Positions 1 to 64,000 of a DNA stretch of 64,000 nt are shown piece by piece. The notes under the pieces are model-generated. The model saw only the letters and a list, made by a program, of their open reading frames with translations, ran no database searches and was not told the origin of the DNA. The stretch covers positions 186,001 to 250,000 of the forward strand of contig NZ_QENZ01000003.1 of assembly GCF_003096835.1 (NCBI RefSeq), read 5' to 3'. Made by a program: the position numbers and the translations under genes. The first letter of the stretch is position 1. The number at the start of each line of letters is the position of its first letter. This DNA is from Balneicella halophila. GTDB taxonomy: Bacteria; Bacteroidota; Bacteroidia; Bacteroidales; Balneicellaceae.

Positions 1-775
1 AGTAGAACGACTCATTGCAAAATACAGACCTGACACTGTCTATCACCTTGCGGCAATTCTTTCTGCCTCTGCTGAAGAACGTCCATTGATGGCATGGGAG
101 ATTAATATGAATAGTTTAGTGAACGTATTAGAAAGCTCTCGTGTACATGGTTGCTCTGTTTTTGTACCCAGCTCTATCGGAGCATTCGGCCCCACTACTC
201 CAAAAGAGAATACACCACAAGTAACTATTCAAAGACCTACCAGTATCTATGGCGTAACTAAAGTGGCTGGTGAGTTGCTTTGCGATTATTATCATTATCG
301 TTTTGGAATTGACACCAGAGGCGTACGCTTTCCAGGTTTAATCTCTAACGACACACTCCCAGGTGGCGGAACTACTGATTACGCAGTTGATATATATTAC
401 AGTGCAATAAAGGAAGGAAAATACTCTTCTTTTCTAAGTGCAGACACTCGTTTGGATATGATGTATATGCCAGACGCTATCAATGCAATGATTAAAATAA
501 TGGAAGCAGATCCTTCAAAAATGAAAAATCGAAATGCTTATAACATCACAGCGATGAGCATTACTCCTGAAGATATTGCTGCTTCAATCAAAAAATTCAT
601 GCCTGAATTTGAACTCACTTATCATGAAGACCACATGAGACAAGCTATTGCAGACTCATGGCCAGACAGCATTGATGCATCTGCAGCAAAGGAGGAATGG
701 GGATTTTCTCCGGAGTATGATTTGGATGCCATGACTAAGGATATGCTTGACACAATTTCTAAGAAACAAAAATAA
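1..775 (+). CDS. NAD-dependent epimerase/dehydratase, SDR-type L-threonine 3-dehydrogenase (5' truncated)
   Basis: The reading frame is open from base 2, so the N-terminal Rossmann glycine motif lies outside the window. Visible are the YHLAAILSA segment that follows the cofactor domain, the serine of PSSIGAFGP, the catalytic YGVTK (Tyr-x-x-x-Lys) and the substrate-loop run PGGGTTDYAVDIYY. The C-terminal half (MMYMPDAINA, ITPEDIAASIKK, ADSWPDSIDAS) matches the short-chain L-threonine dehydrogenases of Bacteroidota, which oxidise threonine to 2-amino-3-ketobutyrate. Family membership is strong; substrate is inferred from these family-specific segments. It is cytosolic. The gene stands alone before gltX, which has its own promoter. 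Confidence 0.85.
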   Translation, partial: VERLIAKYRPDTVYHLAAILSASAEERPLMAWEINMNSLVNVLESSRVHGCSVFVPSSIGAFGPTTPKENTPQVTIQRPTSIYGVTKVAGELLCDYYHYRFGIDTRGVRFPGLISNDTLPGGGTTDYAVDIYYSAIKEGKYSSFLSADTRLDMMYMPDAINAMIKIMEADPSKMKNRNAYNITAMSITPEDIAASIKKFMPEFELTYHEDHMRQAIADSWPDSIDASAAKEEWGFSPEYDLDAMTKDMLDTISKKQK

Positions 776-805
776 AGTCCACCCTTTTAATTATTAAGGG
801 ATGAT

Positions 806-813
806 TATCTTTG
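806..813 (+). promoter_or_regulatory. Bacteroidota -7 promoter element for gltX
   Basis: TATCTTTG is an exact match to the TAnnTTTG consensus of Bacteroidota, placed 23 bases before the gltX ATG. No clear -33 TTTG was seen at the usual distance. Confidence 0.6.
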
Positions 814-835
814 TTTTTTAAATAATATCAAAACT

Positions 836-2344
836 ATGACACAAAAAGTAAGAGTTCGATTTGCTCCAAGTCCTACGGGAGCTTTGCATATAGGAGGAGT
901 ACGGACAGCCCTTTATAATTATTTATTTGCAAAAAAACATGGAGGAGATTTTATCCTTCGAATAGAAGATACAGACCAAACAAGATATGTAGAAGGTGCT
1001 GAAGAATATATACAGGAAGCCTTGAAATGGTCTGGCTTGAAAGTTGACGAAGGCGTTGGCGTTGGAGGACCTCATGCCCCCTACAGACAGTCAGAACGTA
1101 AAGAATTATATCGACAATATTCAGATCAGCTTTTAGAATCAGGCAATGCCTATTTAGCTTTTGATACACCAGAAGAATTAGCAAAAAAGCGCCAAGAGGC
1201 TGAGCAAAATAAAGAGCCATTTATTTACAATTCAGTTTCAAGGAATCAGATGAGGAATTCTATTTCTCTTTCTTGTGAAGAAACACAGAAATTACTTGAT
1301 GAAGGTGCTCCTTATGTTGTGAGGTTTAAAATTCCTGAGGATGAAACCTTACATCTAAAAGATATCGTTCGCGGAGATATGTCCGTAAATACTTCTACTT
1401 TAGATGATAAAGTTTTGTTTAAATCAGATGGGTTGCCGACCTATCATTTAGCGAATATTGTTGATGATCACTTGATGGAGATTTCTCACGTTATTCGTGG
1501 AGAGGAATGGCTGCCTTCTTTACCTCTGCATGTACTACTCTATAGAGCATTAGGCTGGGAGAACTCGATGCCAGAATTTGCTCATCTTTCGCTTATTTTA
1601 AAACCAGTAGGAAAAGGAAAACTCAGTAAGCGAGACGGTGAAAAAATGGGATTCCCAGTATTCCCTCTAGCTTGGGAAGAATCTGCTGGGTATCGTGAAG
1701 ATGGTTATTTCCCTGAGGCATTTGTGAATATGCTTGCGTTATTAGGATGGAATCCCGGAACAGAACAAGAGCTTTTTACGATGGAGGAATTAATAGAAGC
1801 TTTTGATCTAAGCAGAGTAAGTAAATCGGGTGCTAAGTTTGATCCCGAAAAAGTGAAGTGGTTTAATCATCAATACCTAATCAAAAAAACTGATGAAGAA
1901 ATCGCCTCTTTATTTATGCCCATTCTTGAGGAAAAGGGTATTAGTATTTCCAAAGATAAACTGACTGCAATTTGTGGAGAGGTCAAAGAAAGAGTTTCTT
2001 TTGTTAGTGAACTGTGGGAACAAACGGATTTTTATTTTCAAGCCCCAGAGGAATTTGATGAAAAAGCTGTAAAGAAGCAATGGAAAGAAAATACCGCTAA
2101 CATTCTTCAATCTTTACTCGACGAAGTAATTGTGGACAGCGATGATTTCAGTAGTGCTAATCTAGAAGCAAAAGTCAAGGAGTGGATTACCAACGAAGAG
2201 CTGGGTATGGGCAAAGTGATGGCTCCTTTCCGTATTGCAATGGTCGGTGGTTTACGAGGTCCGCATTTGTTCGATATTACGGAACAGTTAGGGAAAGATG
2301 AAACAATAGCAAGATTAAAATATGCTATTGAAAAATTAGCCTAG
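836..2344 (+). CDS. gltX: Glutamate--tRNA ligase
   Basis: This class I aminoacyl-tRNA synthetase charges tRNA-Glu in the cytosol. The HIGH-type signature is [11 protein letters not shown] (HIGG at residues 18-21) and the KMSKS-type signature is KLSKRDG (residues 262-268). The length of 502 residues is normal for bacterial GluRS, and the C-terminal anticodon-binding domain is complete, with the family-typical segment [17 protein letters not shown] near the end. The ATG at 836 follows the TATCTTTG element by 23 bases and no upstream in-frame start fits better. The gene is monocistronic and converges on the SUF operon, with a shared terminator hairpin between them. Confidence 0.97.
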
Positions 2345-2375
2345 CTTTAAAAAAGCGAAAAAATACAGCAAAAAG

Positions 2376-2413
2376 AAAATCCCTTCGACATTAGTTATGG
2401 AAGGGATTTTTTC
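2376..2413. terminator. Bidirectional terminator between gltX and the SUF operon
   Basis: An 11-bp perfect stem (AAAATCCCTTC at 2376-2386 with GAAGGGATTTT at 2400-2410) has T-runs on both strands. It lies between two convergent genes and can end both transcripts. Confidence 0.85.
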
Positions 2414-2455
2414 TACAATACCTTTTCGTTAATACTAACAGATAGACTAGCTGAT

Positions 2456-2767
2456 TTACATAAAGCCGAGCTCTAACTTAGCTTCTTCACTCATCATTTC
2501 TTTATCCCATGGTGGATCGAATGTAAGTACTACGGTAACATCTGATATACCTTCTAAATTTTTTATTTTATCATTTACCTCTTCAACAATCTCATCAGCC
2601 ATAGGACAGTTAGGAGCAGTCAGTGTCATTAAAATTCTTACTTCGTCCTCCTCGTAAAAGTCGATTTCATAAATTAATCCTAAGTCGTAAATATTTACAG
2701 GAATCTCAGGATCAAAAACGGTACGTAAAACCGCTATAATTGTTGCTTCTAAATTCTTTTTAGTCAT
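2456..2767 (-). CDS. sufT: DUF59 / MIP18-family Fe-S assembly protein, SufT-like
   Basis: A protein of 103 residues made of one MIP18 (DUF59) domain: VFDPEIPVNIYDLGLIYEI near the N-terminus, the conserved cysteine in LTAPNCPMADEI, then VTVVLTFDPPWDKEMMSEEA. Proteins of this family assist maturation of iron-sulfur proteins. It is the last gene of the sufB-C-D-S-E operon, 17 bases after sufE, which supports an Fe-S role over the related PaaD phenylacetate function. The exact biochemical step is not established from sequence. Confidence 0.88.
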   Translation of the reverse strand: MTKKNLEATIIAVLRTVFDPEIPVNIYDLGLIYEIDFYEEDEVRILMTLTAPNCPMADEIVEEVNDKIKNLEGISDVTVVLTFDPPWDKEMMSEEAKLELGFM

Positions 2768-2784
2768 AATCCTTTTTGTATTAA

Positions 2785-3204
2785 TTAAGCTTTACTGTAA
2801 GCTAAAGCATAAATTTTTATTTGTTTCACCATCGCTGCCAATCCGTTTGACCGGGTAGGTGATAAATGTTCATCTAAACCTATTTCCGAGATGAAATCAG
2901 TTTTAGCCTCTAAAATATCTTTAGGTGGTTGTTCAGAGAAAACTCTTAATAATAAAGCGACAATCCCTTTTACGATAACAGCATCACTGAAAGCATAGTA
3001 TTTCATTAAACCATCATTGTATTCAGCATGGAGCCATACTCGCGACTGGCACCCTTTAATAATATTCTCATCCTTTTGAAAAGATTCTGGCATCGGTTCT
3101 AAATCTCCACCTAATTCAATCAAATAAGCGTATTTATCCATCCAATCATCAAAGGCTGCAAACTCCTCAACTATTTCCTCTTGTATCTCTTGTATTTTCA
3201 TCAA
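2785..3204 (-). CDS. sufE: SufE cysteine desulfuration accessory protein
   Basis: SufE accepts persulfide sulfur from SufS and passes it to the SufBCD scaffold. The 139-residue protein has the family motif IIKGCQSRVWL with the acceptor cysteine at residue 52, and a C-terminal helix segment LSPTRSNGLAAMVKQI typical of SufE. It sits 18 bases after sufS. The ORF begins MMKIQEI; either of the first two methionines could be the start. It acts in the cytosol as partner of the neighbouring desulfurase. Confidence 0.95.
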   Translation of the reverse strand: MMKIQEIQEEIVEEFAAFDDWMDKYAYLIELGGDLEPMPESFQKDENIIKGCQSRVWLHAEYNDGLMKYYAFSDAVIVKGIVALLLRVFSEQPPKDILEAKTDFISEIGLDEHLSPTRSNGLAAMVKQIKIYALAYSKA

Positions 3205-3222
3205 CTCAAATTTTTTACAAAC

Positions 3223-4440
3223 TTAGGAAAACATCTCTCGAATGCGTAACAAAGCCACATAAAATTGATCGATTTCCTCAAAAGTATTATACGGTGCAAA
3301 TGAAATCCGCATCATACTCTGCACTCCATAATGATCCATAATCGGATCAGCACACATGCGCCCAGTACGAATCGCAAAACCCAGCTTGTCTATCAAAGTT
3401 GCCGTATCGAATGGATGCATTCCTTCAATCGTGAAAGACAGCAGTGAAGCTTTATTAGCACTTGTCCCATAAAACATAATTCCTTCTATATTTTTTAGTT
3501 TCTCTTCCGCATACCTCAGCAATTTGTTTTCATGAGAAATACATGCCGATAAATCTATAGAATTTATAAAGTCTATCGCTTTACTGAAAGAAGCTACGCT
3601 GGTGAAATCTGGTGTTCCGGCTTCGAATTTAGTCGGCAAGTTGCCATAAGTTGTTTCTTTAAAAGTCACCTCACTTATCATCTCTCCACCACCTTGGTAA
3701 GGTTGCATTTGCTCCAGTAGGTCTTCTTTCCCATATAAAACTCCAACTCCAGTAGGACCGTACATTTTATGTGCAGAAAATGCGAAAAAGTCACAGTTTA
3801 TCTCTTGAATATTAATTTTCTTGTGCACAATAGCTTGTGCACCGTCAATTAATACATGAGCACCCTTTCTATGTGCTTTTTCAATGATCTTCTCAATTGG
3901 GTTTATGGTTCCGAGTACATTGGAAATCGCAGTTACTGCTACTAATTTTGTGCGTTCTGTCAATAAAGAATCGTATTCATCTAACAATAGATTTCCCTCA
4001 TCATCAAATGGAATTACTTTTAAGATAGCTCCTTTTCGTTCACACATCATTTGCCAAGGGACAATATTTGAATGATGCTCCATCTCAGAGACAATAATTT
4101 CATCTCCTTCATTTATAAACGTTTCTCCGTAGGAAAAAGCGACTAAATTGATAGCCTCAGTAGTTCCTCTGGTAAAAATAATTTCATGTCTATGCTTAGC
4201 ATGTATAAACTCTTGAACTTTATCTCTGGTATTTTCAAAAGATTTTGTTGCCATCTGTCCTAAATAGTGAGGACTTCGATGAACATTCCCATTAGAACTT
4301 ATAATTAAATCTGAATAAGCATCTATTACACTTTGGAGACGATGGGTGGTCGCTGCATTGTCAAAATAAACCAAAGGTTTTCCATGAACTTTCTGAGAAA
4401 GTCCTGGAAAATAGTTTCGGATATTTAGCACATCTTGCAT
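3223..4440 (-). CDS. sufS: Cysteine desulfurase SufS (class V aminotransferase fold)
   Basis: This PLP enzyme removes sulfur from cysteine to give alanine and an enzyme persulfide. The PLP lysine is K225 in FSAHKMYGPTGVG, and the catalytic cysteine is C363 in RTGRMCADP, which stands where many SufS proteins have RTGHHCAQP. The N-terminal YFDNAATTHRL and SEMEHHSNIVPW motifs are intact, and 405 residues is the normal length. Its start codon abuts the sufD stop with no spacing, which suggests translational coupling. It works with the downstream SufE. Confidence 0.96.
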   Translation of the reverse strand: MQDVLNIRNYFPGLSQKVHGKPLVYFDNAATTHRLQSVIDAYSDLIISSNGNVHRSPHYLGQMATKSFENTRDKVQEFIHAKHRHEIIFTRGTTEAINLVAFSYGETFINEGDEIIVSEMEHHSNIVPWQMMCERKGAILKVIPFDDEGNLLLDEYDSLLTERTKLVAVTAISNVLGTINPIEKIIEKAHRKGAHVLIDGAQAIVHKKINIQEINCDFFAFSAHKMYGPTGVGVLYGKEDLLEQMQPYQGGGEMISEVTFKETTYGNLPTKFEAGTPDFTSVASFSKAIDFINSIDLSACISHENKLLRYAEEKLKNIEGIMFYGTSANKASLLSFTIEGMHPFDTATLIDKLGFAIRTGRMCADPIMDHYGVQSMMRISFAPYNTFEEIDQFYVALLRIREMFS

Positions 4441-5802
4441 CTATTGGTCTACACATTTATTATTACAAGCCTCGCAATACGTAATTTTACCTAACATCTT
4501 GTTGGTAATCAATTTTTCTATACGTTCCTTCAATTCTGGAATCTGGATCTTTTCAGTCACCTCATTCATAAAAGCAGTCATCATAAGACGATAAGCTTCA
4601 TTATACGGAATACCACGAGTTTGTAAGTAGTAGATAGCTTCCTCATCGAGCTGACCTACAGTGGCGCCATGGCTACAGCTAACATCATCAGCTTCTATGA
4701 TTAACTGCGGTTTTGTATTTGCTTTGGCGTTATTACTCAATACTAAGTTATTATTCGTCTGATACGCTTCCGTTTTCTGTGCATCTTTATAAACATGGAT
4801 ACGTCCGCAGAAAGCTGTAGTAGCTTTACCATTTAGAATTCCCTTAAAATGTTCCCAACTATTACAATGAGGAGCAATATGATTTATAGCAGTAAAATTA
4901 TCCACATGCTCTTTGGCTCCAGCCAAGTACAGTCCATAGGTATGGTTGTCACAATTCTCATCTTCTAAATCAACCGCCACATTATTTCTAATCTTTTCGG
5001 CATGAAGTGATAGAATAGTTGTGATAACCTCTGAGTCTCTCTTCTGTCCTACAAATAGATTTAGTAAAATTGTTGACTTGTCAAATTGATTCTGAAGATT
5101 ATAATATTCTGCTTTTGCATTTTTCTCAGCAAACAATTCAACAACAGTATTCGTTAAAAATTTTCTGCAATCTAACGCATGGGTACAATCTAAAAACTGC
5201 ACCTTAGCTTGACTTTCAACAATAAATAAATGTCTCGCATTTATCAACAAATCACTTGTAGCATGAAGGAAGTTCAACAGCTGTATCGGTTTATCTAATT
5301 CCGTCTTTTCTGGCACAAAAATAAACAAGCCATCTTCTGCAAAAGCTGTATTTAACGCGACGATACTATGGTCACTCTCTCCAGCTTTCTTATTATAGTA
5401 TTTAGTAAAAAGATCTTCATGTTTTAGAGAGGCTTCTTGTAGTGTACAAACAATTATGCCTTTTTTTTCTAACTCAGTTAAATCTTCGTTTGGAATAAAA
5501 TAGCCATTACGAAGATAAAGAGTATAAGCATCTTTTACAGGTATATCACACTCATTTTTAAAGGGTAATTTTGATGATAGATTCTTTAGATCAATTCCAT
5601 AATCATAGCCAAAGATGCTATCAATGTTTGTATATTTATAGTCTTCAACTTTTGTGGTCGGAAAACCACCTAAGCTTTTGAACTTTTCTATCGCCTCTTC
5701 CCTATATTGATTCAGTTTATTAGAGCTATTTTCATCTATTAGAGATTTTACTTCTCTGAACAAATCGTAATATTCTTGGCTATTTGCTGCTAATTGTGTC
5801 AT
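4441..5802 (-). CDS. sufD: Fe-S cluster assembly scaffold subunit SufD
   Basis: SufD pairs with SufB to form the scaffold on which SufC acts. The 453-residue protein has the N-terminal helical segment with the KVEDYKYTNI motif and the C-terminal beta-helix core (CGRIHVYKDAQKTEAYQTNNNL, reported here only in part, and SHGATVGQLDEEAIYYLQTRGI). The family-conserved ADDVSCSHGA segment is intact. It ends with a cysteine cluster, CEACNNKCV, beyond the usual domain. The gene is 12 bases after sufC and directly abuts sufS. Confidence 0.95.
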   Translation of the reverse strand: MTQLAANSQEYYDLFREVKSLIDENSSNKLNQYREEAIEKFKSLGGFPTTKVEDYKYTNIDSIFGYDYGIDLKNLSSKLPFKNECDIPVKDAYTLYLRNGYFIPNEDLTELEKKGIIVCTLQEASLKHEDLFTKYYNKKAGESDHSIVALNTAFAEDGLFIFVPEKTELDKPIQLLNFLHATSDLLINARHLFIVESQAKVQFLDCTHALDCRKFLTNTVVELFAEKNAKAEYYNLQNQFDKSTILLNLFVGQKRDSEVITTILSLHAEKIRNNVAVDLEDENCDNHTYGLYLAGAKEHVDNFTAINHIAPHCNSWEHFKGILNGKATTAFCGRIHVYKDAQKTEAYQTNNNLVLSNNAKANTKPQLIIEADDVSCSHGATVGQLDEEAIYYLQTRGIPYNEAYRLMMTAFMNEVTEKIQIPELKERIEKLITNKMLGKITYCEACNNKCVDQ

Positions 5803-5814
5803 ATATCTATTTTT

Positions 5815-6555
5815 TTAGCGTGTAAGCCAATCGTATCCTTTCTCTTCTAGCTCAAGGGCTAGCTCTTTGGGCCCTGACTTCACAATCTTTCCGTCAGCTA
5901 AAACGTGAACAAAATCAGGCACAATATGCTCCAACAAACGTTGGTAGTGTGTTATGATGATGGTAGCATTATCCTTTCTTCTCAATTTATTAACACCGCC
6001 AGCAACGATACGCAATGCATCGATATCCAAACCAGAATCGGTTTCATCTAGAATTGCCAATTTGGGATCTAACATCGCCATTTGAAAGATTTCATTTTTC
6101 TTTTTCTCTCCTCCTGAAAATCCTTCATTTACCGAACGGTTTGTCAACTTAGAATCAATCTCTACCAAAGCTTTCTTTTCTTTCAAAAGCTTCAAAAACT
6201 CTGATGCACTTAGAGGTTCTAAGCCTCTGTATTTTCTATGCTCTGCATGAGCAATTTTTAGAAAGTTAATCATGCTTACACCTGGAATCTCCACCGGATA
6301 TTGGAATCCTAAAAACAAACCTTCTTTTGCTCTATCTTCAACCGATAAGTCTAATAAATCTTTGCCTTCAAAAAGAACTTCACCTTTGGTCACTTCATAA
6401 GCTTCGTTACCGGAAAGCACATTGGCTAATGTACTTTTACCAGCACCATTAGGTCCCATAATGGCATGAACTTCTCCTGCCTTTACTTCCAGACTAAGTC
6501 CTTTGAGAATCTCCTTTCCATCTATCTCTGCATGTAAATCTGTTATCTTTATCAT
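5815..6555 (-). CDS. sufC: SufC ATPase of the SUF Fe-S assembly complex
   Basis: SufC is the ABC-type ATPase that drives conformational change of the SufB-SufD scaffold; it is soluble and not a transporter. Visible motifs are Walker A GPNGAGKS (residues 34-41), the signature FSGGEKKKNE, and Walker B LAILDETDSGLD, with the H-loop in ITHYQRLL. At 246 residues it has the normal length. It is located between sufB (56 bases upstream) and sufD (12 bases downstream). Confidence 0.97.
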   Translation of the reverse strand: MIKITDLHAEIDGKEILKGLSLEVKAGEVHAIMGPNGAGKSTLANVLSGNEAYEVTKGEVLFEGKDLLDLSVEDRAKEGLFLGFQYPVEIPGVSMINFLKIAHAEHRKYRGLEPLSASEFLKLLKEKKALVEIDSKLTNRSVNEGFSGGEKKKNEIFQMAMLDPKLAILDETDSGLDIDALRIVAGGVNKLRRKDNATIIITHYQRLLEHIVPDFVHVLADGKIVKSGPKELALELEEKGYDWLTR

Positions 6556-6611
6556 CTTTGTATATATTTCTTTGCTGTACGCTTTTTATCTTTATTTCTA
6601 ATCTAATAATA

Positions 6612-8063
6612 TTATCCTACACTACCTTCTAAGCTGATAGCCAACAACTTTTGTGCTTCAACGGCAAACTCCATCGGCATCTTATTAATAACCTCTTTTA
6701 CGTAGCCATTCACAATCAATCCTACTGCCTTTTCGGTATCCATACCTCTTTGGTTACAATAAAAAATCTGATCTTCTCCAATTTTAGAAGTAGTTGCCTC
6801 GTGTTCCACTTTTGCCGAATTATTTGATATCTCCAAATATGGAAAAGTATGTGCTCCACACTTATCGCCCATCAATAAGGAGTCACATTGTGAGAAATTT
6901 CGTGCATTTTCTGCATTTTTTGCCACTTTAACCAATCCACGATAGCTGTTTTGGCTCTTTCCGGCTGAAATTCCTTTCGAAACAATTAAGCTACGGGTAT
7001 TTTTCCCTAAGTGAATCATTTTTGTACCCGTGTCAGCTTGCTGGTGGTGATTCGTTAATGCAACGGAATAAAATTCTGACGAAGAATAATCTCCTTTTAA
7101 TATCGTACTTGGGTATTTCCACGTAACAGCAGAACCAGTTTCTATCTGTGCCCATGTAAGTTTTGAATGATCACCTTTGCAAATTCCGCGTTTGGTTACG
7201 AAGTTATAGATTCCGCCCTTCCCTTGCTTATCGCCTGGGAACCAGTTCTGTACCGTTGAGTATTTTACTTCGGCATCTTTTTTCACCACAATTTCTACAA
7301 CAGCAGCGTGTAATTGATTTTCATCACGTTGTGGAGCTGTACATCCTTCTAAATAGCTTACATATCCACCTTCATCTGCAACAATAAGAGTACGCTCAAA
7401 CTGTCCTGTATTGGCTGCATTTATCCGGAAATAAGTTGATAACTCCATAGGGCAACGCACTCCTTTGGGAATGTAACAGAAAGAACCGTCACTGAAAACA
7501 GCAGCATTTAAGGCAGCAAAATAATTGTCAGTATAAGGTACCACCGAACCGAGATATTTTTTTACTAAATCGGGATGATCTTGTACTGCTTCACTAAATG
7601 AGCAGAAAATTATTCCTTTCTTAGCCAACTCTTCTTTGAATGTTGTTTTCACAGAGACACTGTCTATTACAGCATCAACTGCTACACCTGACAAGACTTT
7701 TTGTTCCTCTAATGGTATTCCCAATTTATTAAAAGTCTCCAAAAGTTCTGGGTCTACCTCATCTAAGGAATTCAATTGTGGCTTTTTCTTGGGAGCTGCG
7801 TAATAACTTATCTCCTGAAAATCTATTGGAGGAATGTCTAAATAAGCCCAATCTGGCATTTCCATTTTCTGCCAATGTCGAAATGCTTTCAATCGATATT
7901 CTAACATGAACGCTGGCTCATTTTTCTTTTCGGATATTAATCTAATTACATCCTCATTTAAGCCTTTTTCAATGGTATCACTATCGATATCACTGACAAA
8001 CCCATACTCATATTCCTTACTCGTAACTTCCTCGAGTATTCTATCTTGTTCTTCTTTTGCCAT
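6612..8063 (-). CDS. sufB: Fe-S cluster assembly scaffold subunit SufB
   Basis: First gene of the operon. SufB (483 residues) carries the main cluster-assembly site on its beta-helix. Family signatures include [51 protein letters not shown] and the C-terminal [14 protein letters not shown]. The ATG at 8063 begins [13 protein letters not shown], a usual N-terminus for this family. Operon order is sufB-C-D-S-E-T; sufA and a sufR/iscR-type regulator are not adjacent. Confidence 0.96.
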
Positions 8064-8111
8064 ATACTGTTTAACTAAGCTCGAAAGTCAGTTTATATTT
8101 CTATTTCGATG

Positions 8112-8119
8112 CAAATTTA
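8112..8119 (-). promoter_or_regulatory. Candidate -7 element for the SUF operon
   Basis: CAAATTTA on the plus strand reads TAAATTTG on the minus strand, matching TAnnTTTG, about 48 bases before the sufB ATG. A matching -33 TTTG is not evident. Confidence 0.45.
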
Positions 8120-8228
8120 ACAATTACAAACGCAATAACCGAAATATTAGACTAAAAAGTCTTTTTTTATTTATAGATTTTTCTAGATAGCTCATTGTAC
8201 TTCTCTATAATAATGAAATAGAAATGTT

Positions 8229-8236
8229 TACATTTG
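8229..8236 (+). promoter_or_regulatory. -7 promoter element that decides the start of the GNAT gene
   Basis: TACATTTG matches TAnnTTTG exactly. Transcription would begin near 8243, downstream of the TTG at 8234, so that TTG cannot be the start codon and the ATG at 8261 is favoured. Confidence 0.55.
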
Positions 8237-8260
8237 TGGTGTTATATATGGTTTCCAACT

Positions 8261-8728
8261 ATGATTTACAAGAAAACGGATAAACTTTCTCCAGTAATTC
8301 GTAAAGAAATACGTGCTATTTGGAATGAAGAATATCCTAAGGTCATTATTGAAAAATCACAAGACAAATTTGATGAATATATCAAAAGCTTGAAGGATGC
8401 TAAACATGTTATCGTTATTGATGAATCAGGGCATATTCAAGGCTGGTATGCCGATTTTATAAGAGATGATGATAGATGGTTCTTAATTTTACTTAGTTCA
8501 AAAATTCAAGGCAAGGGCATTGGCAAAGAACTAATAACGAACGCAAGACAAAATAATGATAGACTCAATGGTTGGGCAATATTTTCTAATCATTATAAAA
8601 AATCGGACGAAACTTTATACAAAAGCCCAATAGCTTTTTATAAAAAATTAGGTTTTACAATTAGGAAAGACATTATTTTTCGTACAGAAATTATGGAAAC
8701 CGTAAAAATAGAATGGAGAAAACAATAA
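8261..8728 (+). CDS. GNAT-family N-acetyltransferase
   Basis: The protein (155 residues from the ATG at 8261) has the Gcn5-related acetyltransferase acetyl-CoA loop QGKGIGKELI, a central beta-strand ILLSSKIQG before it, and a C-terminal AFYKKLGFTI that is typical of the last GNAT motif. The substrate cannot be told from sequence. A TTG-initiated reading from 8234 would add nine residues but overlaps the apparent promoter element, so I chose the internal ATG. It is a single gene between the SUF operon and a secreted hydrolase gene, separated from the latter by 22 bases. Confidence 0.8.
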   Translation: MIYKKTDKLSPVIRKEIRAIWNEEYPKVIIEKSQDKFDEYIKSLKDAKHVIVIDESGHIQGWYADFIRDDDRWFLILLSSKIQGKGIGKELITNARQNNDRLNGWAIFSNHYKKSDETLYKSPIAFYKKLGFTIRKDIIFRTEIMETVKIEWRKQ

Positions 8729-8750
8729 ACATATAATACAACATCGCTTT

Positions 8751-9965
8751 ATGAAAAAATTAATTATTGCACTTTTGATTCTAATGACAAGTATTAGTGT
8801 TGGTCTAGCTTGTACTACTGCTGTTATTTCTGGCAAGAACACTAAAGATGGTCGTCCTATAATATGGAAATTGCGAGATACAGAAAGTTACAAAAATGAT
8901 GTGCGCTATTTTTCAGACGGTAAATACGCTTATGTGGGTTTAATGGATTCACGAGATACCAATGGAGAGAATGTATGGGGAGGAACAAACAATGTTGGAT
9001 TTTCTATCATGAATAGTGCTTCCTTTAATGTTAATGAAGCTGATACCACAGATTATAAAGATCAAGAGGGGCGTTTTATGAAAAAAGCATTACAGCAATG
9101 TGAAACTTTAGAAGATTTAGAGAACCTGTTAGTCACCTTACCAAGACCTATGGGACTTGCAGCCCATTTTGGAGTTATTGATGCAAAAGGTGGAGCTGCC
9201 TTCTATGAAGTAAATAATCAGACCTATACCAAATTTGATGCGAATGATCTTGAAACTGCTCCTAATGGTTACGTAATTCGTACAAATTATTCAAAAACAG
9301 GAACAAAAGATGTGGGGTATGGATATATTCGTTGCCAAACTGCAGAGATGCTATTTAAAGAAGCGGCAGCTAAAGACAATTTGAATTCTCAAACAATTAT
9401 CCAAGACTTTTCTCGTTGTATGATTCATCCCGTACTGAAAAGAGACTACCGCAAAGAATACTCTCAAAAACCAATGACCGATGATTTTGTTAATTCTGAT
9501 GATTTAATTACTCGCCATGGTTCTGCCTCTGCAGTTATCATCCGTGGCGTACGCACCGATGAATCTCCAAACCTCTCAACAATGTGGACAATGGTAGGCT
9601 TCCCCAATACAAGCCTTACGCTTCCTGTATTTCCATTAGTAAATACTGTTCCTTCTGTATTAGCAAAAGACGAGACTGGAACCGCTCCCCTGAATAGATT
9701 TTCACTTGCATTAAAAGACGAGTGTTATCCAATAAAACCATCTTCTGGCTACAAATATTTAAAAATATCCAAACTGTATAACGCAGAAGGTACCGGATAT
9801 GCTGAAATTCTGGAAAAAGCAGAAAAAGAAGTCTTTGAAAAAACAGAGTCAACACTTTCAAAATGGAGACAAAATCCCCCTTCTAACAAAGAAGTCAAAG
9901 ATTTCTATGATTGGTTAGATAGTTATACGCTATCGCTTTACAAAAACGAATTCAACTTGGAATAA
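8751..9965 (+). CDS. Secreted linear-amide C-N hydrolase, Ntn-hydrolase fold (peptidase C45 / choloylglycine hydrolase-like)
   Basis: A 404-residue exported protein. The first 20 residues form a signal peptide ending VGLA, and cleavage would leave cysteine 21 (CTTAVISG) as the new N-terminus. That is exactly what an N-terminal-nucleophile hydrolase needs. Further family features are GRPIIWKLRDTES, WGGTNNVGFSIMNSAS and YVIRTNYS. Such enzymes cleave linear amide bonds (penicillin acyl, acyl-homoserine lactone or bile-salt type), and the natural substrate here is unknown. It may be cotranscribed with the GNAT gene upstream. The location is probably periplasmic or surface. Confidence 0.8.
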   Translation: MKKLIIALLILMTSISVGLACTTAVISGKNTKDGRPIIWKLRDTESYKNDVRYFSDGKYAYVGLMDSRDTNGENVWGGTNNVGFSIMNSASFNVNEADTTDYKDQEGRFMKKALQQCETLEDLENLLVTLPRPMGLAAHFGVIDAKGGAAFYEVNNQTYTKFDANDLETAPNGYVIRTNYSKTGTKDVGYGYIRCQTAEMLFKEAAAKDNLNSQTIIQDFSRCMIHPVLKRDYRKEYSQKPMTDDFVNSDDLITRHGSASAVIIRGVRTDESPNLSTMWTMVGFPNTSLTLPVFPLVNTVPSVLAKDETGTAPLNRFSLALKDECYPIKPSSGYKYLKISKLYNAEGTGYAEILEKAEKEVFEKTESTLSKWRQNPPSNKEVKDFYDWLDSYTLSLYKNEFNLE

Positions 9966-10064
9966 CCTACAGAATAAATAAAAGACCTAATAATCTTATA
10001 TTTAGCACGTTGTCAAGATAACTTCTAAATAAGAAACAAATGTATGTTTTTTAACGTATTTTTA

Positions 10065-10072
10065 TAAATTTG
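10065..10072 (+). promoter_or_regulatory. -7 promoter element of the cytochrome bd operon
   Basis: TAAATTTG matches TAnnTTTG, 33 bases before the DUF4492 start. No exact -33 TTTG was found. Confidence 0.5.
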
Positions 10073-10105
10073 TTTTCTACAAACATAGTTAATAGCTACT
10101 TTTAA

Positions 10106-10333
10106 ATGGATAAAAAACCGAATATTGGTGCACGAATCGTGAACTTTTACATAGACGGATTTAAAAATATGGGAAAAACAGGCAAGCAATTATGGCTGTT
10201 AATACTCATCAAACTGTTTATCATGTTTGCAATATGGAGATTGGTTTTTTTCCCTAATGTATTGAAAACAGACTTTGATAGTGATGAGGAAAGAAGCGAA
10301 CATGTAATAGAACAACTTACTAACCCTGAATAA
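10106..10333 (+). CDS. DUF4492 small membrane protein, cytochrome bd operon
   Basis: A 75-residue protein with one membrane segment (about residues 29-48, LWLLILIKLFIMFAIWRLVF) and a charged C-terminus. It matches DUF4492, a small family that in Bacteroidota precedes cydA. The N-terminal RIVNFYIDGFKNM is the family's conserved part. It is 43 bases before cydA and probably the first gene of the operon. A role in assembly or stability of the oxidase is inferred from position only. Confidence 0.85.
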   Translation: MDKKPNIGARIVNFYIDGFKNMGKTGKQLWLLILIKLFIMFAIWRLVFFPNVLKTDFDSDEERSEHVIEQLTNPE

Positions 10334-10376
10334 GAGATAATTAACCTAAGCAATATTAACCTAAAACAATTTATCT

Positions 10377-11936
10377 ATGATTGAACAATTTGACAGTTCA
10401 GCAGTTGATTGGTCCAGGGCACAATTTGCACTTACAGCAATGTACCATTGGATATTCGTTCCGCTTACTTTAGGTTTAGCGTTTATCATCGCCTTTATGG
10501 AGACGATATACTATAAAACTAAAAACCCGGAATGGAAAAGTATCACAAAATTTTGGATGACCATTTTCGGAATCAATTTCGCCATCGGTGTTGCCACCGG
10601 TATTATTCTGGAGTTCCAATTTGGGACAAACTGGTCTAGTTACTCATGGTTTGTTGGAGACATTTTTGGTGCTCCACTCGCTATTGAAGGGATTATGGCT
10701 TTCTTTATGGAGTCAACCTTTATTGCCATCATGTTTTTTGGATGGAATAAAGTAAGTCCTAAATTTCACTTAACAGCAACCTGGCTTACAGCCCTCGGAG
10801 CTAATCTTTCAGCACTATGGATATTAGTAGCTAATGGATGGATGCAGGCTCCTGTAGGCATGAAATTTAATCCAGAAACAGCTCGTAATGAGATGGAAAG
10901 CTTTTGGGATATAGTTTTATCACCTACTGCTGTTCATAAATTTATTCATACCATTACCTCTTCTTATACCTTAGCTGCAGTAGTCGTAGTTGGTATTAGT
11001 GCTTGGTATCTTTTAAAGGGTCGTCATTTATTGATGGCTAAGCGAAGTATCGTTGTCGGCTCAGTGTTTGGATTATTAAGCATCCTTTTCACTATTTTAT
11101 CAGGTGATGGATCGGCTACTGCTGTAGCAAAACATCAACCTATGAAGTTGGCAGCTATGGAAGGATATTATGAAGGTTCAACTAATGCAGGAGTCATTGC
11201 GATTGGTGCATTATCATCAGATCCAGTAGATCCTAAGTATCCAGAAGTCAATGATTTTCTCTTCAAAGCTGAAATCCCCGGAATCATTTCCTTTTTAGCA
11301 TTTAATGATTTTGATGCTTTTGTTCCTGGAGTAAAAGACATTATGGAAGGATATACAGATCATGAAGGCAATGTAGTTTTACCTGTAAAAGAACGTGCTG
11401 AAAGAGGATTGATAGCTAGAAATGCTTTAAAAGACTTCACTAAAGCTAAGAAAGAAGGTAATGAAGAAGCAATGGCTACAAACCTAAAGCTTTTAGAAGA
11501 AAATTATGAGCATTTTGGTTACAGCTATTTCATCGATAATCCTAATGGTATAATTCCAAATATTCCTATCACATTTTACAGTTTCCATATTATGGTCATA
11601 TTAGGATTTTGGTTTCTGCTGTTATTTCTGCTCTTCCTTTGGATGGCAAGTAAAAACAAGCTGACTAACTCAAGATTATTATTACGTTTAGGTATTATTA
11701 CTATACCTCTTGCTTATGTAGCTAGTCAGGCTGGCTGGGTTGTTGCAGAGCTAGGTCGCCAACCTTGGGTAGTTCAAGACCTAATGCCTACTATGGCTGC
11801 AGTCTCAAAGGTAAGTGCTAGTTCTATCCAGATTACTTTCTGGATGTTCGTTGTCGTATTCACAGCCTTACTCATTGCGGAGTTGAAAATTTTGTTTAAA
11901 CAAATCCATATTGGACCTAAAGAAGGAGGACACTAA
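10377..11936 (+). CDS. cydA: Cytochrome bd ubiquinol/menaquinol oxidase subunit I
   Basis: This is the heme-bearing subunit of the bd-type terminal oxidase in the inner membrane. The heme b595 ligand candidate is H24 (MYHWIFVPLTLG). The second histidine lies in AVHKFIHTITSSYTL, and the quinol-site motif GRQPW is in ELGRQPWVVQDLMPT. The KHQPMKLAAMEG motif is present. Length is 519 residues with about nine membrane helices. It is followed after two bases by cydB. Bd oxidases have high oxygen affinity, so the operon suits microaerobic respiration. Confidence 0.97.
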   Translation: MIEQFDSSAVDWSRAQFALTAMYHWIFVPLTLGLAFIIAFMETIYYKTKNPEWKSITKFWMTIFGINFAIGVATGIILEFQFGTNWSSYSWFVGDIFGAPLAIEGIMAFFMESTFIAIMFFGWNKVSPKFHLTATWLTALGANLSALWILVANGWMQAPVGMKFNPETARNEMESFWDIVLSPTAVHKFIHTITSSYTLAAVVVVGISAWYLLKGRHLLMAKRSIVVGSVFGLLSILFTILSGDGSATAVAKHQPMKLAAMEGYYEGSTNAGVIAIGALSSDPVDPKYPEVNDFLFKAEIPGIISFLAFNDFDAFVPGVKDIMEGYTDHEGNVVLPVKERAERGLIARNALKDFTKAKKEGNEEAMATNLKLLEENYEHFGYSYFIDNPNGIIPNIPITFYSFHIMVILGFWFLLLFLLFLWMASKNKLTNSRLLLRLGIITIPLAYVASQAGWVVAELGRQPWVVQDLMPTMAAVSKVSASSIQITFWMFVVVFTALLIAELKILFKQIHIGPKEGGH

Positions 11937-11938
11937 TT

Positions 11939-13075
11939 ATGTTTGAATCATTATCACATTTAGCATTACAACAATATTGGTGGTGTATTATCGCACTACT
12001 TGGAGCTCTCCTAGTATTTTTAATGTTTGTACAAGGCGGACAGACTTTAATACATACTTTAGGAAAAAATGATCTGGAACAAAAGATGATTATCAATGCA
12101 CTAGGTCGCAAGTGGGAATTTACTTTTACAACCTTAGTGACATTTGGAGGGGCTTTCTTTGCATCGTTTCCGCTATTTTATGCAACCAGTTTTGGTGGGG
12201 CATATTGGGTTTGGATTGTCATTTTGTTTGCCTTCATCGTACAGGCTGTATCTTATCAATATCGCTCAAAACCAAACAATCTTTATGGAAAGGGATTTTA
12301 TGAAGCGATGCTTGTTATTAACGGTGTGCTTGGAACAATTCTAATTGGAACTGCTGTAGCTACATTTTTTACAGGTTCTGAATTTAGTCTTGATGAAGTT
12401 ACTCGCCAAGTACAGTGGCAAGGACCTGCTTATGGTTTAGAAGCTGTGCTTAATCCTTTAAATCCAATTTTAGGAATAGCGGTATTTTTCCTTGCAAGGG
12501 TATTAGCCATTCTTTTCTTTATGAATACTATTGATAATGAAAATATCTTTAGAAGAGCTAAGAAAAGACTCGTTCCTGAGGCAGGATTATTCTTAGTATT
12601 TTTCCTTACATTCTTAATTTGGGTACTATTAAAGGACGGCTTTGCTGTAAATCCTGAAACTAAGGAGGTTTATATGGAGCCTTACAAATACTTTAATAAC
12701 TTACTAGCGATGCCTGTAAATACAATCATTTTGCTAGTAGGAGTAGTTTTAGTTCTTTGGGGAATTATTTCTTCGATTATTAAAGACTCGCGCAAAGGAA
12801 TATGGTTTGCTGGTTCTGGTACTGTCTTAACAGTATTTGCATTATTTATCCTTGCAGGATTTAATAATACAGCATTTTACCCATCAACCTATGACTTACA
12901 AGCTTCTTTAACTATTGAGAATTCATCGTCAAGTCATTTTACACTTACTGCAATGAGTTACGTATCGCTAATGGTGCCATTTGTAGTAGCATATATATGG
13001 TATGCATGGAAAGCACTTACCAGCAAGCGAATTACTGAAGAAGAAATGACGGATGGTTCTTCTCACGCTTATTAA
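11939..13075 (+). CDS. cydB: Cytochrome bd oxidase subunit II
   Basis: Partner of cydA, 378 residues, with about eight to nine hydrophobic segments and the N-terminal ALQQYWWCIIALLGALL typical of CydB. A family segment LNPLNPILGIAVFFLARVL is present in the middle. The ATG is two bases after the cydA stop. The product is an integral inner-membrane protein that stabilises the heme subunit. The C-terminus is hydrophilic and ends just before a further tiny ORF at 13095. Confidence 0.96.
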   Translation: MFESLSHLALQQYWWCIIALLGALLVFLMFVQGGQTLIHTLGKNDLEQKMIINALGRKWEFTFTTLVTFGGAFFASFPLFYATSFGGAYWVWIVILFAFIVQAVSYQYRSKPNNLYGKGFYEAMLVINGVLGTILIGTAVATFFTGSEFSLDEVTRQVQWQGPAYGLEAVLNPLNPILGIAVFFLARVLAILFFMNTIDNENIFRRAKKRLVPEAGLFLVFFLTFLIWVLLKDGFAVNPETKEVYMEPYKYFNNLLAMPVNTIILLVGVVLVLWGIISSIIKDSRKGIWFAGSGTVLTVFALFILAGFNNTAFYPSTYDLQASLTIENSSSSHFTLTAMSYVSLMVPFVVAYIWYAWKALTSKRITEEEMTDGSSHAY

Positions 13076-13094
13076 CCTTAAAACTTAAGAAATA

Positions 13095-13202
13095 ATGGAA
13101 CATTTAACAGAAATTTGTTGGTACCTTTCTTGGCCAGTGTTTATATACGTAAGCTACTTGTTAGCCAAGTTTACTTTGAAAAAATTCAAATTATACGAAT
13201 AA
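13095..13202 (+). CDS. Candidate small third subunit of cytochrome bd (CydX-like position)
   Basis: A 35-residue ORF starts ATG GAA CAT 19 bases after the cydB stop and ends TAA just before a terminator. The product begins MEHLTEICWYLSWPVFIYVS and has one membrane segment (about residues 9-25) followed by a lysine-rich tail. Size, single helix and placement after cydB parallel CydX/CbdX of proteobacterial bd oxidases. I cannot show sequence homology, so the role is inferred from position. No Shine-Dalgarno is seen, as is usual here. Confidence 0.6.
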   Translation: MEHLTEICWYLSWPVFIYVSYLLAKFTLKKFKLYE

Positions 13203-13209
13203 TAAGAAC

Positions 13210-13243
13210 GGAGGGCGATATGAAAGTGTCGCCTTCTTTTTTG
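13210..13243 (+). terminator. Terminator of the cytochrome bd operon
   Basis: Stem GGAGGGCGAT with GTCGCCTTCT-type arm (about 10 pairs including three G-U), followed by a T6 run. It lies eight bases after the small ORF, consistent with that ORF being in the operon. Confidence 0.75.
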
Positions 13244-13304
13244 TTATTAAGTTACTGAAAGCCCTTTTTTATCGCTCAGATATTGTGAAGTATATTCAAA
13301 ATCG

Positions 13305-13772
13305 TTACTCCCAGGTATTGAAAGGATTTTGAGAAATAAACGAATTTCTATAACGAAAATCATGAGTAACTTCTTCTCCTAACCAATTGGGCAATGCGAA
13401 TGCTTCCTCTTCACTTTTAAGCTCCAATTCTGCCACAAATAGCCCCTTATTTTCTCCTATAAACTCGTCGACTTCCCAGCGTTTGCCTTCAAACCACACA
13501 ATATGCCGATATTTCTCCATCTTATTCCCACAAAGATTGGTCAGCATTTCTTGGGCATCAGTGAGAGGAATTTCATACTCATATTCATATCGGGTAAAAT
13601 TTACCGATTTGCTTTTAATTGTAATATAGCCAGTATCTTCTATAATTCTAACACGAACTGTAGCCATAAAAGGTCCTTCAATATAACCTTGTTGATATAA
13701 ATGTTTTTCAGATGCATCCTTCTTGAAAGAATCATCTTTGACCAAAAACTTTCGTTCTATTTCAATTCCCAT
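13305..13772 (-). CDS. CYTH-domain protein (class IV adenylate cyclase / triphosphatase family)
   Basis: A 155-residue single-domain CYTH protein. The N-terminal ExExK signature is E4-I-E6-R-K8 in MGIEIERKFLV, and alternating charged beta-strands continue (RVRIIEDTGYITIKSK, WEVDEFIGENKGLFVAELEL), as expected for a triphosphate tunnel fold. Most bacterial stand-alone members hydrolyse inorganic tripolyphosphate or thiamine triphosphate; cyclase activity is less likely. It is one base after coaX, in the same operon, which does not fix its substrate. Confidence 0.85.
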   Translation of the reverse strand: MGIEIERKFLVKDDSFKKDASEKHLYQQGYIEGPFMATVRVRIIEDTGYITIKSKSVNFTRYEYEYEIPLTDAQEMLTNLCGNKMEKYRHIVWFEGKRWEVDEFIGENKGLFVAELELKSEEEAFALPNWLGEEVTHDFRYRNSFISQNPFNTWE

Positions 13773-13773
13773 A

Positions 13774-14550
13774 TTATTTCCCTAAAACTAATTCACCTAT
13801 TATTCGTATGCCTTTTAAAGTAAGATCAGGCTCTCTTTCTGTAAACACGTCTTTTAGCAAAGGATACATCACTACACTCAACCCTCCTGTCGCAATCACA
13901 TTCAAATTATCATCCCCAATTTCTTTCTTCATGTCATTTACAAGTGAAGCTATTAGTCCTTTATATCCTAGAACCACACCTGCCTGTATGGCGTGTACGG
14001 TGTTTGTTCCTAATACTGATGGTGGTGCTTCTATATTTACATGGGGCAACTGTGCTGTCTTTTGTGAAAGTGCACTCATTGCAGTCTTCAATCCCGGACA
14101 AATAGTGACCCCTAAAATTTTCCCTCTGCCATCAACGGCTAAACAAGTTAATGCTGTACCCATATCTACCACAATAGAACCACCGTCATAGCACTCACTT
14201 ACCATGGTTGCATTAGCAACTAAATCCGATCCGATTTGGTATGGATTGCGGATTTCTATAGGCAATTTATTGTATATTTTTGGAGCGATGACTAGCGGAT
14301 CAACCCCAAAAAGATTACCTATCATATTTCTCATTGCAAAATTCAATGAGGGTACCACACTACTGATAACTACCCTTGAAATGGAATCGATCTTTATATT
14401 TCGACTTGCTAAGAAAGTCCTGAAAATGGCTTCGTATTCGTCTGATGTTTTATTTACCACCGTATGAACACGCCACATATCAATGAGCTTATCCTTATCG
14501 AATAATCCAAAAACTACATTAGAATTTCCTATATCTATGGCTAATAGCAT
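13774..14550 (-). CDS. coaX: Type III pantothenate kinase
   Basis: CoaX phosphorylates pantothenate in the first committed step of coenzyme A synthesis. The 258-residue protein has the ASKHA-fold phosphate motif LAIDIGNSNVVFGLFD at the N-terminus, the PYQIGSDLVANA substrate motif, IVVDMGTALTCLAVD and GVTICPGLKTAMSAL. All are characteristic of type III rather than CoaA-type kinases. It sits between a D-2-hydroxyacid dehydrogenase gene (14 bases upstream) and the CYTH gene (1 base downstream). Confidence 0.95.
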   Translation of the reverse strand: MLLAIDIGNSNVVFGLFDKDKLIDMWRVHTVVNKTSDEYEAIFRTFLASRNIKIDSISRVVISSVVPSLNFAMRNMIGNLFGVDPLVIAPKIYNKLPIEIRNPYQIGSDLVANATMVSECYDGGSIVVDMGTALTCLAVDGRGKILGVTICPGLKTAMSALSQKTAQLPHVNIEAPPSVLGTNTVHAIQAGVVLGYKGLIASLVNDMKKEIGDDNLNVIATGGLSVVMYPLLKDVFTEREPDLTLKGIRIIGELVLGK

Positions 14551-14564
14551 ATCTTGAGAATGAT

Positions 14565-15518
14565 TTAGTTTACAACATTTTGAGGTTTGCCTTCAAAGAA
14601 AGCAATAATATTTTCTGCCGCTTCTTTACCCGTCAGAATTCTATCTTCAAAAGTAGCACTACCTGTATGTGGAGTTAATGTTACGTTTGGCAAATCCAAT
14701 AAAGCTTCTGGAATATGCGGTTCTTCTTCAAAAACATCTAAACCTGCCCCTGCAATTCTTCCTCGTTCCAATGCCTCAATCAATGCGCTTTCATCCACCA
14801 CAGGTCCACGTGCAGTATTTACCAAAAATGCTGATTCTTTCATCATCTTTAAAGCTTTTTCATCAATCAAGTGATGTGTCTCATCTGTGAGGGGGACATT
14901 TAAACTTACAGCATCAGAGGTTTTTAGCAATTCTTTCAAGGAAACATACTTCGCTTCATATTTATCCTCAATAGATTTCTTTAATTGATTTCTATTATGA
15001 TAAACCACCTCCATTCCAAAAGCTAAAGCTCTACGAGCAATTGCTTGCCCTATATTTCCCATGCCGATAATACCCAATCGCTTGCCTACTAGAGTATTTC
15101 CTAGATTTTCCATGATTCCCCATTTAAAGTCAGGGTCGTGTCGCAAACCTAAATTGACTCCAGAGATATTCCGCATCGTTGCCAAAAGCAAGCCAAAAGC
15201 CAATTCAGCTGTGGGCTCACATACGGACACCGGTGTATTAGTTACGGCAATATCTTTATCACGAGCTACTTTAATATCTATATTATTAAAGCCAACTCCA
15301 TAGTTACTTATGATTTTTAAGTTTTTCCCTGCTTGGATGATTTCTTTGTCAACCTCTCTAACAAAAACTGCTAACAAAGCATCATATTCGGGAAGTTTCT
15401 CTATTAATTCCTCTTTGGTAAAATACGTCTTTTCAGGAAAATCTACCTGAAACCCTTTTTCTTCAAGAATAGCTAATCCTTTCTTAGGTATGTCATAGGT
15501 TACTAAAACTTTCTTCAT
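14565..15518 (-). CDS. D-isomer-specific 2-hydroxyacid dehydrogenase
   Basis: A 317-residue NAD-dependent oxidoreductase when started at the ATG at 15518 (MKKVLVTYDIPKKGL). It has the Rossmann motif GIIGMGNIGQAIARRALAFG, the catalytic arginine in NTARGPVVDE, the glutamate in GLDVFEEEP and the histidine in LTPHTGSAT. The closest functional labels are glyoxylate/hydroxypyruvate reductase or related ketoacid reductase; substrate is not fixed. A longer reading from 15563 would overlap rsmE and add a non-family N-terminus, so I rejected it. Confidence 0.85.
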   Translation of the reverse strand: MKKVLVTYDIPKKGLAILEEKGFQVDFPEKTYFTKEELIEKLPEYDALLAVFVREVDKEIIQAGKNLKIISNYGVGFNNIDIKVARDKDIAVTNTPVSVCEPTAELAFGLLLATMRNISGVNLGLRHDPDFKWGIMENLGNTLVGKRLGIIGMGNIGQAIARRALAFGMEVVYHNRNQLKKSIEDKYEAKYVSLKELLKTSDAVSLNVPLTDETHHLIDEKALKMMKESAFLVNTARGPVVDESALIEALERGRIAGAGLDVFEEEPHIPEALLDLPNVTLTPHTGSATFEDRILTGKEAAENIIAFFEGKPQNVVN

Positions 15519-15532
15519 GAGTATTTTAATTT

Positions 15533-16243
15533 TTAAAAATTCAACTGATAAATCGAACTGCAAGCGACTACAGCAGCAGTTTCTGTTCTTAATCGACTAT
15601 TTCCAAGATGAATGCTCTGAAATCCTTTATTAATAGCATATTGGATTTCTTCTTTTGAAAAATCACCTTCCGGACCTATCATTATGGTTGCCTCTTTCCC
15701 TTTCTCATAGCTTGCTACAAGGCTTTCCCGAGAAAACTCTGTATCACAGTGGGCAAGATATAAAAGCCCTTTCTGCTCTTTCGTCACAAATTCATTGAAC
15801 ATGGTCATTTCAACTAGTATTGGCAAATAGGCTTTTTGTGATTGTTTCATCGCCGCTACCAATATTTTTTCGAGTCTTGCAAGATTAACATTTCTGCGTT
15901 CTGAATGAGATGTAAGTATGGGTGTTATAGTGCTGACACCTATTTCAGTAGCTTTCTCTAACAACCATTTGTACCTATTGATGTTTTTGGTAGGTGCTAT
16001 TGCCATATGCAATTTATATGGTTGCTTCCGTTTTTCTGGCGCTTCATCAAAAGTAACAATACACTTTTTCCCCTCAATAGAATTGATGCGGGACTTTATG
16101 AGATATCCTTTCCCATTGGTCAAGAGTAGAGAATCTCCCTCTCGCATTCGTAACACACGGATAGCATGTTTTGCTTCTTCTTGAGGCAAGATGTGTTCTT
16201 TATTTTCTAGGTCTATGTCTGGGAGATAAAATATTGCATCCAT
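15533..16243 (-). CDS. rsmE: 16S rRNA m3U1498 methyltransferase RsmE
   Basis: RsmE methylates N3 of U1498 in 16S rRNA using S-adenosylmethionine. The 236-residue protein has an N-terminal PUA-like domain (HILPQEEAKHAIRVLRMREGD in part) and a SPOUT methyltransferase domain with the knot motifs MIGPEGDFSKEE and LGNSRLRTETAAVVA. The family segment KATEIGVSTITPILTSHSERR is also complete. It is first in an apparent operon with the dehydrogenase, coaX and CYTH genes. Confidence 0.94.
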   Translation of the reverse strand: MDAIFYLPDIDLENKEHILPQEEAKHAIRVLRMREGDSLLLTNGKGYLIKSRINSIEGKKCIVTFDEAPEKRKQPYKLHMAIAPTKNINRYKWLLEKATEIGVSTITPILTSHSERRNVNLARLEKILVAAMKQSQKAYLPILVEMTMFNEFVTKEQKGLLYLAHCDTEFSRESLVASYEKGKEATIMIGPEGDFSKEEIQYAINKGFQSIHLGNSRLRTETAAVVACSSIYQLNF

Positions 16244-16375
16244 TACTTACAAAGCTACAAAAAAACAATATCTTCGTGGAACGGATTGCAAAAAATATGA
16301 ATAGATAGTCTTTTTTGTAACCTATTTGTCACTAACTGCGTCTTAATAGACAAGAAACCAATAAAAATAGATAAA

Positions 16376-16714
16376 ATGGAAGTGTTTTTAGTTTTTTTAG
16401 GCATAGCAACAATAGTAGGCGTGTCAAAATATTTCAGCTACAAGAAGCAATTATTAGATCGTGTTGCATTAAACCCTGATGATGTTAAATTAGTAGGACA
16501 AATGAACATGGGGAATGAAGCACTACGCTTTGGATTATTATTCATAGGCATAGCTTTAGGGATTATCATCGGTGCAATACTTACAAAGCTAAATCTTTTT
16601 AATGATGAACTTTTTGCCTATCTCACAGGGATATTCCTTTGTGGCGGTTTAGGGTTAGTGGTAGGCTACCTTTTAGAAAGCAAAAAGAAAGATAAGAATA
16701 GCCCCAATGAATAA
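16376..16714 (+). CDS. Small three-helix membrane protein, unknown function
   Basis: A 112-residue protein with hydrophobic segments near residues 2-18, 55-75 and 84-105, a charged loop NPDDVKLVGQMNMGN between the first two, and a lysine-rich tail. I do not recognise a functional motif; related small membrane proteins of unknown function occur in Bacteroidota. It is a lone plus-strand gene between rsmE (divergent) and a DUF4268 gene (convergent). The prediction that it is a real gene rests on its clean membrane-protein composition and clear ATG. Confidence 0.65.
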   Translation: MEVFLVFLGIATIVGVSKYFSYKKQLLDRVALNPDDVKLVGQMNMGNEALRFGLLFIGIALGIIIGAILTKLNLFNDELFAYLTGIFLCGGLGLVVGYLLESKKKDKNSPNE

Positions 16715-16716
16715 AT

Positions 16717-16752
16717 GAGCATTCCAATAGTGTATTTATCCTATTGGAGCTC
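16717..16752. terminator. Candidate shared hairpin between convergent genes
   Basis: CCAATAG at 16724-16730 pairs with CTATTGG at 16741-16747, extended by GAGC/GCTC. The right arm includes the stop codon of the minus-strand gene. T-runs are weak, so confidence is modest. Confidence 0.45.
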
Positions 16753-17205
16753 TTTAATTTCTACTTTGAGAACGTCTTTTATCTCCAAAAAGGCGTTTTC
16801 TAATTTAGTCATATATACTATGAAAAAGTTGTGGATTTCATCCCAATACTTCTGTTGCAGATAATCTACATTATCAAGCTTGTAATAAACAGATGGCATT
16901 CCCGATAATTCTTCTAATGCTCCATACTTGTCCCAAACTGGAGGTTCTTCAGCTATATCAGCTATTACCCGATGATATTGCTGTAAAATATCATAAATCC
17001 ACTCTCTTTTTTCTAAAGATGAAGAATAACATTGCAATACTACAAGTGCAACATCGCGACTAATCTCAAACTTCAGTTGAATTCCCCTAATCCCAGTGTT
17101 TTTTAAAACCCACGAATGTCTTTTCCCAAAAGCTCTTTTGCTTTTATATTTCAACTGTTGCCAAAACTGTTCTGTTATCAGCGCTTTTTCCTCCTTTGAA
17201 AACAT
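16741..17205 (-). CDS. DUF4268 domain protein
   Basis: A 154-residue soluble protein that matches DUF4268 over its length: MFSKEEKALITEQFWQQL at the start, SWVLKNTGIRGIQLKFEISR, and a helical C-terminus. The family has no assigned biochemical function; some members are linked to restriction or defence regions, but nothing around this one suggests that. It is the last gene of the ssb-gldE-fur-DMT operon, 36 bases after the transporter gene. Confidence 0.75.
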   Translation of the reverse strand: MFSKEEKALITEQFWQQLKYKSKRAFGKRHSWVLKNTGIRGIQLKFEISRDVALVVLQCYSSSLEKREWIYDILQQYHRVIADIAEEPPVWDKYGALEELSGMPSVYYKLDNVDYLQQKYWDEIHNFFIVYMTKLENAFLEIKDVLKVEIKELQ

Positions 17206-17241
17206 TTTTCACTTTTAATTATATAAAATCACTTTCTCTAA

Positions 17242-18111
17242 TTATCCAAAGATAGGTTTCTTTTTGAAAGTAGCTGCAATACCTAGTAGAATGAGACAAC
17301 CACCCATGACCATTTGTAAAGTAATATGTTCATCTAAAAAGACTACTGCTAAAAGTGCAGTAACTAAAGCTTGTGAAAGCATACTCAATGATACTCGGGT
17401 AGGTCGCATATGCTTCATTGAAAAGCCCAATAATAACCAAGCAGCCAATTGACAAAGTAAGCCTTGTACTAAAAAAGAACTCCAAGCTTGAGTATTATAA
17501 CCAAAAAATTGTTCTCCAAATCTAATGTTTAGGAACAAAAGATAAACACTGGCAGCTAAGGTGCTGTATGCCATAAAAGGAATGACTTCTACTTTCTCTA
17601 AGGTATATTTACTTACTAAAAAGTAGCATGCATAGAATATTCCTGATAAAACCGCCAAGCCAAATGCCATATCAAAGGACAAATTGATGAAAACAGTGTA
17701 GCCTATCAAAATGACTAAGCCTATGAGCGCTAAAACAACCCCCACCCAGAAATTGGAGGCTGGTCTTATTTTCAGAAACACCAATGAAAATATGCCTACC
17801 CAAAGTGGTGAAAGGTTGGTGAGCAAGGTCGCTTGTGTTGCAGTAGATGATTGTATCGCAATATTCCAGACGGTAATGTCTGAAGCGAAAATTAAGCCAC
17901 AAAGACATGAGAGTAAGAAATATTTTATCGAAGTCACTTTATATTGACCTGTAAAAAGGGCATAAGGAACTAAAATACACGCAGCTATCGCCATCCTATA
18001 AAAGGCAGATATCAGACCAGATGCTAATTCCATCTTTATCAAGATAGGAAATACTGAAACTAAAATGATTCCTAAAAAAAGAGCCAATCGAACTTTAACT
18101 ATTTGTGTCAT
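17242..18111 (-). CDS. DMT-superfamily (EamA) transporter
   Basis: A 289-residue inner-membrane protein with about ten hydrophobic helices in two EamA repeats, each near 140 residues. The second repeat ends in the usual LDEHITLQMVMGGCLILLG segment. EamA transporters move amino acids or other metabolites, usually outward; substrate is not evident. It lies only 4 bases after the fur-type gene, which suggests shared transcription but not necessarily metal transport. Confidence 0.85.
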   Translation of the reverse strand: MTQIVKVRLALFLGIILVSVFPILIKMELASGLISAFYRMAIAACILVPYALFTGQYKVTSIKYFLLSCLCGLIFASDITVWNIAIQSSTATQATLLTNLSPLWVGIFSLVFLKIRPASNFWVGVVLALIGLVILIGYTVFINLSFDMAFGLAVLSGIFYACYFLVSKYTLEKVEVIPFMAYSTLAASVYLLFLNIRFGEQFFGYNTQAWSSFLVQGLLCQLAAWLLLGFSMKHMRPTRVSLSMLSQALVTALLAVVFLDEHITLQMVMGGCLILLGIAATFKKKPIFG

Positions 18112-18115
18112 AATC

Positions 18116-18532
18116 TTAAGAGGAACATTTAGGACATACGCCGGATAGCGTCAATAAAACGTCACTTACTTTATAATTTTTTGGAAAATCTTGCAATGGA
18201 ATGTTAGTCTCTGGAAGGCAATGCGTTTCTCCACATTTCTGACAAGTAAAATGGGGATGCACGTGATGCTGGTGTTCTGCATGCTCGCAGAGCGCATATT
18301 TCGTTTGTCCATCAGGCAATAGCACTGAATGAATAATATGATTGTCTAAAAAAGTCTTAATCGTACGGTAAATAGTCACTTTATCAGCATTAGGAAGTGC
18401 CTCTTCCATATCTTGCAAACTTTTGGCTTCGTTATTTTTCAGAAGCTCTTCCGCTACCAAAATCCTTGTCGGAGTTGGTTTTACACGTTTTTTCTCAAGT
18501 AATCTCTCACTAATCTTCACTTTTCTCATCAA
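18116..18532 (-). CDS. Fur-family metal-responsive repressor
   Basis: A 138-residue regulator with an N-terminal winged helix (KRVKPTPTRILVAEELL, TIYRTIKTFLD) and a C-terminal dimer/metal domain. Metal ligands are visible in HQHHVHPHFTCQKCGETHC and in the last CPKC, giving two CxxC pairs typical of a structural zinc site. Whether it senses Fe, Zn (Zur), Mn or peroxide (PerR) cannot be told; the two CxxC pairs and the histidine-rich stretch are common to several subtypes. The start overlaps the end of gldE by 23 bases. Confidence 0.9.
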   Translation of the reverse strand: MMRKVKISERLLEKKRVKPTPTRILVAEELLKNNEAKSLQDMEEALPNADKVTIYRTIKTFLDNHIIHSVLLPDGQTKYALCEHAEHQHHVHPHFTCQKCGETHCLPETNIPLQDFPKNYKVSDVLLTLSGVCPKCSS

Positions 18533-19787
18533 TTATAACCTCTATTTGCTTAATCCTTCGCTCTCCAAAAGCTGTAGGTATAAAAGTAAACCCTTTATAG
18601 ATAATCTTTTCATCCTTAGCCGGGAAGGCTCCCTTTAGTTCTAAAAGTAATCCTGCTAAACTGTCTGCCTCCATATCTTCTTCCAATAAATAACCTTCAT
18701 CTAAGCCCATAATTTCTTCAAAATCATCAATTGGTGTTTTCCCCTCAAAGGCATATTTTTTTGGTCCTTTTTTGCTATACCATTTTTCTTCTTCGTCATA
18801 CTCATCGGTAATTTCGCCAACCACTTCCTCCAAAACATCTTCTAATGTAATAATTCCGGAAGACCCTCCGTATTCGTCAATTACAATAGCCATATGCATC
18901 TTCTTGGTCTGGAAGTCTTGCAATAAATCATTGATTTTTTTATTCTCCGGCACAAAATAGGGTTGCCTTATCAGCGTCTGCCAACGAAAGCTTGCAGGTT
19001 TATCTATATGTGGCAATAAGTCTTTGACATAGAGCACACCTCTGACATCATCGAAAGTCTTCACAAAAACTGGAATACGCGAAAAACCTGAATCTATAAT
19101 TACAGCCTTGAGTTTAGTAAAAGTGGTGTTAATTTCTACAGCAACCACATCCATTCGCGAGCGCATGACCTCCTCAGCATTGATGTTGGCAAAGCGAACG
19201 ATGCCTTCAAGCATATCGCGTTCCTCTTCTATTTCATCAGATGCAATCTCAATAGCATGTGACAACTCATCTAATGAGACTGAGCCATCTTTTTTCACCT
19301 TTTTCTCAAACATTTTCAATGAGCGAATAAAAATACTCGCCAAGGGATAAAAAAGTTTCTCTAAAAAACGAATAGTTCGAGCCATAAAACTCGCAAATAG
19401 TACTGGCTTTTTATTAGCATATACTTTAGGAATAATCTCACCAAAAAGCAAGATAAGCGAACTTATCGCTATTATCTCAATCAGTAAACGAAGTGTAGCT
19501 GTTGCATTCGGAAATGTAAAAAGCTGATCCGAAATATATTTGGATAGAACAACAATCCCAATGTTTACAAAGTTATTTGCAATAAATATCGTCGCAATCA
19601 GTCGACTGGGATTTTCCAAAAGACGACGTACGATATCGTGTTTGCTTAAAGGATCATCTTGCTCTATCCTTTTCTTATCCTTAGAATAGATTGCGAAAAA
19701 GGCAACCTCAGAACCTGAAATGAGTGCTGAACAAATTAGTAGAATTGCTAATATTACAATAATAATTGCCATTCCAGTATTTACCAT
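18510..19787 (-). CDS. gldE: CNNM/CorC-family membrane protein, GldE-like
   Basis: A 425-residue protein with an N-terminal DUF21/CNNM membrane domain (about residues 1-190), a CBS pair (about 200-330, with RSRMDVVAVEI and GVLYVKDLLPHI), and a C-terminal CorC_HlyC domain (about 345-425). This architecture is shared by magnesium/cobalt efflux proteins and by GldE of gliding flavobacteria. The order ssb then gldE favours GldE. The usual partner gldD is not downstream; a fur gene is there instead, and the two overlap by 23 bases. Confidence 0.8.
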   Translation of the reverse strand: MVNTGMAIIIVILAILLICSALISGSEVAFFAIYSKDKKRIEQDDPLSKHDIVRRLLENPSRLIATIFIANNFVNIGIVVLSKYISDQLFTFPNATATLRLLIEIIAISSLILLFGEIIPKVYANKKPVLFASFMARTIRFLEKLFYPLASIFIRSLKMFEKKVKKDGSVSLDELSHAIEIASDEIEEERDMLEGIVRFANINAEEVMRSRMDVVAVEINTTFTKLKAVIIDSGFSRIPVFVKTFDDVRGVLYVKDLLPHIDKPASFRWQTLIRQPYFVPENKKINDLLQDFQTKKMHMAIVIDEYGGSSGIITLEDVLEEVVGEITDEYDEEEKWYSKKGPKKYAFEGKTPIDDFEEIMGLDEGYLLEEDMEADSLAGLLLELKGAFPAKDEKIIYKGFTFIPTAFGERRIKQIEVIIDEKSED

Positions 19788-19826
19788 GGATATAGAAAAT
19801 ATTCGTATTTCTTTATGAAAACTGCG

Positions 19827-20237
19827 TTAAAAAGGTAAATCATCAGCGTCATCAAGTTCAGGAGCAATATCTTGTTGCTTCTTTTCTTCTTGTTGAGAAC
19901 TATTATCATCTTTGCGCGATAGCATCTTCATTGAATCTGCTACAATTTCAGTAGTATAGCGCTTGTTGCCCTCTTTATCATCCCATGAGCGAGTACGTAG
20001 TCTCCCCTCAATGTACAGTTGCATACCCTTTTTTACATATTTCTCTGTAATTTCAGCCAACCCTCTCCAAAGTACAATGTTGTGCCATTCTGTTTGTGTT
20101 ATACGCTCACCGTTTTTATTCTTATAGGTTTCACTTGTGGCTAAACGAACAGTTGCTACTGCTGTACCGCCTTCTAAATAACGCACTTCTGGGTCTATCC
20201 CTACATTTCCAACTAAAATTACTTTGTTTACTGACAT
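19827..20237 (-). CDS. ssb: Single-stranded DNA-binding protein
   Basis: A 136-residue SSB with an OB-fold (residues about 1-105; MSVNKVILVGNVGIDPEVRY, TEWHNIVLWRGLAEI, LYIEGRLRTRSW) and an acidic tail ending DDADDLPF that recruits replication and repair partners. It is short in the linker, as is common in Bacteroidota. It is the first gene of the operon with gldE, 39 bases upstream of it, and is divergent from the HU gene across 210 bases. Confidence 0.95.
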   Translation of the reverse strand: MSVNKVILVGNVGIDPEVRYLEGGTAVATVRLATSETYKNKNGERITQTEWHNIVLWRGLAEITEKYVKKGMQLYIEGRLRTRSWDDKEGNKRYTTEIVADSMKMLSRKDDNSSQQEEKKQQDIAPELDDADDLPF

Positions 20238-20369
20238 CTCATTAATTATTTTGATTATTCTGTAAAGATACTATTTTTATACAAATTATTAATAAACAGC
20301 TCCTACAGATGCAGTACCCTACTTAACTGTGTTTTGCAACTACTTTTTTTCTTTTATATCTCTCACTAC

Positions 20370-20400
20370 TTGGCAATTATGTATTTATGTTATATCTTTG
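20370..20400 (+). promoter_or_regulatory. Promoter of the HU gene
   Basis: A -33-like TTGG at 20370-20373 and a -7 element TATCTTTG at 20393-20400 are about 20 bases apart, a near-ideal Bacteroidota sigma-A promoter. Confidence 0.7.
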
Positions 20401-20447
20401 TGTCCGAGTTTTCAATTTTTGAATAAAAATATATAATATAATACATT

Positions 20448-20726
20448 ATGACTAAGGCAGATATAATCAATCAAATATCAAAGGAAACAGGTATTGAGAA
20501 GGTTGCAGTGCAAAAGACCATTGAAGGTTTTATGGATGTGGTAAAAGACTCATTAGAAAAGGGAAATAATGTTTACCTAAGAGGATTTGGAAGTTTTATT
20601 GTAAAGGAAAGAGCCGAAAAAACAGCTCGTAATATTTCTAAAAACACTTCTATTATTATTCCAGCACACAATATTCCTGCTTTCAAGCCTTCAAAGAGTT
20701 TTGTAAATAGAGTTAAAAACAAATAA
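20448..20726 (+). CDS. HU/IHF-family DNA-binding protein
   Basis: A 92-residue histone-like protein. The N-terminal helices (TKADIINQISKETGIEK) and the beta-arm region (GNNVYLRGFGSFIVKERAEK, then PAHNIPAFKPSK) match HU/IHF; the HNIPAFKPSKSF ending is the typical post-arm helix. Such dimers bend DNA and structure the nucleoid. The gene order HU, small ribosomal protein, rng and the divergent ssb is a typical flavobacterial neighbourhood. Confidence 0.92.
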   Translation: MTKADIINQISKETGIEKVAVQKTIEGFMDVVKDSLEKGNNVYLRGFGSFIVKERAEKTARNISKNTSIIIPAHNIPAFKPSKSFVNRVKNK

Positions 20727-20736
20727 ATAAAGAATT

Positions 20737-20829
20737 ATGCCAAACGGAAAAAAAAGAAAAAGACATAAGATGTCAACACACAAGCGTAAAAAAAGATTAC
20801 GTAGAAACAGACATAAAAGTAAAAAATAG
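20737..20829 (+). CDS. AURKAIP1/COX24-domain (mS38-like) tiny ribosomal protein
   Basis: A 30-residue, extremely basic ORF (ATG at 20737, TAG at 20827) beginning MPNGKKRKRHKMSTHKRKK, 10 bases after the HU gene. Sequence and length agree with the Bacteroidota protein family named for its AURKAIP1/COX24 domain, related to the mitochondrial small-subunit protein mS38. A role as a small-ribosomal-subunit component is inferred from this family. Half of the residues are lysine or arginine. It is too short for most gene callers. Confidence 0.85.
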   Translation: MPNGKKRKRHKMSTHKRKKRLRRNRHKSKK

Positions 20830-20926
20830 TCTATTGGCTTAAAAACGATGGATTATTTATGAATTTTGAGCCCGGGCAGTACGAGTTACTTTGTTCGGGT
20901 TATTTATTTAATAGAAGATATGTGTA

Positions 20927-22465
20927 GTGAGTAAAGAATTAGTTATAGATGTACAATCTGATGAAATTCACATTGCACTCCTAAAAGATAAGAAGCTTCA
21001 AGAGCTCAATCAAGAAAAAAAGGACAATCAGTTCGCTGTAGGGGATATTTACCTTGCTAGGGTAAAAAAACTTATGCCCTCACTTAATGCTTGCTTTGTA
21101 GAAGTAGGCTTTGAAAAAGCAGGTTTTCTCCACTATTTAGACTTAGGAGGACAATTTAATTCTATCAACAAGTTTTTGAAGATAGTACAGAAAAACAAAA
21201 ACACACTTTCCCATCTTTCGAAGATGCAGCTTTTGCCTGACATTAGTAAAGATGGAAAGATTAGTGAAGCGGTAAGTGAAGGACAACAACTTTTAGTGCA
21301 AATAGCCAAAGAACCTATTTCAACTAAAGGACCTAGACTTACCAGCGAAATTTCTATTGCAGGGAGACATCTCGTATTGATTCCCTGTGGTAATAAAGTT
21401 TCTATTTCCCAGAAAATAGATTCAGCAGAAGAGAGAAAACGTCTTAAAAATCTCTTAGAAAGTATCACACCTCGTAATTATGGTATTATCGTACGTACGG
21501 TCGCCGAAGGGAAAACGGCATCAGTACTGGATAAAGAGCTAAGAGGATTGGTAAAAAAGTTCGAAAATTCATTGATGGATATTTCAGCTTCAACGAAGGC
21601 GCCCAAGCTAGTACTCAGTGAAATAAACCGTACAGAAACCATCCTCCGTGATATTTTGGACGATTCTATTGAAGGAATCTATGTGAATGACAGAGAGACC
21701 TACTATGATGTCAAAGATTATATTCAAGGCATCGCTCCAGAGATGGAGAAAGTGGTAAAACGAGAAAAAGGCGATATCCCTATTTTTGAAAAATATGATA
21801 TCAACAGCCAACTTAAAAAAGGATTTGGACGTACCGTCTCCTTTGGAAAGCAAGGCTATTTGGTTATTGAGCATACCGAAGCTTGCCACGTGATTGATGT
21901 AAATAGCGGTAACCGTACTAAAGCGACTGACCAAGAAACGAATGCGCTGAATACCAATATGGCAGCAGCCGAAGAAATTGCTAGACAATTACGACTGCGT
22001 GATATGGGTGGAATCATCGTCGTGGACTTTATTGATATGAATGACAGTCAGCACCGTCAGAAACTTCATTCAACGATGAAAGAAGCCATGAGCGGTGATA
22101 GAGCACGACATAACATATTGCCTCTCAGCAAGTTCGGACTGATGCAAATTACCCGTCAACGAGTGCGTCCTGTACAAAAAATTGATGTGCGTGAGGCATG
22201 CCCCACATGTAAGGGCACTGGAAAAATAGAGCCTACGATATCCATCGTAGATGATATCCAAAACAAAATAGAGCAAAGTCCATTAAAAAATATTATTCTG
22301 CAAGTACACCCATTTATTGAAGCGTATTTGAATAGAGGATTTTGGAAAACAATACGGAAAGAATGGCAAAAGAAATACAATAAAAAGATTGTATGCCAAG
22401 CTCTTAGTACATTAGATATCAGCAGTTTCAATATTATTGATCCTAACGAGATCAAGAAGAAGTAA
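20927..22465 (+). CDS. rng: Ribonuclease E/G family endoribonuclease
   Basis: A 512-residue RNase G, involved in rRNA maturation and mRNA decay. It has an N-terminal S1 domain (about residues 38-125, GDIYLARVKKLMPSLNACFVEVG in part), the catalytic core with VIDVNSGN and IVVDFIDM acidic motifs, and the zinc-link CPTCKGTGK. It lacks the long C-terminal degradosome scaffold of RNase E. The start is GTG at 20927 (next residues SKELVIDVQ); an upstream ATG is not in frame. The region 20860-20905 may fold into a short hairpin. Confidence 0.93.
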   Translation: MSKELVIDVQSDEIHIALLKDKKLQELNQEKKDNQFAVGDIYLARVKKLMPSLNACFVEVGFEKAGFLHYLDLGGQFNSINKFLKIVQKNKNTLSHLSKMQLLPDISKDGKISEAVSEGQQLLVQIAKEPISTKGPRLTSEISIAGRHLVLIPCGNKVSISQKIDSAEERKRLKNLLESITPRNYGIIVRTVAEGKTASVLDKELRGLVKKFENSLMDISASTKAPKLVLSEINRTETILRDILDDSIEGIYVNDRETYYDVKDYIQGIAPEMEKVVKREKGDIPIFEKYDINSQLKKGFGRTVSFGKQGYLVIEHTEACHVIDVNSGNRTKATDQETNALNTNMAAAEEIARQLRLRDMGGIIVVDFIDMNDSQHRQKLHSTMKEAMSGDRARHNILPLSKFGLMQITRQRVRPVQKIDVREACPTCKGTGKIEPTISIVDDIQNKIEQSPLKNIILQVHPFIEAYLNRGFWKTIRKEWQKKYNKKIVCQALSTLDISSFNIIDPNEIKKK

Positions 22466-22493
22466 CACAATAAAAATTTTGAGAGAGAAAGAG

Positions 22494-22526
22494 ATACCGA
22501 TGCTATATAGTGTCGGTATTTTTTTA
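22494..22526 (+). terminator. Terminator of rng
   Basis: ATACCGATGC and GTGTCGGTAT form a 10-pair stem (two G-U) around a TATATA loop, followed by T7. Confidence 0.85.
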
Positions 22527-22610
22527 GGTTTTAAATAAAAGGTTCATTTAAAATACTTTACTCATTCTCACATTAAATAAGAAATTAGCTTTTGCAAACC
22601 AAATCTTACA

Positions 22611-22642
22611 AAAAAGCCTCTAAACAAAATGCTTAGAGGCTT
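22611..22642 (-). terminator. Terminator of the alpha-oxoamine synthase gene
   Basis: Perfect 10-bp stem AAGCCTCTAA (22614-22623) with TTAGAGGCTT (22633-22642). On the minus strand it is followed by a T-run. Confidence 0.85.
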
Positions 22643-22664
22643 AGACTATATTGCTAAGAAATAT

Positions 22665-23909
22665 TTATTCTACAGCGGCAAAACTCTTATCATTATAAAA
22701 GCCTGATGCTAATTTCTCGCTCACCTCTTTGAAGCATTTAACCGTGTAGTCCACATCCTCTATGGTATGTGCTGCAGTAGGTATTAGGCGTAATAACAAT
22801 TCGCCTTTCGGAATTACCGGATAGACCACAATAGAGCAGAAAATTCCATAATTTTCTCGTAAATCCATCGTTACTTGGGTTCCTTCATTTACACTACCAG
22901 AAAGATAAACCGGAGTAACAGGTGATTCTGTATGTCCAATATTCAATCCAGCTTCTTTCAATCCATTCTGTAAGGCTTTAGCAATCGTCCAAAGTTGGTC
23001 TTTTAATTCAGGCTTAGAACGCAACAAATCCAAACGCTTTAAGGCACCTTCTACCATTGGCATTGGCAGTGATTTGGCAAATATCTGTGAACGTAGTGTA
23101 TAGCGTAGGAAATTACAAACCTCTTCACTACAAGCGATGAAAGCACCAATTCCTGCCATAGATTTAGCGAAAGTCGCAAAGTGTAAATCTACTCCGTCTT
23201 CTACACCAAAGTGCTCAATAGTTCCAGCACCGGTCTTACCCATTGTACCAAAACCATGCGCATCATCCACTAACAAACGGAAATCAAATTCTTTTTTCAA
23301 CGCACAAATTTCATCCAATTTACCTAAGTCGCCAGCCATTCCAAATACACCTTCGGTAATAACAAGAACAGCTCCTTTTTGCTTTTCAGCCAAAGCTGTA
23401 GCACGTTTCAACTGCTTCTTAAGGTTCTCCATATCATTATGTGGAAATACATAGCGTTTTCCCATATGCAATCTAACTCCATCAAGAATACAAGCATGTG
23501 ATTCTGAATCATAGACAATGACATCATGACGGTCTACCATGGCATCAATTATAGATACCATTCCTTGGTAACCAAAGTTCAATAGGTATGCATCTTCTTT
23601 CCCTACAAACTCAGCTAACTCGCCTTCCAACTTCTCATGCAGACTGGTTTGTCCACTCATCATGCGCGACCCCATTGGATAGGCAAGTCCCCATTTCTCA
23701 GCACCTTCAGCATCTGCTTTACGTACCTCAGGGTGATTCGCTAATCCTAAGTAATTATTTATACTCCATGTTAAAAGCTCTTTCCCTCTAAACTTCATTC
23801 TTGGAGCAATTTCTCCTTCTAGTTTTGGGAATGCATAATAACCATGGGCTTGGCTGGCATATTGTCCAATATTGCCTTTTCTTGTTTTAATTCGTTCGAA
23901 TAAATCCAC
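22665..23909 (-). CDS. PLP-dependent alpha-oxoamine synthase (KBL/SPT/cysteate-acyltransferase group)
   Basis: A 414-residue fold-type I PLP enzyme. The PLP lysine lies in ATFAKSMAGIGAF, the aspartate-histidine motif in LLVDDAHGFGTMGKTGAG, and the phosphate-binding turn in LNFGYQGMVS. Members condense an amino acid with an acyl-CoA/ACP: glycine (KBL), serine (serine palmitoyltransferase) or cysteate (sulfonolipid synthesis). This subgroup, beginning MDLFERI, is common in Bacteroidota and I favour a sphingolipid- or sulfonolipid-forming role over KBL. No other lipid genes are adjacent. The gene is monocistronic. Confidence 0.8.
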   Translation of the reverse strand: MDLFERIKTRKGNIGQYASQAHGYYAFPKLEGEIAPRMKFRGKELLTWSINNYLGLANHPEVRKADAEGAEKWGLAYPMGSRMMSGQTSLHEKLEGELAEFVGKEDAYLLNFGYQGMVSIIDAMVDRHDVIVYDSESHACILDGVRLHMGKRYVFPHNDMENLKKQLKRATALAEKQKGAVLVITEGVFGMAGDLGKLDEICALKKEFDFRLLVDDAHGFGTMGKTGAGTIEHFGVEDGVDLHFATFAKSMAGIGAFIACSEEVCNFLRYTLRSQIFAKSLPMPMVEGALKRLDLLRSKPELKDQLWTIAKALQNGLKEAGLNIGHTESPVTPVYLSGSVNEGTQVTMDLRENYGIFCSIVVYPVIPKGELLLRLIPTAAHTIEDVDYTVKCFKEVSEKLASGFYNDKSFAAVE

Positions 23910-23993
23910 TTTATTTTAATTTTTTAGATTTAGAGATGCAAAGATACTCATTATTAAATAATAATAGAAATGCTAAAAAGCATCACTTATAAA

Positions 23994-24029
23994 AAAGAAA
24001 TAGAGAACCCCCAACTAAGAGATTCTCTA
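23994..24029 (-). terminator. Terminator of the phosphate transporter gene
   Basis: TAGAGAA (24001-24007) pairs with TTCTCTA (24023-24029); the minus strand reads into a T-rich run at 24000-23991. Confidence 0.65.
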
Positions 24030-24049
24030 CTTCTTCCTTTATACAATTA

Positions 24050-26356
24050 TCACTTATTTAATTCATCTTCGAAAGCTTCACTACTTGCAATAAAGAAATC
24101 TCGTAATGATTTCACTACGTTACCTGTCTGTAAGACTAAGTTCTTTGTTTCATTGAGTATTGACAAGTACAACATAGAGTTTCTCGTACCAACGATATTC
24201 TTTTTAATTCTCTTTATTTGTTTTTTACGTATCTGGGTAAGATAAGCAAGAATCTTTTCTTGTCTATCTTGCACAATTTCAAGTTCTTCATCATCTAAAA
24301 TATTAGGCGAATTTGAAGCTAGTATTTTCACATCTTCGTACAGCTCATGAATTAAAGCACCTAGTTCACGAAGTTCATCTGCTTGCTCCTCATTAAATGG
24401 CTTATGATTGTTTGCTAAGTACTGTTTCATCGGATCTACTATAAATGAAATAGAATGTCCAATCTCCCTCAAATAGTCAGCTACTTGTACATAATGATTA
24501 CCCGTCTCTAAAGAAACAGCATTCAAATCGTGTATCACGTGGTGAACGTTGTCTCTTAAGCCTTTCGCCTTTCTATCAACCGAACCGGCTTTTTCAGTGA
24601 CTTTCTTCAACATCTTTAAATCTTCCTGAACGAATGCCTTTACTGACCGTCCATAAATATCAGAAATATGTTTTAAGATCGATGAGATATCTCGAGTTGC
24701 CTTAGCTATAAATTCTTCTTTGTTAGCTACAGCTACAGCTAAGTCCTCCATCGCTAATACTTCATCACTAGTATTTTTCTTAAAGAAAATTCCATATATA
24801 ATAATACCTCCGGCGATCAGTGCTAAAACTATTACTACTATCAGCATTCCTAATTCACCACCAAATGCTTGACCTAGATGAATAATATAAGCTATAAGTG
24901 CTGAAGCTGAAAATGCTACTAAAGCTGTTAAAAACCATCCTCCAATAACGTTTACTACACCAGCAATTCGATACACAGCACTTTCTCTATTCCAAGCTCT
25001 ATCTGCTAGCGAGGTACCCATTGCAACCATAAACGTAACATAAGTCGTAGAAAGTGGTAATTTTAGTGAAGTACCTATTGAAATAAGTATTCCGGCTACA
25101 ACAAGGTTTACAGAAGCTCTAATCAAATCAAATGCCGGCTCCTTCTCCATTTCTTCCTTGCTTAAATTCCTATTCTTCTGCTCGAATCTGTTTTCCATTT
25201 TATCCAGAACAGTATCTGGCACTGCTTTTTTGATAGCTCCGCCCATACCAATAGAGATACGAACAACCCCCCTAGAAAATGCATTCGGATGAAAACGCTC
25301 AGTACCATCACCTTGTCTTGATAGGTTAACCCCAGTAGCAACTACAGCTCGTGCCTTTTTAGAAAACCATAAAGTCAGTACCATTACCCCCCCAGCTAAT
25401 ATCAAAAATAATGTTGGCGTCGGTACTTTCCCTGCTAGTCCTTCCATCGAAAACTCTGATGCTGGAACACCTGAAGCTACCCATTGCTCAAAAGACTGAA
25501 AAGCAGCTATAGGCACACCAATAAAGTTCACCAAGTCGTTACCCGCAAATGCCATAGCTAAAGAAAATGTACCTATGAGAATGATAAATTTTAAAATATT
25601 AAAATGGAAAAGCTTATACAGCAGTTGACAAATCACTGTAACAGCAATAAAACTGACGACAATCCCAATAAATAGATAATTGTCTAATATGTGTTTTACA
25701 TCCCCATAAAAAGGAGTTCCTTTAATACCTTTTATAATAATGAAGTATAAAATTGCAGTGATAGCAAACCCACCAAATAAGGCTCCAAAGTAAGGAACAT
25801 TCTTTTCAAATTGAAACGAGAAAAGTAAACGGGAAAGATACTGAACTATCGCACCGATAGAAAAGGCGAATACTACAGAAAGCAAAATACCACTAATAAT
25901 CATCAAGGCTTTTCCTGTGTTGATAAACTCACCGAGTTGCTCAATATAAATGGCGTCTGAATTATTAATCTTAATCAAAGCCATAGCTACCGATGCACCT
26001 AATAATTCAAACACAATAGAAACGGTCGTAGATGTAGGTAAGCCTAATGTGTTAAATAAATCTAACAACAGCACATCAGTAATCATTACTGCCATAAATA
26101 GGATGATAATTTCATCAAACTGAAACATTCCTGGCATGAAAACACCTTTTCTTGCAACTTCCATCATACCACTCGATGATACTGACCCTGCCAAGACTCC
26201 AACGCTAGCAACAATCATAATCACTCGCATTGTATAAGCTTTTGATCCTATGGCAGAATTCAAGAAGTTTACCGCGTCATTACTTACTCCAACTATAAGG
26301 TCTGTTATCGCTAAGATGAACAATACCCCAATCATAATCATATAGTAGCTTTCCAT
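24050..26356 (-). CDS. PiT-family phosphate transporter with C-terminal PhoU-like domain
   Basis: A 768-residue inner-membrane carrier. The two PHO4 halves carry the paired signature GVSNDAVNFLNSAIGSKA near residue 25 and AFAGNDLVNFIGVPIA near residue 265, both with the N-D-x-x-N core. After the last membrane helix (about 525) come some 230 residues of mostly helical sequence with heptad-like spacing (ISSILKHISDIYGRSVKAF, LREIGHSISFIVDPM), similar to PhoU/DUF47 regulators. Single-gene fusion of a PiT carrier and a PhoU-like part is common in Bacteroidota. Phosphate uptake driven by proton or sodium is expected. Confidence 0.88.
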   Translation of the reverse strand: MESYYMIMIGVLFILAITDLIVGVSNDAVNFLNSAIGSKAYTMRVIMIVASVGVLAGSVSSSGMMEVARKGVFMPGMFQFDEIIILFMAVMITDVLLLDLFNTLGLPTSTTVSIVFELLGASVAMALIKINNSDAIYIEQLGEFINTGKALMIISGILLSVVFAFSIGAIVQYLSRLLFSFQFEKNVPYFGALFGGFAITAILYFIIIKGIKGTPFYGDVKHILDNYLFIGIVVSFIAVTVICQLLYKLFHFNILKFIILIGTFSLAMAFAGNDLVNFIGVPIAAFQSFEQWVASGVPASEFSMEGLAGKVPTPTLFLILAGGVMVLTLWFSKKARAVVATGVNLSRQGDGTERFHPNAFSRGVVRISIGMGGAIKKAVPDTVLDKMENRFEQKNRNLSKEEMEKEPAFDLIRASVNLVVAGILISIGTSLKLPLSTTYVTFMVAMGTSLADRAWNRESAVYRIAGVVNVIGGWFLTALVAFSASALIAYIIHLGQAFGGELGMLIVVIVLALIAGGIIIYGIFFKKNTSDEVLAMEDLAVAVANKEEFIAKATRDISSILKHISDIYGRSVKAFVQEDLKMLKKVTEKAGSVDRKAKGLRDNVHHVIHDLNAVSLETGNHYVQVADYLREIGHSISFIVDPMKQYLANNHKPFNEEQADELRELGALIHELYEDVKILASNSPNILDDEELEIVQDRQEKILAYLTQIRKKQIKRIKKNIVGTRNSMLYLSILNETKNLVLQTGNVVKSLRDFFIASSEAFEDELNK

Positions 26357-26515
26357 AGTGCTATTGTTAGTTTACTAAATTTTCGTCCAAAAATACAAAA
26401 CAGTTGACGGCTTCATATTAAGGAAATGTTAAGACACAACCAGGAAAAGCCGAACTTAACATTGAATTTACATTTCGTCTTAGGAGTCCAGAAATAGGTC
26501 TTTAAAGTATTTTAG

Positions 26516-26523
26516 TATCTTTA
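26516..26523 (+). promoter_or_regulatory. Weak -7 promoter element before the FadL-type porin
   Basis: TATCTTTA differs from TAnnTTTG at the last base; it lies 39 bases before the ATG at 26563. Confidence 0.35.
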
Positions 26524-26562
26524 CGGCTACTAAACCAACTATAATTACTTAAAGATTTTAAC

Positions 26563-27774
26563 ATGAAAAAAGTATTTTTATTCGTATTTTTCTGTTTTGC
26601 AGTCTCTTACACCTATGCTGGTGGCTATGGTGTATCATTACAAAGTCAGAAATTTTTAGGAATGGCTCATGCCGGTACAGGATTGTATCTAGATGGCAGT
26701 GCTATCTTTTTTAATCCTGGAGCACTAGCCCAGCAACAAAACAAGTGGGAATTTACCTTTGGTGGAAATGCCCTTTTTGCGAAAGGATATTATCAAAATC
26801 CGGAAACAAGAGCAAAAAGCGAAACAGATAATCCGGTAGGTACGCCAATTGAGTTTTATGCTTCATACAAGATTAATCAAAAATTAACCGCAGGAGTTGG
26901 ATTTTATACTCCATTTGGAAGTGGCATCGAATGGCCAGAAGGTTGGGAAGGTCGCGCATTGATTACCAATATAGAACTTAAAACGTATTTTGTACAACCC
27001 ACACTGTCTTATGCTATCAATGATTGGTTGAGTGTAGGTGCTGGTCTAGTTATCGTAATGGGTGAAGAGGTGGTTGAAAAAGATATTCCTGCGATAAACG
27101 GACATCTGAAATTAGAAGGTAAAGCTAATCCTTCTTATGGATATAATTTAGGAGTTTATTTACAGCCTACAGAAAAGCTTAGTTTAGGAATCAATTATCG
27201 CTCTAAAATAGACGTGACTGTGGATAATGGAGACGCTATTTTTACAGTGCCTTCTGCCTTAGCAGGAAGTTCATTTATAACCAATGACACTTTCAGTGCT
27301 TCCCTTCCAATGATTTCCTCGCTTAACTTAGGTGTTGCCTACAGAATCAATCCGCAATTAACGATTGCTGGTGATGTAAATTTTAACAATTGGAGTGAGT
27401 ATGAGCAACTTCTTTTTGAATTTAATGAAAATACTCATTTAATCAAAGTTCAAGAAAGGAACTATAAGAACTCAATAACTGGTCGTATCGGTGCGCAATA
27501 CTTAGTCAATGATCGGTTGACAGCCCGAGCAGGATTTTATTATGACCCCACGCCAGTGCGTGAAAATTTCTTCTCTCCTGAGACACCGAGTATGAACAAC
27601 TTAGGATTTACTATGGGAGGATCTTTCCAAGCGTCAAAAAGATTGGGAATTGATTTCTCCCTGTTAATCATCAACGGACAAGAACGCCGAGTTGGCTACA
27701 AAGCAGACAATTTCTGGGGAGACTTTCGCTCTTTTGCAATTTCTCCAGGTATAGGAGTCACCTATAGTTTCTAA
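26563..27774 (+). CDS. OmpP1/FadL/TodX-family outer-membrane protein
   Basis: A 403-residue outer-membrane beta-barrel with a signal peptide (MKKVFLFVFFCFAVSYTYA). The mature start GGYGVSLQSQKFLGMAHAG and following DGSAIFFNPGALA are the N-terminal hatch motif of FadL proteins, which carry hydrophobic compounds such as fatty acids across the outer membrane. It ends in an aromatic residue, SPGIGVTYSF, as outer-membrane barrels do. The downstream gene, 29 bases away, encodes an SGNH hydrolase lipoprotein; the pair probably handles lipids together. Confidence 0.9.
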   Translation: MKKVFLFVFFCFAVSYTYAGGYGVSLQSQKFLGMAHAGTGLYLDGSAIFFNPGALAQQQNKWEFTFGGNALFAKGYYQNPETRAKSETDNPVGTPIEFYASYKINQKLTAGVGFYTPFGSGIEWPEGWEGRALITNIELKTYFVQPTLSYAINDWLSVGAGLVIVMGEEVVEKDIPAINGHLKLEGKANPSYGYNLGVYLQPTEKLSLGINYRSKIDVTVDNGDAIFTVPSALAGSSFITNDTFSASLPMISSLNLGVAYRINPQLTIAGDVNFNNWSEYEQLLFEFNENTHLIKVQERNYKNSITGRIGAQYLVNDRLTARAGFYYDPTPVRENFFSPETPSMNNLGFTMGGSFQASKRLGIDFSLLIINGQERRVGYKADNFWGDFRSFAISPGIGVTYSF

Positions 27775-27803
27775 ATTCCAAACAATTTTATAAAAAATAC
27801 AAT

Positions 27804-29297
27804 ATGAAAAAGATATTAATCTACTTAAGTATCATCTTAGGAACACTATTGATAACATCTTGTGATTTTTCAGATGATGTACAAGATATACAGACACAGT
27901 CAGGCAGTGCAGATTTTACAACTTACGTTGCACTTGGGAATTCATTATCCGCAGGATTTCAGGATGGAGCATTATATAAAGAAGGACAGATAAATTCTTA
28001 CCCAGCAATGATTGCCCAAGGCATGGAGCTCTCTTATGAGTTCACTCAACCACTTATGGCTGATGACTTAGGAGGAATTCCAATGATCGGAGTGCCTAAC
28101 AAAAGGATTCTCGCTAAAACAGCCAATGGGTTATTCCCGGTAACAGCTGAAGGAACTGGTGCCACCACAATTGCTAATATATACAACGATGGTCCATACT
28201 ATAATTTAGCTGTTCCTGGAGCTAAAGTTGCCCATTTATTAGCCCCTGGATATGGAAATCCTGTGAATCTACTAACCGGGACAGCCAATCCATACTATGT
28301 CCGCTTTGCCTCAACAACGAATAGCTCAGTTATTGAAGACGCTCTAAAATTGAATCCAACGTTCTTTTCCTTATGGATAGGTAATAATGATATCCTTGGA
28401 TTTGCCACTAGCGGTGGTGATGGTAGTGAGCCTATGACTGCAGAAATAGCATTTGCGCAATACTATGAAATGTTAGTCCAGAAACTCACAGCTAATGGAG
28501 CTAAAGGAGTCGTAGCTAATATCCCATTTGTAAGTTCTATCCCATTTTTCAATACCGTCCCCAATAATGCATTAGCATTAGATGCTGAAACGGCACAAAG
28601 CTTGACGAGTTTCTTCGCTGCAGTGCAAGGTATATTTACCCAAGTACTTATGGGGCAAGGAGTCCCAGCAGAACAGGCTCAAGCTTTAGCTTCACAATAT
28701 GGCATTGCATTTACAGAAGGTGAAAATCGATTTCTAATTCAAACTGAAAAGACACAAGCCAATCCTTTAGGTTTTCGTCAAATGTCTGAAGATGAACTTC
28801 TATTACTCACTATTGACCAAACTGCTATGAAAACAGAAGGATATGGCAGTGTTAGCCTATCAGCGGAAGTAATGGCTGTACTGGGGAAATTAGGAGCAGG
28901 GCAACAGCTATCACCTGAAGAAGCACAAAAGGTTTTGGATGCAGTAAATCCAATCCACGATAAAGATGCACTTGATGTAGAAGAGCTCGCTTTGATTAAA
29001 AACAGTACTGATGCCTTCAACACGACAATTAAAAACATTGCAGAAATTAATGAGTTAGCTCTTTTCGATGCTAATGCTCTGATGCAAGACCTAGCCACTA
29101 ACGGCTTACACATAAAGGGAGTTTCTTACAATTCTACGTTTGTAACTGGTGGCGTCTTTTCCTTAGATGGCATACATCCTAACCAAAGAGGATATGGTAT
29201 CATAGCTAATGGATTTATAAAAGCTATCAATAAGAAGTATGATGCTAACCTGCCAGAGGTCGATCCAAACAAGTATAAAGGCATAGAATATCCTTAA
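27804..29297 (+). CDS. SGNH/GDSL hydrolase lipoprotein
   Basis: A 497-residue lipoprotein with a lipobox (LLITSC, lipidated C20) followed by DFSDD, an acidic stretch like the surface-export signal of Bacteroidota lipoproteins. The SGNH hydrolase motifs are GNSLSAGF (nucleophile S47), the WIGNND block (Gly and Asn), and the C-terminal DGIHPNQRGY (Asp-His). Enzymes of this fold act as esterases or lipases; substrate is unknown. A large insertion (about residues 250-400) separates the third and fourth motif. It forms a two-gene operon with the FadL porin. Confidence 0.85.
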   Translation: MKKILIYLSIILGTLLITSCDFSDDVQDIQTQSGSADFTTYVALGNSLSAGFQDGALYKEGQINSYPAMIAQGMELSYEFTQPLMADDLGGIPMIGVPNKRILAKTANGLFPVTAEGTGATTIANIYNDGPYYNLAVPGAKVAHLLAPGYGNPVNLLTGTANPYYVRFASTTNSSVIEDALKLNPTFFSLWIGNNDILGFATSGGDGSEPMTAEIAFAQYYEMLVQKLTANGAKGVVANIPFVSSIPFFNTVPNNALALDAETAQSLTSFFAAVQGIFTQVLMGQGVPAEQAQALASQYGIAFTEGENRFLIQTEKTQANPLGFRQMSEDELLLLTIDQTAMKTEGYGSVSLSAEVMAVLGKLGAGQQLSPEEAQKVLDAVNPIHDKDALDVEELALIKNSTDAFNTTIKNIAEINELALFDANALMQDLATNGLHIKGVSYNSTFVTGGVFSLDGIHPNQRGYGIIANGFIKAINKKYDANLPEVDPNKYKGIEYP

Positions 29298-29343
29298 TAA
29301 CATTGTTTAACAACCATTATAACGACTTAACAATATGAACGCT

Positions 29344-29441
29344 TACTTTTGTAAGTGAAGGTAAAAAGTTAGTTTTTTTCATAGTTTAAGTATTTAGTTA
29401 ATTTAAAAGAAGGCAGTCTGAAAAAGATTGCCTTTCTTTTT
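29344..29441 (+). ncRNA. Possible short transcript between promoter-like element and terminator
   Basis: TACTTTTG at 29344-29351 matches TAnnTTTG. The hairpin at 29405-29441 would stop a transcript started near 29358 after about 80 bases. There is no ORF in this interval. It may also be only the terminator of the upstream gene with a chance promoter match. Confidence 0.25.
29405..29441 (+). terminator. Terminator after the SGNH hydrolase gene
   Basis: AGGCAGTCT pairs with AGATTGCCT (one G-U), extended by AAAAGA/TTCTTTT, with a T-run at the end. Confidence 0.8.
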
Positions 29442-29458
29442 GACTCAAGAAAAAATGA

Positions 29459-29466
29459 TATCTTTA
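29459..29466 (+). promoter_or_regulatory. Weak -7 promoter element before dcd
   Basis: TATCTTTA, one base off TAnnTTTG, 31 bases before the dcd ATG. Confidence 0.35.
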
Positions 29467-29497
29467 CCCAGAATTTTTAACTGACAGCAACGAAGCT

Positions 29498-30016
29498 ATG
29501 ATTCTATCTGGTAAAGAAATCCAAAAAAGAATAGGAGACGACATTATTATAGAACCTTACTCTCCTACTCAAATAAACCCAAACAGTTACAACCTCCGCT
29601 TAGCCAATGAACTGTTAGTATACGATGAGTCAATTTTGGATATGAAGGAAAAGCACAATGCCAGTAAAATCATTATTCCAGAAGAGGGTTTACTGCTTGA
29701 ACCTAATAAACTTTATCTTGGCAGAACTTTAGAATATACAGAGACACACAATCTTGTTCCCATGCTTGAAGGCCGTTCCTCTATTGGAAGGTTAGGCATG
29801 AGTATCCATGTAACCGCAGGTTTTGGTGATGTGGGTTTTAAGGGATTTTGGACCTTAGAAATATTCTGCATTCAACCCGTTCGTATCTATCCTAATGTGG
29901 AAATCTGTCAGATATATTATCATAGTATATTGGGAGAAACAGACGAATACAAAAGCGGGAAATATCAAAATAATAAAAGCATTCAAACCAGTATGCTGTA
30001 CAAAGACTTTGAATAA
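29498..30016 (+). CDS. dcd: dCTP deaminase
   Basis: A 172-residue enzyme of the dUTPase/Dcd fold that converts dCTP to dUTP. The core is EGRSSIGRLGMSIHVTAGFGD, reported here in part as GRSSIGRLGM, with the catalytic glutamate region GFWTLEIF. The N-terminal IIIEPYSPTQINPNSYNLRL matches the Dcd start. It is slightly shorter than E. coli Dcd but has every motif. It is a lone gene after a terminator and a weak promoter element. Confidence 0.93.
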   Translation: MILSGKEIQKRIGDDIIIEPYSPTQINPNSYNLRLANELLVYDESILDMKEKHNASKIIIPEEGLLLEPNKLYLGRTLEYTETHNLVPMLEGRSSIGRLGMSIHVTAGFGDVGFKGFWTLEIFCIQPVRIYPNVEICQIYYHSILGETDEYKSGKYQNNKSIQTSMLYKDFE

Positions 30017-30043
30017 TATGTCTTAATATACCTACTATTAGGT

Positions 30044-30075
30044 ATTGTCTCATATTTAGATTCAGTCTACTTTTG
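30044..30075 (+). promoter_or_regulatory. Strong promoter of the His-rich protein gene, near-leaderless
   Basis: ATTG at 30044-30047 (-33-like) and TACTTTTG at 30068-30075 (-7) are 20 bases apart. The only ATG of the gene is at 30085, so the transcript would have almost no 5' leader. Confidence 0.6.
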
Positions 30076-30084
30076 CGCCTATAA

Positions 30085-30453
30085 ATGAGAGTAGCTGTAA
30101 TAAATATACTTAGAAAGGCACTAGCATTCACGCTATTAGGAATCATATTACTGTTTGCAGTAAGTAAATCCTCTTATACGCACTCGCATATTTTAGCTGA
30201 TGGCACTGTAATAACACATGCTCATCCTTATGATAAAGGAAGTGATAAAGAACCTTTTAAAACACATCATCACAATTATTTTGAGTTTCTAATTTTTAAA
30301 ACATTTAGTTTCTTAAATGCGTCTATTCTTATATTCTCTTCATTAATTATCCTGAAGAGCTATACTTCATATTTCCCATTTCCAGAAAATTTTGACTACT
30401 CTGTTTTTTGGAGATACTGTCCAGGTCGGGCGCCCCCTATAGTTATTAGCTAA
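30085..30453 (+). CDS. Histidine-rich small membrane protein upstream of a TonB receptor
   Basis: A 122-residue protein with an N-terminal hydrophobic segment (about residues 9-27), a histidine-rich stretch containing HSHILADG, THAHPYDK and THHHN, and a second hydrophobic segment near 78-92. The histidine spacing suggests metal binding. I do not recognise a characterised family; similar His-rich proteins next to TonB receptors occur in Bacteroidota. It precedes the receptor gene at 30605 by 151 bases, so a metal-uptake partnership is plausible but inferred. Confidence 0.65.
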   Translation: MRVAVINILRKALAFTLLGIILLFAVSKSSYTHSHILADGTVITHAHPYDKGSDKEPFKTHHHNYFEFLIFKTFSFLNASILIFSSLIILKSYTSYFPFPENFDYSVFWRYCPGRAPPIVIS

Positions 30454-30474
30454 AATACAAATTACATAAAACCT

Positions 30475-30515
30475 CGCGAAAGCTATTAGCTGTAATTTCC
30501 ATATTGGCTTTCGCA
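30475..30515 (+). other. Hairpin in the leader of the TonB receptor gene
   Basis: GCGAAAGC (30476-30483) pairs with GCTTTCGC (30507-30514), extended by two further pairs. No T-run follows, so it is not a plain terminator; it could be an attenuator or other control element. Confidence 0.35.
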
Positions 30516-30604
30516 GGAAATAAGCTGAATCTATACCATAGATTTAGCCAAAAGAACGTATTTACATTCAATAATATTCTATAAAAAACTAAATAAATCA
30601 AATT

Positions 30605-32977
30605 ATGAAATTAATAAAATTTAGTTTCGTTGTGCTGTTATTATGCACAGTGAATAACATTATGGGAGCCAATATTCCCAATGAGCATGATAAGAAAACA
30701 GGAAACATCACTGGTGAGGTGATAGATGAAGATGGAGAACATCTTCCCTTTGCATCTGTTTCTTTAGTTGGTACCACCTTAGGTGCAACAACTGACCAAA
30801 CAGGACATTATCTTTTAAAGTTTATACCCTCAGGAGAAGTCACTCTTGAAGTTCAATACTTAGGCTATAAACCACAAACTAAAGTCATTAACGTTGAAGC
30901 ATTGAAATCAGCACAGGTAAATTTTCAGCTAGAAAAAGATGCTCTAGGTCTAGATGAGATTGTAGTAACTGGTGATAGAACGCAAAGAAATAGACAAGAA
31001 GCAACTACAATTGTGAGCACGATTTCACCTGAGATATTTAAAATCACACAATCCGCTACTTTCGGAGAGGGGCTAAATTTCACTCCTGGTCTTCGTCTGG
31101 AAAATGATTGTCAAAACTGCGGTTTCTCACAAGTGCGAATGAATGGAATGGAGGGACCATACTCTCAGATTCTCATCAATTCTAGACCTATATTTAGTGG
31201 TTTAGCGGGAGTATATGGTTTAGAATTAATTCCATCTAACATGATAGACCGAGTAGAAGTTGTACGCGGTGGTGGTTCTGCACTCTATGGTAGCAATGCA
31301 ATAGCAGGAACAATCAACGTTATTCTAAAAGATCCTATTGGAAATACTTATGAAGCAGGTTTCAGCAGTTCGTTCATTGGTATTGGGTTAGATGATTCTG
31401 GTGATGTAGCCCAAGATTATGATGCACACTTCAATACGTCTCTAGTTTCGGATGATCATAAGACGGGTTTGGCCATTTATGGATTTTGGAGAGATCGAGA
31501 ACCTTTTGATGCAAATAATGATACCTTTTCAGAAATCGCAGAGTTGAAAAACACTACAGTAGGAAGTCGCCTATACCACCGCTTTGGGAATAGAAGTAAG
31601 GTAACTGCAGATTTTTTCAACATTAAAGAAAACAGAAGAGGTGGTGACAAATTTGATTATGTTGAACATGAGGCTGGTATCGCTGAGTCTGTAAAACATG
31701 ACATCCTTACAGGAGCATTATCTTATGACCAGTTTTTCAGAGAAAAAGATCTTTGGTCTGTTTACGTATCAGGACAGAGCGTAAAAAGAGACAGCTACTA
31801 CGGTGCCGAACAATCTTTAGCTGATTATGGAAATACTGAAGACTTTACTTACACGATCGGTACACAATACAGTGCTCATTTCCATGGAGTCGGTGAACTC
31901 ACTTTTGGTACGGAATTCGTAAAATCAGAATTAGAAGATACAAAGTTAGGCTATCTTGACTATGAAAATGCAGTAATAAAAGATGGGGCTATTGAATCTA
32001 TCCCGCATACTGACAATACAACAGTTGCAGACCAAGAATCCACAACTTTCGGGGCATTTGCACAGTATGAAATGACATTTAACAAATTTAAGGCATCTGC
32101 AGGAGTTCGTTATGATCATTATAGCATAAAGGATAATACTGATAAAAGTGATGAGAAATCCGGCGATGTTTTTAGTCCACGTTTAACTTTAAAATATGAT
32201 CCTGTAGATTATATTCAGCTACGTGTAAGCTACTCACAGGGTTATCGTGCTCCTCAAATTTTCGATGAAGACTTGCACATTGAAACTTCTGGTGCAAAAA
32301 AGATCATTCACAAAAACGATCCAGATTTAGAACAAGAAACCAGTCAGAGTTTTATGGCTTCCCTAGATTTCAATAAAGAAATAGGTAATGCTTTCGTTAA
32401 TTTCCTTGTCGAAGGATTTTATACCAAATTAGATGATGCATTTGCTAATGAATTTAGCGCACCTGATGCTGATGGTGTTGTTACTTATACCCGTATTAAT
32501 GCTGAAGGAGGTGCTAAAGTACAAGGCTTGAATATGGAGTTAAATGTTGTGCCTTCTTCTCAATTAAATTTCAAAGCTGGTTTTACGATTCAAAAAAGCG
32601 AGTACGAAGAAGAACAAGAACTGGGCGAGAAGAAATTCTTCCGTACACCTGATAATTATGGTTATATGACCTTGAACTATACACCTACCAAAGCATTAGG
32701 AGTGGCAATTTCAGGAAACTACACAGGTTCTATGTTAGTACCATACAATGAAGAGGTTTTAAAAGAATCTGATTCTTTCTTCGACTTGGGACTTAAAATA
32801 AATTATGATATTAAAATAAACGGAGCAAAACTTCGACTATTTACAGGAATGAAAAATATATTTAATTCATATCAAGAAGATTTTGATACCGGTATTGACA
32901 GAGATCCCGCATATATCTACGGACCTATGCAACCACGTACGGTTTACTTTAGTATCAAAATAGGAAACAATTTATAA
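30605..32977 (+). CDS. TonB-dependent receptor with carboxypeptidase-regulatory N-domain
   Basis: A 790-residue outer-membrane receptor. A signal peptide (residues 1-22) is followed by a CarboxypepD_reg-like domain (about 30-110, GEVIDEDGEHLPFASVSLVG), a plug (about 130-235) and a 22-strand barrel ending PRTVYFSIKIGNNL. The plug has the paired cysteines DCQNCGFSQVRMNG and the RVEVVRGGGSALYGSNAIAG motif. The substrate is unknown; the His-rich neighbour upstream points to a metal, metal chelate or heme-like ligand. It is regulated probably together with the upstream gene. Confidence 0.9.
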   Translation: MKLIKFSFVVLLLCTVNNIMGANIPNEHDKKTGNITGEVIDEDGEHLPFASVSLVGTTLGATTDQTGHYLLKFIPSGEVTLEVQYLGYKPQTKVINVEALKSAQVNFQLEKDALGLDEIVVTGDRTQRNRQEATTIVSTISPEIFKITQSATFGEGLNFTPGLRLENDCQNCGFSQVRMNGMEGPYSQILINSRPIFSGLAGVYGLELIPSNMIDRVEVVRGGGSALYGSNAIAGTINVILKDPIGNTYEAGFSSSFIGIGLDDSGDVAQDYDAHFNTSLVSDDHKTGLAIYGFWRDREPFDANNDTFSEIAELKNTTVGSRLYHRFGNRSKVTADFFNIKENRRGGDKFDYVEHEAGIAESVKHDILTGALSYDQFFREKDLWSVYVSGQSVKRDSYYGAEQSLADYGNTEDFTYTIGTQYSAHFHGVGELTFGTEFVKSELEDTKLGYLDYENAVIKDGAIESIPHTDNTTVADQESTTFGAFAQYEMTFNKFKASAGVRYDHYSIKDNTDKSDEKSGDVFSPRLTLKYDPVDYIQLRVSYSQGYRAPQIFDEDLHIETSGAKKIIHKNDPDLEQETSQSFMASLDFNKEIGNAFVNFLVEGFYTKLDDAFANEFSAPDADGVVTYTRINAEGGAKVQGLNMELNVVPSSQLNFKAGFTIQKSEYEEEQELGEKKFFRTPDNYGYMTLNYTPTKALGVAISGNYTGSMLVPYNEEVLKESDSFFDLGLKINYDIKINGAKLRLFTGMKNIFNSYQEDFDTGIDRDPAYIYGPMQPRTVYFSIKIGNNL

Positions 32978-33020
32978 TAAATTAGTTAGACTTTAAAATT
33001 TTATAGTTTTTTCAAAAGAG

Positions 33021-33056
33021 CCCTGCAGTCTTTATTGGTTGTAGGGTTTCTTTTTT
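33021..33056. terminator. Terminator between the TonB receptor and the HD-domain gene
   Basis: CCCTGCA pairs with TGTAGGG (one G-U), flanked by A-rich and T-rich runs on both sides; the genes converge here. Confidence 0.75.
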
Positions 33057-34281
33057 ACAAAAGATTGACTATTTCTCTCGGATAAGATATAAAATAACGC
33101 ACATCAGTAAAATTAAACTGATTATCATTCAACAGTGTTGAAACCTCGGCAATGTTTACTAATTCTCCATTTTTGTTTTTAAAAACTATGGGCGTATCCA
33201 TACTGTGATAAGAGCGTGTTCCAATTTTGTGATGATACACAAAGTAATCTACTTCATCAGCTTGCAAGTCTAGCGTCTGCTCTGTTAGTTTGTTGACTTT
33301 CTGAATATATTCCTCACTGAATTCCTTTATTTCAACACTTATTTTATTCAAATCTCTAGTAATGAGGCGTTGTGATAAGGATTGCAATATGAAATCATCA
33401 GCATAGCACCACTCTTTCACACAGCAAAAAATGTCACTATCATCTAGTCTAACAAACATCTCTAAGGCTTCATCCGTAACTTCCTCTACATGATTTACTA
33501 AAAAATACTTCAAAGGCTCTGTTATAAAAAGTGCTACTTCTCCTCTCTCTAAGAGATAGCGAGCCCTTGCTATGATTTGTAAGAGCATCTCCTCAGCACT
33601 TAAAACCGTTTTGTGTAAATAAACTTGCCAATACATCATCCGGCGAGCCAGTAAAAATTTCTCTATTGAAAAAATGCCTTTACTGTCTATAACCAACTCA
33701 TCATTTACGACATCGTACATTTTTATGATACGTTCACTGCCCACAGCCCCTTCGGCTACTCCCGTGTGAAAACTATCTCTTTTCAAATAATCTAATCGAT
33801 CTACATCTGCCTGACTGCTCACCAACTGATGCAAAAACTTCCGATGATAGGTGTTTTTATAAATCGCAATAGCCGTGTCTAACCTTCCAGACAGTTCCTC
33901 GTTAATCTTCTCCATTATTTTCAAGGAGAAATTCTCGTGACTGCATTTTACCAAATGATACTCTAAAGTATGAGAAAAAGGGCCATGACCAATATCATGC
34001 AATAAAGAAGCTAATAATACTCCTTCCTCTTCCTCCTTATTAATGGGCACATCTTTTTTACGGAGCACCTTTACAGCAGTTCTCGCAAGATGGTAACAAC
34101 CTAATGCGTGTTGGAAACGCGTATGTTCAGCTCCCGGATAAACCAGATAAGTCAATGCTAATTGCTTAATATTACGGAGCCGTTGAAAATAAGGATGATC
34201 AATAATCTTCCGTACAATATCCGTTTCTATATCAATCAATCCATAAAGAGGATCACTTATAATCTTATAACTCATCGTCAT
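33055..34281 (-). CDS. HD-domain phosphohydrolase, dGTPase/SAMHD1-like
   Basis: A 408-residue soluble protein with the HD metal-site motifs: HTRFQHALGCYHLA (His), ASLLHDIGHGPFSHTLEY (His-Asp) and, further on, SQADVDRLDYLKRD (Asp). This arrangement is that of the dGTPase-like HD superfamily, which removes triphosphate from deoxynucleotides. Members of this shorter subgroup have not been assigned clear substrates. It begins directly after the polyprenyl synthase stop with no spacing; either of two methionines (34281 or 34275) may start it. Confidence 0.85.
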   Translation of the reverse strand: MTMSYKIISDPLYGLIDIETDIVRKIIDHPYFQRLRNIKQLALTYLVYPGAEHTRFQHALGCYHLARTAVKVLRKKDVPINKEEEEGVLLASLLHDIGHGPFSHTLEYHLVKCSHENFSLKIMEKINEELSGRLDTAIAIYKNTYHRKFLHQLVSSQADVDRLDYLKRDSFHTGVAEGAVGSERIIKMYDVVNDELVIDSKGIFSIEKFLLARRMMYWQVYLHKTVLSAEEMLLQIIARARYLLERGEVALFITEPLKYFLVNHVEEVTDEALEMFVRLDDSDIFCCVKEWCYADDFILQSLSQRLITRDLNKISVEIKEFSEEYIQKVNKLTEQTLDLQADEVDYFVYHHKIGTRSYHSMDTPIVFKNKNGELVNIAEVSTLLNDNQFNFTDVRYFISYPREIVNLL

Positions 34282-35250
34282 TTATTTTTTACGTGCAGTA
34301 GCAAAATAGGCTAATTGTTCTAATGCTCTTTTTTCTGGAGAATCTTCGAATCCATCTAAGAAAGACAGTGCTTTATCTCTATAAATATCCATTTGTTTTT
34401 CAGTGTAATCAGTTCCTCCATTTTCTCTTATGAATGTTGCTAATTCATCTAATTCAGTAGCCGTTTTCTTTTTCTTTTTAAACAACTTGAGATACCTCTT
34501 TGAATCTTCGGTTTGCGTTAGAGCAAAGATAAACGGCAAGGTCATTTTCCGCTCTTTCAAATCATTGTAAAGCGGTTTCCCTAATGCATTGGTCTTATCA
34601 AAATCTAATAAATCATCTTGCATTTGAAAAGCAATACCCAAATTAAGTCCATATTGATAGAGCTTTTCAATCTTCGCTTCATCGTCGGTTGCTGAAGTTG
34701 CACCTGCCTTTGCACAGGCTGCAAAAAGAGAGGCTGTTTTCTTTTGGATAATCGTTAAATATGCTCCTTCTGTATTCTGCAACTTGCGGACTTTATCTAA
34801 TTGCAACAACTCGCCCTCACTGATTTCCTTTACTGCATTAGAAATGATTTCAAGCAAGTCAAACTCTTTGGCTTCCAAGGCAACAAGCATACTTCTTGAC
34901 AATAAAAAATCACCTGCGAGTATAGCAATTTTAGATTTCCAAATAGCATAGACAGAGGCAATTCCTCTGCGTTGTTTGGCATCATCGACGACGTCGTCAT
35001 GCAACAAAGTGGCTGTATGAAACAATTCCACCAACGTAGCCGAAGTATAGGAACTGGATGTGATATCTCCGCACAGTTTAGCCGACAACAACACTAAAAC
35101 AGGGCGTAATTGCTTTCCTTTTTTCCGAAAAATATAAGCATTGACTGCATTTAAAAGAGATATATCCGTTTTGGCAGAATTCTTGAAAATCTTTTGAAAA
35201 ACCTCGAGTTCCTTTTTGATTGGAGCTTTTATGGTGTTAATCGTTATCAT
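34282..35250 (-). CDS. Polyprenyl diphosphate synthase family
   Basis: A 322-residue trans-isoprenyl diphosphate synthase with both aspartate-rich motifs: LLHDDVVDDAKQRRG (first, DDxxD) and QMQDDLLDFDK (second), plus GKQLRPVLVLLSAK near residue 50. Proteins of this type make the side chain of menaquinone in Bacteroidota (octaprenyl/heptaprenyl length), which matches a menaquinol-using cytochrome bd in the same genome. Chain length cannot be told precisely from the motifs alone. It forms a two-gene operon with the HD-domain gene. Confidence 0.9.
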   Translation of the reverse strand: MITINTIKAPIKKELEVFQKIFKNSAKTDISLLNAVNAYIFRKKGKQLRPVLVLLSAKLCGDITSSSYTSATLVELFHTATLLHDDVVDDAKQRRGIASVYAIWKSKIAILAGDFLLSRSMLVALEAKEFDLLEIISNAVKEISEGELLQLDKVRKLQNTEGAYLTIIQKKTASLFAACAKAGATSATDDEAKIEKLYQYGLNLGIAFQMQDDLLDFDKTNALGKPLYNDLKERKMTLPFIFALTQTEDSKRYLKLFKKKKKTATELDELATFIRENGGTDYTEKQMDIYRDKALSFLDGFEDSPEKRALEQLAYFATARKK

Positions 35251-35326
35251 AAATATATTGTAGGCTAATATTTAGCTAAAATACTGTTTTTTGCAGTACG
35301 AAAAAATTCAACATTTGTGTATATCC

Positions 35327-35334
35327 TATTTTTG
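35327..35334 (+). promoter_or_regulatory. -7 promoter element of the ion-channel gene
   Basis: TATTTTTG matches TAnnTTTG, 35 bases before the ATG at 35370. The -33 region has no clear match. Confidence 0.45.
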
Positions 35335-35369
35335 CAGTAAGTTCGTAGTCTGTCTAATAATAGAAAAAT

Positions 35370-36230
35370 ATGTCTAAGGAGTCAGTAAAAAAGCTCAAAG
35401 CAAGACTTAGTAAAACTATTTTTGGGGTTTCTACTCCCGCAGGTAAAGCATTTGACATTACGCTTATTATCCTTATCATTTTGAGTATTCTTATGGTCAT
35501 TTTGGAAAGTGTTCCAAGATATCATAAAAATTATGGGGATTATTTCTCTGTGATAGAATGGATAATTACCATCTTTTTTACGATTGAATACATTTTACGA
35601 ATCTGGATTGTAGAAAGACCTTCCCGATATATTTTTAGTTTTTATGGAATAATCGATTTCCTTTCCATATTACCCTCATTCTTAGGTCTTTTCATTAGAG
35701 GCACTCAAGGCTTAGCGGTAATAAGAGGTGTCAGATTACTACGTATTTTCAGAATCCTAAAATTAAATAGATACACCTCAGCAGGTACTTTCCTTATCCG
35801 TGCATTGAAGGCTAGCACATCAAAAATTTCAGTATTCCTTTTTGCTGTTATCATGGCAGTTATAATTATTGGAACGTTAATGTATCTTATCGAAGGTCCT
35901 GAAAGTGGCTTCACAGATATTCCAACTGGAATATATTGGGCAGTTGTTACACTCACAACTGTTGGTTATGGAGACATTTCACCACTTACGCCCATTGGTC
36001 AATTTCTTGCGAGTGTAGTGATGATTCTCGGTTATGGAATTATTGCTGTACCAACGGGTATCGTCACTTCAGAGATTACAATGAAAAAACTCAATCCTTC
36101 AGAAGGAGATATTGACAGTTCTGAATTTGAAGGTAGAGAATGTCCTGAATGCGGTACAGTAGGTCACCGAAAATCAGCTGCGTATTGCTACAATTGTGGC
36201 GGACATTTGCAAGATCATTTGTTAGATTAA
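35370..36230 (+). CDS. Voltage-gated-type potassium channel with C-terminal zinc ribbon
   Basis: A 286-residue inner-membrane channel with six helices. An S4-like positively charged segment RGVRLLRIFRILKLNRY lies near residue 118, followed by the pore helix and selectivity filter TLTTVGYGDISP near 192. The last 35 residues form a zinc-ribbon-like module: ECPEC, 11 residues, then CYNC. Soluble cysteine modules of this kind are uncommon on such channels. It is a single gene between two divergent or convergent units, with dnaK next. Confidence 0.9.
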   Translation: MSKESVKKLKARLSKTIFGVSTPAGKAFDITLIILIILSILMVILESVPRYHKNYGDYFSVIEWIITIFFTIEYILRIWIVERPSRYIFSFYGIIDFLSILPSFLGLFIRGTQGLAVIRGVRLLRIFRILKLNRYTSAGTFLIRALKASTSKISVFLFAVIMAVIIIGTLMYLIEGPESGFTDIPTGIYWAVVTLTTVGYGDISPLTPIGQFLASVVMILGYGIIAVPTGIVTSEITMKKLNPSEGDIDSSEFEGRECPECGTVGHRKSAAYCYNCGGHLQDHLLD

Positions 36231-36387
36231 AACTGACATTCTGTCACTAAAAATCCCCTGTTTTATAATCTTTTCTCCTAAATGTGGCATTTTTCATTGT
36301 TTCGCAACTGCCATCCAAGTTTTGGTATAGCTATTGCATTTAAGGGAGTGTAAACTTGAAAAATAAATAATTAAAATAATAAGAATA

Positions 36388-38316
36388 ATGGGAAAAATTA
36401 TTGGAATAGACTTAGGAACAACCAACTCTTGCGTTTCCGTAATGGAAGGTAATGAGCCGGTAGTAATTCCTAATAGCGAAGGAAAAAGAACAACTCCATC
36501 TATCGTAGCATTCGTTAAGGATGGCGAACGAAAAGTAGGTGATCCTGCTAAACGTCAAGCGATTACCAACCCTGAAAAAACGATTAGTTCTATTAAACGT
36601 TTCATGGGTGAAACTTACGACCAAGTAAGTAAGGAAGTGGAAAGAATGGCGTATAAAGTGGTCAAAGGTGATAACAATACGCCACGTGTGGTTATTGATG
36701 ACAGAAAATATTCTCCTCAAGAAATCTCTGCAATGATTCTTCAGAAAATGAAGAAAACGGCAGAAGACTACTTAGGACAAGAAGTAACGGAAGCAGTTAT
36801 TACTGTGCCTGCTTACTTTAGTGATTCTCAACGTCAAGCGACTAAGGAAGCCGGACAAATCGCCGGATTGGAAGTTAAACGTATTATCAACGAGCCAACT
36901 GCTGCTTCTCTTGCCTATGGATTAGATAAGAAGAGTGATGATATGAAAATTGCAGTCTTCGACCTTGGTGGTGGTACTTTCGACATCTCTATCCTTGAGT
37001 TGGGAGATGGTGTGTTTGAAGTAAAATCAACGAATGGTGATACACACCTTGGTGGTGACGATTTCGACCAAGTAATCATTGACTGGTTAGCTGAAGAGTT
37101 TAAAGCTGATGAGAATATTGATTTGCGTAAAGACCCAATGGCTTTACAACGTCTAAAAGAAGCTGCTGAGAAAGCTAAAATTGAATTATCAAGCAGTTCA
37201 AGCACAGAAATCAACTTACCATACATTATGCCAGTTGATGGTGTACCAAAACACTTAGTACGTACATTGTCAAGAGCTAAATTTGAGCAATTAGCAAGCT
37301 CACTTATCGAGGCGGTAATACCTCCTTGTAAAGCAGCTCTTAAAGATGCAGGATTGTCTAATTCTGACATTGACGAAGTAATTCTTGTAGGTGGATCAAC
37401 ACGTATCCCTGCTATACAAGAAAAAGTAGAGAAATTCTTTGGAAAGACTCCATCAAAAGGAGTAAACCCTGATGAAGTAGTAGCTTTAGGAGCAGCAATT
37501 CAAGGTGGTGTGTTAACAGGAGAAGTAAAAGATGTGTTGTTACTTGACGTAACTCCTCTATCTCTTGGTATTGAAACTATGGGAGGTGTAATGACGAAGC
37601 TCATTGAAGCAAACACTACAATACCAACCAAAAAGTCAGAGACATTTACTACTGCTGCAGACAACCAACCATCTGTTGAGATTCACGTATTGCAAGGTGA
37701 ACGTCCAATGGCAAATGGCAATAAAACGATTGGTCGCTTCCACTTAGACGGTATTCCACCAGCACGTAGAGGTACTCCACAGATTGAAGTTACTTTCGAT
37801 ATTGATGCTAACGGTATCCTTAACGTTTCAGCCAAAGATAAAGGAACTGGTAAAGAGCAGAGTATCCGTATCGAGGCATCTTCAGGATTATCTGATGATG
37901 AAATCAACAGAATGAAGGACGAAGCTAAAGCTAACGAAGCTGCCGATAAAGAAGCTAAAGAAAAGGTGGATACTATCAACCAAGCAGACAGTTTAATTTT
38001 CCAAACAGAGAAACAACTCGAAGAGCTTGGAGATAAAATACCTGCTGATAAGAAAAAGCCTATCGAGGATGCATTAGCAAAATTGAAAGAAGCACACAAG
38101 TCACAAGATGTACCTGCTATCAAAACAGCGATGGATGAATTGAACAAAGAATTCCAAGCAGTTTCACAAGACATCTATAATGCACAGGCTCAAGCACAAG
38201 GACAGCCTGGCGAAGCTGGACCACAGCCTGGAGGAAATCCACAAGCTAATGAAGGAAATGCTTCACAAGGTGGTGACGATGATGTAACTGATGTTGACTT
38301 CGAGGAAGTGAAATAA
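36388..38316 (+). CDS. dnaK: Molecular chaperone DnaK (Hsp70)
   Basis: A 642-residue Hsp70. The ATPase domain (residues 1-385) begins [14 protein letters not shown] and contains [15 protein letters not shown] and [13 protein letters not shown]. The interdomain linker is [15 protein letters not shown], and the peptide-binding domain follows with a C-terminal acidic tail [10 protein letters not shown]. All motifs are intact. It folds nascent and stressed proteins with DnaJ and GrpE, which are not in this window. Strong terminator downstream. It marks the left edge of the peptide-export cassette. Confidence 0.98.
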
Positions 38317-38634
38317 TCACTGTTAAAAAATTAAAATACAATCAAACCCCGATATCTCAAAGTTATTGGGGTTTTACTTTATGATTATATACACCTTTAC
38401 TACAACTCAAAAAGTTGAAATAAGTAATACGAAGCTCCTAGAAAATTGCATCAGAATGGTTACTAAGTCGAAGATGTATTAGTTTCGAAAGCTATAAGAC
38501 TGCTTAATATTTATTTTTATTTAATTGATTATGTGTTGATAAAAAAACTTCTCCAAATAAAATATGATAACTCACCAAATTAATAGACAGAAAGAGAGGA
38601 TATAAATGCTCTGTCTAAAAAATTGTGTGAGTTA
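38317..38634. other. Gap of 318 bases between dnaK and the peptide-export cassette
   Basis: It holds the dnaK terminator at 38344-38379 and, at its right end, most of the nested inverted repeat at 38565-38637, whose right arm runs into the adaptor stop codon. I see no coding signal in 38380-38564. Confidence 0.6.
38344..38379 (+). terminator. Terminator of dnaK
   Basis: AAACCCCGAT (38344-38353) pairs with ATTGGGGTTT-type arm (38365-38374), followed by a T-run. Confidence 0.85.
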
Positions 38635-38637
38635 TCA
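38565..38637. repeat. Nested inverted repeat at the end of the peptide-export cassette
   Basis: TGATAACTCAC (38565-38575) is an exact inverted repeat of GTGAGTTATCA (38627-38637), and inside it AGACAG (38585-38590) pairs with CTGTCT (38611-38616). The right arm contains the TGA stop of the HlyD-type gene. It could be a terminator, a mobile-element remnant or an integration boundary. Confidence 0.6.
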
Positions 38638-39315
38638 CATTAATAATTTTGAGAAGTATCTTAACACACTTTTTTCTTGCAATATAACTTTTCCTTTAAG
38701 CGAAGTAGCTATTATGGAGTGATAACTTATTTCAACTCGTACGTTGAATAAATTTGACCTTGTTGGTATAAGATAGATTTGGGAAATCTGTCCGTTAATT
38801 TGTTGTCCGAAATCGTCTAAAAGTTCAACCTTTTGCCCTTTATTTAGCATTGCTTTTTGTGAGGCATTCACTTCACATTCTCCATAAATGCTTGTTGCTA
38901 CTTGAGGAACGACCAAACAAAGTAAATCTCCTTTTTTCACCTTATCATTATTCTGTACATTCCAAATAAGTTTTCCCTCTGTAGGTGCTTTTATTGGTAA
39001 AAGTGTATCATTTTGTAATAATTTACCCACCACTTGTTCTGCTTTGACCATTTTAGGGAAACTGTCAATCAGCAAAATGCCGTTGGTAGAGGCGTGTATC
39101 TTTTCTATTGCAGGAACTCTTTGAATTGTTACCTCTATGGGTAAGGTCTTTTTGTAAGGAATAAATGCAGAAACACCTACCAAAATAAGTAATGCCAAAC
39201 CAATAATTAAAATCCCTTGACGAATGAGTAAAGAAGGAATTTGTCCCACGATATTACGCACTTTCTCACTACGTAACTCTATGCTTTTTTCTGTATGTTG
39301 CGTCTTATTATCCAT
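38635..39315 (-). CDS. HlyD-type periplasmic adaptor protein
   Basis: A 226-residue membrane-fusion protein with one N-terminal membrane segment (about residues 33-52, GILIIGLALLILVGVSAFIP) and a biotinyl/lipoyl-like hairpin. Visible are the LPIKAPTEGKLIWNV half with VKKGDLLCLV, a beta-barrel part, and a short C-terminus. It is short for the family and lacks the long coiled-coil hairpin, as is usual for Bacteroidota adaptors that work with C39-peptidase ABC exporters. The gene follows the exporter by 4 bases, so it is its likely partner. Confidence 0.85.
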   Translation of the reverse strand: MDNKTQHTEKSIELRSEKVRNIVGQIPSLLIRQGILIIGLALLILVGVSAFIPYKKTLPIEVTIQRVPAIEKIHASTNGILLIDSFPKMVKAEQVVGKLLQNDTLLPIKAPTEGKLIWNVQNNDKVKKGDLLCLVVPQVATSIYGECEVNASQKAMLNKGQKVELLDDFGQQINGQISQIYLIPTRSNLFNVRVEISYHSIIATSLKGKVILQEKSVLRYFSKLLM

Positions 39316-39319
39316 TTTG

Positions 39320-40129
39320 TTAATTTCCTAATTCCAACTGATTCTTTACTAATTCGTAATATTTTCCTCGCTTGACAGTTAATTCTTCGTGGTTGCCTAC
39401 TTCTGCAATTTTGCCTTTATCCAACACTACGATTTGGTCGGCACTTTTTACTGTACTCAATCGATGTGCTACAACAATTACAGTTTTATCCTTATAAAAC
39501 TGTTCCAAATTTTCAACGATTGCTTTTTCATTATTGGCATCAAGAGCGTTGGTTGCTTCATCTAAAAAGACAAATTGTGGATTTTTATAAGCGACCCGTG
39601 CAATTAAAATCCGTTGGCGTTGTCCTTGACTTACCCCCTGTCCGTCTTGTCCTATTTTGGTATTATAGCCTAAGGGCAAGTTCTCAATATAGTCGGCAAT
39701 ATTGGCAACTTGTGCTGCATATCTGATTTTTTCTAAATCCAGAGTGTCATCGGAAATGGCAATATTATTGGCAATAGTATCAGAAAATAAATAGCCTTCC
39801 TGCATTACTGCACCGCAAACAGTTCGCCACCAAGTCAAATTAAATTCTTCCAAATTTTGTTTACCTATTAAGATATTCCCTTCATTGGGCGAATAATAGC
39901 CCAGAAGCAATTTTACAAGCGTTGTTTTTCCGCTACCACTTGCACCAACGATAGCAGTAGTTTTACCTTGTGGTATTTGTAAATTGATGTTATCCAAAAC
40001 ATATTCGGGGTGAGTTCCATCGTATTTAAAGCACAAGTCTTTAATATTGATTGTTTTTTCATCTTTTTGTAACTCTGTAAGCGTTCTATTTTCGTTTTCC
40101 TCATTCTTCTGAGTATGTATTTCATTCAT
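39320..40129 (-). pseudogene. ABC exporter, nucleotide-binding part (C-terminal part of a gene split by a stop codon)
   Basis: A 269-residue ORF with Walker A GASGSGKT (62-69), the signature GVSQGQRQRILIARV and Walker B FVFLDEATNALD. It is the C-terminal ATPase domain of the exporter whose transmembrane part is at 40163-41524. Both are in the same frame, and the 33 bases between them translate as a continuous helix (QWQDVSISLDR), broken only by TAA at 40163-40165. Read through, the gene would be about 734 residues, the normal size of a peptidase-containing exporter. Reinitiation at 40129 could still yield a separate ATPase chain. Confidence 0.85.
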
Positions 40130-40162
40130 ACGGTCAAGGCTGATGCTTACATCTTGCCATTG

Positions 40163-41524
40163 TTAGATAAACGACATTATTTGCTCTATGGGACTATTTA
40201 ATTGTCCGATAATGTACTGAATTGCCAGCATCATACCAAGCGTTAGGTTCCCATTAATTACAGCCGTGGCAGCCACTACGGTTATTAGAATGTTTTTGAG
40301 TTCATTAATGAGAATACTGCCTGCCTCTTGTGTTTGTTGTAAGGAGAGCGATTCCATATTCACATCGAAAAGGTCAGCCTGTACATCTTCCCATTCCCAA
40401 CGTTTACGTTGTTCACAACCTTGCAGTTTTATTTCCTGCATTCCGGTAATCATTTGATAAACCACGTTACGATTTATCCCTTGTTGCTCGAATAATTTAT
40501 AATCTAGCAAACGGCGTTTTTTCAAGAAAAACAGTATCCAAATTCCATACAGAACACTACCTATAAGGAAGATGCAGAAAATAAGTAAGTTGTAATAGAA
40601 CAATACCACACCAAAGACGATAAAAGTAAAAATGGAAAACAGCAAATTAAGGGTTTGTGCAGTAAGGAAGCGTTCTATTCTTCGGTGGTCTTCTATACGT
40701 TGAATAAGGTCGCCTGTCAATTTGGTATCAAAAAACTTCATCGGTAGTTTCATCAATTTAATAAAAAAGTCAGAAATCAATGAAATATTGATACGAGTGC
40801 TGATATGCAATAGTATCTTTCGGCGAATAAAGTCAATAGCAGTCCTGCTGAAAAGTAGCATCAATTGTGCGATTAATATCAACCAAATGAAACCGATGTC
40901 TTTTCCACTAATTCCGGTATCTACAATGGCTTGGGTAAGGAATGGGAAAATGAGTTGCAAAATACTGCCTATAAAAAGCCCCAAAATAAGCTGGGTAAAG
41001 TAACGTTTGTAACGCACAAGGTATTTCCATAGGAATTGTAAGCGTTTTTTTCCGTGTAACTCGTCGCCCTCTTGCTCATAAAATAGATGCGTAGGCTCTA
41101 AAAGCAGTGCTACTCCTTTTTCTTCTCCATTAGTTTGTGTGCTTATCCAATGTGAGCAAAATTCTTCTTTATTGTAGGTAATAAGTCCTTTGCCTGGGTC
41201 AGCAACATAAACGTTGTATTCTTTTCGAGTTTTCTTTACCTCATAAACGACTACAAAATGGTCTTGATTCCAATGAACAATGCAAGGTAAAGGTGCTTTT
41301 TCTACCAGCTTTTCAAAAGTAAGTCGTCCACCCACAGTACGAAAACCTATTTTTTCGGATGCTCGACTAATGCCCAGCAAGGAAACTCCATCACGCCCAA
41401 TAAAGGACTGTTGTCTTAATCCATCTAATGTATAATTTTTCCCATAGTGTTTGGCTATCATACATAGACAGGCAGGACCACAGTCCATTGCATCGGGTTG
41501 TTTTATGAGGGGAAAAGGTTTCAT
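40163..41524 (-). pseudogene. C39-peptidase ABC exporter, peptidase and membrane part (split by a stop codon)
   Basis: A 453-residue ORF with an N-terminal C39 peptidase domain: catalytic C15 in AMDCGPACLCM, H89 in WNQDHFVVVYEV and D109 in VADPGKG. Six transmembrane helices follow (about 165-440). The peptidase cleaves leader peptides after a Gly-Gly pair while the transporter exports the core. The ORF stops at TAA 40163 just where the intracellular helix before the ATPase should continue; the next codon gives QWQD, so the ancestral codon was probably CAA (Gln). Both halves might function as two chains. Confidence 0.88.
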
Positions 41525-41529
41525 AGTAA

Positions 41530-43869
41530 TTAAAATGTAGCTGCATCAGTGTCTTTATTTTCTAACTTTCGTTTCACATTGTATGATTTTCCTTTATGGA
41601 AATTCCAACTAAAGCCGAAAACAAACATTGTTTTGTTATCCCAAATTTTTGAGTCTGAAGTGTAAGCAACCAAACTTTTGTCCAAAGTTTCTGAGTGGTA
41701 TTTTGATGGCTGTCCTGCCCAATAAAGTCCCGAAGAAAAACTAAAGTTCTTGTAACGATAACGAGCCATAAAAAGGGAATGATTTTCATCATCATTTAAG
41801 TATGCTCCATTCAGTTCATCAGAAACAAAGGAATGACTGTAAGAAACAGATAAGTCTTTCCATTTGAATATTCCTTCCAAATATAATGGAGTGTACCAAT
41901 GTGAAATTTTGCCTACTAAATCACTATTGACAGACTGTTTTAATGCTTGGTAACTTCCTTTTACTGTAAAAACATTTGAGCCAAATGGCATAATGGCTCC
42001 ACTAATATACGCACCATAATAGTTGGCACTATTTGCATTTTCTTTAGTCAAAGTGATATAAGAATCATTCCTTTCATAACTAAAATACTGATTAATGGGA
42101 TTCTCTGTGTGTACATAAAGCACAGCTGTGCCTATATCAAAATATTTCCCATCAAAGGAATGCACCAATGCAATACTTGAGTTAATTTCTTTTTCTAACA
42201 TAGGATTTCCTTTGCTTACAATATCAGGAGTTAGAAGTTGTGCATTTTTACTTAAATCTGCAACAGAAGGCAAGTCTGTATCTCGTTCAGCAATCAAACG
42301 AAAAGTGTGGTTATTATTTAATGTATAACCTAACATTAATTGAGGTGTAAATACGAATTTATCGTATTCATTAGAAAAACTATTATTATGAATTAGTGTT
42401 CCTCCAAGACTCAAGCGATAAAGTAAATTATTCTTTTTACCTGTAAACTCACTATATAAGTATTGTTCGCTGTAACGAGAGTCATAATTATAATTTCCAA
42501 AAACATTAGAAATATCAGATTTTAACCAACTCGAAGTAATTTTATATCCTGCATTAAATTGACCAATTTCTGTATTTTTCGCATAGACAACTTCCCCAAT
42601 TAAAGATTTTTTACGATTATTTAAGCGCATAATATCCGTTAAACTTTCATTCATATTAGGAAGTTCAAACTCTCGGTTTTCGTTATCTACTTCCGTACGA
42701 AACATCGTTCCTACCACGTTCAGCGAAATATCGGAAGTTTCCGTTAGTTTTCGCCAGTAATAAATATCAACAACAGGGGTAATGATTTTTGTGTCATTAT
42801 TAAACTTTCCCGTATAATTTTGTTGAGTTGTTCCAAAATGATTGAAGATGTTTTTTGTACCATTCGAGAAAGAAGTCTTAAAGTTAGGACTTATTCCAAT
42901 TTGAAAAACGTATTTATCTTGTACTTGGTTGGTAAATTTTAATCCAATTTTATGATTCGTATAGCCAAAAGCATCTTTCTCAAGATAGTTACTTTCCCTA
43001 TCTTCATTATTTAGCGTGTATTTATACGTTTGTGTTTTCTCTCTATCATCATAATCCCGATAATTTACAGCATACTCCATCGTGAATTGATTATGTCCTT
43101 TGTTATATTTGAAATAGATATTATCATTTCCGAACCCTGTGGTAAATGCGTGAGAGACATCTATGCCACCACCATAACCATCATCAAGTGTTTTGGTTAT
43201 AATATTTATTACACTACCACTTTTTGCATATCGTGCCGGAGGAATATCATAATATTCTACTTTTAGCACTTTATCAGGAGGTAAGAGTTTTAATTCATTG
43301 TCCGTAGCACGTACTCCATTTATCAAAACTTGCATAGACCCGCCACGAATATCTTTCAATTTCCCTGATTGTCCATCAATGGTAAGTTGTGGCATTGTAA
43401 CCATTAAGTCTTTGGAATAACGTGCTGATTTTATTTCCTCTTGGGTAAATGTACGTACTGTTTTATCTACATATTGAGCAGTGCGAGAGCCTTCCACTAC
43501 TACTTCCGAAAGCATCTGTGCATCTTCTTCTAATTGAAAATTTCGCTTTAATGTATTTCCTACTGATGGTAATGAAATACGCGTTTCTTTCTTAATTGTT
43601 TTGTATCCAATACAAGACACTTCCAATAGATAGCGTCCCATTTTAAGATTTTCGAAGAGATAGTTTCCCTCAAAATCAGTAACTTCTCCTGTTACTACTT
43701 TTGTAGTATCCGCAAGGTCATACAAGGTAATATTAGCAAAAGGAACAGGAACTATTTTTTCATTTTCCTTCGTTGTTATTGTACCTTGTACTTTTACTTG
43801 TGCAAATATATTTGTAAGCAAAAAACAACAACATATTATCAATCCTATTTTTTGAATTAAATTCTTCAT
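41530..43869 (-). CDS. Outer-membrane beta-barrel receptor with carboxypeptidase-regulatory domain
   Basis: A 779-residue outer-membrane protein: signal peptide ending FAQ (about residue 24), CarboxypepD_reg-like domain (about 27-115, NITLYDLADTTKVVTGEV), plug-like region (about 120-230, with GSMQVLINGVRAT and LKVEYYDIPPARYAK), then a barrel of the OMP_b-brl type. It resembles TonB-dependent receptors. Position between the exporter (5 bases) and the plug-only gene (13 bases) suggests the outer-membrane step of peptide export, or uptake of a self-made peptide; this is inference. The C-terminal tail after the barrel is hydrophilic. Confidence 0.82.
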   Translation of the reverse strand: MKNLIQKIGLIICCCFLLTNIFAQVKVQGTITTKENEKIVPVPFANITLYDLADTTKVVTGEVTDFEGNYLFENLKMGRYLLEVSCIGYKTIKKETRISLPSVGNTLKRNFQLEEDAQMLSEVVVEGSRTAQYVDKTVRTFTQEEIKSARYSKDLMVTMPQLTIDGQSGKLKDIRGGSMQVLINGVRATDNELKLLPPDKVLKVEYYDIPPARYAKSGSVINIITKTLDDGYGGGIDVSHAFTTGFGNDNIYFKYNKGHNQFTMEYAVNYRDYDDREKTQTYKYTLNNEDRESNYLEKDAFGYTNHKIGLKFTNQVQDKYVFQIGISPNFKTSFSNGTKNIFNHFGTTQQNYTGKFNNDTKIITPVVDIYYWRKLTETSDISLNVVGTMFRTEVDNENREFELPNMNESLTDIMRLNNRKKSLIGEVVYAKNTEIGQFNAGYKITSSWLKSDISNVFGNYNYDSRYSEQYLYSEFTGKKNNLLYRLSLGGTLIHNNSFSNEYDKFVFTPQLMLGYTLNNNHTFRLIAERDTDLPSVADLSKNAQLLTPDIVSKGNPMLEKEINSSIALVHSFDGKYFDIGTAVLYVHTENPINQYFSYERNDSYITLTKENANSANYYGAYISGAIMPFGSNVFTVKGSYQALKQSVNSDLVGKISHWYTPLYLEGIFKWKDLSVSYSHSFVSDELNGAYLNDDENHSLFMARYRYKNFSFSSGLYWAGQPSKYHSETLDKSLVAYTSDSKIWDNKTMFVFGFSWNFHKGKSYNVKRKLENKDTDAATF

Positions 43870-43882
43870 ACAGTACCATTTT

Positions 43883-44611
43883 TTATTTATCCTGTTCTAT
43901 TTTCTTTATTGGAACTAATCGCCAACTTGGTTTTTCTGACCTATCACCTACTTTTAACATTATATTTAAAACTCCATCATATATAGGATTCTCTGTTTCT
44001 GAAACGTTAAAATATTCCATGTATTCTACTAAGTCTTTTGCTCGAAAATTTTTAATCTTTTCATAGGTCTGCATATCAGCTTCTCCTCCATTAAGCCACA
44101 ACTTCACAGAGCCACCATTCAAAGTGGTAAATTCGCCATCTTCTTCCTCAATCATTGGTAGTTGAAGTATCATTTGTTCTAAAAGAGTTTTTTTATTAAA
44201 ATCATAAGGCTTAAATTTTTGAGAAGAAACAGTTTGTTCGTTATAATTCTCTGGAACTTCCAATTTTGCATCTATATTGATATTGTATTTTTTTATGCGA
44301 CCATTATTTCGTGGTACTTTAAACCATTGCTCTTTAACATTTGGTGCATATACTTTTAAGATATACTCTTGCTCCACGTCAATATTTCTAATGATATATC
44401 GTCCTTTAGCTTCCGATAATCTTACGGCTAAAACATTCTCTGGATTTTCCACTTCACACAATTTCACTACTGCAAAAGGTACCATATGTTGCACTCCATT
44501 AGCATCTTCATAATAAGAATGCCCCATGTAATACAACTCGTCATTTTGTTGTGCATTCCCTATTATAATTACTGATATTAAAACTATTATTGTTAAAAGT
44601 GTTCTTTTCAT
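43883..44611 (-). CDS. Secreted plug-domain protein without a barrel
   Basis: A 242-residue protein with a signal peptide (about 1-20, ending NAQ). It has a carboxypeptidase-regulatory-like domain (about 35-115, YIIRNIDVEQEYILKVYAPN) and a region that resembles a TonB plug (LLEQMILQLPMIEEEDGEF, GGSVKLWLNGG, LVEYMEYFNVS) but then ends, with no barrel. It is located directly before the 779-residue receptor gene. Either it is a partner of that receptor, a stand-alone plug, or the remnant of a receptor gene duplicated and shortened. No catalytic motif is visible. Confidence 0.7.
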   Translation of the reverse strand: MKRTLLTIIVLISVIIIGNAQQNDELYYMGHSYYEDANGVQHMVPFAVVKLCEVENPENVLAVRLSEAKGRYIIRNIDVEQEYILKVYAPNVKEQWFKVPRNNGRIKKYNINIDAKLEVPENYNEQTVSSQKFKPYDFNKKTLLEQMILQLPMIEEEDGEFTTLNGGSVKLWLNGGEADMQTYEKIKNFRAKDLVEYMEYFNVSETENPIYDGVLNIMLKVGDRSEKPSWRLVPIKKIEQDK

Positions 44612-44626
44612 AACTTATTTATTTAT

Positions 44627-44824
44627 TTATAATTTTGATATTCTAGACAATACCATTTGATTATTAAAGTTCTGTATAATATAATCTGACACTGAAAAAT
44701 TTGAATCTAATGCACACCCTAGAGAATCTCCATTTTCAATCTTAGCTTGAGAGCAGAATCCTTTACAGGCTGGCAATAATTTGCATTCTCTGCTTTTCGA
44801 GTTTCCTTCTTCTTTGTTTCCATT
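44627..44824 (-). pseudogene. Remnant of a radical-SAM/SPASM maturase C-terminus
   Basis: A 65-residue open frame with no start codon, closed upstream by a TAA. It carries CKLLPACKGFCSQ, a C-x5-C-x3-C pattern, and a fourth cysteine after 12 residues. This is how the C-terminal SPASM cluster domain of peptide-modifying radical-SAM enzymes looks, although the first cysteine of the usual CxxC is Ser. An ATG in another frame (44823, METKKK) could be joined only by a one-base insertion. It sits where the maturase of a peptide system would be. The rest of the enzyme is absent. Confidence 0.55.
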
Positions 44825-44861
44825 TTATTTATATTTTAGGTTTTACAATTAAGTCATCGTT

Positions 44862-44927
44862 TTAGGAGATTAACTTTTTATCGCTCCATTGTTTGCAAAC
44901 ATTTATTGAAAAACTTTTCTTTTGCAT
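44862..44927 (-). pseudogene. Second, shortened leader-like peptide ORF
   Basis: An ORF of 21 residues, MQKKSFSINVCKQWSDKKL plus two. Its KQWSD matches KQWSD in the leader of the peptide gene at 44967-45123, and the DNA agrees over CAATGGAGYGAT. It then ends in TAA before any GG site. It is best read as the 5' remnant of a duplicated precursor gene, though expression of a short peptide is possible. Confidence 0.5.
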
Positions 44928-44966
44928 TGTACACCTACAAAATACTAAGTTGGTCAATCCTTTGAT

Positions 44967-45123
44967 TTAACTCTTCCTTATTCTATATTTTTTCCCATTT
45001 ATGTAAATGGTGATGTATTCTCCTTCTCCCTCATTTGAATATCCGCCTTTCACTGCATTCATTTCATTTACAGTTAACACTTCTACTAACCCATCACTCC
45101 ATTGCTTTTTTTTTTGCTTTCAT
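44967..45123 (-). pseudogene. Double-glycine leader peptide precursor, out of frame by an A10 tract
   Basis: Starting at the ATG at 45123, the frame runs MKAKKK through a run of ten A and hits TGA after nine codons. If one A is skipped, the frame continues as QWSDGLVEVLTVNEMNAVKGG, a leader ending in GG, then a 24-residue core with sequence YSNEGEGEY at its start and two beta-like strands around NGKK. The corrected product is 51 residues. It lies in the same operon orientation as the C39 exporter, which cuts after GG. Options are a frameshift mutation, phase variation, transcriptional slippage, or a sequencing error in the homopolymer. Confidence 0.75.
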
Positions 45124-45195
45124 TGTTTCTTTTTTTTGATTAAACTTAGTTATTAAACTGGGTTGAAGTTAAAAAGTATCTCTGAAAAAACTCTA

Positions 45196-45380
45196 ATAAG
45201 AAAATGAGGATTTGCTTTGCTTTTTTCAGATTGTCATTAGGAAAGTATGAGGATTTTGTTAGAAAACTTTTATGAATATCCTTTTATATAGCTGACGATG
45301 CTAAGTGTTTCTATGAGCCGGCTGAATTACCTTTAGTGGCATGGCAAATAAGCGTAATTTATTAGAAACAATGAGATTTT
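45196..45380. repeat. Three imperfect direct repeats, candidate response-regulator sites
   Basis: Copies at 45196-45214 (ATAAGAAAATGAGGATTTG), 45236-45257 (ATTAGGAAAGTATGAGGATTTT) and 45361-45380 (ATTAGAAACAATGAGATTTT) share AGAAA plus ATGAGRTTT. The last two are each followed by another TTAGAAA. Direct repeats of this kind are typical targets of OmpR-family regulators; binding is inferred. Confidence 0.45.
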
Positions 45381-45458
45381 TTATTAGAAAGATTTTTTGC
45401 AAACAATTAAATTTAAACGCTCTCTAAATAAAATCAGAGAAAAAAGTTCGTTTTTGAC

Positions 45459-45466
45459 TACTTTTG
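45459..45466 (+). promoter_or_regulatory. -7 promoter element of the histidine kinase gene
   Basis: TACTTTTG matches TAnnTTTG, 16 bases before the ATG at 45482, giving a very short leader. Confidence 0.55.
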
Positions 45467-45481
45467 TGAAAAAATAATTGG

Positions 45482-46834
45482 ATGCGTAAATTAATTCCCA
45501 TAGCGTTTTTAGTTTTGGCAATACTTGTTTTTTCACAAGCTTTGTGGGTATCTCAATTTATTAGGCAAGAAAGAACTAATTTCCAATCTTCGATAATAAA
45601 AGAACTAAGGCAAATAATTAATTTTCACGCAACGGAGAAGTTTGGACTAGAAGATTCAGAAAACCCTAATAAGCAAACTCTTACTTTTGAAGATGCTTCT
45701 CTAGACACCACTATAAATGACCAAGATGCTATTGCTGTTTACCATTTGGATACTAAAAATTATGGTCATCTCAAAAGTAATTTTTCAGAGTTAGTTAGTA
45801 ATGTTTTCGCCGACTTAGCACTATCACAACAGAAATTTCACTTGAAACAAGTAGATTCTCTTTTTCAGGAAAATTTTATCGATTTTGGTCAAATAGCAAG
45901 TTATAAAATGCTACTGTTAAAAAATGGAGAAGCATTTGATAGTATTTCTTATCAAAATTGGAACACAAATGATACCTTACTTATCAAAATTCCATTAGGC
46001 ACAGAAGGTACGTATTCTTTTGAGGGGAGTTTCCAAATCAAAAATTCGGCTTTTGTTAGAAACTTGATAACATCTATTGGAATTGCAGCTTTTGCTATCA
46101 TTTTAGTAGCGTTTTTTATCGGTTGGCAACTGATAGCACTGCAAAAAAGCAAACGGAAATTAGAATGGAAACAAAAGGTTGTTGCAGGAATCGTCCACGA
46201 CCTCAAATCGCCATTGGCTCACGTTTATACGGTCTTGGACTTCTTTTCACAAACCGAACAAAATGAGCTGAAAAAAGAACAACTAACTGTGGCGGGAAGT
46301 CGAGTGAAATTACTCACAGAAAAAATTGCCCATACGCTTTCCGTTTTTAAAGCACAAGACGGTAATATCACATTAAATATTGCTACGTATGCACTGCGTG
46401 AGAAATGTGTTGAATTGATAGAAGAATTGCAAAAGACCTATGCAAATAAAGAAATTACAACAGCTTTATCCATACCCGACAATCTACAACTAAAAGTTGA
46501 TGAATTGTATTTTGACTCCGTACTTAGAAACCTTATTGAAAATGCGATAAAATATTCATCTGAAAATGTACAGCTGAGTATTTCAGCGGAGATTGGCAAT
46601 AAAAAAATATATCTTCACATTGCAGACAACGGACAGGGTATTGCCCGAGAGGAGCAAAAAAAGGTTTTTAAAGAGTATTATCGTTCTAAAAATACAACAA
46701 GCAAAGGACACGGCATTGGTCTATCTTTTACTAAAATGATAGTGCAAAAACACAAAGGAATGATAACTTTGCATAGCGAATTAGGAAAAGGAAGTACCTT
46801 TACGCTTTGTTTCCCTAAAACAATCATTGTATGA
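45482..46834 (+). CDS. Sensor histidine kinase
   Basis: A 450-residue membrane kinase: one helix at residues 4-23, a periplasmic sensor part (about 24-190) with no recognised domain, a second helix (about 194-220), then the phospho-acceptor H239 in VHDLKSPLAHVYT and a HATPase with NLIENAIKYS, ADNGQGIAREEQ and SKGHGIGLSF. It overlaps the response regulator gene by 4 bases. Divergent placement next to the peptide cassette suggests it senses a signal controlling that operon, possibly the peptide itself; this is inference. Confidence 0.93.
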   Translation: MRKLIPIAFLVLAILVFSQALWVSQFIRQERTNFQSSIIKELRQIINFHATEKFGLEDSENPNKQTLTFEDASLDTTINDQDAIAVYHLDTKNYGHLKSNFSELVSNVFADLALSQQKFHLKQVDSLFQENFIDFGQIASYKMLLLKNGEAFDSISYQNWNTNDTLLIKIPLGTEGTYSFEGSFQIKNSAFVRNLITSIGIAAFAIILVAFFIGWQLIALQKSKRKLEWKQKVVAGIVHDLKSPLAHVYTVLDFFSQTEQNELKKEQLTVAGSRVKLLTEKIAHTLSVFKAQDGNITLNIATYALREKCVELIEELQKTYANKEITTALSIPDNLQLKVDELYFDSVLRNLIENAIKYSSENVQLSISAEIGNKKIYLHIADNGQGIAREEQKKVFKEYYRSKNTTSKGHGIGLSFTKMIVQKHKGMITLHSELGKGSTFTLCFPKTIIV

Positions 46835-47499
46835 TAGCACAACGAATTCTTTTGGTAGATGATGATACGGAATTAGGCAATTTTGTAAGTATGGCTCTTA
46901 CTTCTTTAGGTTATCAAGTCCATTTTCAAAATTCTTTATTAGGCGTAGAAAGCATCATTAGGGATTTTTCGCCGTCCATCATCTTATTTGATGTGGAAAT
47001 TGGTGCGGACAATGGTATTGAAAAAGCCGAAACAATTCTTAAACATTTTAAAAATATTCCTATTCTTTTTATTTCTTCCCACACCGATGCGCAAATAGTG
47101 GCTAAAGGCATTACAACTGGAGGGGTTGGCTATATCAGAAAACCTTTTAAAATCACAGAACTTGCCGCTTATATAAAAAGATTCGCATTAGACCCCAATA
47201 TTTTCAATCTCAGCCAATATAAACTCAATGCTAAGGACAGTACTTTGTTTTACAATGATAGTTTGATCAAAAAACTAAGCACTTTAGAATTTAAATTATT
47301 GCATCTACTTATTTTGAAGAAGAACACGATCGTTTCTAAAGAGCAAATCGCAACTACTCTTTGGGGTGGTGAATTAGATGAGGGCTATGAGGCAAGTATC
47401 AATAACCTTAATTCAAAACTTCGGGAACTGCTAAATAAAGATTCAAAAATTACCATTGAAACAATCCGGGGAAAAGGCTTTCGATTGATTTTTGAATAA
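46831..47499 (+). CDS. OmpR-family response regulator
   Basis: A 222-residue regulator with a receiver domain (D10, D11 in LLVDDDTEL, phosphorylated D54 in ILFDVEIG, and K104 in YIRKPFK) and a C-terminal winged-helix Trans_reg_C domain (LSTLEFKLLHLLI, ISNNLNSK-like INNLNSKLRELL, IRGKGFRLI). Its ATG overlaps the kinase TGA, so the two are co-translated. It is the best candidate to bind the repeats at 45196-45380. Confidence 0.95.
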   Translation: MIAQRILLVDDDTELGNFVSMALTSLGYQVHFQNSLLGVESIIRDFSPSIILFDVEIGADNGIEKAETILKHFKNIPILFISSHTDAQIVAKGITTGGVGYIRKPFKITELAAYIKRFALDPNIFNLSQYKLNAKDSTLFYNDSLIKKLSTLEFKLLHLLILKKNTIVSKEQIATTLWGGELDEGYEASINNLNSKLRELLNKDSKITIETIRGKGFRLIFE

Positions 47500-47512
47500 T
47501 TAATGTACTATT

Positions 47513-47755
47513 TTACAAATCTTCTTCAGGGAGACTGTAATGCTGATTCTCTTCATCCTTTGTATCTTCGGGATTTCTATCATCTGGCAATGTTCGTCCG
47601 GGTATATCTAAGTTTTCACCTTCAAAATCCACGGGTCGTTCTCTTTCTTTTAAAATTTCATCATCTCCCCCATCATTACGTAAGTGAGAATCATCTAATC
47701 TTTCTTTCTCCTCTTTTGTAACGTCAGGATTGAAATCTTGCTCTTTCTTACTCAT
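47513..47755 (-). CDS. Small acidic disordered protein of Bacteroidota
   Basis: An 80-residue protein (start MSKKEQDFNPDV) that is rich in Asp, Glu, Lys and Asn, with no hydrophobic core or membrane segment, hence probably disordered. Similar short acidic proteins with the PVDFEGENLDIPG stretch occur in many Bacteroidota and are often near stress genes. Function is unknown. It converges on the response regulator gene with 13 bases between the stops; the next gene, an Hsp31-like one, is divergent. Confidence 0.7.
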   Translation of the reverse strand: MSKKEQDFNPDVTKEEKERLDDSHLRNDGGDDEILKERERPVDFEGENLDIPGRTLPDDRNPEDTKDEENQHYSLPEEDL

Positions 47756-48016
47756 AATTTCAATTTTAAATGGTTTATATACTAAAAAACTACATAAACC
47801 TTACCACAATTTTTAAATATTAAATTTAAAAAAATAATTTAATTACATATCTCGACCTGCAAATATTTAGAGACAGAGAAACAAGAGTATTATCCAAATA
47901 TTTCAAACCAAATTTATCTCGTTTCAGTAAGTTTTTGGATAGGTATTTGTTGAATAACTTTAGAGAATATTGCAAATTACAACAAAGAAATCATAAACAT
48001 TTAAAATTGATAAAAA
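47756..48016. promoter_or_regulatory. Divergent region between the small acidic protein and Hsp31 genes
   Basis: A 261-base AT-rich gap with no coding signal. CAAATTTA at 47909-47916 (minus-strand TAAATTTG) could be a -7 element for the small acidic protein, though it would give a long leader. Confidence 0.3.
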
Positions 48017-49075
48017 ATGATTAGATCACTTTTAGGTATAGCACCAATTCCAACAGGCGAAGACGCCTATAGACCCTCTCATTTAGCAATAAAAAAAGCT
48101 ACGTCATCAAAGACAGATTATCAAGAAATAGATTATGAGAAAATAACCGGAGTTAATCCGTACGAAGGACTTGGTAAAAAAGTTTTAATGCTCTGCACCG
48201 AAGAGAAACTTTTAGAGATGAAAAATGGAAAAAAATTCTCTACGGGTAATCATCCTGTGGAAATGTTTGTTCCGATGTTGCATCTAGAAAATGCAGGGTT
48301 TGATATCGATATAGCGACCCCAACAGGCAAATCTGTAAAAATAGAAATGTGGGCAATGCCTGATGAAGACAAGCATGTACGTACGATTTTTTCAAAATAT
48401 GCAGAACAATTGGAAAATCCTATAAACTTAGCAGAATTTGTTCAAAAGGATATGGAAAACAGTACCGATTATGTCGGTGTTTTTATACCAGGAGGTCACG
48501 GAGCACTTTTAGGACTTCATGATGATAAAAATGTAGGCAAGTTGCTACGCTGGGTATATGAAAAAGATTTATATACTATGGTCATCTGCCATGGACCTGC
48601 GGCTTTATTATCACTTGCTGATAAGGAAGGCAAAGATTCATTCATCTATAACGGTTACGAAATTGTTGCATTTCCTGATGTAGCGGATGGTTTGCTCCCA
48701 TATATTGGTTACTTGCCAGGTAAATTACCTTGGAAATTTGGTAAAAAATTAAACGACTTAGGTATCTCTATAGTAAATGTCGCAGATAATGAAAGATGCC
48801 ATGTTGATAGGAAACTAATTTCCGGAGCTAGTCCATTAGCCGCCAATAAGTTTGGAGAAACTATTGTTAAAGAGTTGCTAAAGACGGTTCAAACATTCAA
48901 AGATAAAACGAAAGTTGTTCCTCAAGATGTCGTTAATACACCAAAAGATAAAGAGGGAATGCCAAAACCAAAAAACCCAATCGTACAACCGCAAAATGAG
49001 AATAAACCGAACTTCGACAAAGAGAATAAAGGGAAAGATAATAAATCGAATTACGGCTTTGATGAAGTACACTAA
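48017..49075 (+). CDS. hchA: DJ-1/PfpI-superfamily Hsp31-like protein
   Basis: A 352-residue protein of the Hsp31 branch. The nucleophile elbow is VICHGPAALLS with the reactive cysteine, preceded by GVFIPGGHGALLGL; a glutamate in the ILMLCTEEKLLE area is the usual acid partner. Hsp31 has holding-chaperone and glyoxalase III activity against glyoxals. The C-terminal 50 residues (after about 300) are charged, Lys-Pro-Asn rich and disordered, an addition to the fold. It starts an apparent stress block with the next two genes. Confidence 0.82.
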   Translation: MIRSLLGIAPIPTGEDAYRPSHLAIKKATSSKTDYQEIDYEKITGVNPYEGLGKKVLMLCTEEKLLEMKNGKKFSTGNHPVEMFVPMLHLENAGFDIDIATPTGKSVKIEMWAMPDEDKHVRTIFSKYAEQLENPINLAEFVQKDMENSTDYVGVFIPGGHGALLGLHDDKNVGKLLRWVYEKDLYTMVICHGPAALLSLADKEGKDSFIYNGYEIVAFPDVADGLLPYIGYLPGKLPWKFGKKLNDLGISIVNVADNERCHVDRKLISGASPLAANKFGETIVKELLKTVQTFKDKTKVVPQDVVNTPKDKEGMPKPKNPIVQPQNENKPNFDKENKGKDNKSNYGFDEVH

Positions 49076-49086
49076 AACGCAATAAA

Positions 49087-49545
49087 ATGAAAAATTCAAA
49101 TTATACAAGATTTATATTGATGCTGGTCTGCTCAGCAATATCCATGTACATAACCATGTATTTCAATACCTATGAATTAAGCCATGTATTTTTTAGCTGG
49201 ACAAGAATGTATATGACGCTGATAGGTATTGGTGGGATGGCAATTATTATGTTTTTATTTATGCGTAAAATGTATAAAAATAAATCTAAAAACATTGCTA
49301 TCGTTGTGGGAAGCGTTTCACTAATGGTGCTTTCTACATTCTTAGTAAGACAACAAATTCCAATAGATGATATGAGGTGGATGCGTGCGATGATTCCACA
49401 CCATTCTATTGCAATATTGACAAGTAACAAAGCGGACCTAAAAGACCCTGAAGTACGACAACTTGCTGATGAGATTATCGAAGCTCAAGAAAGAGAAATC
49501 AAAGAAATGAAGCAGATGATAAAACGTCTAGAAAATAAAAAATAA
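49087..49545 (+). CDS. DUF305-like membrane protein
   Basis: A 152-residue protein with three N-terminal membrane segments (about residues 7-25, 38-58, 67-84) and a C-terminal helical part with MRAMIPHHSIAILTSNKAD and two further charged helices. The MIPHH segment is the DUF305 signature; these proteins are associated with copper handling (CopM-type). It lies 11 bases after the Hsp31 gene. A copper or metal role fits the efflux operon nearby but is not proven. Confidence 0.75.
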   Translation: MKNSNYTRFILMLVCSAISMYITMYFNTYELSHVFFSWTRMYMTLIGIGGMAIIMFLFMRKMYKNKSKNIAIVVGSVSLMVLSTFLVRQQIPIDDMRWMRAMIPHHSIAILTSNKADLKDPEVRQLADEIIEAQEREIKEMKQMIKRLENKK

Positions 49546-49592
49546 TTGTTTAGCTTTACAATAATGTGCAATAAATCAAATCATAAATAGTT

Positions 49593-50597
49593 ATGAAAGC
49601 GTTATTAATAACAGGATATGGAGATGTCAAGGATAACTTGAAATTTTCACAAATCGACAAACCGAAGATAAAAGAAAATCAAGTATTAGTTGAGGTGTAT
49701 GCTGCGAGCACCAACCCGGTAGATTATAAAATTATAAAAGGAGAACTTAAACCTATTAAAAAATTGGATTTCCCAGCACGTATCGGCTATGATGTAGCAG
49801 GCGTTGTGGTAGAAAAAGGAGCAAATGTCAAAGACTTTAATGTTGGTGATGAAATTTTTTCTCGTGTATCAGGTATGTCTCCAGGTACTTTTGCAGAGTT
49901 TGTTGCTATAGATAGTGAATTAGTTTGTCCAAAACCTAAACAACTTAGTTTATCAGGAGCTGCAAGCTTACCTTTAGTGGGAGTAACGACCATACAAGTC
50001 TTCAATGAGGCACATCTAAAGAAGGGCGATAAAGTGTTGATACATGCAGGTTCAGGAGGTATCGGCACATTCGCCATTCAATACGCCAAGAGTAAAGGTG
50101 CTTACGTGTACACTACAACAAGTACAAAAAACGTAGATTGGGTTAAAGAACTCGGAGCTGACCGCGTCATTGATTATAAAAAAGAGAATTATCTTGATAT
50201 TGCCAAAGAAGTAGATGTGGTATATGATACCTTAGGTGATGATTATACCTACGATGCCTTTAAAGCCATAAAGAAGGGAGGAAAAGTTATCACCCTTGTC
50301 GGAGTCATGGATAAAGAATCTGCAAAAGAATTGGGTCTTAATTGGTTTTATCGTTTCATTCTTAGTCTGAAAAGAATCAAAATCAATAAAGAAATCAAAC
50401 GTAAATCGGCTCATTACAAATTCATTTTAATGGAACCTAATAAAGAGCAAATCTGTGAAATAAAGAAACTTGCAGATGATGGATTTATAAAACCCGTAAT
50501 TGACAGAGAGTATCCATTTTCTGAAGCTATTGAAGCATTACAATATCAAAAAACAGGTAGAGCAAAAGGCAAAATTATCATCAAGGTAAAAGAATAA
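49593..50597 (+). CDS. MDR-family zinc-independent NADP-dependent oxidoreductase (quinone oxidoreductase-like)
   Basis: A 334-residue medium-chain dehydrogenase/reductase with a GroES-like N-domain (YAASTNPVDYKIIKGEL) and a Rossmann domain with GSGGIGTFAIQYAKSKG at about 151-168. Zinc-ligand cysteines of alcohol dehydrogenases are absent, so it is of the NADPH:quinone reductase or enone reductase type. The substrate is not determined. It is placed 47 bases after the DUF305 gene, in the same stress block. Confidence 0.85.
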   Translation: MKALLITGYGDVKDNLKFSQIDKPKIKENQVLVEVYAASTNPVDYKIIKGELKPIKKLDFPARIGYDVAGVVVEKGANVKDFNVGDEIFSRVSGMSPGTFAEFVAIDSELVCPKPKQLSLSGAASLPLVGVTTIQVFNEAHLKKGDKVLIHAGSGGIGTFAIQYAKSKGAYVYTTTSTKNVDWVKELGADRVIDYKKENYLDIAKEVDVVYDTLGDDYTYDAFKAIKKGGKVITLVGVMDKESAKELGLNWFYRFILSLKRIKINKEIKRKSAHYKFILMEPNKEQICEIKKLADDGFIKPVIDREYPFSEAIEALQYQKTGRAKGKIIIKVKE

Positions 50598-50632
50598 AAT
50601 AAACTTAATAAAAGACTTTGAAATATTTTTCG

Positions 50633-50640
50633 TAATTTTG
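50633..50640 (+). promoter_or_regulatory. -7 promoter element of the copper efflux operon
   Basis: TAATTTTG matches TAnnTTTG, 15 bases before the ATG at 50655, again with a short leader. Confidence 0.55.
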
Positions 50641-50654
50641 CCCATAATTTAAGT

Positions 50655-51083
50655 ATGAAGAAAGTTTTATCCATACTCTTGTCTTTTATCATTGTGGCTA
50701 GCCACATGTATTTGACTATTGGTACCCACTTTTGTGGTGGTGAAGCAGTAGAAACAAAAATAATGTTTGGCAAATCACATTTAGGATGTGGTATGATGGA
50801 AATGACAAAACATTGTGATGCACCCGAAAATTATAATGAAAATCAGACAACTGTGGGTAAAGTTCCGTGTTGCAAGAATGAATACGAAACCATACAATCT
50901 GTAGATAATTTCTTGAAAAATGCCACTCAAACTGTTGAGAAGATTGACTTTGTAGTAGCTTTTATTTATGTTACACTGAATGTTGACTTATTTTCAAGAG
51001 AATCTCAACATTTCTTCGTTGATTATCACGCTCCCCCACTTGAAAAAGACGCCCAAGTGCTTTTTCAAACTTTCTTACTTTGA
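50655..51083 (+). CDS. HYC_CC_PP family secreted cysteine-rich protein
   Basis: A 142-residue protein with a signal peptide (about 1-20) and the three family landmarks: HFC in GTHFCGGEA, CC in VPCCKNEY, and PP in YHAPPLEK. Extra Cys, Met and His residues (GCGMMEMTKHC) are arranged like a copper site. The family is restricted to Bacteroidota and often precedes metal efflux operons. Its position at the head of the cus-type operon supports a role in copper or silver binding. Exact function is unknown. Confidence 0.8.
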   Translation: MKKVLSILLSFIIVASHMYLTIGTHFCGGEAVETKIMFGKSHLGCGMMEMTKHCDAPENYNENQTTVGKVPCCKNEYETIQSVDNFLKNATQTVEKIDFVVAFIYVTLNVDLFSRESQHFFVDYHAPPLEKDAQVLFQTFLL

Positions 51084-51179
51084 TTTTTACATAAACTATC
51101 TATTCTTCATCAATTCAAATTGATGAGAATAGTTTTCATTGAGTTATTTCATTTAGTTTTATGTAAAATTTGAAGCAAT

Positions 51180-54100
51180 ATGCTTAATAAAATAATAAAG
51201 TATTTTTTAGAAAATAAGTTAGTAACCTTTCTTTTATTGATTGGTTTAGTTACTTGGGGTATTGTCACATCTCCATTTGGGTGGCAAATAGACGGTCTTC
51301 CTTCTGACCCCGTACCTGTTGATGCCATTCCGGATATTGGAGAAAATCAACAAATCGTATTTACATCATGGAATGGGCGTTCACCACAAGACATTGAGGA
51401 TCAAATCTCCTATCCCTTAACTACCTATCTTTTAGGAATTCCCGGAGTAAAAACCATCCGTAGCTCTTCCATATTTGGTTTTTCAAGTATCTATATCATC
51501 TTTGATGAAGATATAGAATTTTATTGGTCACGTTCGAGAATACTTGAAAAATTAAGTTCTCTTCCCTCAGGATTATTACCTGATGGAGTGCAACCTACCT
51601 TAGGTCCTGATGCAACAGCTTTAGGACAAGTCTATTGGTATACGCTCGAAGGGCGTGATAAAGATGGAAACCCGACAGGTGGATGGGACTTGCATGAAAT
51701 ACGTACTGTCCAGGATTTTTATGTAAAATATGGTTTAAATGCGACTGAAGGAGTGTCAGAAGTGGCATCCATAGGTGGTTATGTTCAAGAGTATCAGATT
51801 GATGTAAATCCCGATGCTTTAAAATCATACAACATCCCGCTACATCAAGTTATGCAAGCGGTGCAAAAATCCAATCGCGATGTGGGTGCAAAAACCATCG
51901 AATTTAATCAAGCTGAATATCTGGTGCGTGGTTTGGGTTATGTAAAAAGTACTTCTGACATTGAAAAGGCAGTAGTTGCCGTACAAGACAATGTTCCTAT
52001 TCGTGTGAAAGATGTTGGTGTGGTTAAGCTTGGTCCTGCAAATCGACGTGGTGCACTCGATAAAGACGGAGCAGAAGTAGTTGGTGGTGTTGTCGTAGCA
52101 CGATATGGTGCTAATCCCTTGCAAGTTATTAATAATCTAAAGAAAAAGATTGATGAAATTTCCCCTGGATTACCTAAAAAGACTTTGGCAAATGGCGTTG
52201 AAAGTCAACTCACAATAGTTCCTTTTTATGACCGTTCGCAACTAATCCATGAAACACTTGGCACGCTTGAGGAAGCGCTCTCCCTTCAAATACTTATTAC
52301 AATTCTGGTAATTATTGTGATGATTTATAACCTAAGAGCATCATTTCTCATTTCGAGCTTATTGCCTATTGCCGTTCTTATGGTATTTATTGCTATGCGT
52401 TACTTTGGAGTAGATGCTAATATCGTTGCTCTTTCTGGTATTGCTATTGCTATTGGTACTATGGTGGATTTGGGTATTATTCTTTCTGAAAATATTGTCA
52501 AGCACATTGATGAATCGCCACCTGACCAAAAGTTGATAACAACAATATATAATGGGTCTTCGGAAGTAAGCTCTGCAATTCTTACTGCTGTATCAACAAC
52601 CATTGTGAGTTTTATTCCTGTTTTTACAATGCAAGCTGCCGAAGGTAAATTGTTCATTCCATTAGCTTTCACAAAAACTTTTGCATTAATAGCGGCTCTC
52701 ATTGTTGCACTACTCATTTTACCAACATTGGCACATCTGTTTTTTGGGTTTAAGATAAAAAATTCCCGTTCCAAAAAACTGATAAATATTTTCTTGATAC
52801 TTACAGGAATTGTAGCACTCTTTTATAGTGAAATCTGGGCAGGGATTTTGTTGATTTTATTTGGAAGCATTCCTTTTATAAAGCCTTTGCTTCAAAAGAA
52901 AACATTTTTCAAAAAAGATTTACCAAGAAAATTGCTTGAAAACATAGAGTTAATTTTGGTAGTTATCGGTGTTGTTTGGCTATTGGCTAAATATTGGTTG
53001 CCATTAGGAGCAGGCCAAAGCCTATTGCTAAATTTCATCTTTGTTGCACTGCTGGTTGGACTCATCTTAGGTGCATTTACCCTTTTACAGTATTCTTACA
53101 AAAGAGTTTTAATTTGGGTATTAGATAATAAAATTAAATTTCTGATTGTTCCGACTCTTCTCATTATCCTTGCTTTAAATATATGGCTGGGTTTTACTAA
53201 TATCTTTGGTTTTGTAGCCAATGGTGCTGACAAGGTAGGCTGGAATATTCGAACGACATCAGTTTGGTCAGGGCTTGCTCATACATTTCCTGGAATTGGC
53301 AAAGAGTTTATGCCTTCGCTGGACGAAGGTAGTTTTTTACTTATGCCCACTTCCATGCCACATTCAGGAATGGAATACAATAGAAAAGTCGTGGCACAAT
53401 TGGATATGCTGCTAAGTAATATTCCTGAGGTAGAGCTTAGTGTTGGTAAATTAGGCAGAGCAGAATCAGCACTCGACCCCGCTCCTATATCAATGTTCGA
53501 AAATGTTATCAATTACAAATCTGAATATGCGTTGAATGAGAGAGGACATCGTATGCGTTTTAAAATAAATAATGATGAACAATTCCTATTGAAGGATGGA
53601 GAAGCTTATAGTAATGAAGAGTTACTGAACAGAAAGTTCTCTATGGATGATTTGATACCGGATGAGGATGGTCGTTATTTTAGAAATTGGAGAAAACATA
53701 TCAAATCATCTGATGATATTTGGAATGAAATAATTGCGGTAACGAATATTCCAGGAGTAACTTCAGCTCCTAAGCTACAACCCATTGAAACACGATTGGT
53801 AATGTTACAAACAGGAATGAGAGCACCGATGGGTATTAAGGTTTTTGGTCCTGATTTAAATACCATTGAAGAATTTGGCATGCAGATAGAAAGCATTTTG
53901 AAAGAAGTACCTTCGGTGAAAAAAGAAGCTGTATTTGCAGACCGAATCGTTGGGAAACCCTACATCCACTTAAATATTAATAGGAACGAAATATCTCGTT
54001 ATGGATTAAATGTCGAAGATGTGCAACAGACTATAGAAACGGCAATAGGTGGTATGAAAATATCATCAACCGTTGAGGGTCGAGAGCGATTTCCTATTCG

Positions 54101-55004
54101 TGTCCGCTATCCACGCGAATTGCGTGACAGTCCAGATGTTTTAAGTACTATTTTAGTCCCAACGCCTACTGGAGCACAAATTCCTTTGGAACAAATTGTA
54201 GCTATCGAATATGTGAGAGGACCGCAAGCGGTGAAAAGTGAAAATACGTTTTTGGTTGGTTATGTACTCTTCGATAAAAAAGAAGGTTTTGCCGAAGTAG
54301 ATGTGGTAAACAATGCACAAGCTATAATCAAGGAAAAAATTGCCAGTGGAGAATTAATAGTTCCGAAAGGTGTTAATTATAAGTTTTCAGGAAGTTATGA
54401 AAATCAAGTTAGAGCAGAAAAAAGGTTAAGCATTATCGTTCCTGTCGTTCTAATAATTATCTTTTTGATACTTTATTTTCAATTCCGTTCAGTTTCAACT
54501 TCATTAATGATTTTTACTGGAGTCGCAATGGCATTTAGTGGCGGTTTTATTATGCTTTGGCTATACGGACAAGGTTGGTTCGCTGATTTTACCTTCTTTG
54601 GAACAAACATTCGAGACCTTTTCCAGATGAGTACAGTCAACTTAAGCGTTGCTGTGTGGGTGGGATTTATCGCTTTGTTTGGATTAGCAACAGATGATGG
54701 AGTTTTGATGGGAACTTATCTTGACCAAAGTTTTAAACAAAACCGAACCAAAACTCGAAATGAAATTCGTGCTGCCGTGGTAGAAGCCGGTCAAAGAAGA
54801 ATAAGACCTGCTGTGATGACAACGACAACAACAATAATCGCTTTGCTACCAGTACTTACATCAACAGGACGTGGCTCTGACATTATGGTTCCCATGGCTA
54901 TACCGGCTTTTGGGGGAATGTTCATTGCAGCAATTACCTATTATATTGTGCCTACACTTTACTGTATGCGTGAAGAGTATAAACTTAAGAAATTAAAATC
55001 ATGA
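51180..55004 (+). CDS. cusA: CusA/CzcA-type heavy-metal RND efflux pump
   Basis: A 1274-residue inner-membrane proton-driven pump. The fourth-helix motif IAIAIGTMVDLGIILSEN is closer to CusA (copper/silver) than to CzcA. The N-terminal helix and periplasmic domains (SSIFGFSSIYIIFDEDIEFYW, ARYGANPLQVI) are complete, and the last helices are ALFGLATDDGVLMGTYLDQ and MVPMAIPAFGGMF. It is some 230 residues longer than CusA because of an insert with about four to five extra hydrophobic segments (roughly 525-660). It overlaps the next gene by 4 bases. Confidence 0.93.
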   Translation: MLNKIIKYFLENKLVTFLLLIGLVTWGIVTSPFGWQIDGLPSDPVPVDAIPDIGENQQIVFTSWNGRSPQDIEDQISYPLTTYLLGIPGVKTIRSSSIFGFSSIYIIFDEDIEFYWSRSRILEKLSSLPSGLLPDGVQPTLGPDATALGQVYWYTLEGRDKDGNPTGGWDLHEIRTVQDFYVKYGLNATEGVSEVASIGGYVQEYQIDVNPDALKSYNIPLHQVMQAVQKSNRDVGAKTIEFNQAEYLVRGLGYVKSTSDIEKAVVAVQDNVPIRVKDVGVVKLGPANRRGALDKDGAEVVGGVVVARYGANPLQVINNLKKKIDEISPGLPKKTLANGVESQLTIVPFYDRSQLIHETLGTLEEALSLQILITILVIIVMIYNLRASFLISSLLPIAVLMVFIAMRYFGVDANIVALSGIAIAIGTMVDLGIILSENIVKHIDESPPDQKLITTIYNGSSEVSSAILTAVSTTIVSFIPVFTMQAAEGKLFIPLAFTKTFALIAALIVALLILPTLAHLFFGFKIKNSRSKKLINIFLILTGIVALFYSEIWAGILLILFGSIPFIKPLLQKKTFFKKDLPRKLLENIELILVVIGVVWLLAKYWLPLGAGQSLLLNFIFVALLVGLILGAFTLLQYSYKRVLIWVLDNKIKFLIVPTLLIILALNIWLGFTNIFGFVANGADKVGWNIRTTSVWSGLAHTFPGIGKEFMPSLDEGSFLLMPTSMPHSGMEYNRKVVAQLDMLLSNIPEVELSVGKLGRAESALDPAPISMFENVINYKSEYALNERGHRMRFKINNDEQFLLKDGEAYSNEELLNRKFSMDDLIPDEDGRYFRNWRKHIKSSDDIWNEIIAVTNIPGVTSAPKLQPIETRLVMLQTGMRAPMGIKVFGPDLNTIEEFGMQIESILKEVPSVKKEAVFADRIVGKPYIHLNINRNEISRYGLNVEDVQQTIETAIGGMKISSTVEGRERFPIRVRYPRELRDSPDVLSTILVPTPTGAQIPLEQIVAIEYVRGPQAVKSENTFLVGYVLFDKKEGFAEVDVVNNAQAIIKEKIASGELIVPKGVNYKFSGSYENQVRAEKRLSIIVPVVLIIIFLILYFQFRSVSTSLMIFTGVAMAFSGGFIMLWLYGQGWFADFTFFGTNIRDLFQMSTVNLSVAVWVGFIALFGLATDDGVLMGTYLDQSFKQNRTKTRNEIRAAVVEAGQRRIRPAVMTTTTTIIALLPVLTSTGRGSDIMVPMAIPAFGGMFIAAITYYIVPTLYCMREEYKLKKLKS

Positions 55005-56224
55005 AACGATATATCACAATAATCCTTATCTTATTTTGTATAAAGGGATTTTCCCAAACATTAGACGATTACTTTGTAATAGCTGCTGAAAACAATCCAG
55101 GCTTGCAAGCTAAATATAAAGAGTATGAAGCTTCCTTACAGAAAATTTCTCAAGTAAATACTTTGCAAGACCCAACATTTTCCTTCGGATATTTTATTTC
55201 TCCGGTAGAGACAAGAGTGGGAGCACAAAAAACCAAGTTCTCTCTTTCTCAAGCGTTTCCATGGTTTGGCACGTTGAAGGCTCAAGGCAATACAGCTTCA
55301 ATTTTGGCAGAGGCGAAATTTCAAGAGTTTATTGAGGCACGGAATAAACTGTATTTCCAAGTCGCTTCCGCTTACTATCCGTTGTATGAACTGCAAGAGT
55401 GGCTACAGATTGAACAGGAAAATATTACTATTTTAAATTCTTACAAAAAAATAGCCAATCAAAAGTTTAAAAATGGTAAAGGTGCAATGGTAGATGTATT
55501 GCGTACTGATATCATGTTAAAAGATGCAGAAACATCTCTTGAAATACTTCGGTTAAAAGAAAAGCCTTTACGCATCACTTTCAATAAATTGCTGAATCGT
55601 CAAGAAGATGAGAAGATATTGATTAATGATTCCCTTCAATTAGACATCTTTTCTATTAATTATAAAAAGGATTCAATTTTTAATAATCCGAAATTGAAAG
55701 CTTTGGAATTAAAACAACAAGCGAACAAATCTGCCGAAATAGCAATACAAAAGCAGCGAATGCCAAAAATTGGTGTAGGCTTAGATTATGTTGTGATAAA
55801 TGAACGACCTGATGTATCTATTGATGACAATGGTAAAGATGTGATTATGCCGATGGTGAGTGTAAGTATCCCTATTTTCAGTAAAAAATACAACGCTGCG
55901 ACCAAGGAAGCACAATTATTACAAGAGAGCTATAAATTTCAGAAACAAGATGTTGTCAATTCACTAAATGCAGATTATGAAATGGCAGTATTTCAACTTC
56001 AGGAGCAAGAAAAACTGATAAACTTATATACGGACCAGCTACAAACTGTGCAACAGTCTTTACGTCTGCTACTTACATCTTATGGGAATTCAGGAAAAGA
56101 ATTTGAAGAAGTCCTACGGATGCAACAAGAGTCATTGCAATATCAGAAAATGATTGCTACTGCTATGAAAGCGTATCATATTGCCATGGCAAAAGTCAAT
56201 TACTTAATATCAAAATCTTACTAA
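55001..56224 (+). CDS. TolC-family outer-membrane efflux protein
   Basis: A 407-residue protein with a signal peptide (ending GFSQ at about 18) and two TolC/CusC repeats of helical hairpins (EYEASLQKISQVNTLQDP, LNADYEMAVFQLQEQEK). It forms the outer-membrane channel of the pump. It is shorter than typical TolC. ATGA overlap with cusA (start 55001) and a 1-base gap to the adaptor gene show tight operon organisation. The metal is inferred from CusA. Confidence 0.9.
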   Translation: MKRYITIILILFCIKGFSQTLDDYFVIAAENNPGLQAKYKEYEASLQKISQVNTLQDPTFSFGYFISPVETRVGAQKTKFSLSQAFPWFGTLKAQGNTASILAEAKFQEFIEARNKLYFQVASAYYPLYELQEWLQIEQENITILNSYKKIANQKFKNGKGAMVDVLRTDIMLKDAETSLEILRLKEKPLRITFNKLLNRQEDEKILINDSLQLDIFSINYKKDSIFNNPKLKALELKQQANKSAEIAIQKQRMPKIGVGLDYVVINERPDVSIDDNGKDVIMPMVSVSIPIFSKKYNAATKEAQLLQESYKFQKQDVVNSLNADYEMAVFQLQEQEKLINLYTDQLQTVQQSLRLLLTSYGNSGKEFEEVLRMQQESLQYQKMIATAMKAYHIAMAKVNYLISKSY

Positions 56225-56225
56225 A

Positions 56226-57977
56226 ATGAAAGCAACAGATAAAAAAATTATAATAATCGCCTCTGCAACTCTAATCATTGGTTTGTTAATGGGTTGGTTA
56301 CTCTTTGGAGGCAACAGCGTTTCTCATAATGATTCAAAACAAGTATCAAGTGAGACTACTACAGAAACAATATGGACTTGCTCTATGCATCCCCAAATAC
56401 GACAAAATGAACCTGGCGACTGTCCCATTTGCGGAATGGATTTAATTCCTCTTGAGGAGGAAGAAAATGAAGGAATCGATCCTAATGCTATAAGGATGTC
56501 CCCTACCGCTATGCAATTGGCGAATGTAAGCACAGCAATTGTTGAAGAGATGGGTACAACAAAAAAAATTCAATTGACCGGAAAAGTGCAAACAGATGAA
56601 CGTCTGGTCAATTCACAAGCTTCACACATACCCGGCAGAATTGAGAAGCTACTGGTAAATTTCACAGGCGAATTTGTAAAAAAAGGTCAGACTATTGCCT
56701 ATATCTACTCACCTGATTTGGCTACAGCTCAGGAAGAACTACTTGAAGCACAAAAGATTGCTGATTATCAACCTGAGCTTTTTGACGCCGCAAAAGGAAA
56801 ATTAAAGAACTGGAAACTTTCAGACAGACAAATCCAGCATATTCTCAGCACTGGGAGTACACAAACTAATTTCCCGATTATCGCTGATATTTCAGGATAT
56901 ATTACTTCAAAAAATGTAAACTTAGGCGACTATGTAAAAAGAGGTGAGCCGATTTATGAAATTGCTAATCTTTCAAAAGTCTGGATTTTGTTTGATGTAT
57001 ATGAGTCGGAAATGAGTTGGATAAAAAAAGGAGATGAAGTGGAATTTACAATTGCTTCTTTACCAGGCGAGGTTTTCAATGGCACTATTTCATTCATAGA
57101 TCCAGTTATTGATTCAAAAACCAGAGTAGCAAAGGCGCGAGTAGAATTTAACAACAAAAATGGTCAGCTAAAACCTGAAATGTTTGCCTCAGGGATTGTA
57201 AAATCAACATTGCCGAAACAGTCAAATGCTATTGTTGTGCCAAAAACAGCTGTTATGTGGACGGGAAAACGTTCTGTTGTATATGTAAAATCTAGTTCTG
57301 ATAAAGGAGTGAACTTTATCTTACGAGAAGTTACCTTAGGAGCTGCCTTAGGCGATAGTTACTTAGTAAAAGATGGACTGATGAAAGGAGAAGAGATTGC
57401 TACTAACGGAACATTTAGTATAGATGCTGCCGCACAATTAGCTGGGAAACCAAGCATGATGAGTCCTGAAGATGGTACCGATATCGCTGAAGATAATCAT
57501 GAAAGCCATAGCGTTAGCTCCATATCCATATCTTCAAAAGCTAAGAAAGCATTACAGCCATTATACACTTCGTATTTCGAATGGAAAAGTGCTTTAGCCG
57601 ATGATAATTTTGAAGAAGCCAAAGAAAATGCTATTGGCATGAAATCTGCATTAGCAAATATAGATATGGAACTTTTCAAAGATGATGCTCATCATACATG
57701 GATGACGTATCAAGAAAATATTGGTGAGAATTTAGAACATGTAGAACACACCAAAGATATAGAAGCACTACGTAAAATATTCCAACCGGTATCTAATGCA
57801 ATGATTGAAATGACGACTACATTCCATCCTAATGATGACGTGATCTACGTACAACATTGTCCGATGGCGGACAATAATAATGGTGCTGACTGGTTGAGTA
57901 AGGAAGAAGAAATACTGAATCCGTATTTTGGCGATATGATGTTGAACTGCGGAGAGGTAACTCAAGAAATTAAATAA
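56226..57977 (+). CDS. cusB: CusB-type RND periplasmic adaptor with heavy-metal-binding domain
   Basis: A 583-residue adaptor. After one N-terminal helix (about residues 8-26) comes a heavy-metal-binding domain (about 48-80, WTCSMHPQIRQNEPGDCPIC) with Cys-Met-His and CPICGM metal ligands. A lipoyl/HlyD core follows (about 110-390, GYITSKNVNLGDYVKRGEPI and KSRVAKARVEF-like TRVAKARVEFN), then a C-terminal DUF3347-like part (about 430-583) with HHTWMTYQ and QHCPMADNNNGADW. Histidine, methionine and cysteine richness supports copper or silver. Confidence 0.92.
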   Translation: MKATDKKIIIIASATLIIGLLMGWLLFGGNSVSHNDSKQVSSETTTETIWTCSMHPQIRQNEPGDCPICGMDLIPLEEEENEGIDPNAIRMSPTAMQLANVSTAIVEEMGTTKKIQLTGKVQTDERLVNSQASHIPGRIEKLLVNFTGEFVKKGQTIAYIYSPDLATAQEELLEAQKIADYQPELFDAAKGKLKNWKLSDRQIQHILSTGSTQTNFPIIADISGYITSKNVNLGDYVKRGEPIYEIANLSKVWILFDVYESEMSWIKKGDEVEFTIASLPGEVFNGTISFIDPVIDSKTRVAKARVEFNNKNGQLKPEMFASGIVKSTLPKQSNAIVVPKTAVMWTGKRSVVYVKSSSDKGVNFILREVTLGAALGDSYLVKDGLMKGEEIATNGTFSIDAAAQLAGKPSMMSPEDGTDIAEDNHESHSVSSISISSKAKKALQPLYTSYFEWKSALADDNFEEAKENAIGMKSALANIDMELFKDDAHHTWMTYQENIGENLEHVEHTKDIEALRKIFQPVSNAMIEMTTTFHPNDDVIYVQHCPMADNNNGADWLSKEEEILNPYFGDMMLNCGEVTQEIK

Positions 57978-58007
57978 CTAATTTTATAAACATAAAAAAT
58001 TAATAAA

Positions 58008-58391
58008 ATGAAAACAAAAGTAATAAGTTTAATAAGCATGTTCCTTTTAGGAGCAACGATGTTATTTGCACAAGCAAAAACTGAAAAATTTGAGGTGAAA
58101 GGAAAATGCGGTATGTGTGAAACACGTATCGAAAAAGCTGCAAAATCTGTAGAAGGAGTTAATGAAGCAGACTGGAATTTGAAAACCCATATGTTAGAAG
58201 TTTCATTTGACGAGTCGGAAACCTCTTTAGATGAGGTACAAAAGGCTATCGCTAAAGTGGGACATGATACACCGATGCACAAAGCTTCAAAAGAAGTTTA
58301 TGATGCACTCCCAGGATGTTGTAAATATGACCGTATCGAGATGAAAGATGATAAAAAACATCATAATCATCATAAAGAACATAAACATTAA
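58008..58391 (+). CDS. Secreted heavy-metal-associated (HMA) domain protein
   Basis: A 127-residue protein with a signal peptide (ending LFAQ at about 22), one HMA domain with the CxxC site in KGKCGMCETRIEKAA, and a histidine-rich tail HHNHHKEHKH. It has the ferredoxin-like fold of copper chaperones such as CopZ, but is exported. It is the last gene of the efflux operon, 30 bases after cusB, and could deliver copper to CusB or CusA in the periplasm. Confidence 0.88.
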   Translation: MKTKVISLISMFLLGATMLFAQAKTEKFEVKGKCGMCETRIEKAAKSVEGVNEADWNLKTHMLEVSFDESETSLDEVQKAIAKVGHDTPMHKASKEVYDALPGCCKYDRIEMKDDKKHHNHHKEHKH

Positions 58392-58412
58392 AACTATAAC
58401 AATACTTTGTTC

Positions 58413-58449
58413 AGAGGCTATCTTCTAAAAAGGATAGCTTCTTTCTTTT
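58413..58449 (+). terminator. Terminator of the copper efflux operon
   Basis: An 11-pair stem (58413-58423 with 58432-58442, two G-U pairs) is followed by a T-rich run. Confidence 0.8.
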
Positions 58450-58575
58450 ATACTTATTTTTAATAAAAAGCCCATGAATATAATGTTAAAAATAATATCT
58501 CATACGCAACCTTTTTACTATTTCTACGTATATCTATTGATAGTAATTTTTTATTAACCTTAAAAAGCTAAAAAT

Positions 58576-59085
58576 ATGAGTATTAGAATTTTTACAACAT
58601 TATTGCTTATAAGTAGTATTATCTTCTCTTGCTCAGACGATGATGATTTTAGATATCAAAATAATTTCGAACAAAGTAAAAAAGCCTGGTTAGATTTTAA
58701 AGAAGCTACAAATAATTCTTACACATACACCACATCATTTGATTCTTGGATTGGTTCTCATCAAGAAACTGAAATAACAGTATCAAATGGGGAAGTAATT
58801 AAACGAAGTTATAAATACACTTTCCCATACGATGATACAATAGAAGATGTTGAATGGACTGAAGAAGGTGACCAAATAGGCAGTCACGAAGAGGGAGACG
58901 AACCAATGACTTTAGATCAAATTTATGGGTTAGCAGAAACTGAATGGTTAACCAAAAAAGATAATACTATTACTTATTTTGAAACTAAAAATAATGGAAT
59001 GATTTCTCTCTGTGGTTATGTAAATAAGGATTGTGCTGATGACTGCTTTAGAGGTATTACTATAGACAGTATTGATTCATTGTAA
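58576..59085 (+). CDS. DUF6174 lipoprotein
   Basis: A 169-residue lipoprotein: lipobox SIIFSC with lipidated C19, then SDDDD, an acidic run like the surface-export signal of Bacteroidota. The body has the DUF6174 pattern (NSYTYTTSFDSWIG, ITVSNGEVIKRSY, TLDQIYGLAETEW) and ends in a cysteine group CGYVNKDCADDCF. Its function is unknown. It is a lone gene after the copper operon terminator with no recognisable promoter motif. Confidence 0.75.
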   Translation: MSIRIFTTLLLISSIIFSCSDDDDFRYQNNFEQSKKAWLDFKEATNNSYTYTTSFDSWIGSHQETEITVSNGEVIKRSYKYTFPYDDTIEDVEWTEEGDQIGSHEEGDEPMTLDQIYGLAETEWLTKKDNTITYFETKNNGMISLCGYVNKDCADDCFRGITIDSIDSL

Positions 59086-59223
59086 GGAAATACTAGCTTT
59101 AAAAATATTAAAGAAACCTAGGTGAAACATAAAATTAACTCTAGTGCTTCTTAATTCATATCTTTTTTAGTAAATTGTAAATTCAGTGTAAAATTGAAAG
59201 ATTAAAAAAGATATAGATAATCA

Positions 59224-60438
59224 ATGAACAAAGTACTTATAATTGGAGGTGGCGCGGCAGGTTTCTTTACGGCTATTAATGCTAAAGAAAATAACCCTTC
59301 GCTTGATATTACTATACTCGAAAAAGGAAAAGAAGTTTTGCAAAAGGTAAAACTTTCTGGTGGTGGTCGTTGCAATGTCACTCATGCGTGCTTTGAGCCC
59401 CAAGAATTAGTTAAGTTTTATCCAAGAGGAGAGAAAGAACTCTTGGGTCCTTTTCATCAATTCATGACTGGGGACACCTTCGAGTGGTTTGAAAAAAGAG
59501 GAGTTCCACTAAAAATAGAAAGTGATAATCGTGTATTTCCAAAAGCGAATACCTCACAAGCTATTCTTGATTGTTTACACAATGCAATTCATAGGCTAAA
59601 CATTCAAGTTTTAAGAAATCAAGGAGTTACAAAAATTCATAAGCATGAGCATCGTTGGGTAGTTACTACTAAAGTACAACAATTTGTTGCCGATTATTTG
59701 GTGATAACCTCAGGCAGTTCAAGAAAAACTTGGGATTTGTGCAAGGTGCTAGGTCATTCAATAGTTGATCCTGTTCCTTCCTTATTTACTTTCAATATAA
59801 AGGATAAGAGGATTAAAGAACTTTTAGGAGTTTCAGTTCCAAATGCAAAGGTTAAATTAGCAGATACTTCCATTGAAAACTCCGGAGCTTTATTGATTAC
59901 ACATTGGGGCATGAGCGGGCCTGCTATTCTCAAACTTTCTGCATTTGGTGCCCGTTTTTTAGCTGAAAGAAACTACAAGCATGAGGTCGAAGTTAACTGG
60001 CTAGGTGAAGACTTTGAGACCATATTAGATAGATTCTATGAGCTTAAAACATCTCAAGCAAAAAAGCAACTTAGCCTAAAATCACCATTCAATAATATTC
60101 CTCGTCGCTTATGGGAACGCTTATCAGAATCTGCAAAAATCAAGTCTTCGCAAAACTGGGGAGATATAACTAAGCATCAAATTCAAAACCTAGCAACTGA
60201 ATTAACTAGAGGAATATTTCATATCAACGGACGAACTATTTTCAAGGATGAATTCGTAACTGCTGGCGGTGTAGACCTTCAAGAAATCAATTTCAAACGT
60301 TTTGAAAGCAAAGTTCACAAGAACCTATTTTTTGCTGGTGAAGTTTTGAATATTGATGCTATCACTGGAGGGTTCAACTTCCAAAATGCCTGGACAGGTG
60401 GCTATATCGTTGCAAAGAGCATAGCTAGCGATGCATAA
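59224..60438 (+). CDS. NAD(P)/FAD-dependent oxidoreductase, BaiN/HI0933 family
   Basis: A 404-residue flavoprotein. The FAD-binding GGGAAGFFTAINAKE motif is at the N-terminus, followed by KLSGGGRCNVTHACF, and the C-terminal motif GEVLNIDAITGGFNFQNAW closes the FAD site. The family (HI0933-like, BaiN) contains bile-acid reductases and proteins of unknown activity; the substrate here is not known. It is transcribed alone, 138 bases after the DUF6174 gene. Confidence 0.88.
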   Translation: MNKVLIIGGGAAGFFTAINAKENNPSLDITILEKGKEVLQKVKLSGGGRCNVTHACFEPQELVKFYPRGEKELLGPFHQFMTGDTFEWFEKRGVPLKIESDNRVFPKANTSQAILDCLHNAIHRLNIQVLRNQGVTKIHKHEHRWVVTTKVQQFVADYLVITSGSSRKTWDLCKVLGHSIVDPVPSLFTFNIKDKRIKELLGVSVPNAKVKLADTSIENSGALLITHWGMSGPAILKLSAFGARFLAERNYKHEVEVNWLGEDFETILDRFYELKTSQAKKQLSLKSPFNNIPRRLWERLSESAKIKSSQNWGDITKHQIQNLATELTRGIFHINGRTIFKDEFVTAGGVDLQEINFKRFESKVHKNLFFAGEVLNIDAITGGFNFQNAWTGGYIVAKSIASDA

Positions 60439-60608
60439 ACAGGGATTTTATCCTTGAAAAATCACAGCAATATCAATAGTAACAAATTGTCTAATAAGGC
60501 TAAGCCATAAAATAATCCGAAATTTCTAAAATGTCTTTTTAGCACAATAATTGTTCTTTTTTATTTTTCAATTTTTTAAGCGATATTTAATATTCTATTA
60601 AAACCTAT

Positions 60609-63194
60609 TTGAAAATGCAGTATTACACATCATCAATTGAAGAAGTAAAACAATCTTTAGGAACTGACGAGAAAGGTTTATCAAGCACTACTGCCCAAAA
60701 ACGCTTAGAAGAAAATGGTAAAAATGAACTCATAGAGGGTAAAAAGAAATCGCTTTGGATGATTTTTCTAAGTCAATTCAAAGACGTGATGATATTGATA
60801 CTAATAGTTGCAGCAGGTGTATCCATTGCCCTCGGTGAATCTCAAGATGCTATTGTTATACTCATCATTGTAGTGTTGAATGCGATAATCGGTTTCGTTC
60901 AGGAATATCGTGCTGAAAATGCCATGGCCGCTTTGAAGAAAATGTCTTCAACATTTACAAAAGTGCGCAGAGATGGAACTATAACAGAAATAGACTCGCT
61001 TAATCTAGTGGTTGGCGATGTCATTTTGTTAGAGGCCGGGAATATCGTTCCTGCTGATATGCGTCTTATTGAATCTCACTCGCTCAAAGTAGAAGAATCT
61101 TCATTAACAGGAGAGTCTGAATCAGTCACCAAAAGTACAGAAACTTTAAATGATAAAGACTTACCAATTGGCGATAGAGTGAACATGACATATAAAAGTA
61201 CCATAGTATCATATGGTCGTGCAAAAGGTATCGTTGTAGCAACAGGCATGGATACTGAAATCGGACGTATAGCACAACTTCTACAAGGCGAGGAATCTGA
61301 AACACCACTGCAAAGAAGATTAGCCAATCTAGGTAAAAAGTTATCATTTGCAGTACTCGCTATCTGTGCGATTATGTTTGCGGTCGGCTATTTTATACGT
61401 GGTGAAGAGCCCATGAATCTTTTACTCACTGCGATATCACTTGCAGTGGCAGCAATCCCCGAAACATTACCTGCATTTATAACGATAGCTTTAGCTCTTG
61501 GAGCGAAAAGCATGGTGAAAAAAAATGCACTTATTCGTAAGCTTCCTTCTGTAGAAACTTTGGGTTCTGTAAACTATATCTGCTCTGATAAAACAGGTAC
61601 TATTACTCAAAACAAAATGACGGTAACTGATACCTGGCAACCTGAAGAGATTATTCAAATTGATGGTTTTACAGACGAAGAATTGCTTTTAATGGCTATG
61701 GAACTCAACCATGATGTCTCTGTAGATGAAGGAGAATTAAAAGGAGACCAAACAGAAGTAGCGATTGTAGAATTTAGCAGAAATGAAAAACTTTATAAAG
61801 AATCCTGGCGTGATTTGAAGCGAATTAGCGAAATTCCTTTCGATTCTGAAAGAAAAAGAATGACTACAATTTATGCTATTGGAAATAAATACTTAACTAT
61901 TACTAAAGGAGCCGTAGAAGCAGTTCTTGAATGCAGTACTGATGAGGATGATAAACAGATTCACGAAGCTGTTAATAAATTTGCAAAAGAGGGAAAACGT
62001 GTCTTATCATATGCTGTTTCTGTTATCGCCAATATCCCAGAAAATATAACTGTTGAGAATACTGAGAAAGATTTAGACTTCATCGGATTAGTAGCCATGA
62101 TTGATCCACCAAGAGAGGAAGCTAAAAAAGCCATTGCTGACTGCCATACTGCTGGCATTACACCAGTGATGATTACTGGTGACCACCCAGTAACTGCTGA
62201 AGCTATCGCCAGAGAAACAGGAATTATCCATAAGAGTACTGATAAAGCCATCACGGGTAGGGAGTTGCAACAAGTCGATGATTCAGAGTTTGAGAATACA
62301 ATCGAAAACATCAAAGTCTATGCAAGAGTATCGCCCGAGCAAAAATTAAAAATTGTTCAAACCTTGCAAAATAAAGACTACTTCGTAGCGATGACAGGCG
62401 ATGGAGTCAACGATGCACCAGCTTTACGTACAGCCAACATTGGCGTTGCAATGGGAATTACAGGAACTGACGTAAGTAAAGAAGCGGCACAGATGATTTT
62501 GTTGGATGATAATTTTTCAACAATCATAAAAGCCGTTAAGGAAGGTCGTAGAATTTTTGACAACATTCGTAAATTCATTCGCTATACTCTCACTAGTAAC
62601 GGCGGAGAGATTTGGACTATATTCTTAGCTCCCCTTCTGGGATTACCTATTCCCTTATTGCCGATTCATATTTTATGGATCAACCTAGTGACTGACGGGC
62701 TTCCTGGCTTAGCCTACGTTGCAGAACCGGCTGAAGATAATATTTTGAAAAAACCACCTCGTAAATCCGACGAGAGCATATTCTCTGGGGGTATGGGTTG
62801 GTATATTCTATGGGTTGGTTTACTTATGGGTGCTATTTGCATAGGCACTCAAGCTGGAGCTATTTACTTGGGAAATCCTAAATGGCAGACAATGATATTT
62901 ACAGTTCTTTCGCTAAGTCAAATGGGACATGCTATGGCAGTAAGAAGTGAATACAAATCACTTTTCCAACAAGGTGTATTTAACAATATGTATCTCGTTG
63001 GAGCCGTACTGCTTACTGTGGTTCTTCAGCTAGCTGTTATTTATATTCCTTTTTTACAAAACATTTTTCATACTCAAGCCCTTACATTAGCCGAATTAGC
63101 AGCGTGTATGGGTATATCAAGTATTATATTTTGGGTAGTTGAACTAGTGAAGGTTATAAAAAGAAAGAAGTTAAAAGCTAAGAATTTAGTATAA
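60609..63194 (+). CDS. P-type cation-transporting ATPase (calcium type, P2A)
   Basis: An 861-residue P-type ATPase. It has an N-terminal cation ATPase domain (SSIEEVKQSLGTDEKG), the actuator loop SLTGESESV, the fourth-helix motif AAIPETLPAFITIALALG, the phosphorylation site CSDKTGTITQNKMT, and the hinge MTGDGVNDAPAL. About ten membrane helices, without N-terminal metal-binding domains. The organisation matches bacterial PMR1/SERCA-like Ca2+ ATPases; manganese or other divalent ions remain possible. It is monocistronic. Confidence 0.92.
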   Translation: MKMQYYTSSIEEVKQSLGTDEKGLSSTTAQKRLEENGKNELIEGKKKSLWMIFLSQFKDVMILILIVAAGVSIALGESQDAIVILIIVVLNAIIGFVQEYRAENAMAALKKMSSTFTKVRRDGTITEIDSLNLVVGDVILLEAGNIVPADMRLIESHSLKVEESSLTGESESVTKSTETLNDKDLPIGDRVNMTYKSTIVSYGRAKGIVVATGMDTEIGRIAQLLQGEESETPLQRRLANLGKKLSFAVLAICAIMFAVGYFIRGEEPMNLLLTAISLAVAAIPETLPAFITIALALGAKSMVKKNALIRKLPSVETLGSVNYICSDKTGTITQNKMTVTDTWQPEEIIQIDGFTDEELLLMAMELNHDVSVDEGELKGDQTEVAIVEFSRNEKLYKESWRDLKRISEIPFDSERKRMTTIYAIGNKYLTITKGAVEAVLECSTDEDDKQIHEAVNKFAKEGKRVLSYAVSVIANIPENITVENTEKDLDFIGLVAMIDPPREEAKKAIADCHTAGITPVMITGDHPVTAEAIARETGIIHKSTDKAITGRELQQVDDSEFENTIENIKVYARVSPEQKLKIVQTLQNKDYFVAMTGDGVNDAPALRTANIGVAMGITGTDVSKEAAQMILLDDNFSTIIKAVKEGRRIFDNIRKFIRYTLTSNGGEIWTIFLAPLLGLPIPLLPIHILWINLVTDGLPGLAYVAEPAEDNILKKPPRKSDESIFSGGMGWYILWVGLLMGAICIGTQAGAIYLGNPKWQTMIFTVLSLSQMGHAMAVRSEYKSLFQQGVFNNMYLVGAVLLTVVLQLAVIYIPFLQNIFHTQALTLAELAACMGISSIIFWVVELVKVIKRKKLKAKNLV

Positions 63195-63229
63195 AATTGT
63201 TTGCTAATGAGCATCAAATTAATTAGTTG

Positions 63230-63237
63230 TATCTTTG
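63230..63237 (+). promoter_or_regulatory. -7 promoter element of the DEAD-box helicase gene
   Basis: TATCTTTG matches TAnnTTTG, 51 bases before the ATG at 63289. Confidence 0.6.
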
Positions 63238-63288
63238 CAAACTCAAAGCAACAAAGCATCTCTAAATACTGTTGCAAAAATTACACAT

Positions 63289-64000
63289 ATGACATTTAAA
63301 CAATTAGGATTATCGGAAGCTATACTAAAAGCTGTCGAAGAAAAAGGATATAAAACGCCATCACCAATTCAGGCAAAATCTATTCCCCCCATATTGCAAG
63401 GACGAGATGTACTGGCGTCTGCACAAACAGGGACTGGAAAGACCGCAGGATTTACGTTACCAATATTGCAACGCCTAGAAGAATCAAACATTACTAAAAG
63501 AAAAGCAATAAGGGCATTAATCTTAACTCCAACCCGAGAATTAGCTGCTCAAATCTATGACAACATCAGCGAGTATAGTAAATATTTAGACATAAATTCC
63601 ACCGTTATTTTTGGCGGTGTGAAAGCTGGACCTCAAATACGTACCCTTAAGCAAGGAGTTGACATATTAGTTGCAACCCCTGGCAGACTGCTTGACTTGC
63701 ACAGCCAAAAAGAGCTCTTTTTGGATAAAGTTGAAGTTTTCATTTTAGATGAAGCAGATAGAATGCTCGACATGGGTTTTGTAAGAGATATTAATAAAAT
63801 AATGAGTCTATTACCTTCAAAAAGACAAAACTTAATGTTTTCGGCTACTTTCTCACCAGAAATAAAGAAGTTAGCTGGTGGTATTCTAAGAAACCCTGTT
63901 GCTGTAGAGGCCGCGCCTCAAAATAGTTCTGCCGACACTGTTTCCCATAAGGTATATTCAGTCAATAAAAGACAGAAAGCTGAAGTATTAATCAAACTTA
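63289..64000 (+). CDS. DEAD-box ATP-dependent RNA helicase (3' truncated)
   Basis: The ATG at 63289 begins MTFKQLGLSEAILKAVEEK and 237 codons are in the window. Visible are the Q motif TPSPIQAKSI, motif I AQTGTGKTAGF, Ia PTRELAAQI, II LDEADRMLDMGF and III SATFSPEIK. It is thus the N-terminal RecA-like domain of a RhlE-type RNA helicase, with the second domain beyond the window. Such helicases act in ribosome assembly and RNA decay, often cold-induced. The gene has its own promoter. Confidence 0.95.
   Translation, partial: MTFKQLGLSEAILKAVEEKGYKTPSPIQAKSIPPILQGRDVLASAQTGTGKTAGFTLPILQRLEESNITKRKAIRALILTPTRELAAQIYDNISEYSKYLDINSTVIFGGVKAGPQIRTLKQGVDILVATPGRLLDLHSQKELFLDKVEVFILDEADRMLDMGFVRDINKIMSLLPSKRQNLMFSATFSPEIKKLAGGILRNPVAVEAAPQNSSADTVSHKVYSVNKRQKAEVLIKL

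Follow-up and report, generated by a model that had tools for sequence, protein, structure and literature searches.

A run of ten adenines on the minus strand of a 64,000-nucleotide stretch of the Balneicella halophila genome (the whole stretch analyzed, referred to here as the window) is best read as the site of a frameshifted, probably silenced double-glycine (GG) peptide gene. This gene belongs to an unnamed Bacteroidales family and lies divergently from a single histidine kinase/response regulator (HK-RR) pair. A probability of roughly 60% is assigned to this reading, and the most likely state of the locus is that of a peptide gene recently inactivated within a decaying cassette. The elements of the peptide locus are:

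45121..45123, minus strand: ATG start codon of the peptide gene, a choice supported by the leader lengths of homologues
45106..45115, minus strand: A10 tract (T10 on the plus strand), at which the peptide frame departs from that of the ATG
45094..45123, minus strand: nine-codon ORF from the ATG as assembled, MKAKKKAME and then TGA
45042..45119, minus strand: leader in the peptide frame, ending VNEMNAVKGG
44967..45041, minus strand: 24-residue core YSNEGEGEYITIYINGKKYRIRKS and stop codon, with the closest core (...EIYIYINGKRYRINK...) in genome G440

On the minus strand, the ATG (45123-45121) is followed by AAAGC and then by the ten A's (45115-45106), and this start, tract and nine-codon product are just as the first-pass annotation described them. 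The peptide frame (45119-44967) reads KQKKKQWSDGLVEVLTVNEMNAVKGG, then the core YSNEGEGEYITIYINGKKYRIRKS, then TAA; the leader and 24-residue core proposed for it are present, and intact homologues show that the gene is real. Past the tract, the three frames stay open for 3, 45, and 5 residues, and a slip in the opposite direction would yield no peptide because only one of the two non-ATG frames remains open (45 versus 5 residues). The tract is the sole A/T run of at least 9 in the window, where the next-longest homopolymer has 8, and is one of two A/T runs of at least 10 in 464 kb of the genome, the other being an A11. The core has no cysteine. An AlphaFold2 model of the peptide, built from the window's peptide frame with no repair, is hairpin-like, with a pLDDT of 58 that is too weak for use.

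Judged by its relatives, the A10-frameshifted ORF is a genuine GG-leader peptide gene. A 64-aa ORF of Seramator thermalis (G229; L036/L056/L059) aligns with it across both leader and core (pairwise BLASTP E = 8e-9), and a two-row profile run against 101 Dysgonomonadaceae genomes recovered ORFs of similar size in G444, G454, G445, G468, and G440 (E 6.7e-17 to 1.5e-6), so that intact-frame homologues are present in six genomes of this family, Seramator thermalis included. A weaker seventh match in G433 (E 0.011) is backed by its neighboring genes. The GG is invariant in all eight aligned sequences, and the cores follow the type E-x-x-(I/V)-x-I-(D/N)-G-x-x-(Y)-x-(V/I)-x-(R/K), the window core being nearest to that of G440 (EIYIYINGKRYRINK, 46%). 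Most of the homologous peptides carry leaders of 24-30 residues; with the ATG at 45123 as its start, the window leader agrees with this range, which places the window gene one base out of register within a run of Lys codons. A short GG-leader ORF with conserved relatives, as expected of a C39-processed double-glycine precursor, is thus at hand.

The earlier remark that no family name exists for the core also stands: the window peptide scores 13.7 bits with the TIGR01847 leader model (cut-off 15.7) and 13.3 bits with TIGR04149 (cut-off 25), and Pfam offers no credible family. With the window peptide alone as query, only chance matches in long ORFs were found in 393 genomes of the order, and a class-wide profile search of 395 genomes added nothing further except one chance match. 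These sub-threshold NCBIfam and Pfam scores are what a chance ORF whose GG only resembles a leader would give, but such an ORF would not have syntenic, intact homologues in several genomes, on which ground this explanation was rejected with a negligible residual probability.

Across a divergent promoter region, the peptide gene faces a two-component system (TCS) that the first-pass annotation did not mention and that is the constant partner of the peptide:

45124..45481, no strand: divergent promoter region carrying repeats of the TTAGA type (TTRTTAGA at 45192 on the minus strand and at 45256, 45359, and 45381 on the plus strand)
45482..46834, plus strand: histidine kinase, divergent from the peptide gene and its constant neighbor in relatives
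46831..47499, plus strand: OmpR-type response regulator

The regulator has Response_reg and Trans_reg_C domains, and the kinase has HisKA/HATPase domains and one periplasmic sensor between two membrane spans read from its sequence. The divergent peptide/HK/RR order is found in the window and in all seven relatives. Identity to the relatives is 27-37% for the kinase and 31-49% for the regulator, with the window kinase closest to those of G229 and G444 (37% versus 27%). The general background of HK identity is near 27-28% (an unrelated pair in L047 gave 28-29%), so the HK-RR pairs of G440 and G433 owe their link to the window mostly to gene order and to the peptide itself. The stretch examined around the peptide/TCS locus of G445 and G468 contains no C39 ABC exporter, and the peptide and the TCS are therefore taken as the constant unit. 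A C39-VKOR-thioredoxin protein is instead encoded after the regulator in these two genomes (L129:9905-11455 and L130:9619-11025).

One exception to the pairing of peptide and TCS is a second peptide copy in Seramator thermalis, which has its own four-box promoter and no adjoining TCS. In L056/L036, outer-membrane barrel genes are twice trailed by truncated C39 N-terminal fragments, after which this second, intact copy follows; the arrangement shows signs of repeated cassette shuffling.

The third conserved component is a promoter element. In G229, G444, G445, and G468, the peptide gene is immediately preceded by TTAGA-N4-TTAGA-N6-TTAGA-N6-TTAGA, and G454 has the same element with one mismatch. 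This near-unique element is almost confined to peptide/TCS loci. Searching six whole genomes for this four-box pattern with up to two mismatches returned 10 sites, while a reversed control pattern returned none in the same genomes. Peptide genes account for six of the 10 sites, two of these six being both Seramator copies; two more precede the C39-VKOR-thioredoxin genes of G445 and G468, one precedes a Seramator TPR-protein gene near a MACPF-domain gene, and the last, with two mismatches, has no gene assigned. The window promoter region itself has no four-box match, but it retains diverged TTAGA repeats upstream of the peptide: four TTRTTAGA motifs occur in 358 bp, where shuffling across the window gives a mean expectation of about 0.06, and the repeat pair TTRTTAGAAA-N12-TTRTTAGAAA is found once in 464 kb, in this very region. 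The regulator presumably binds the TTAGA boxes. The C39-VKOR-thioredoxin gene of G445 and G468, which follows the regulator and has a four-box element of its own, may belong to the peptide/TCS regulon. In Seramator (L143:3805-8036), the four-box site lies before the TPR-protein gene, with the MACPF-domain protein gene two ORFs further on, and the TCS may accordingly control antibacterial genes.

On the minus strand, the peptide gene is followed by a cassette whose state bears on whether the peptide can still be matured and exported:

44627..44823, minus strand: deletion remnant in which the opening codons of another GG precursor (METKKK...) run into about 57 C-terminal residues of a radical-SAM/SPASM maturase
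43883..44611, minus strand: 242-aa conserved cassette protein with a signal-like N terminus
41530..43869, minus strand: outer-membrane beta-barrel protein (CarbopepD_reg and OMP_b-brl_3), 74% identical to that of L057 and 52% to that of Seramator
40163..41524, minus strand: C39 peptidase and transmembrane portion of the exporter, terminated at an in-frame TAA
39320..40129, minus strand: ATPase part of the exporter, as a separate ORF
38635..39315, minus strand: short HlyD-like adaptor, 226 aa

The C39 exporter to which the peptide had been matched is indeed located downstream, but it is not intact, being split by the TAA at 40165-40163. This codon replaces the Tyr codon of the closest relatives, and all 16 full-length relatives in the comparison lack a stop at the position. 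The interrupted exporter is the sole C39 peptidase of the genome, which leaves a double-glycine precursor of this kind with no intact C39 exporter. The stop sits in the linker between two complete domains, and the split exporter might still work. Both halves retain their conserved positions, the ATPase half after the stop shows neither relaxation nor excess change, and dN/dS relative to L057 is about 0.03 over the first 237 exporter codons (the C39 part). This low ratio and the lack of relaxation past the stop indicate that the lesions are recent or that the pieces are still in use.

A complete second precursor and maturase are present in L057, relative to which about 1.4 kb is missing from the window, and no further maturase copy was found in the Balneicella halophila genome. 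The cassette has been hit by three lesions of unrelated kinds, namely the A10 frameshift, the nonsense codon in the exporter, and the ~1.4 kb deletion. At the matching position, Seramator has a copy with independent lesions of its own, a stop and an indel.

Several further observations concern the cassette and its closest relative. L057 is an 8.1 kb contig of a MAG labelled Tenacibaculum, with 92% identity to the window genome over the C39 N-terminal part; although the closest exporter relative, it has no peptide of the window family. Its similarity could be explained by horizontal transfer, by misbinning, or by a mislabelled MAG, and the sampled order-mates of the window genome include Seramator (Bacteroidales). 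The HlyD-like adaptor is unusually short, with 226 aa in the window and 161-166 aa for its counterparts in G444 and G454, and has no room for the usual long hairpin, and a contig scan of genomes with this protein gave no matches. Plasmid matches to the outer-membrane protein were rejected as distant paralogues on unrelated elements.

The length of the tract in homologues, which had been proposed as a check, does differ. By direct count, G440 has an in-frame A8 at the same place in the leader and G229, G444, and G454 have A4 or less, while the leaders of G445, G468, and G433, read as protein only (MKKKS..., MEVF...), have room for a short A run at most. As the tract is not conserved among homologues, a conserved programmed slippage site is not supported. 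The same result, together with the breakage of the exporter and of the second precursor and maturase by lesions outside homopolymers, speaks against the dedicated phase or slippage switch that the first-pass annotation had seen in the A10 run, and dedicated phase variation was dropped as first choice in view of the non-conserved tract and the interrupted exporter.

A looser form of rescue, in which transcriptional slippage, or replication slippage between cells, restores the frame at A10 and a low or stochastic amount of peptide leaves through the split exporter, is unlikely on the whole, yet it has several points in its favor. In many bacteria, tracts of at least nine A are prone to slippage, which has been described as keeping genes alive (PMC1088944); in C. 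rodentium, a tssM gene with an A11 run is partly rescued by slippage (PMC4256274). The A8 of G440 belongs to the very relative with the closest core, and the exporter halves are conserved with no relaxation. The only other A/T run of at least 10 in 464 kb is the A11 of dnaX (G000:C3:35706-37508 = L095:15706-17508, minus strand), which is placed just past domain III, with each of the other two frames closing after 0-3 codons; the same tract-plus-stops arrangement serves gamma/tau in Thermus (PMC1088944). On this pattern, the dnaX A11 may be a programmed slippage site that yields a gamma-type product. The tract hints that A-tract slippage is routine in this genome, where it could keep the peptide expressed. 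Against such rescue stand the lack of tract conservation in the family, the exporter nonsense codon, and the deletion of another unit of the cassette.

The frameshift could also be a homopolymer error of sequencing or assembly in a gene that is intact, given that homopolymers are the commonest source of indel errors and that, the tract apart, the gene has a normal build and matches its homologues. The inactivation reading is also weakened in that the A10 and the exporter TAA were each seen once, in a single assembly of Balneicella halophila, the one genome of its genus and family that the analysis covered. The other long A/T runs in 464 kb are, however, mostly inside long intact ORFs, the dnaX A11 included, a mild sign that the assembly does not misread homopolymers in general. 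Neither the exporter stop nor the deletion is an error of this type, and correction of the tract would restore neither the exporter nor the deleted genes. An error at the tract is regarded as unlikely, and recent inactivation within a decaying cassette stays the most likely reading.

In the intact state, the TCS would use the TTAGA boxes to control the peptide, the leader would be removed, and the core would be exported by the C39 transporter. Once secreted, the core would either serve as a signal that the kinase detects or be a bacteriocin that the kinase regulates. In the window genome, the A tract of Lys codons would then have changed length and, with the exporter interrupted too, the peptide branch would be largely shut down, with a minority of in-frame messages perhaps still arising when RNA polymerase slips on A10. 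That the peptide is the sole constant neighbor of the TCS favors a role as signal; the absence of tight peptide-kinase coevolution across the eight loci (the window core is nearest to G440, the kinase to G229/G444) does not. A fuller scheme, a Bacteroidales GG pheromone module in which the divergent PhoR-type kinase senses the peptide, TTAGA boxes provide feedback, antagonism genes are controlled, and A-tract slippage sets stochastic production, is speculative and has a low probability.

GG-leader pheromones acting with two-component systems are best known from Gram-positive bacteria, and a limited literature search found no description of a GG-peptide/TCS module in Bacteroidota. The conserved peptide/two-component/TTAGA-box module, possibly a signalling system, is a more interesting result than the A10 lesion itself. 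It is a concrete, testable candidate with intact versions in Seramator thermalis, and the window offers a natural lesion in which to ask whether slippage on A tracts can preserve genes of this sort.

Among known systems, the pseudo pseudogenes with A9+ tracts (PMC1088944) and C. rodentium tssM (PMC4256274) share with the window a frameshift in a slippage-prone A tract, but here rescue is putative, the exporter is interrupted as well, and the tract is not conserved. The rSAM-modified GG peptides of Bacteroidales covered by TIGR04149 (PMC10352776) have similar surroundings, with rSAM and C39 exporter genes, whereas the window peptide falls below the model's cut-off and the maturase of the window belongs to the second precursor and is deleted. 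Bacteroidetocins are likewise GG-leader peptides of Bacteroidota with a C39 ABC exporter, and are defined by at least 2 Cys in the mature peptide, a cluster TM protein and, usually, a thiol oxidoreductase gene (PMC6671954). The window core lacks cysteine, no gene for a 5-TM protein or a thiol oxidoreductase is among the cassette genes examined, and a TCS is present at the window locus.

The closest parallel in layout is with the ComC/BlpC pheromones and their ComDE/BlpHR systems. In streptococci, ComDE and BlpHR consist of a multi-membrane-span HPK10 kinase and a LytTR regulator. The window system differs in being from a Gram-negative member of the Bacteroidales, in its divergent gene order, in its two-span kinase, which is not of the HPK10 type, and in its OmpR-type (Trans_reg_C) regulator in place of LytTR; its signalling role is putative. 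What the two have in common is that a GG-leader peptide gene adjoins an HK-RR pair and that a C39 exporter is often close by, and this adjacency of peptide and HK-RR holds in the window and in all seven of its relatives.
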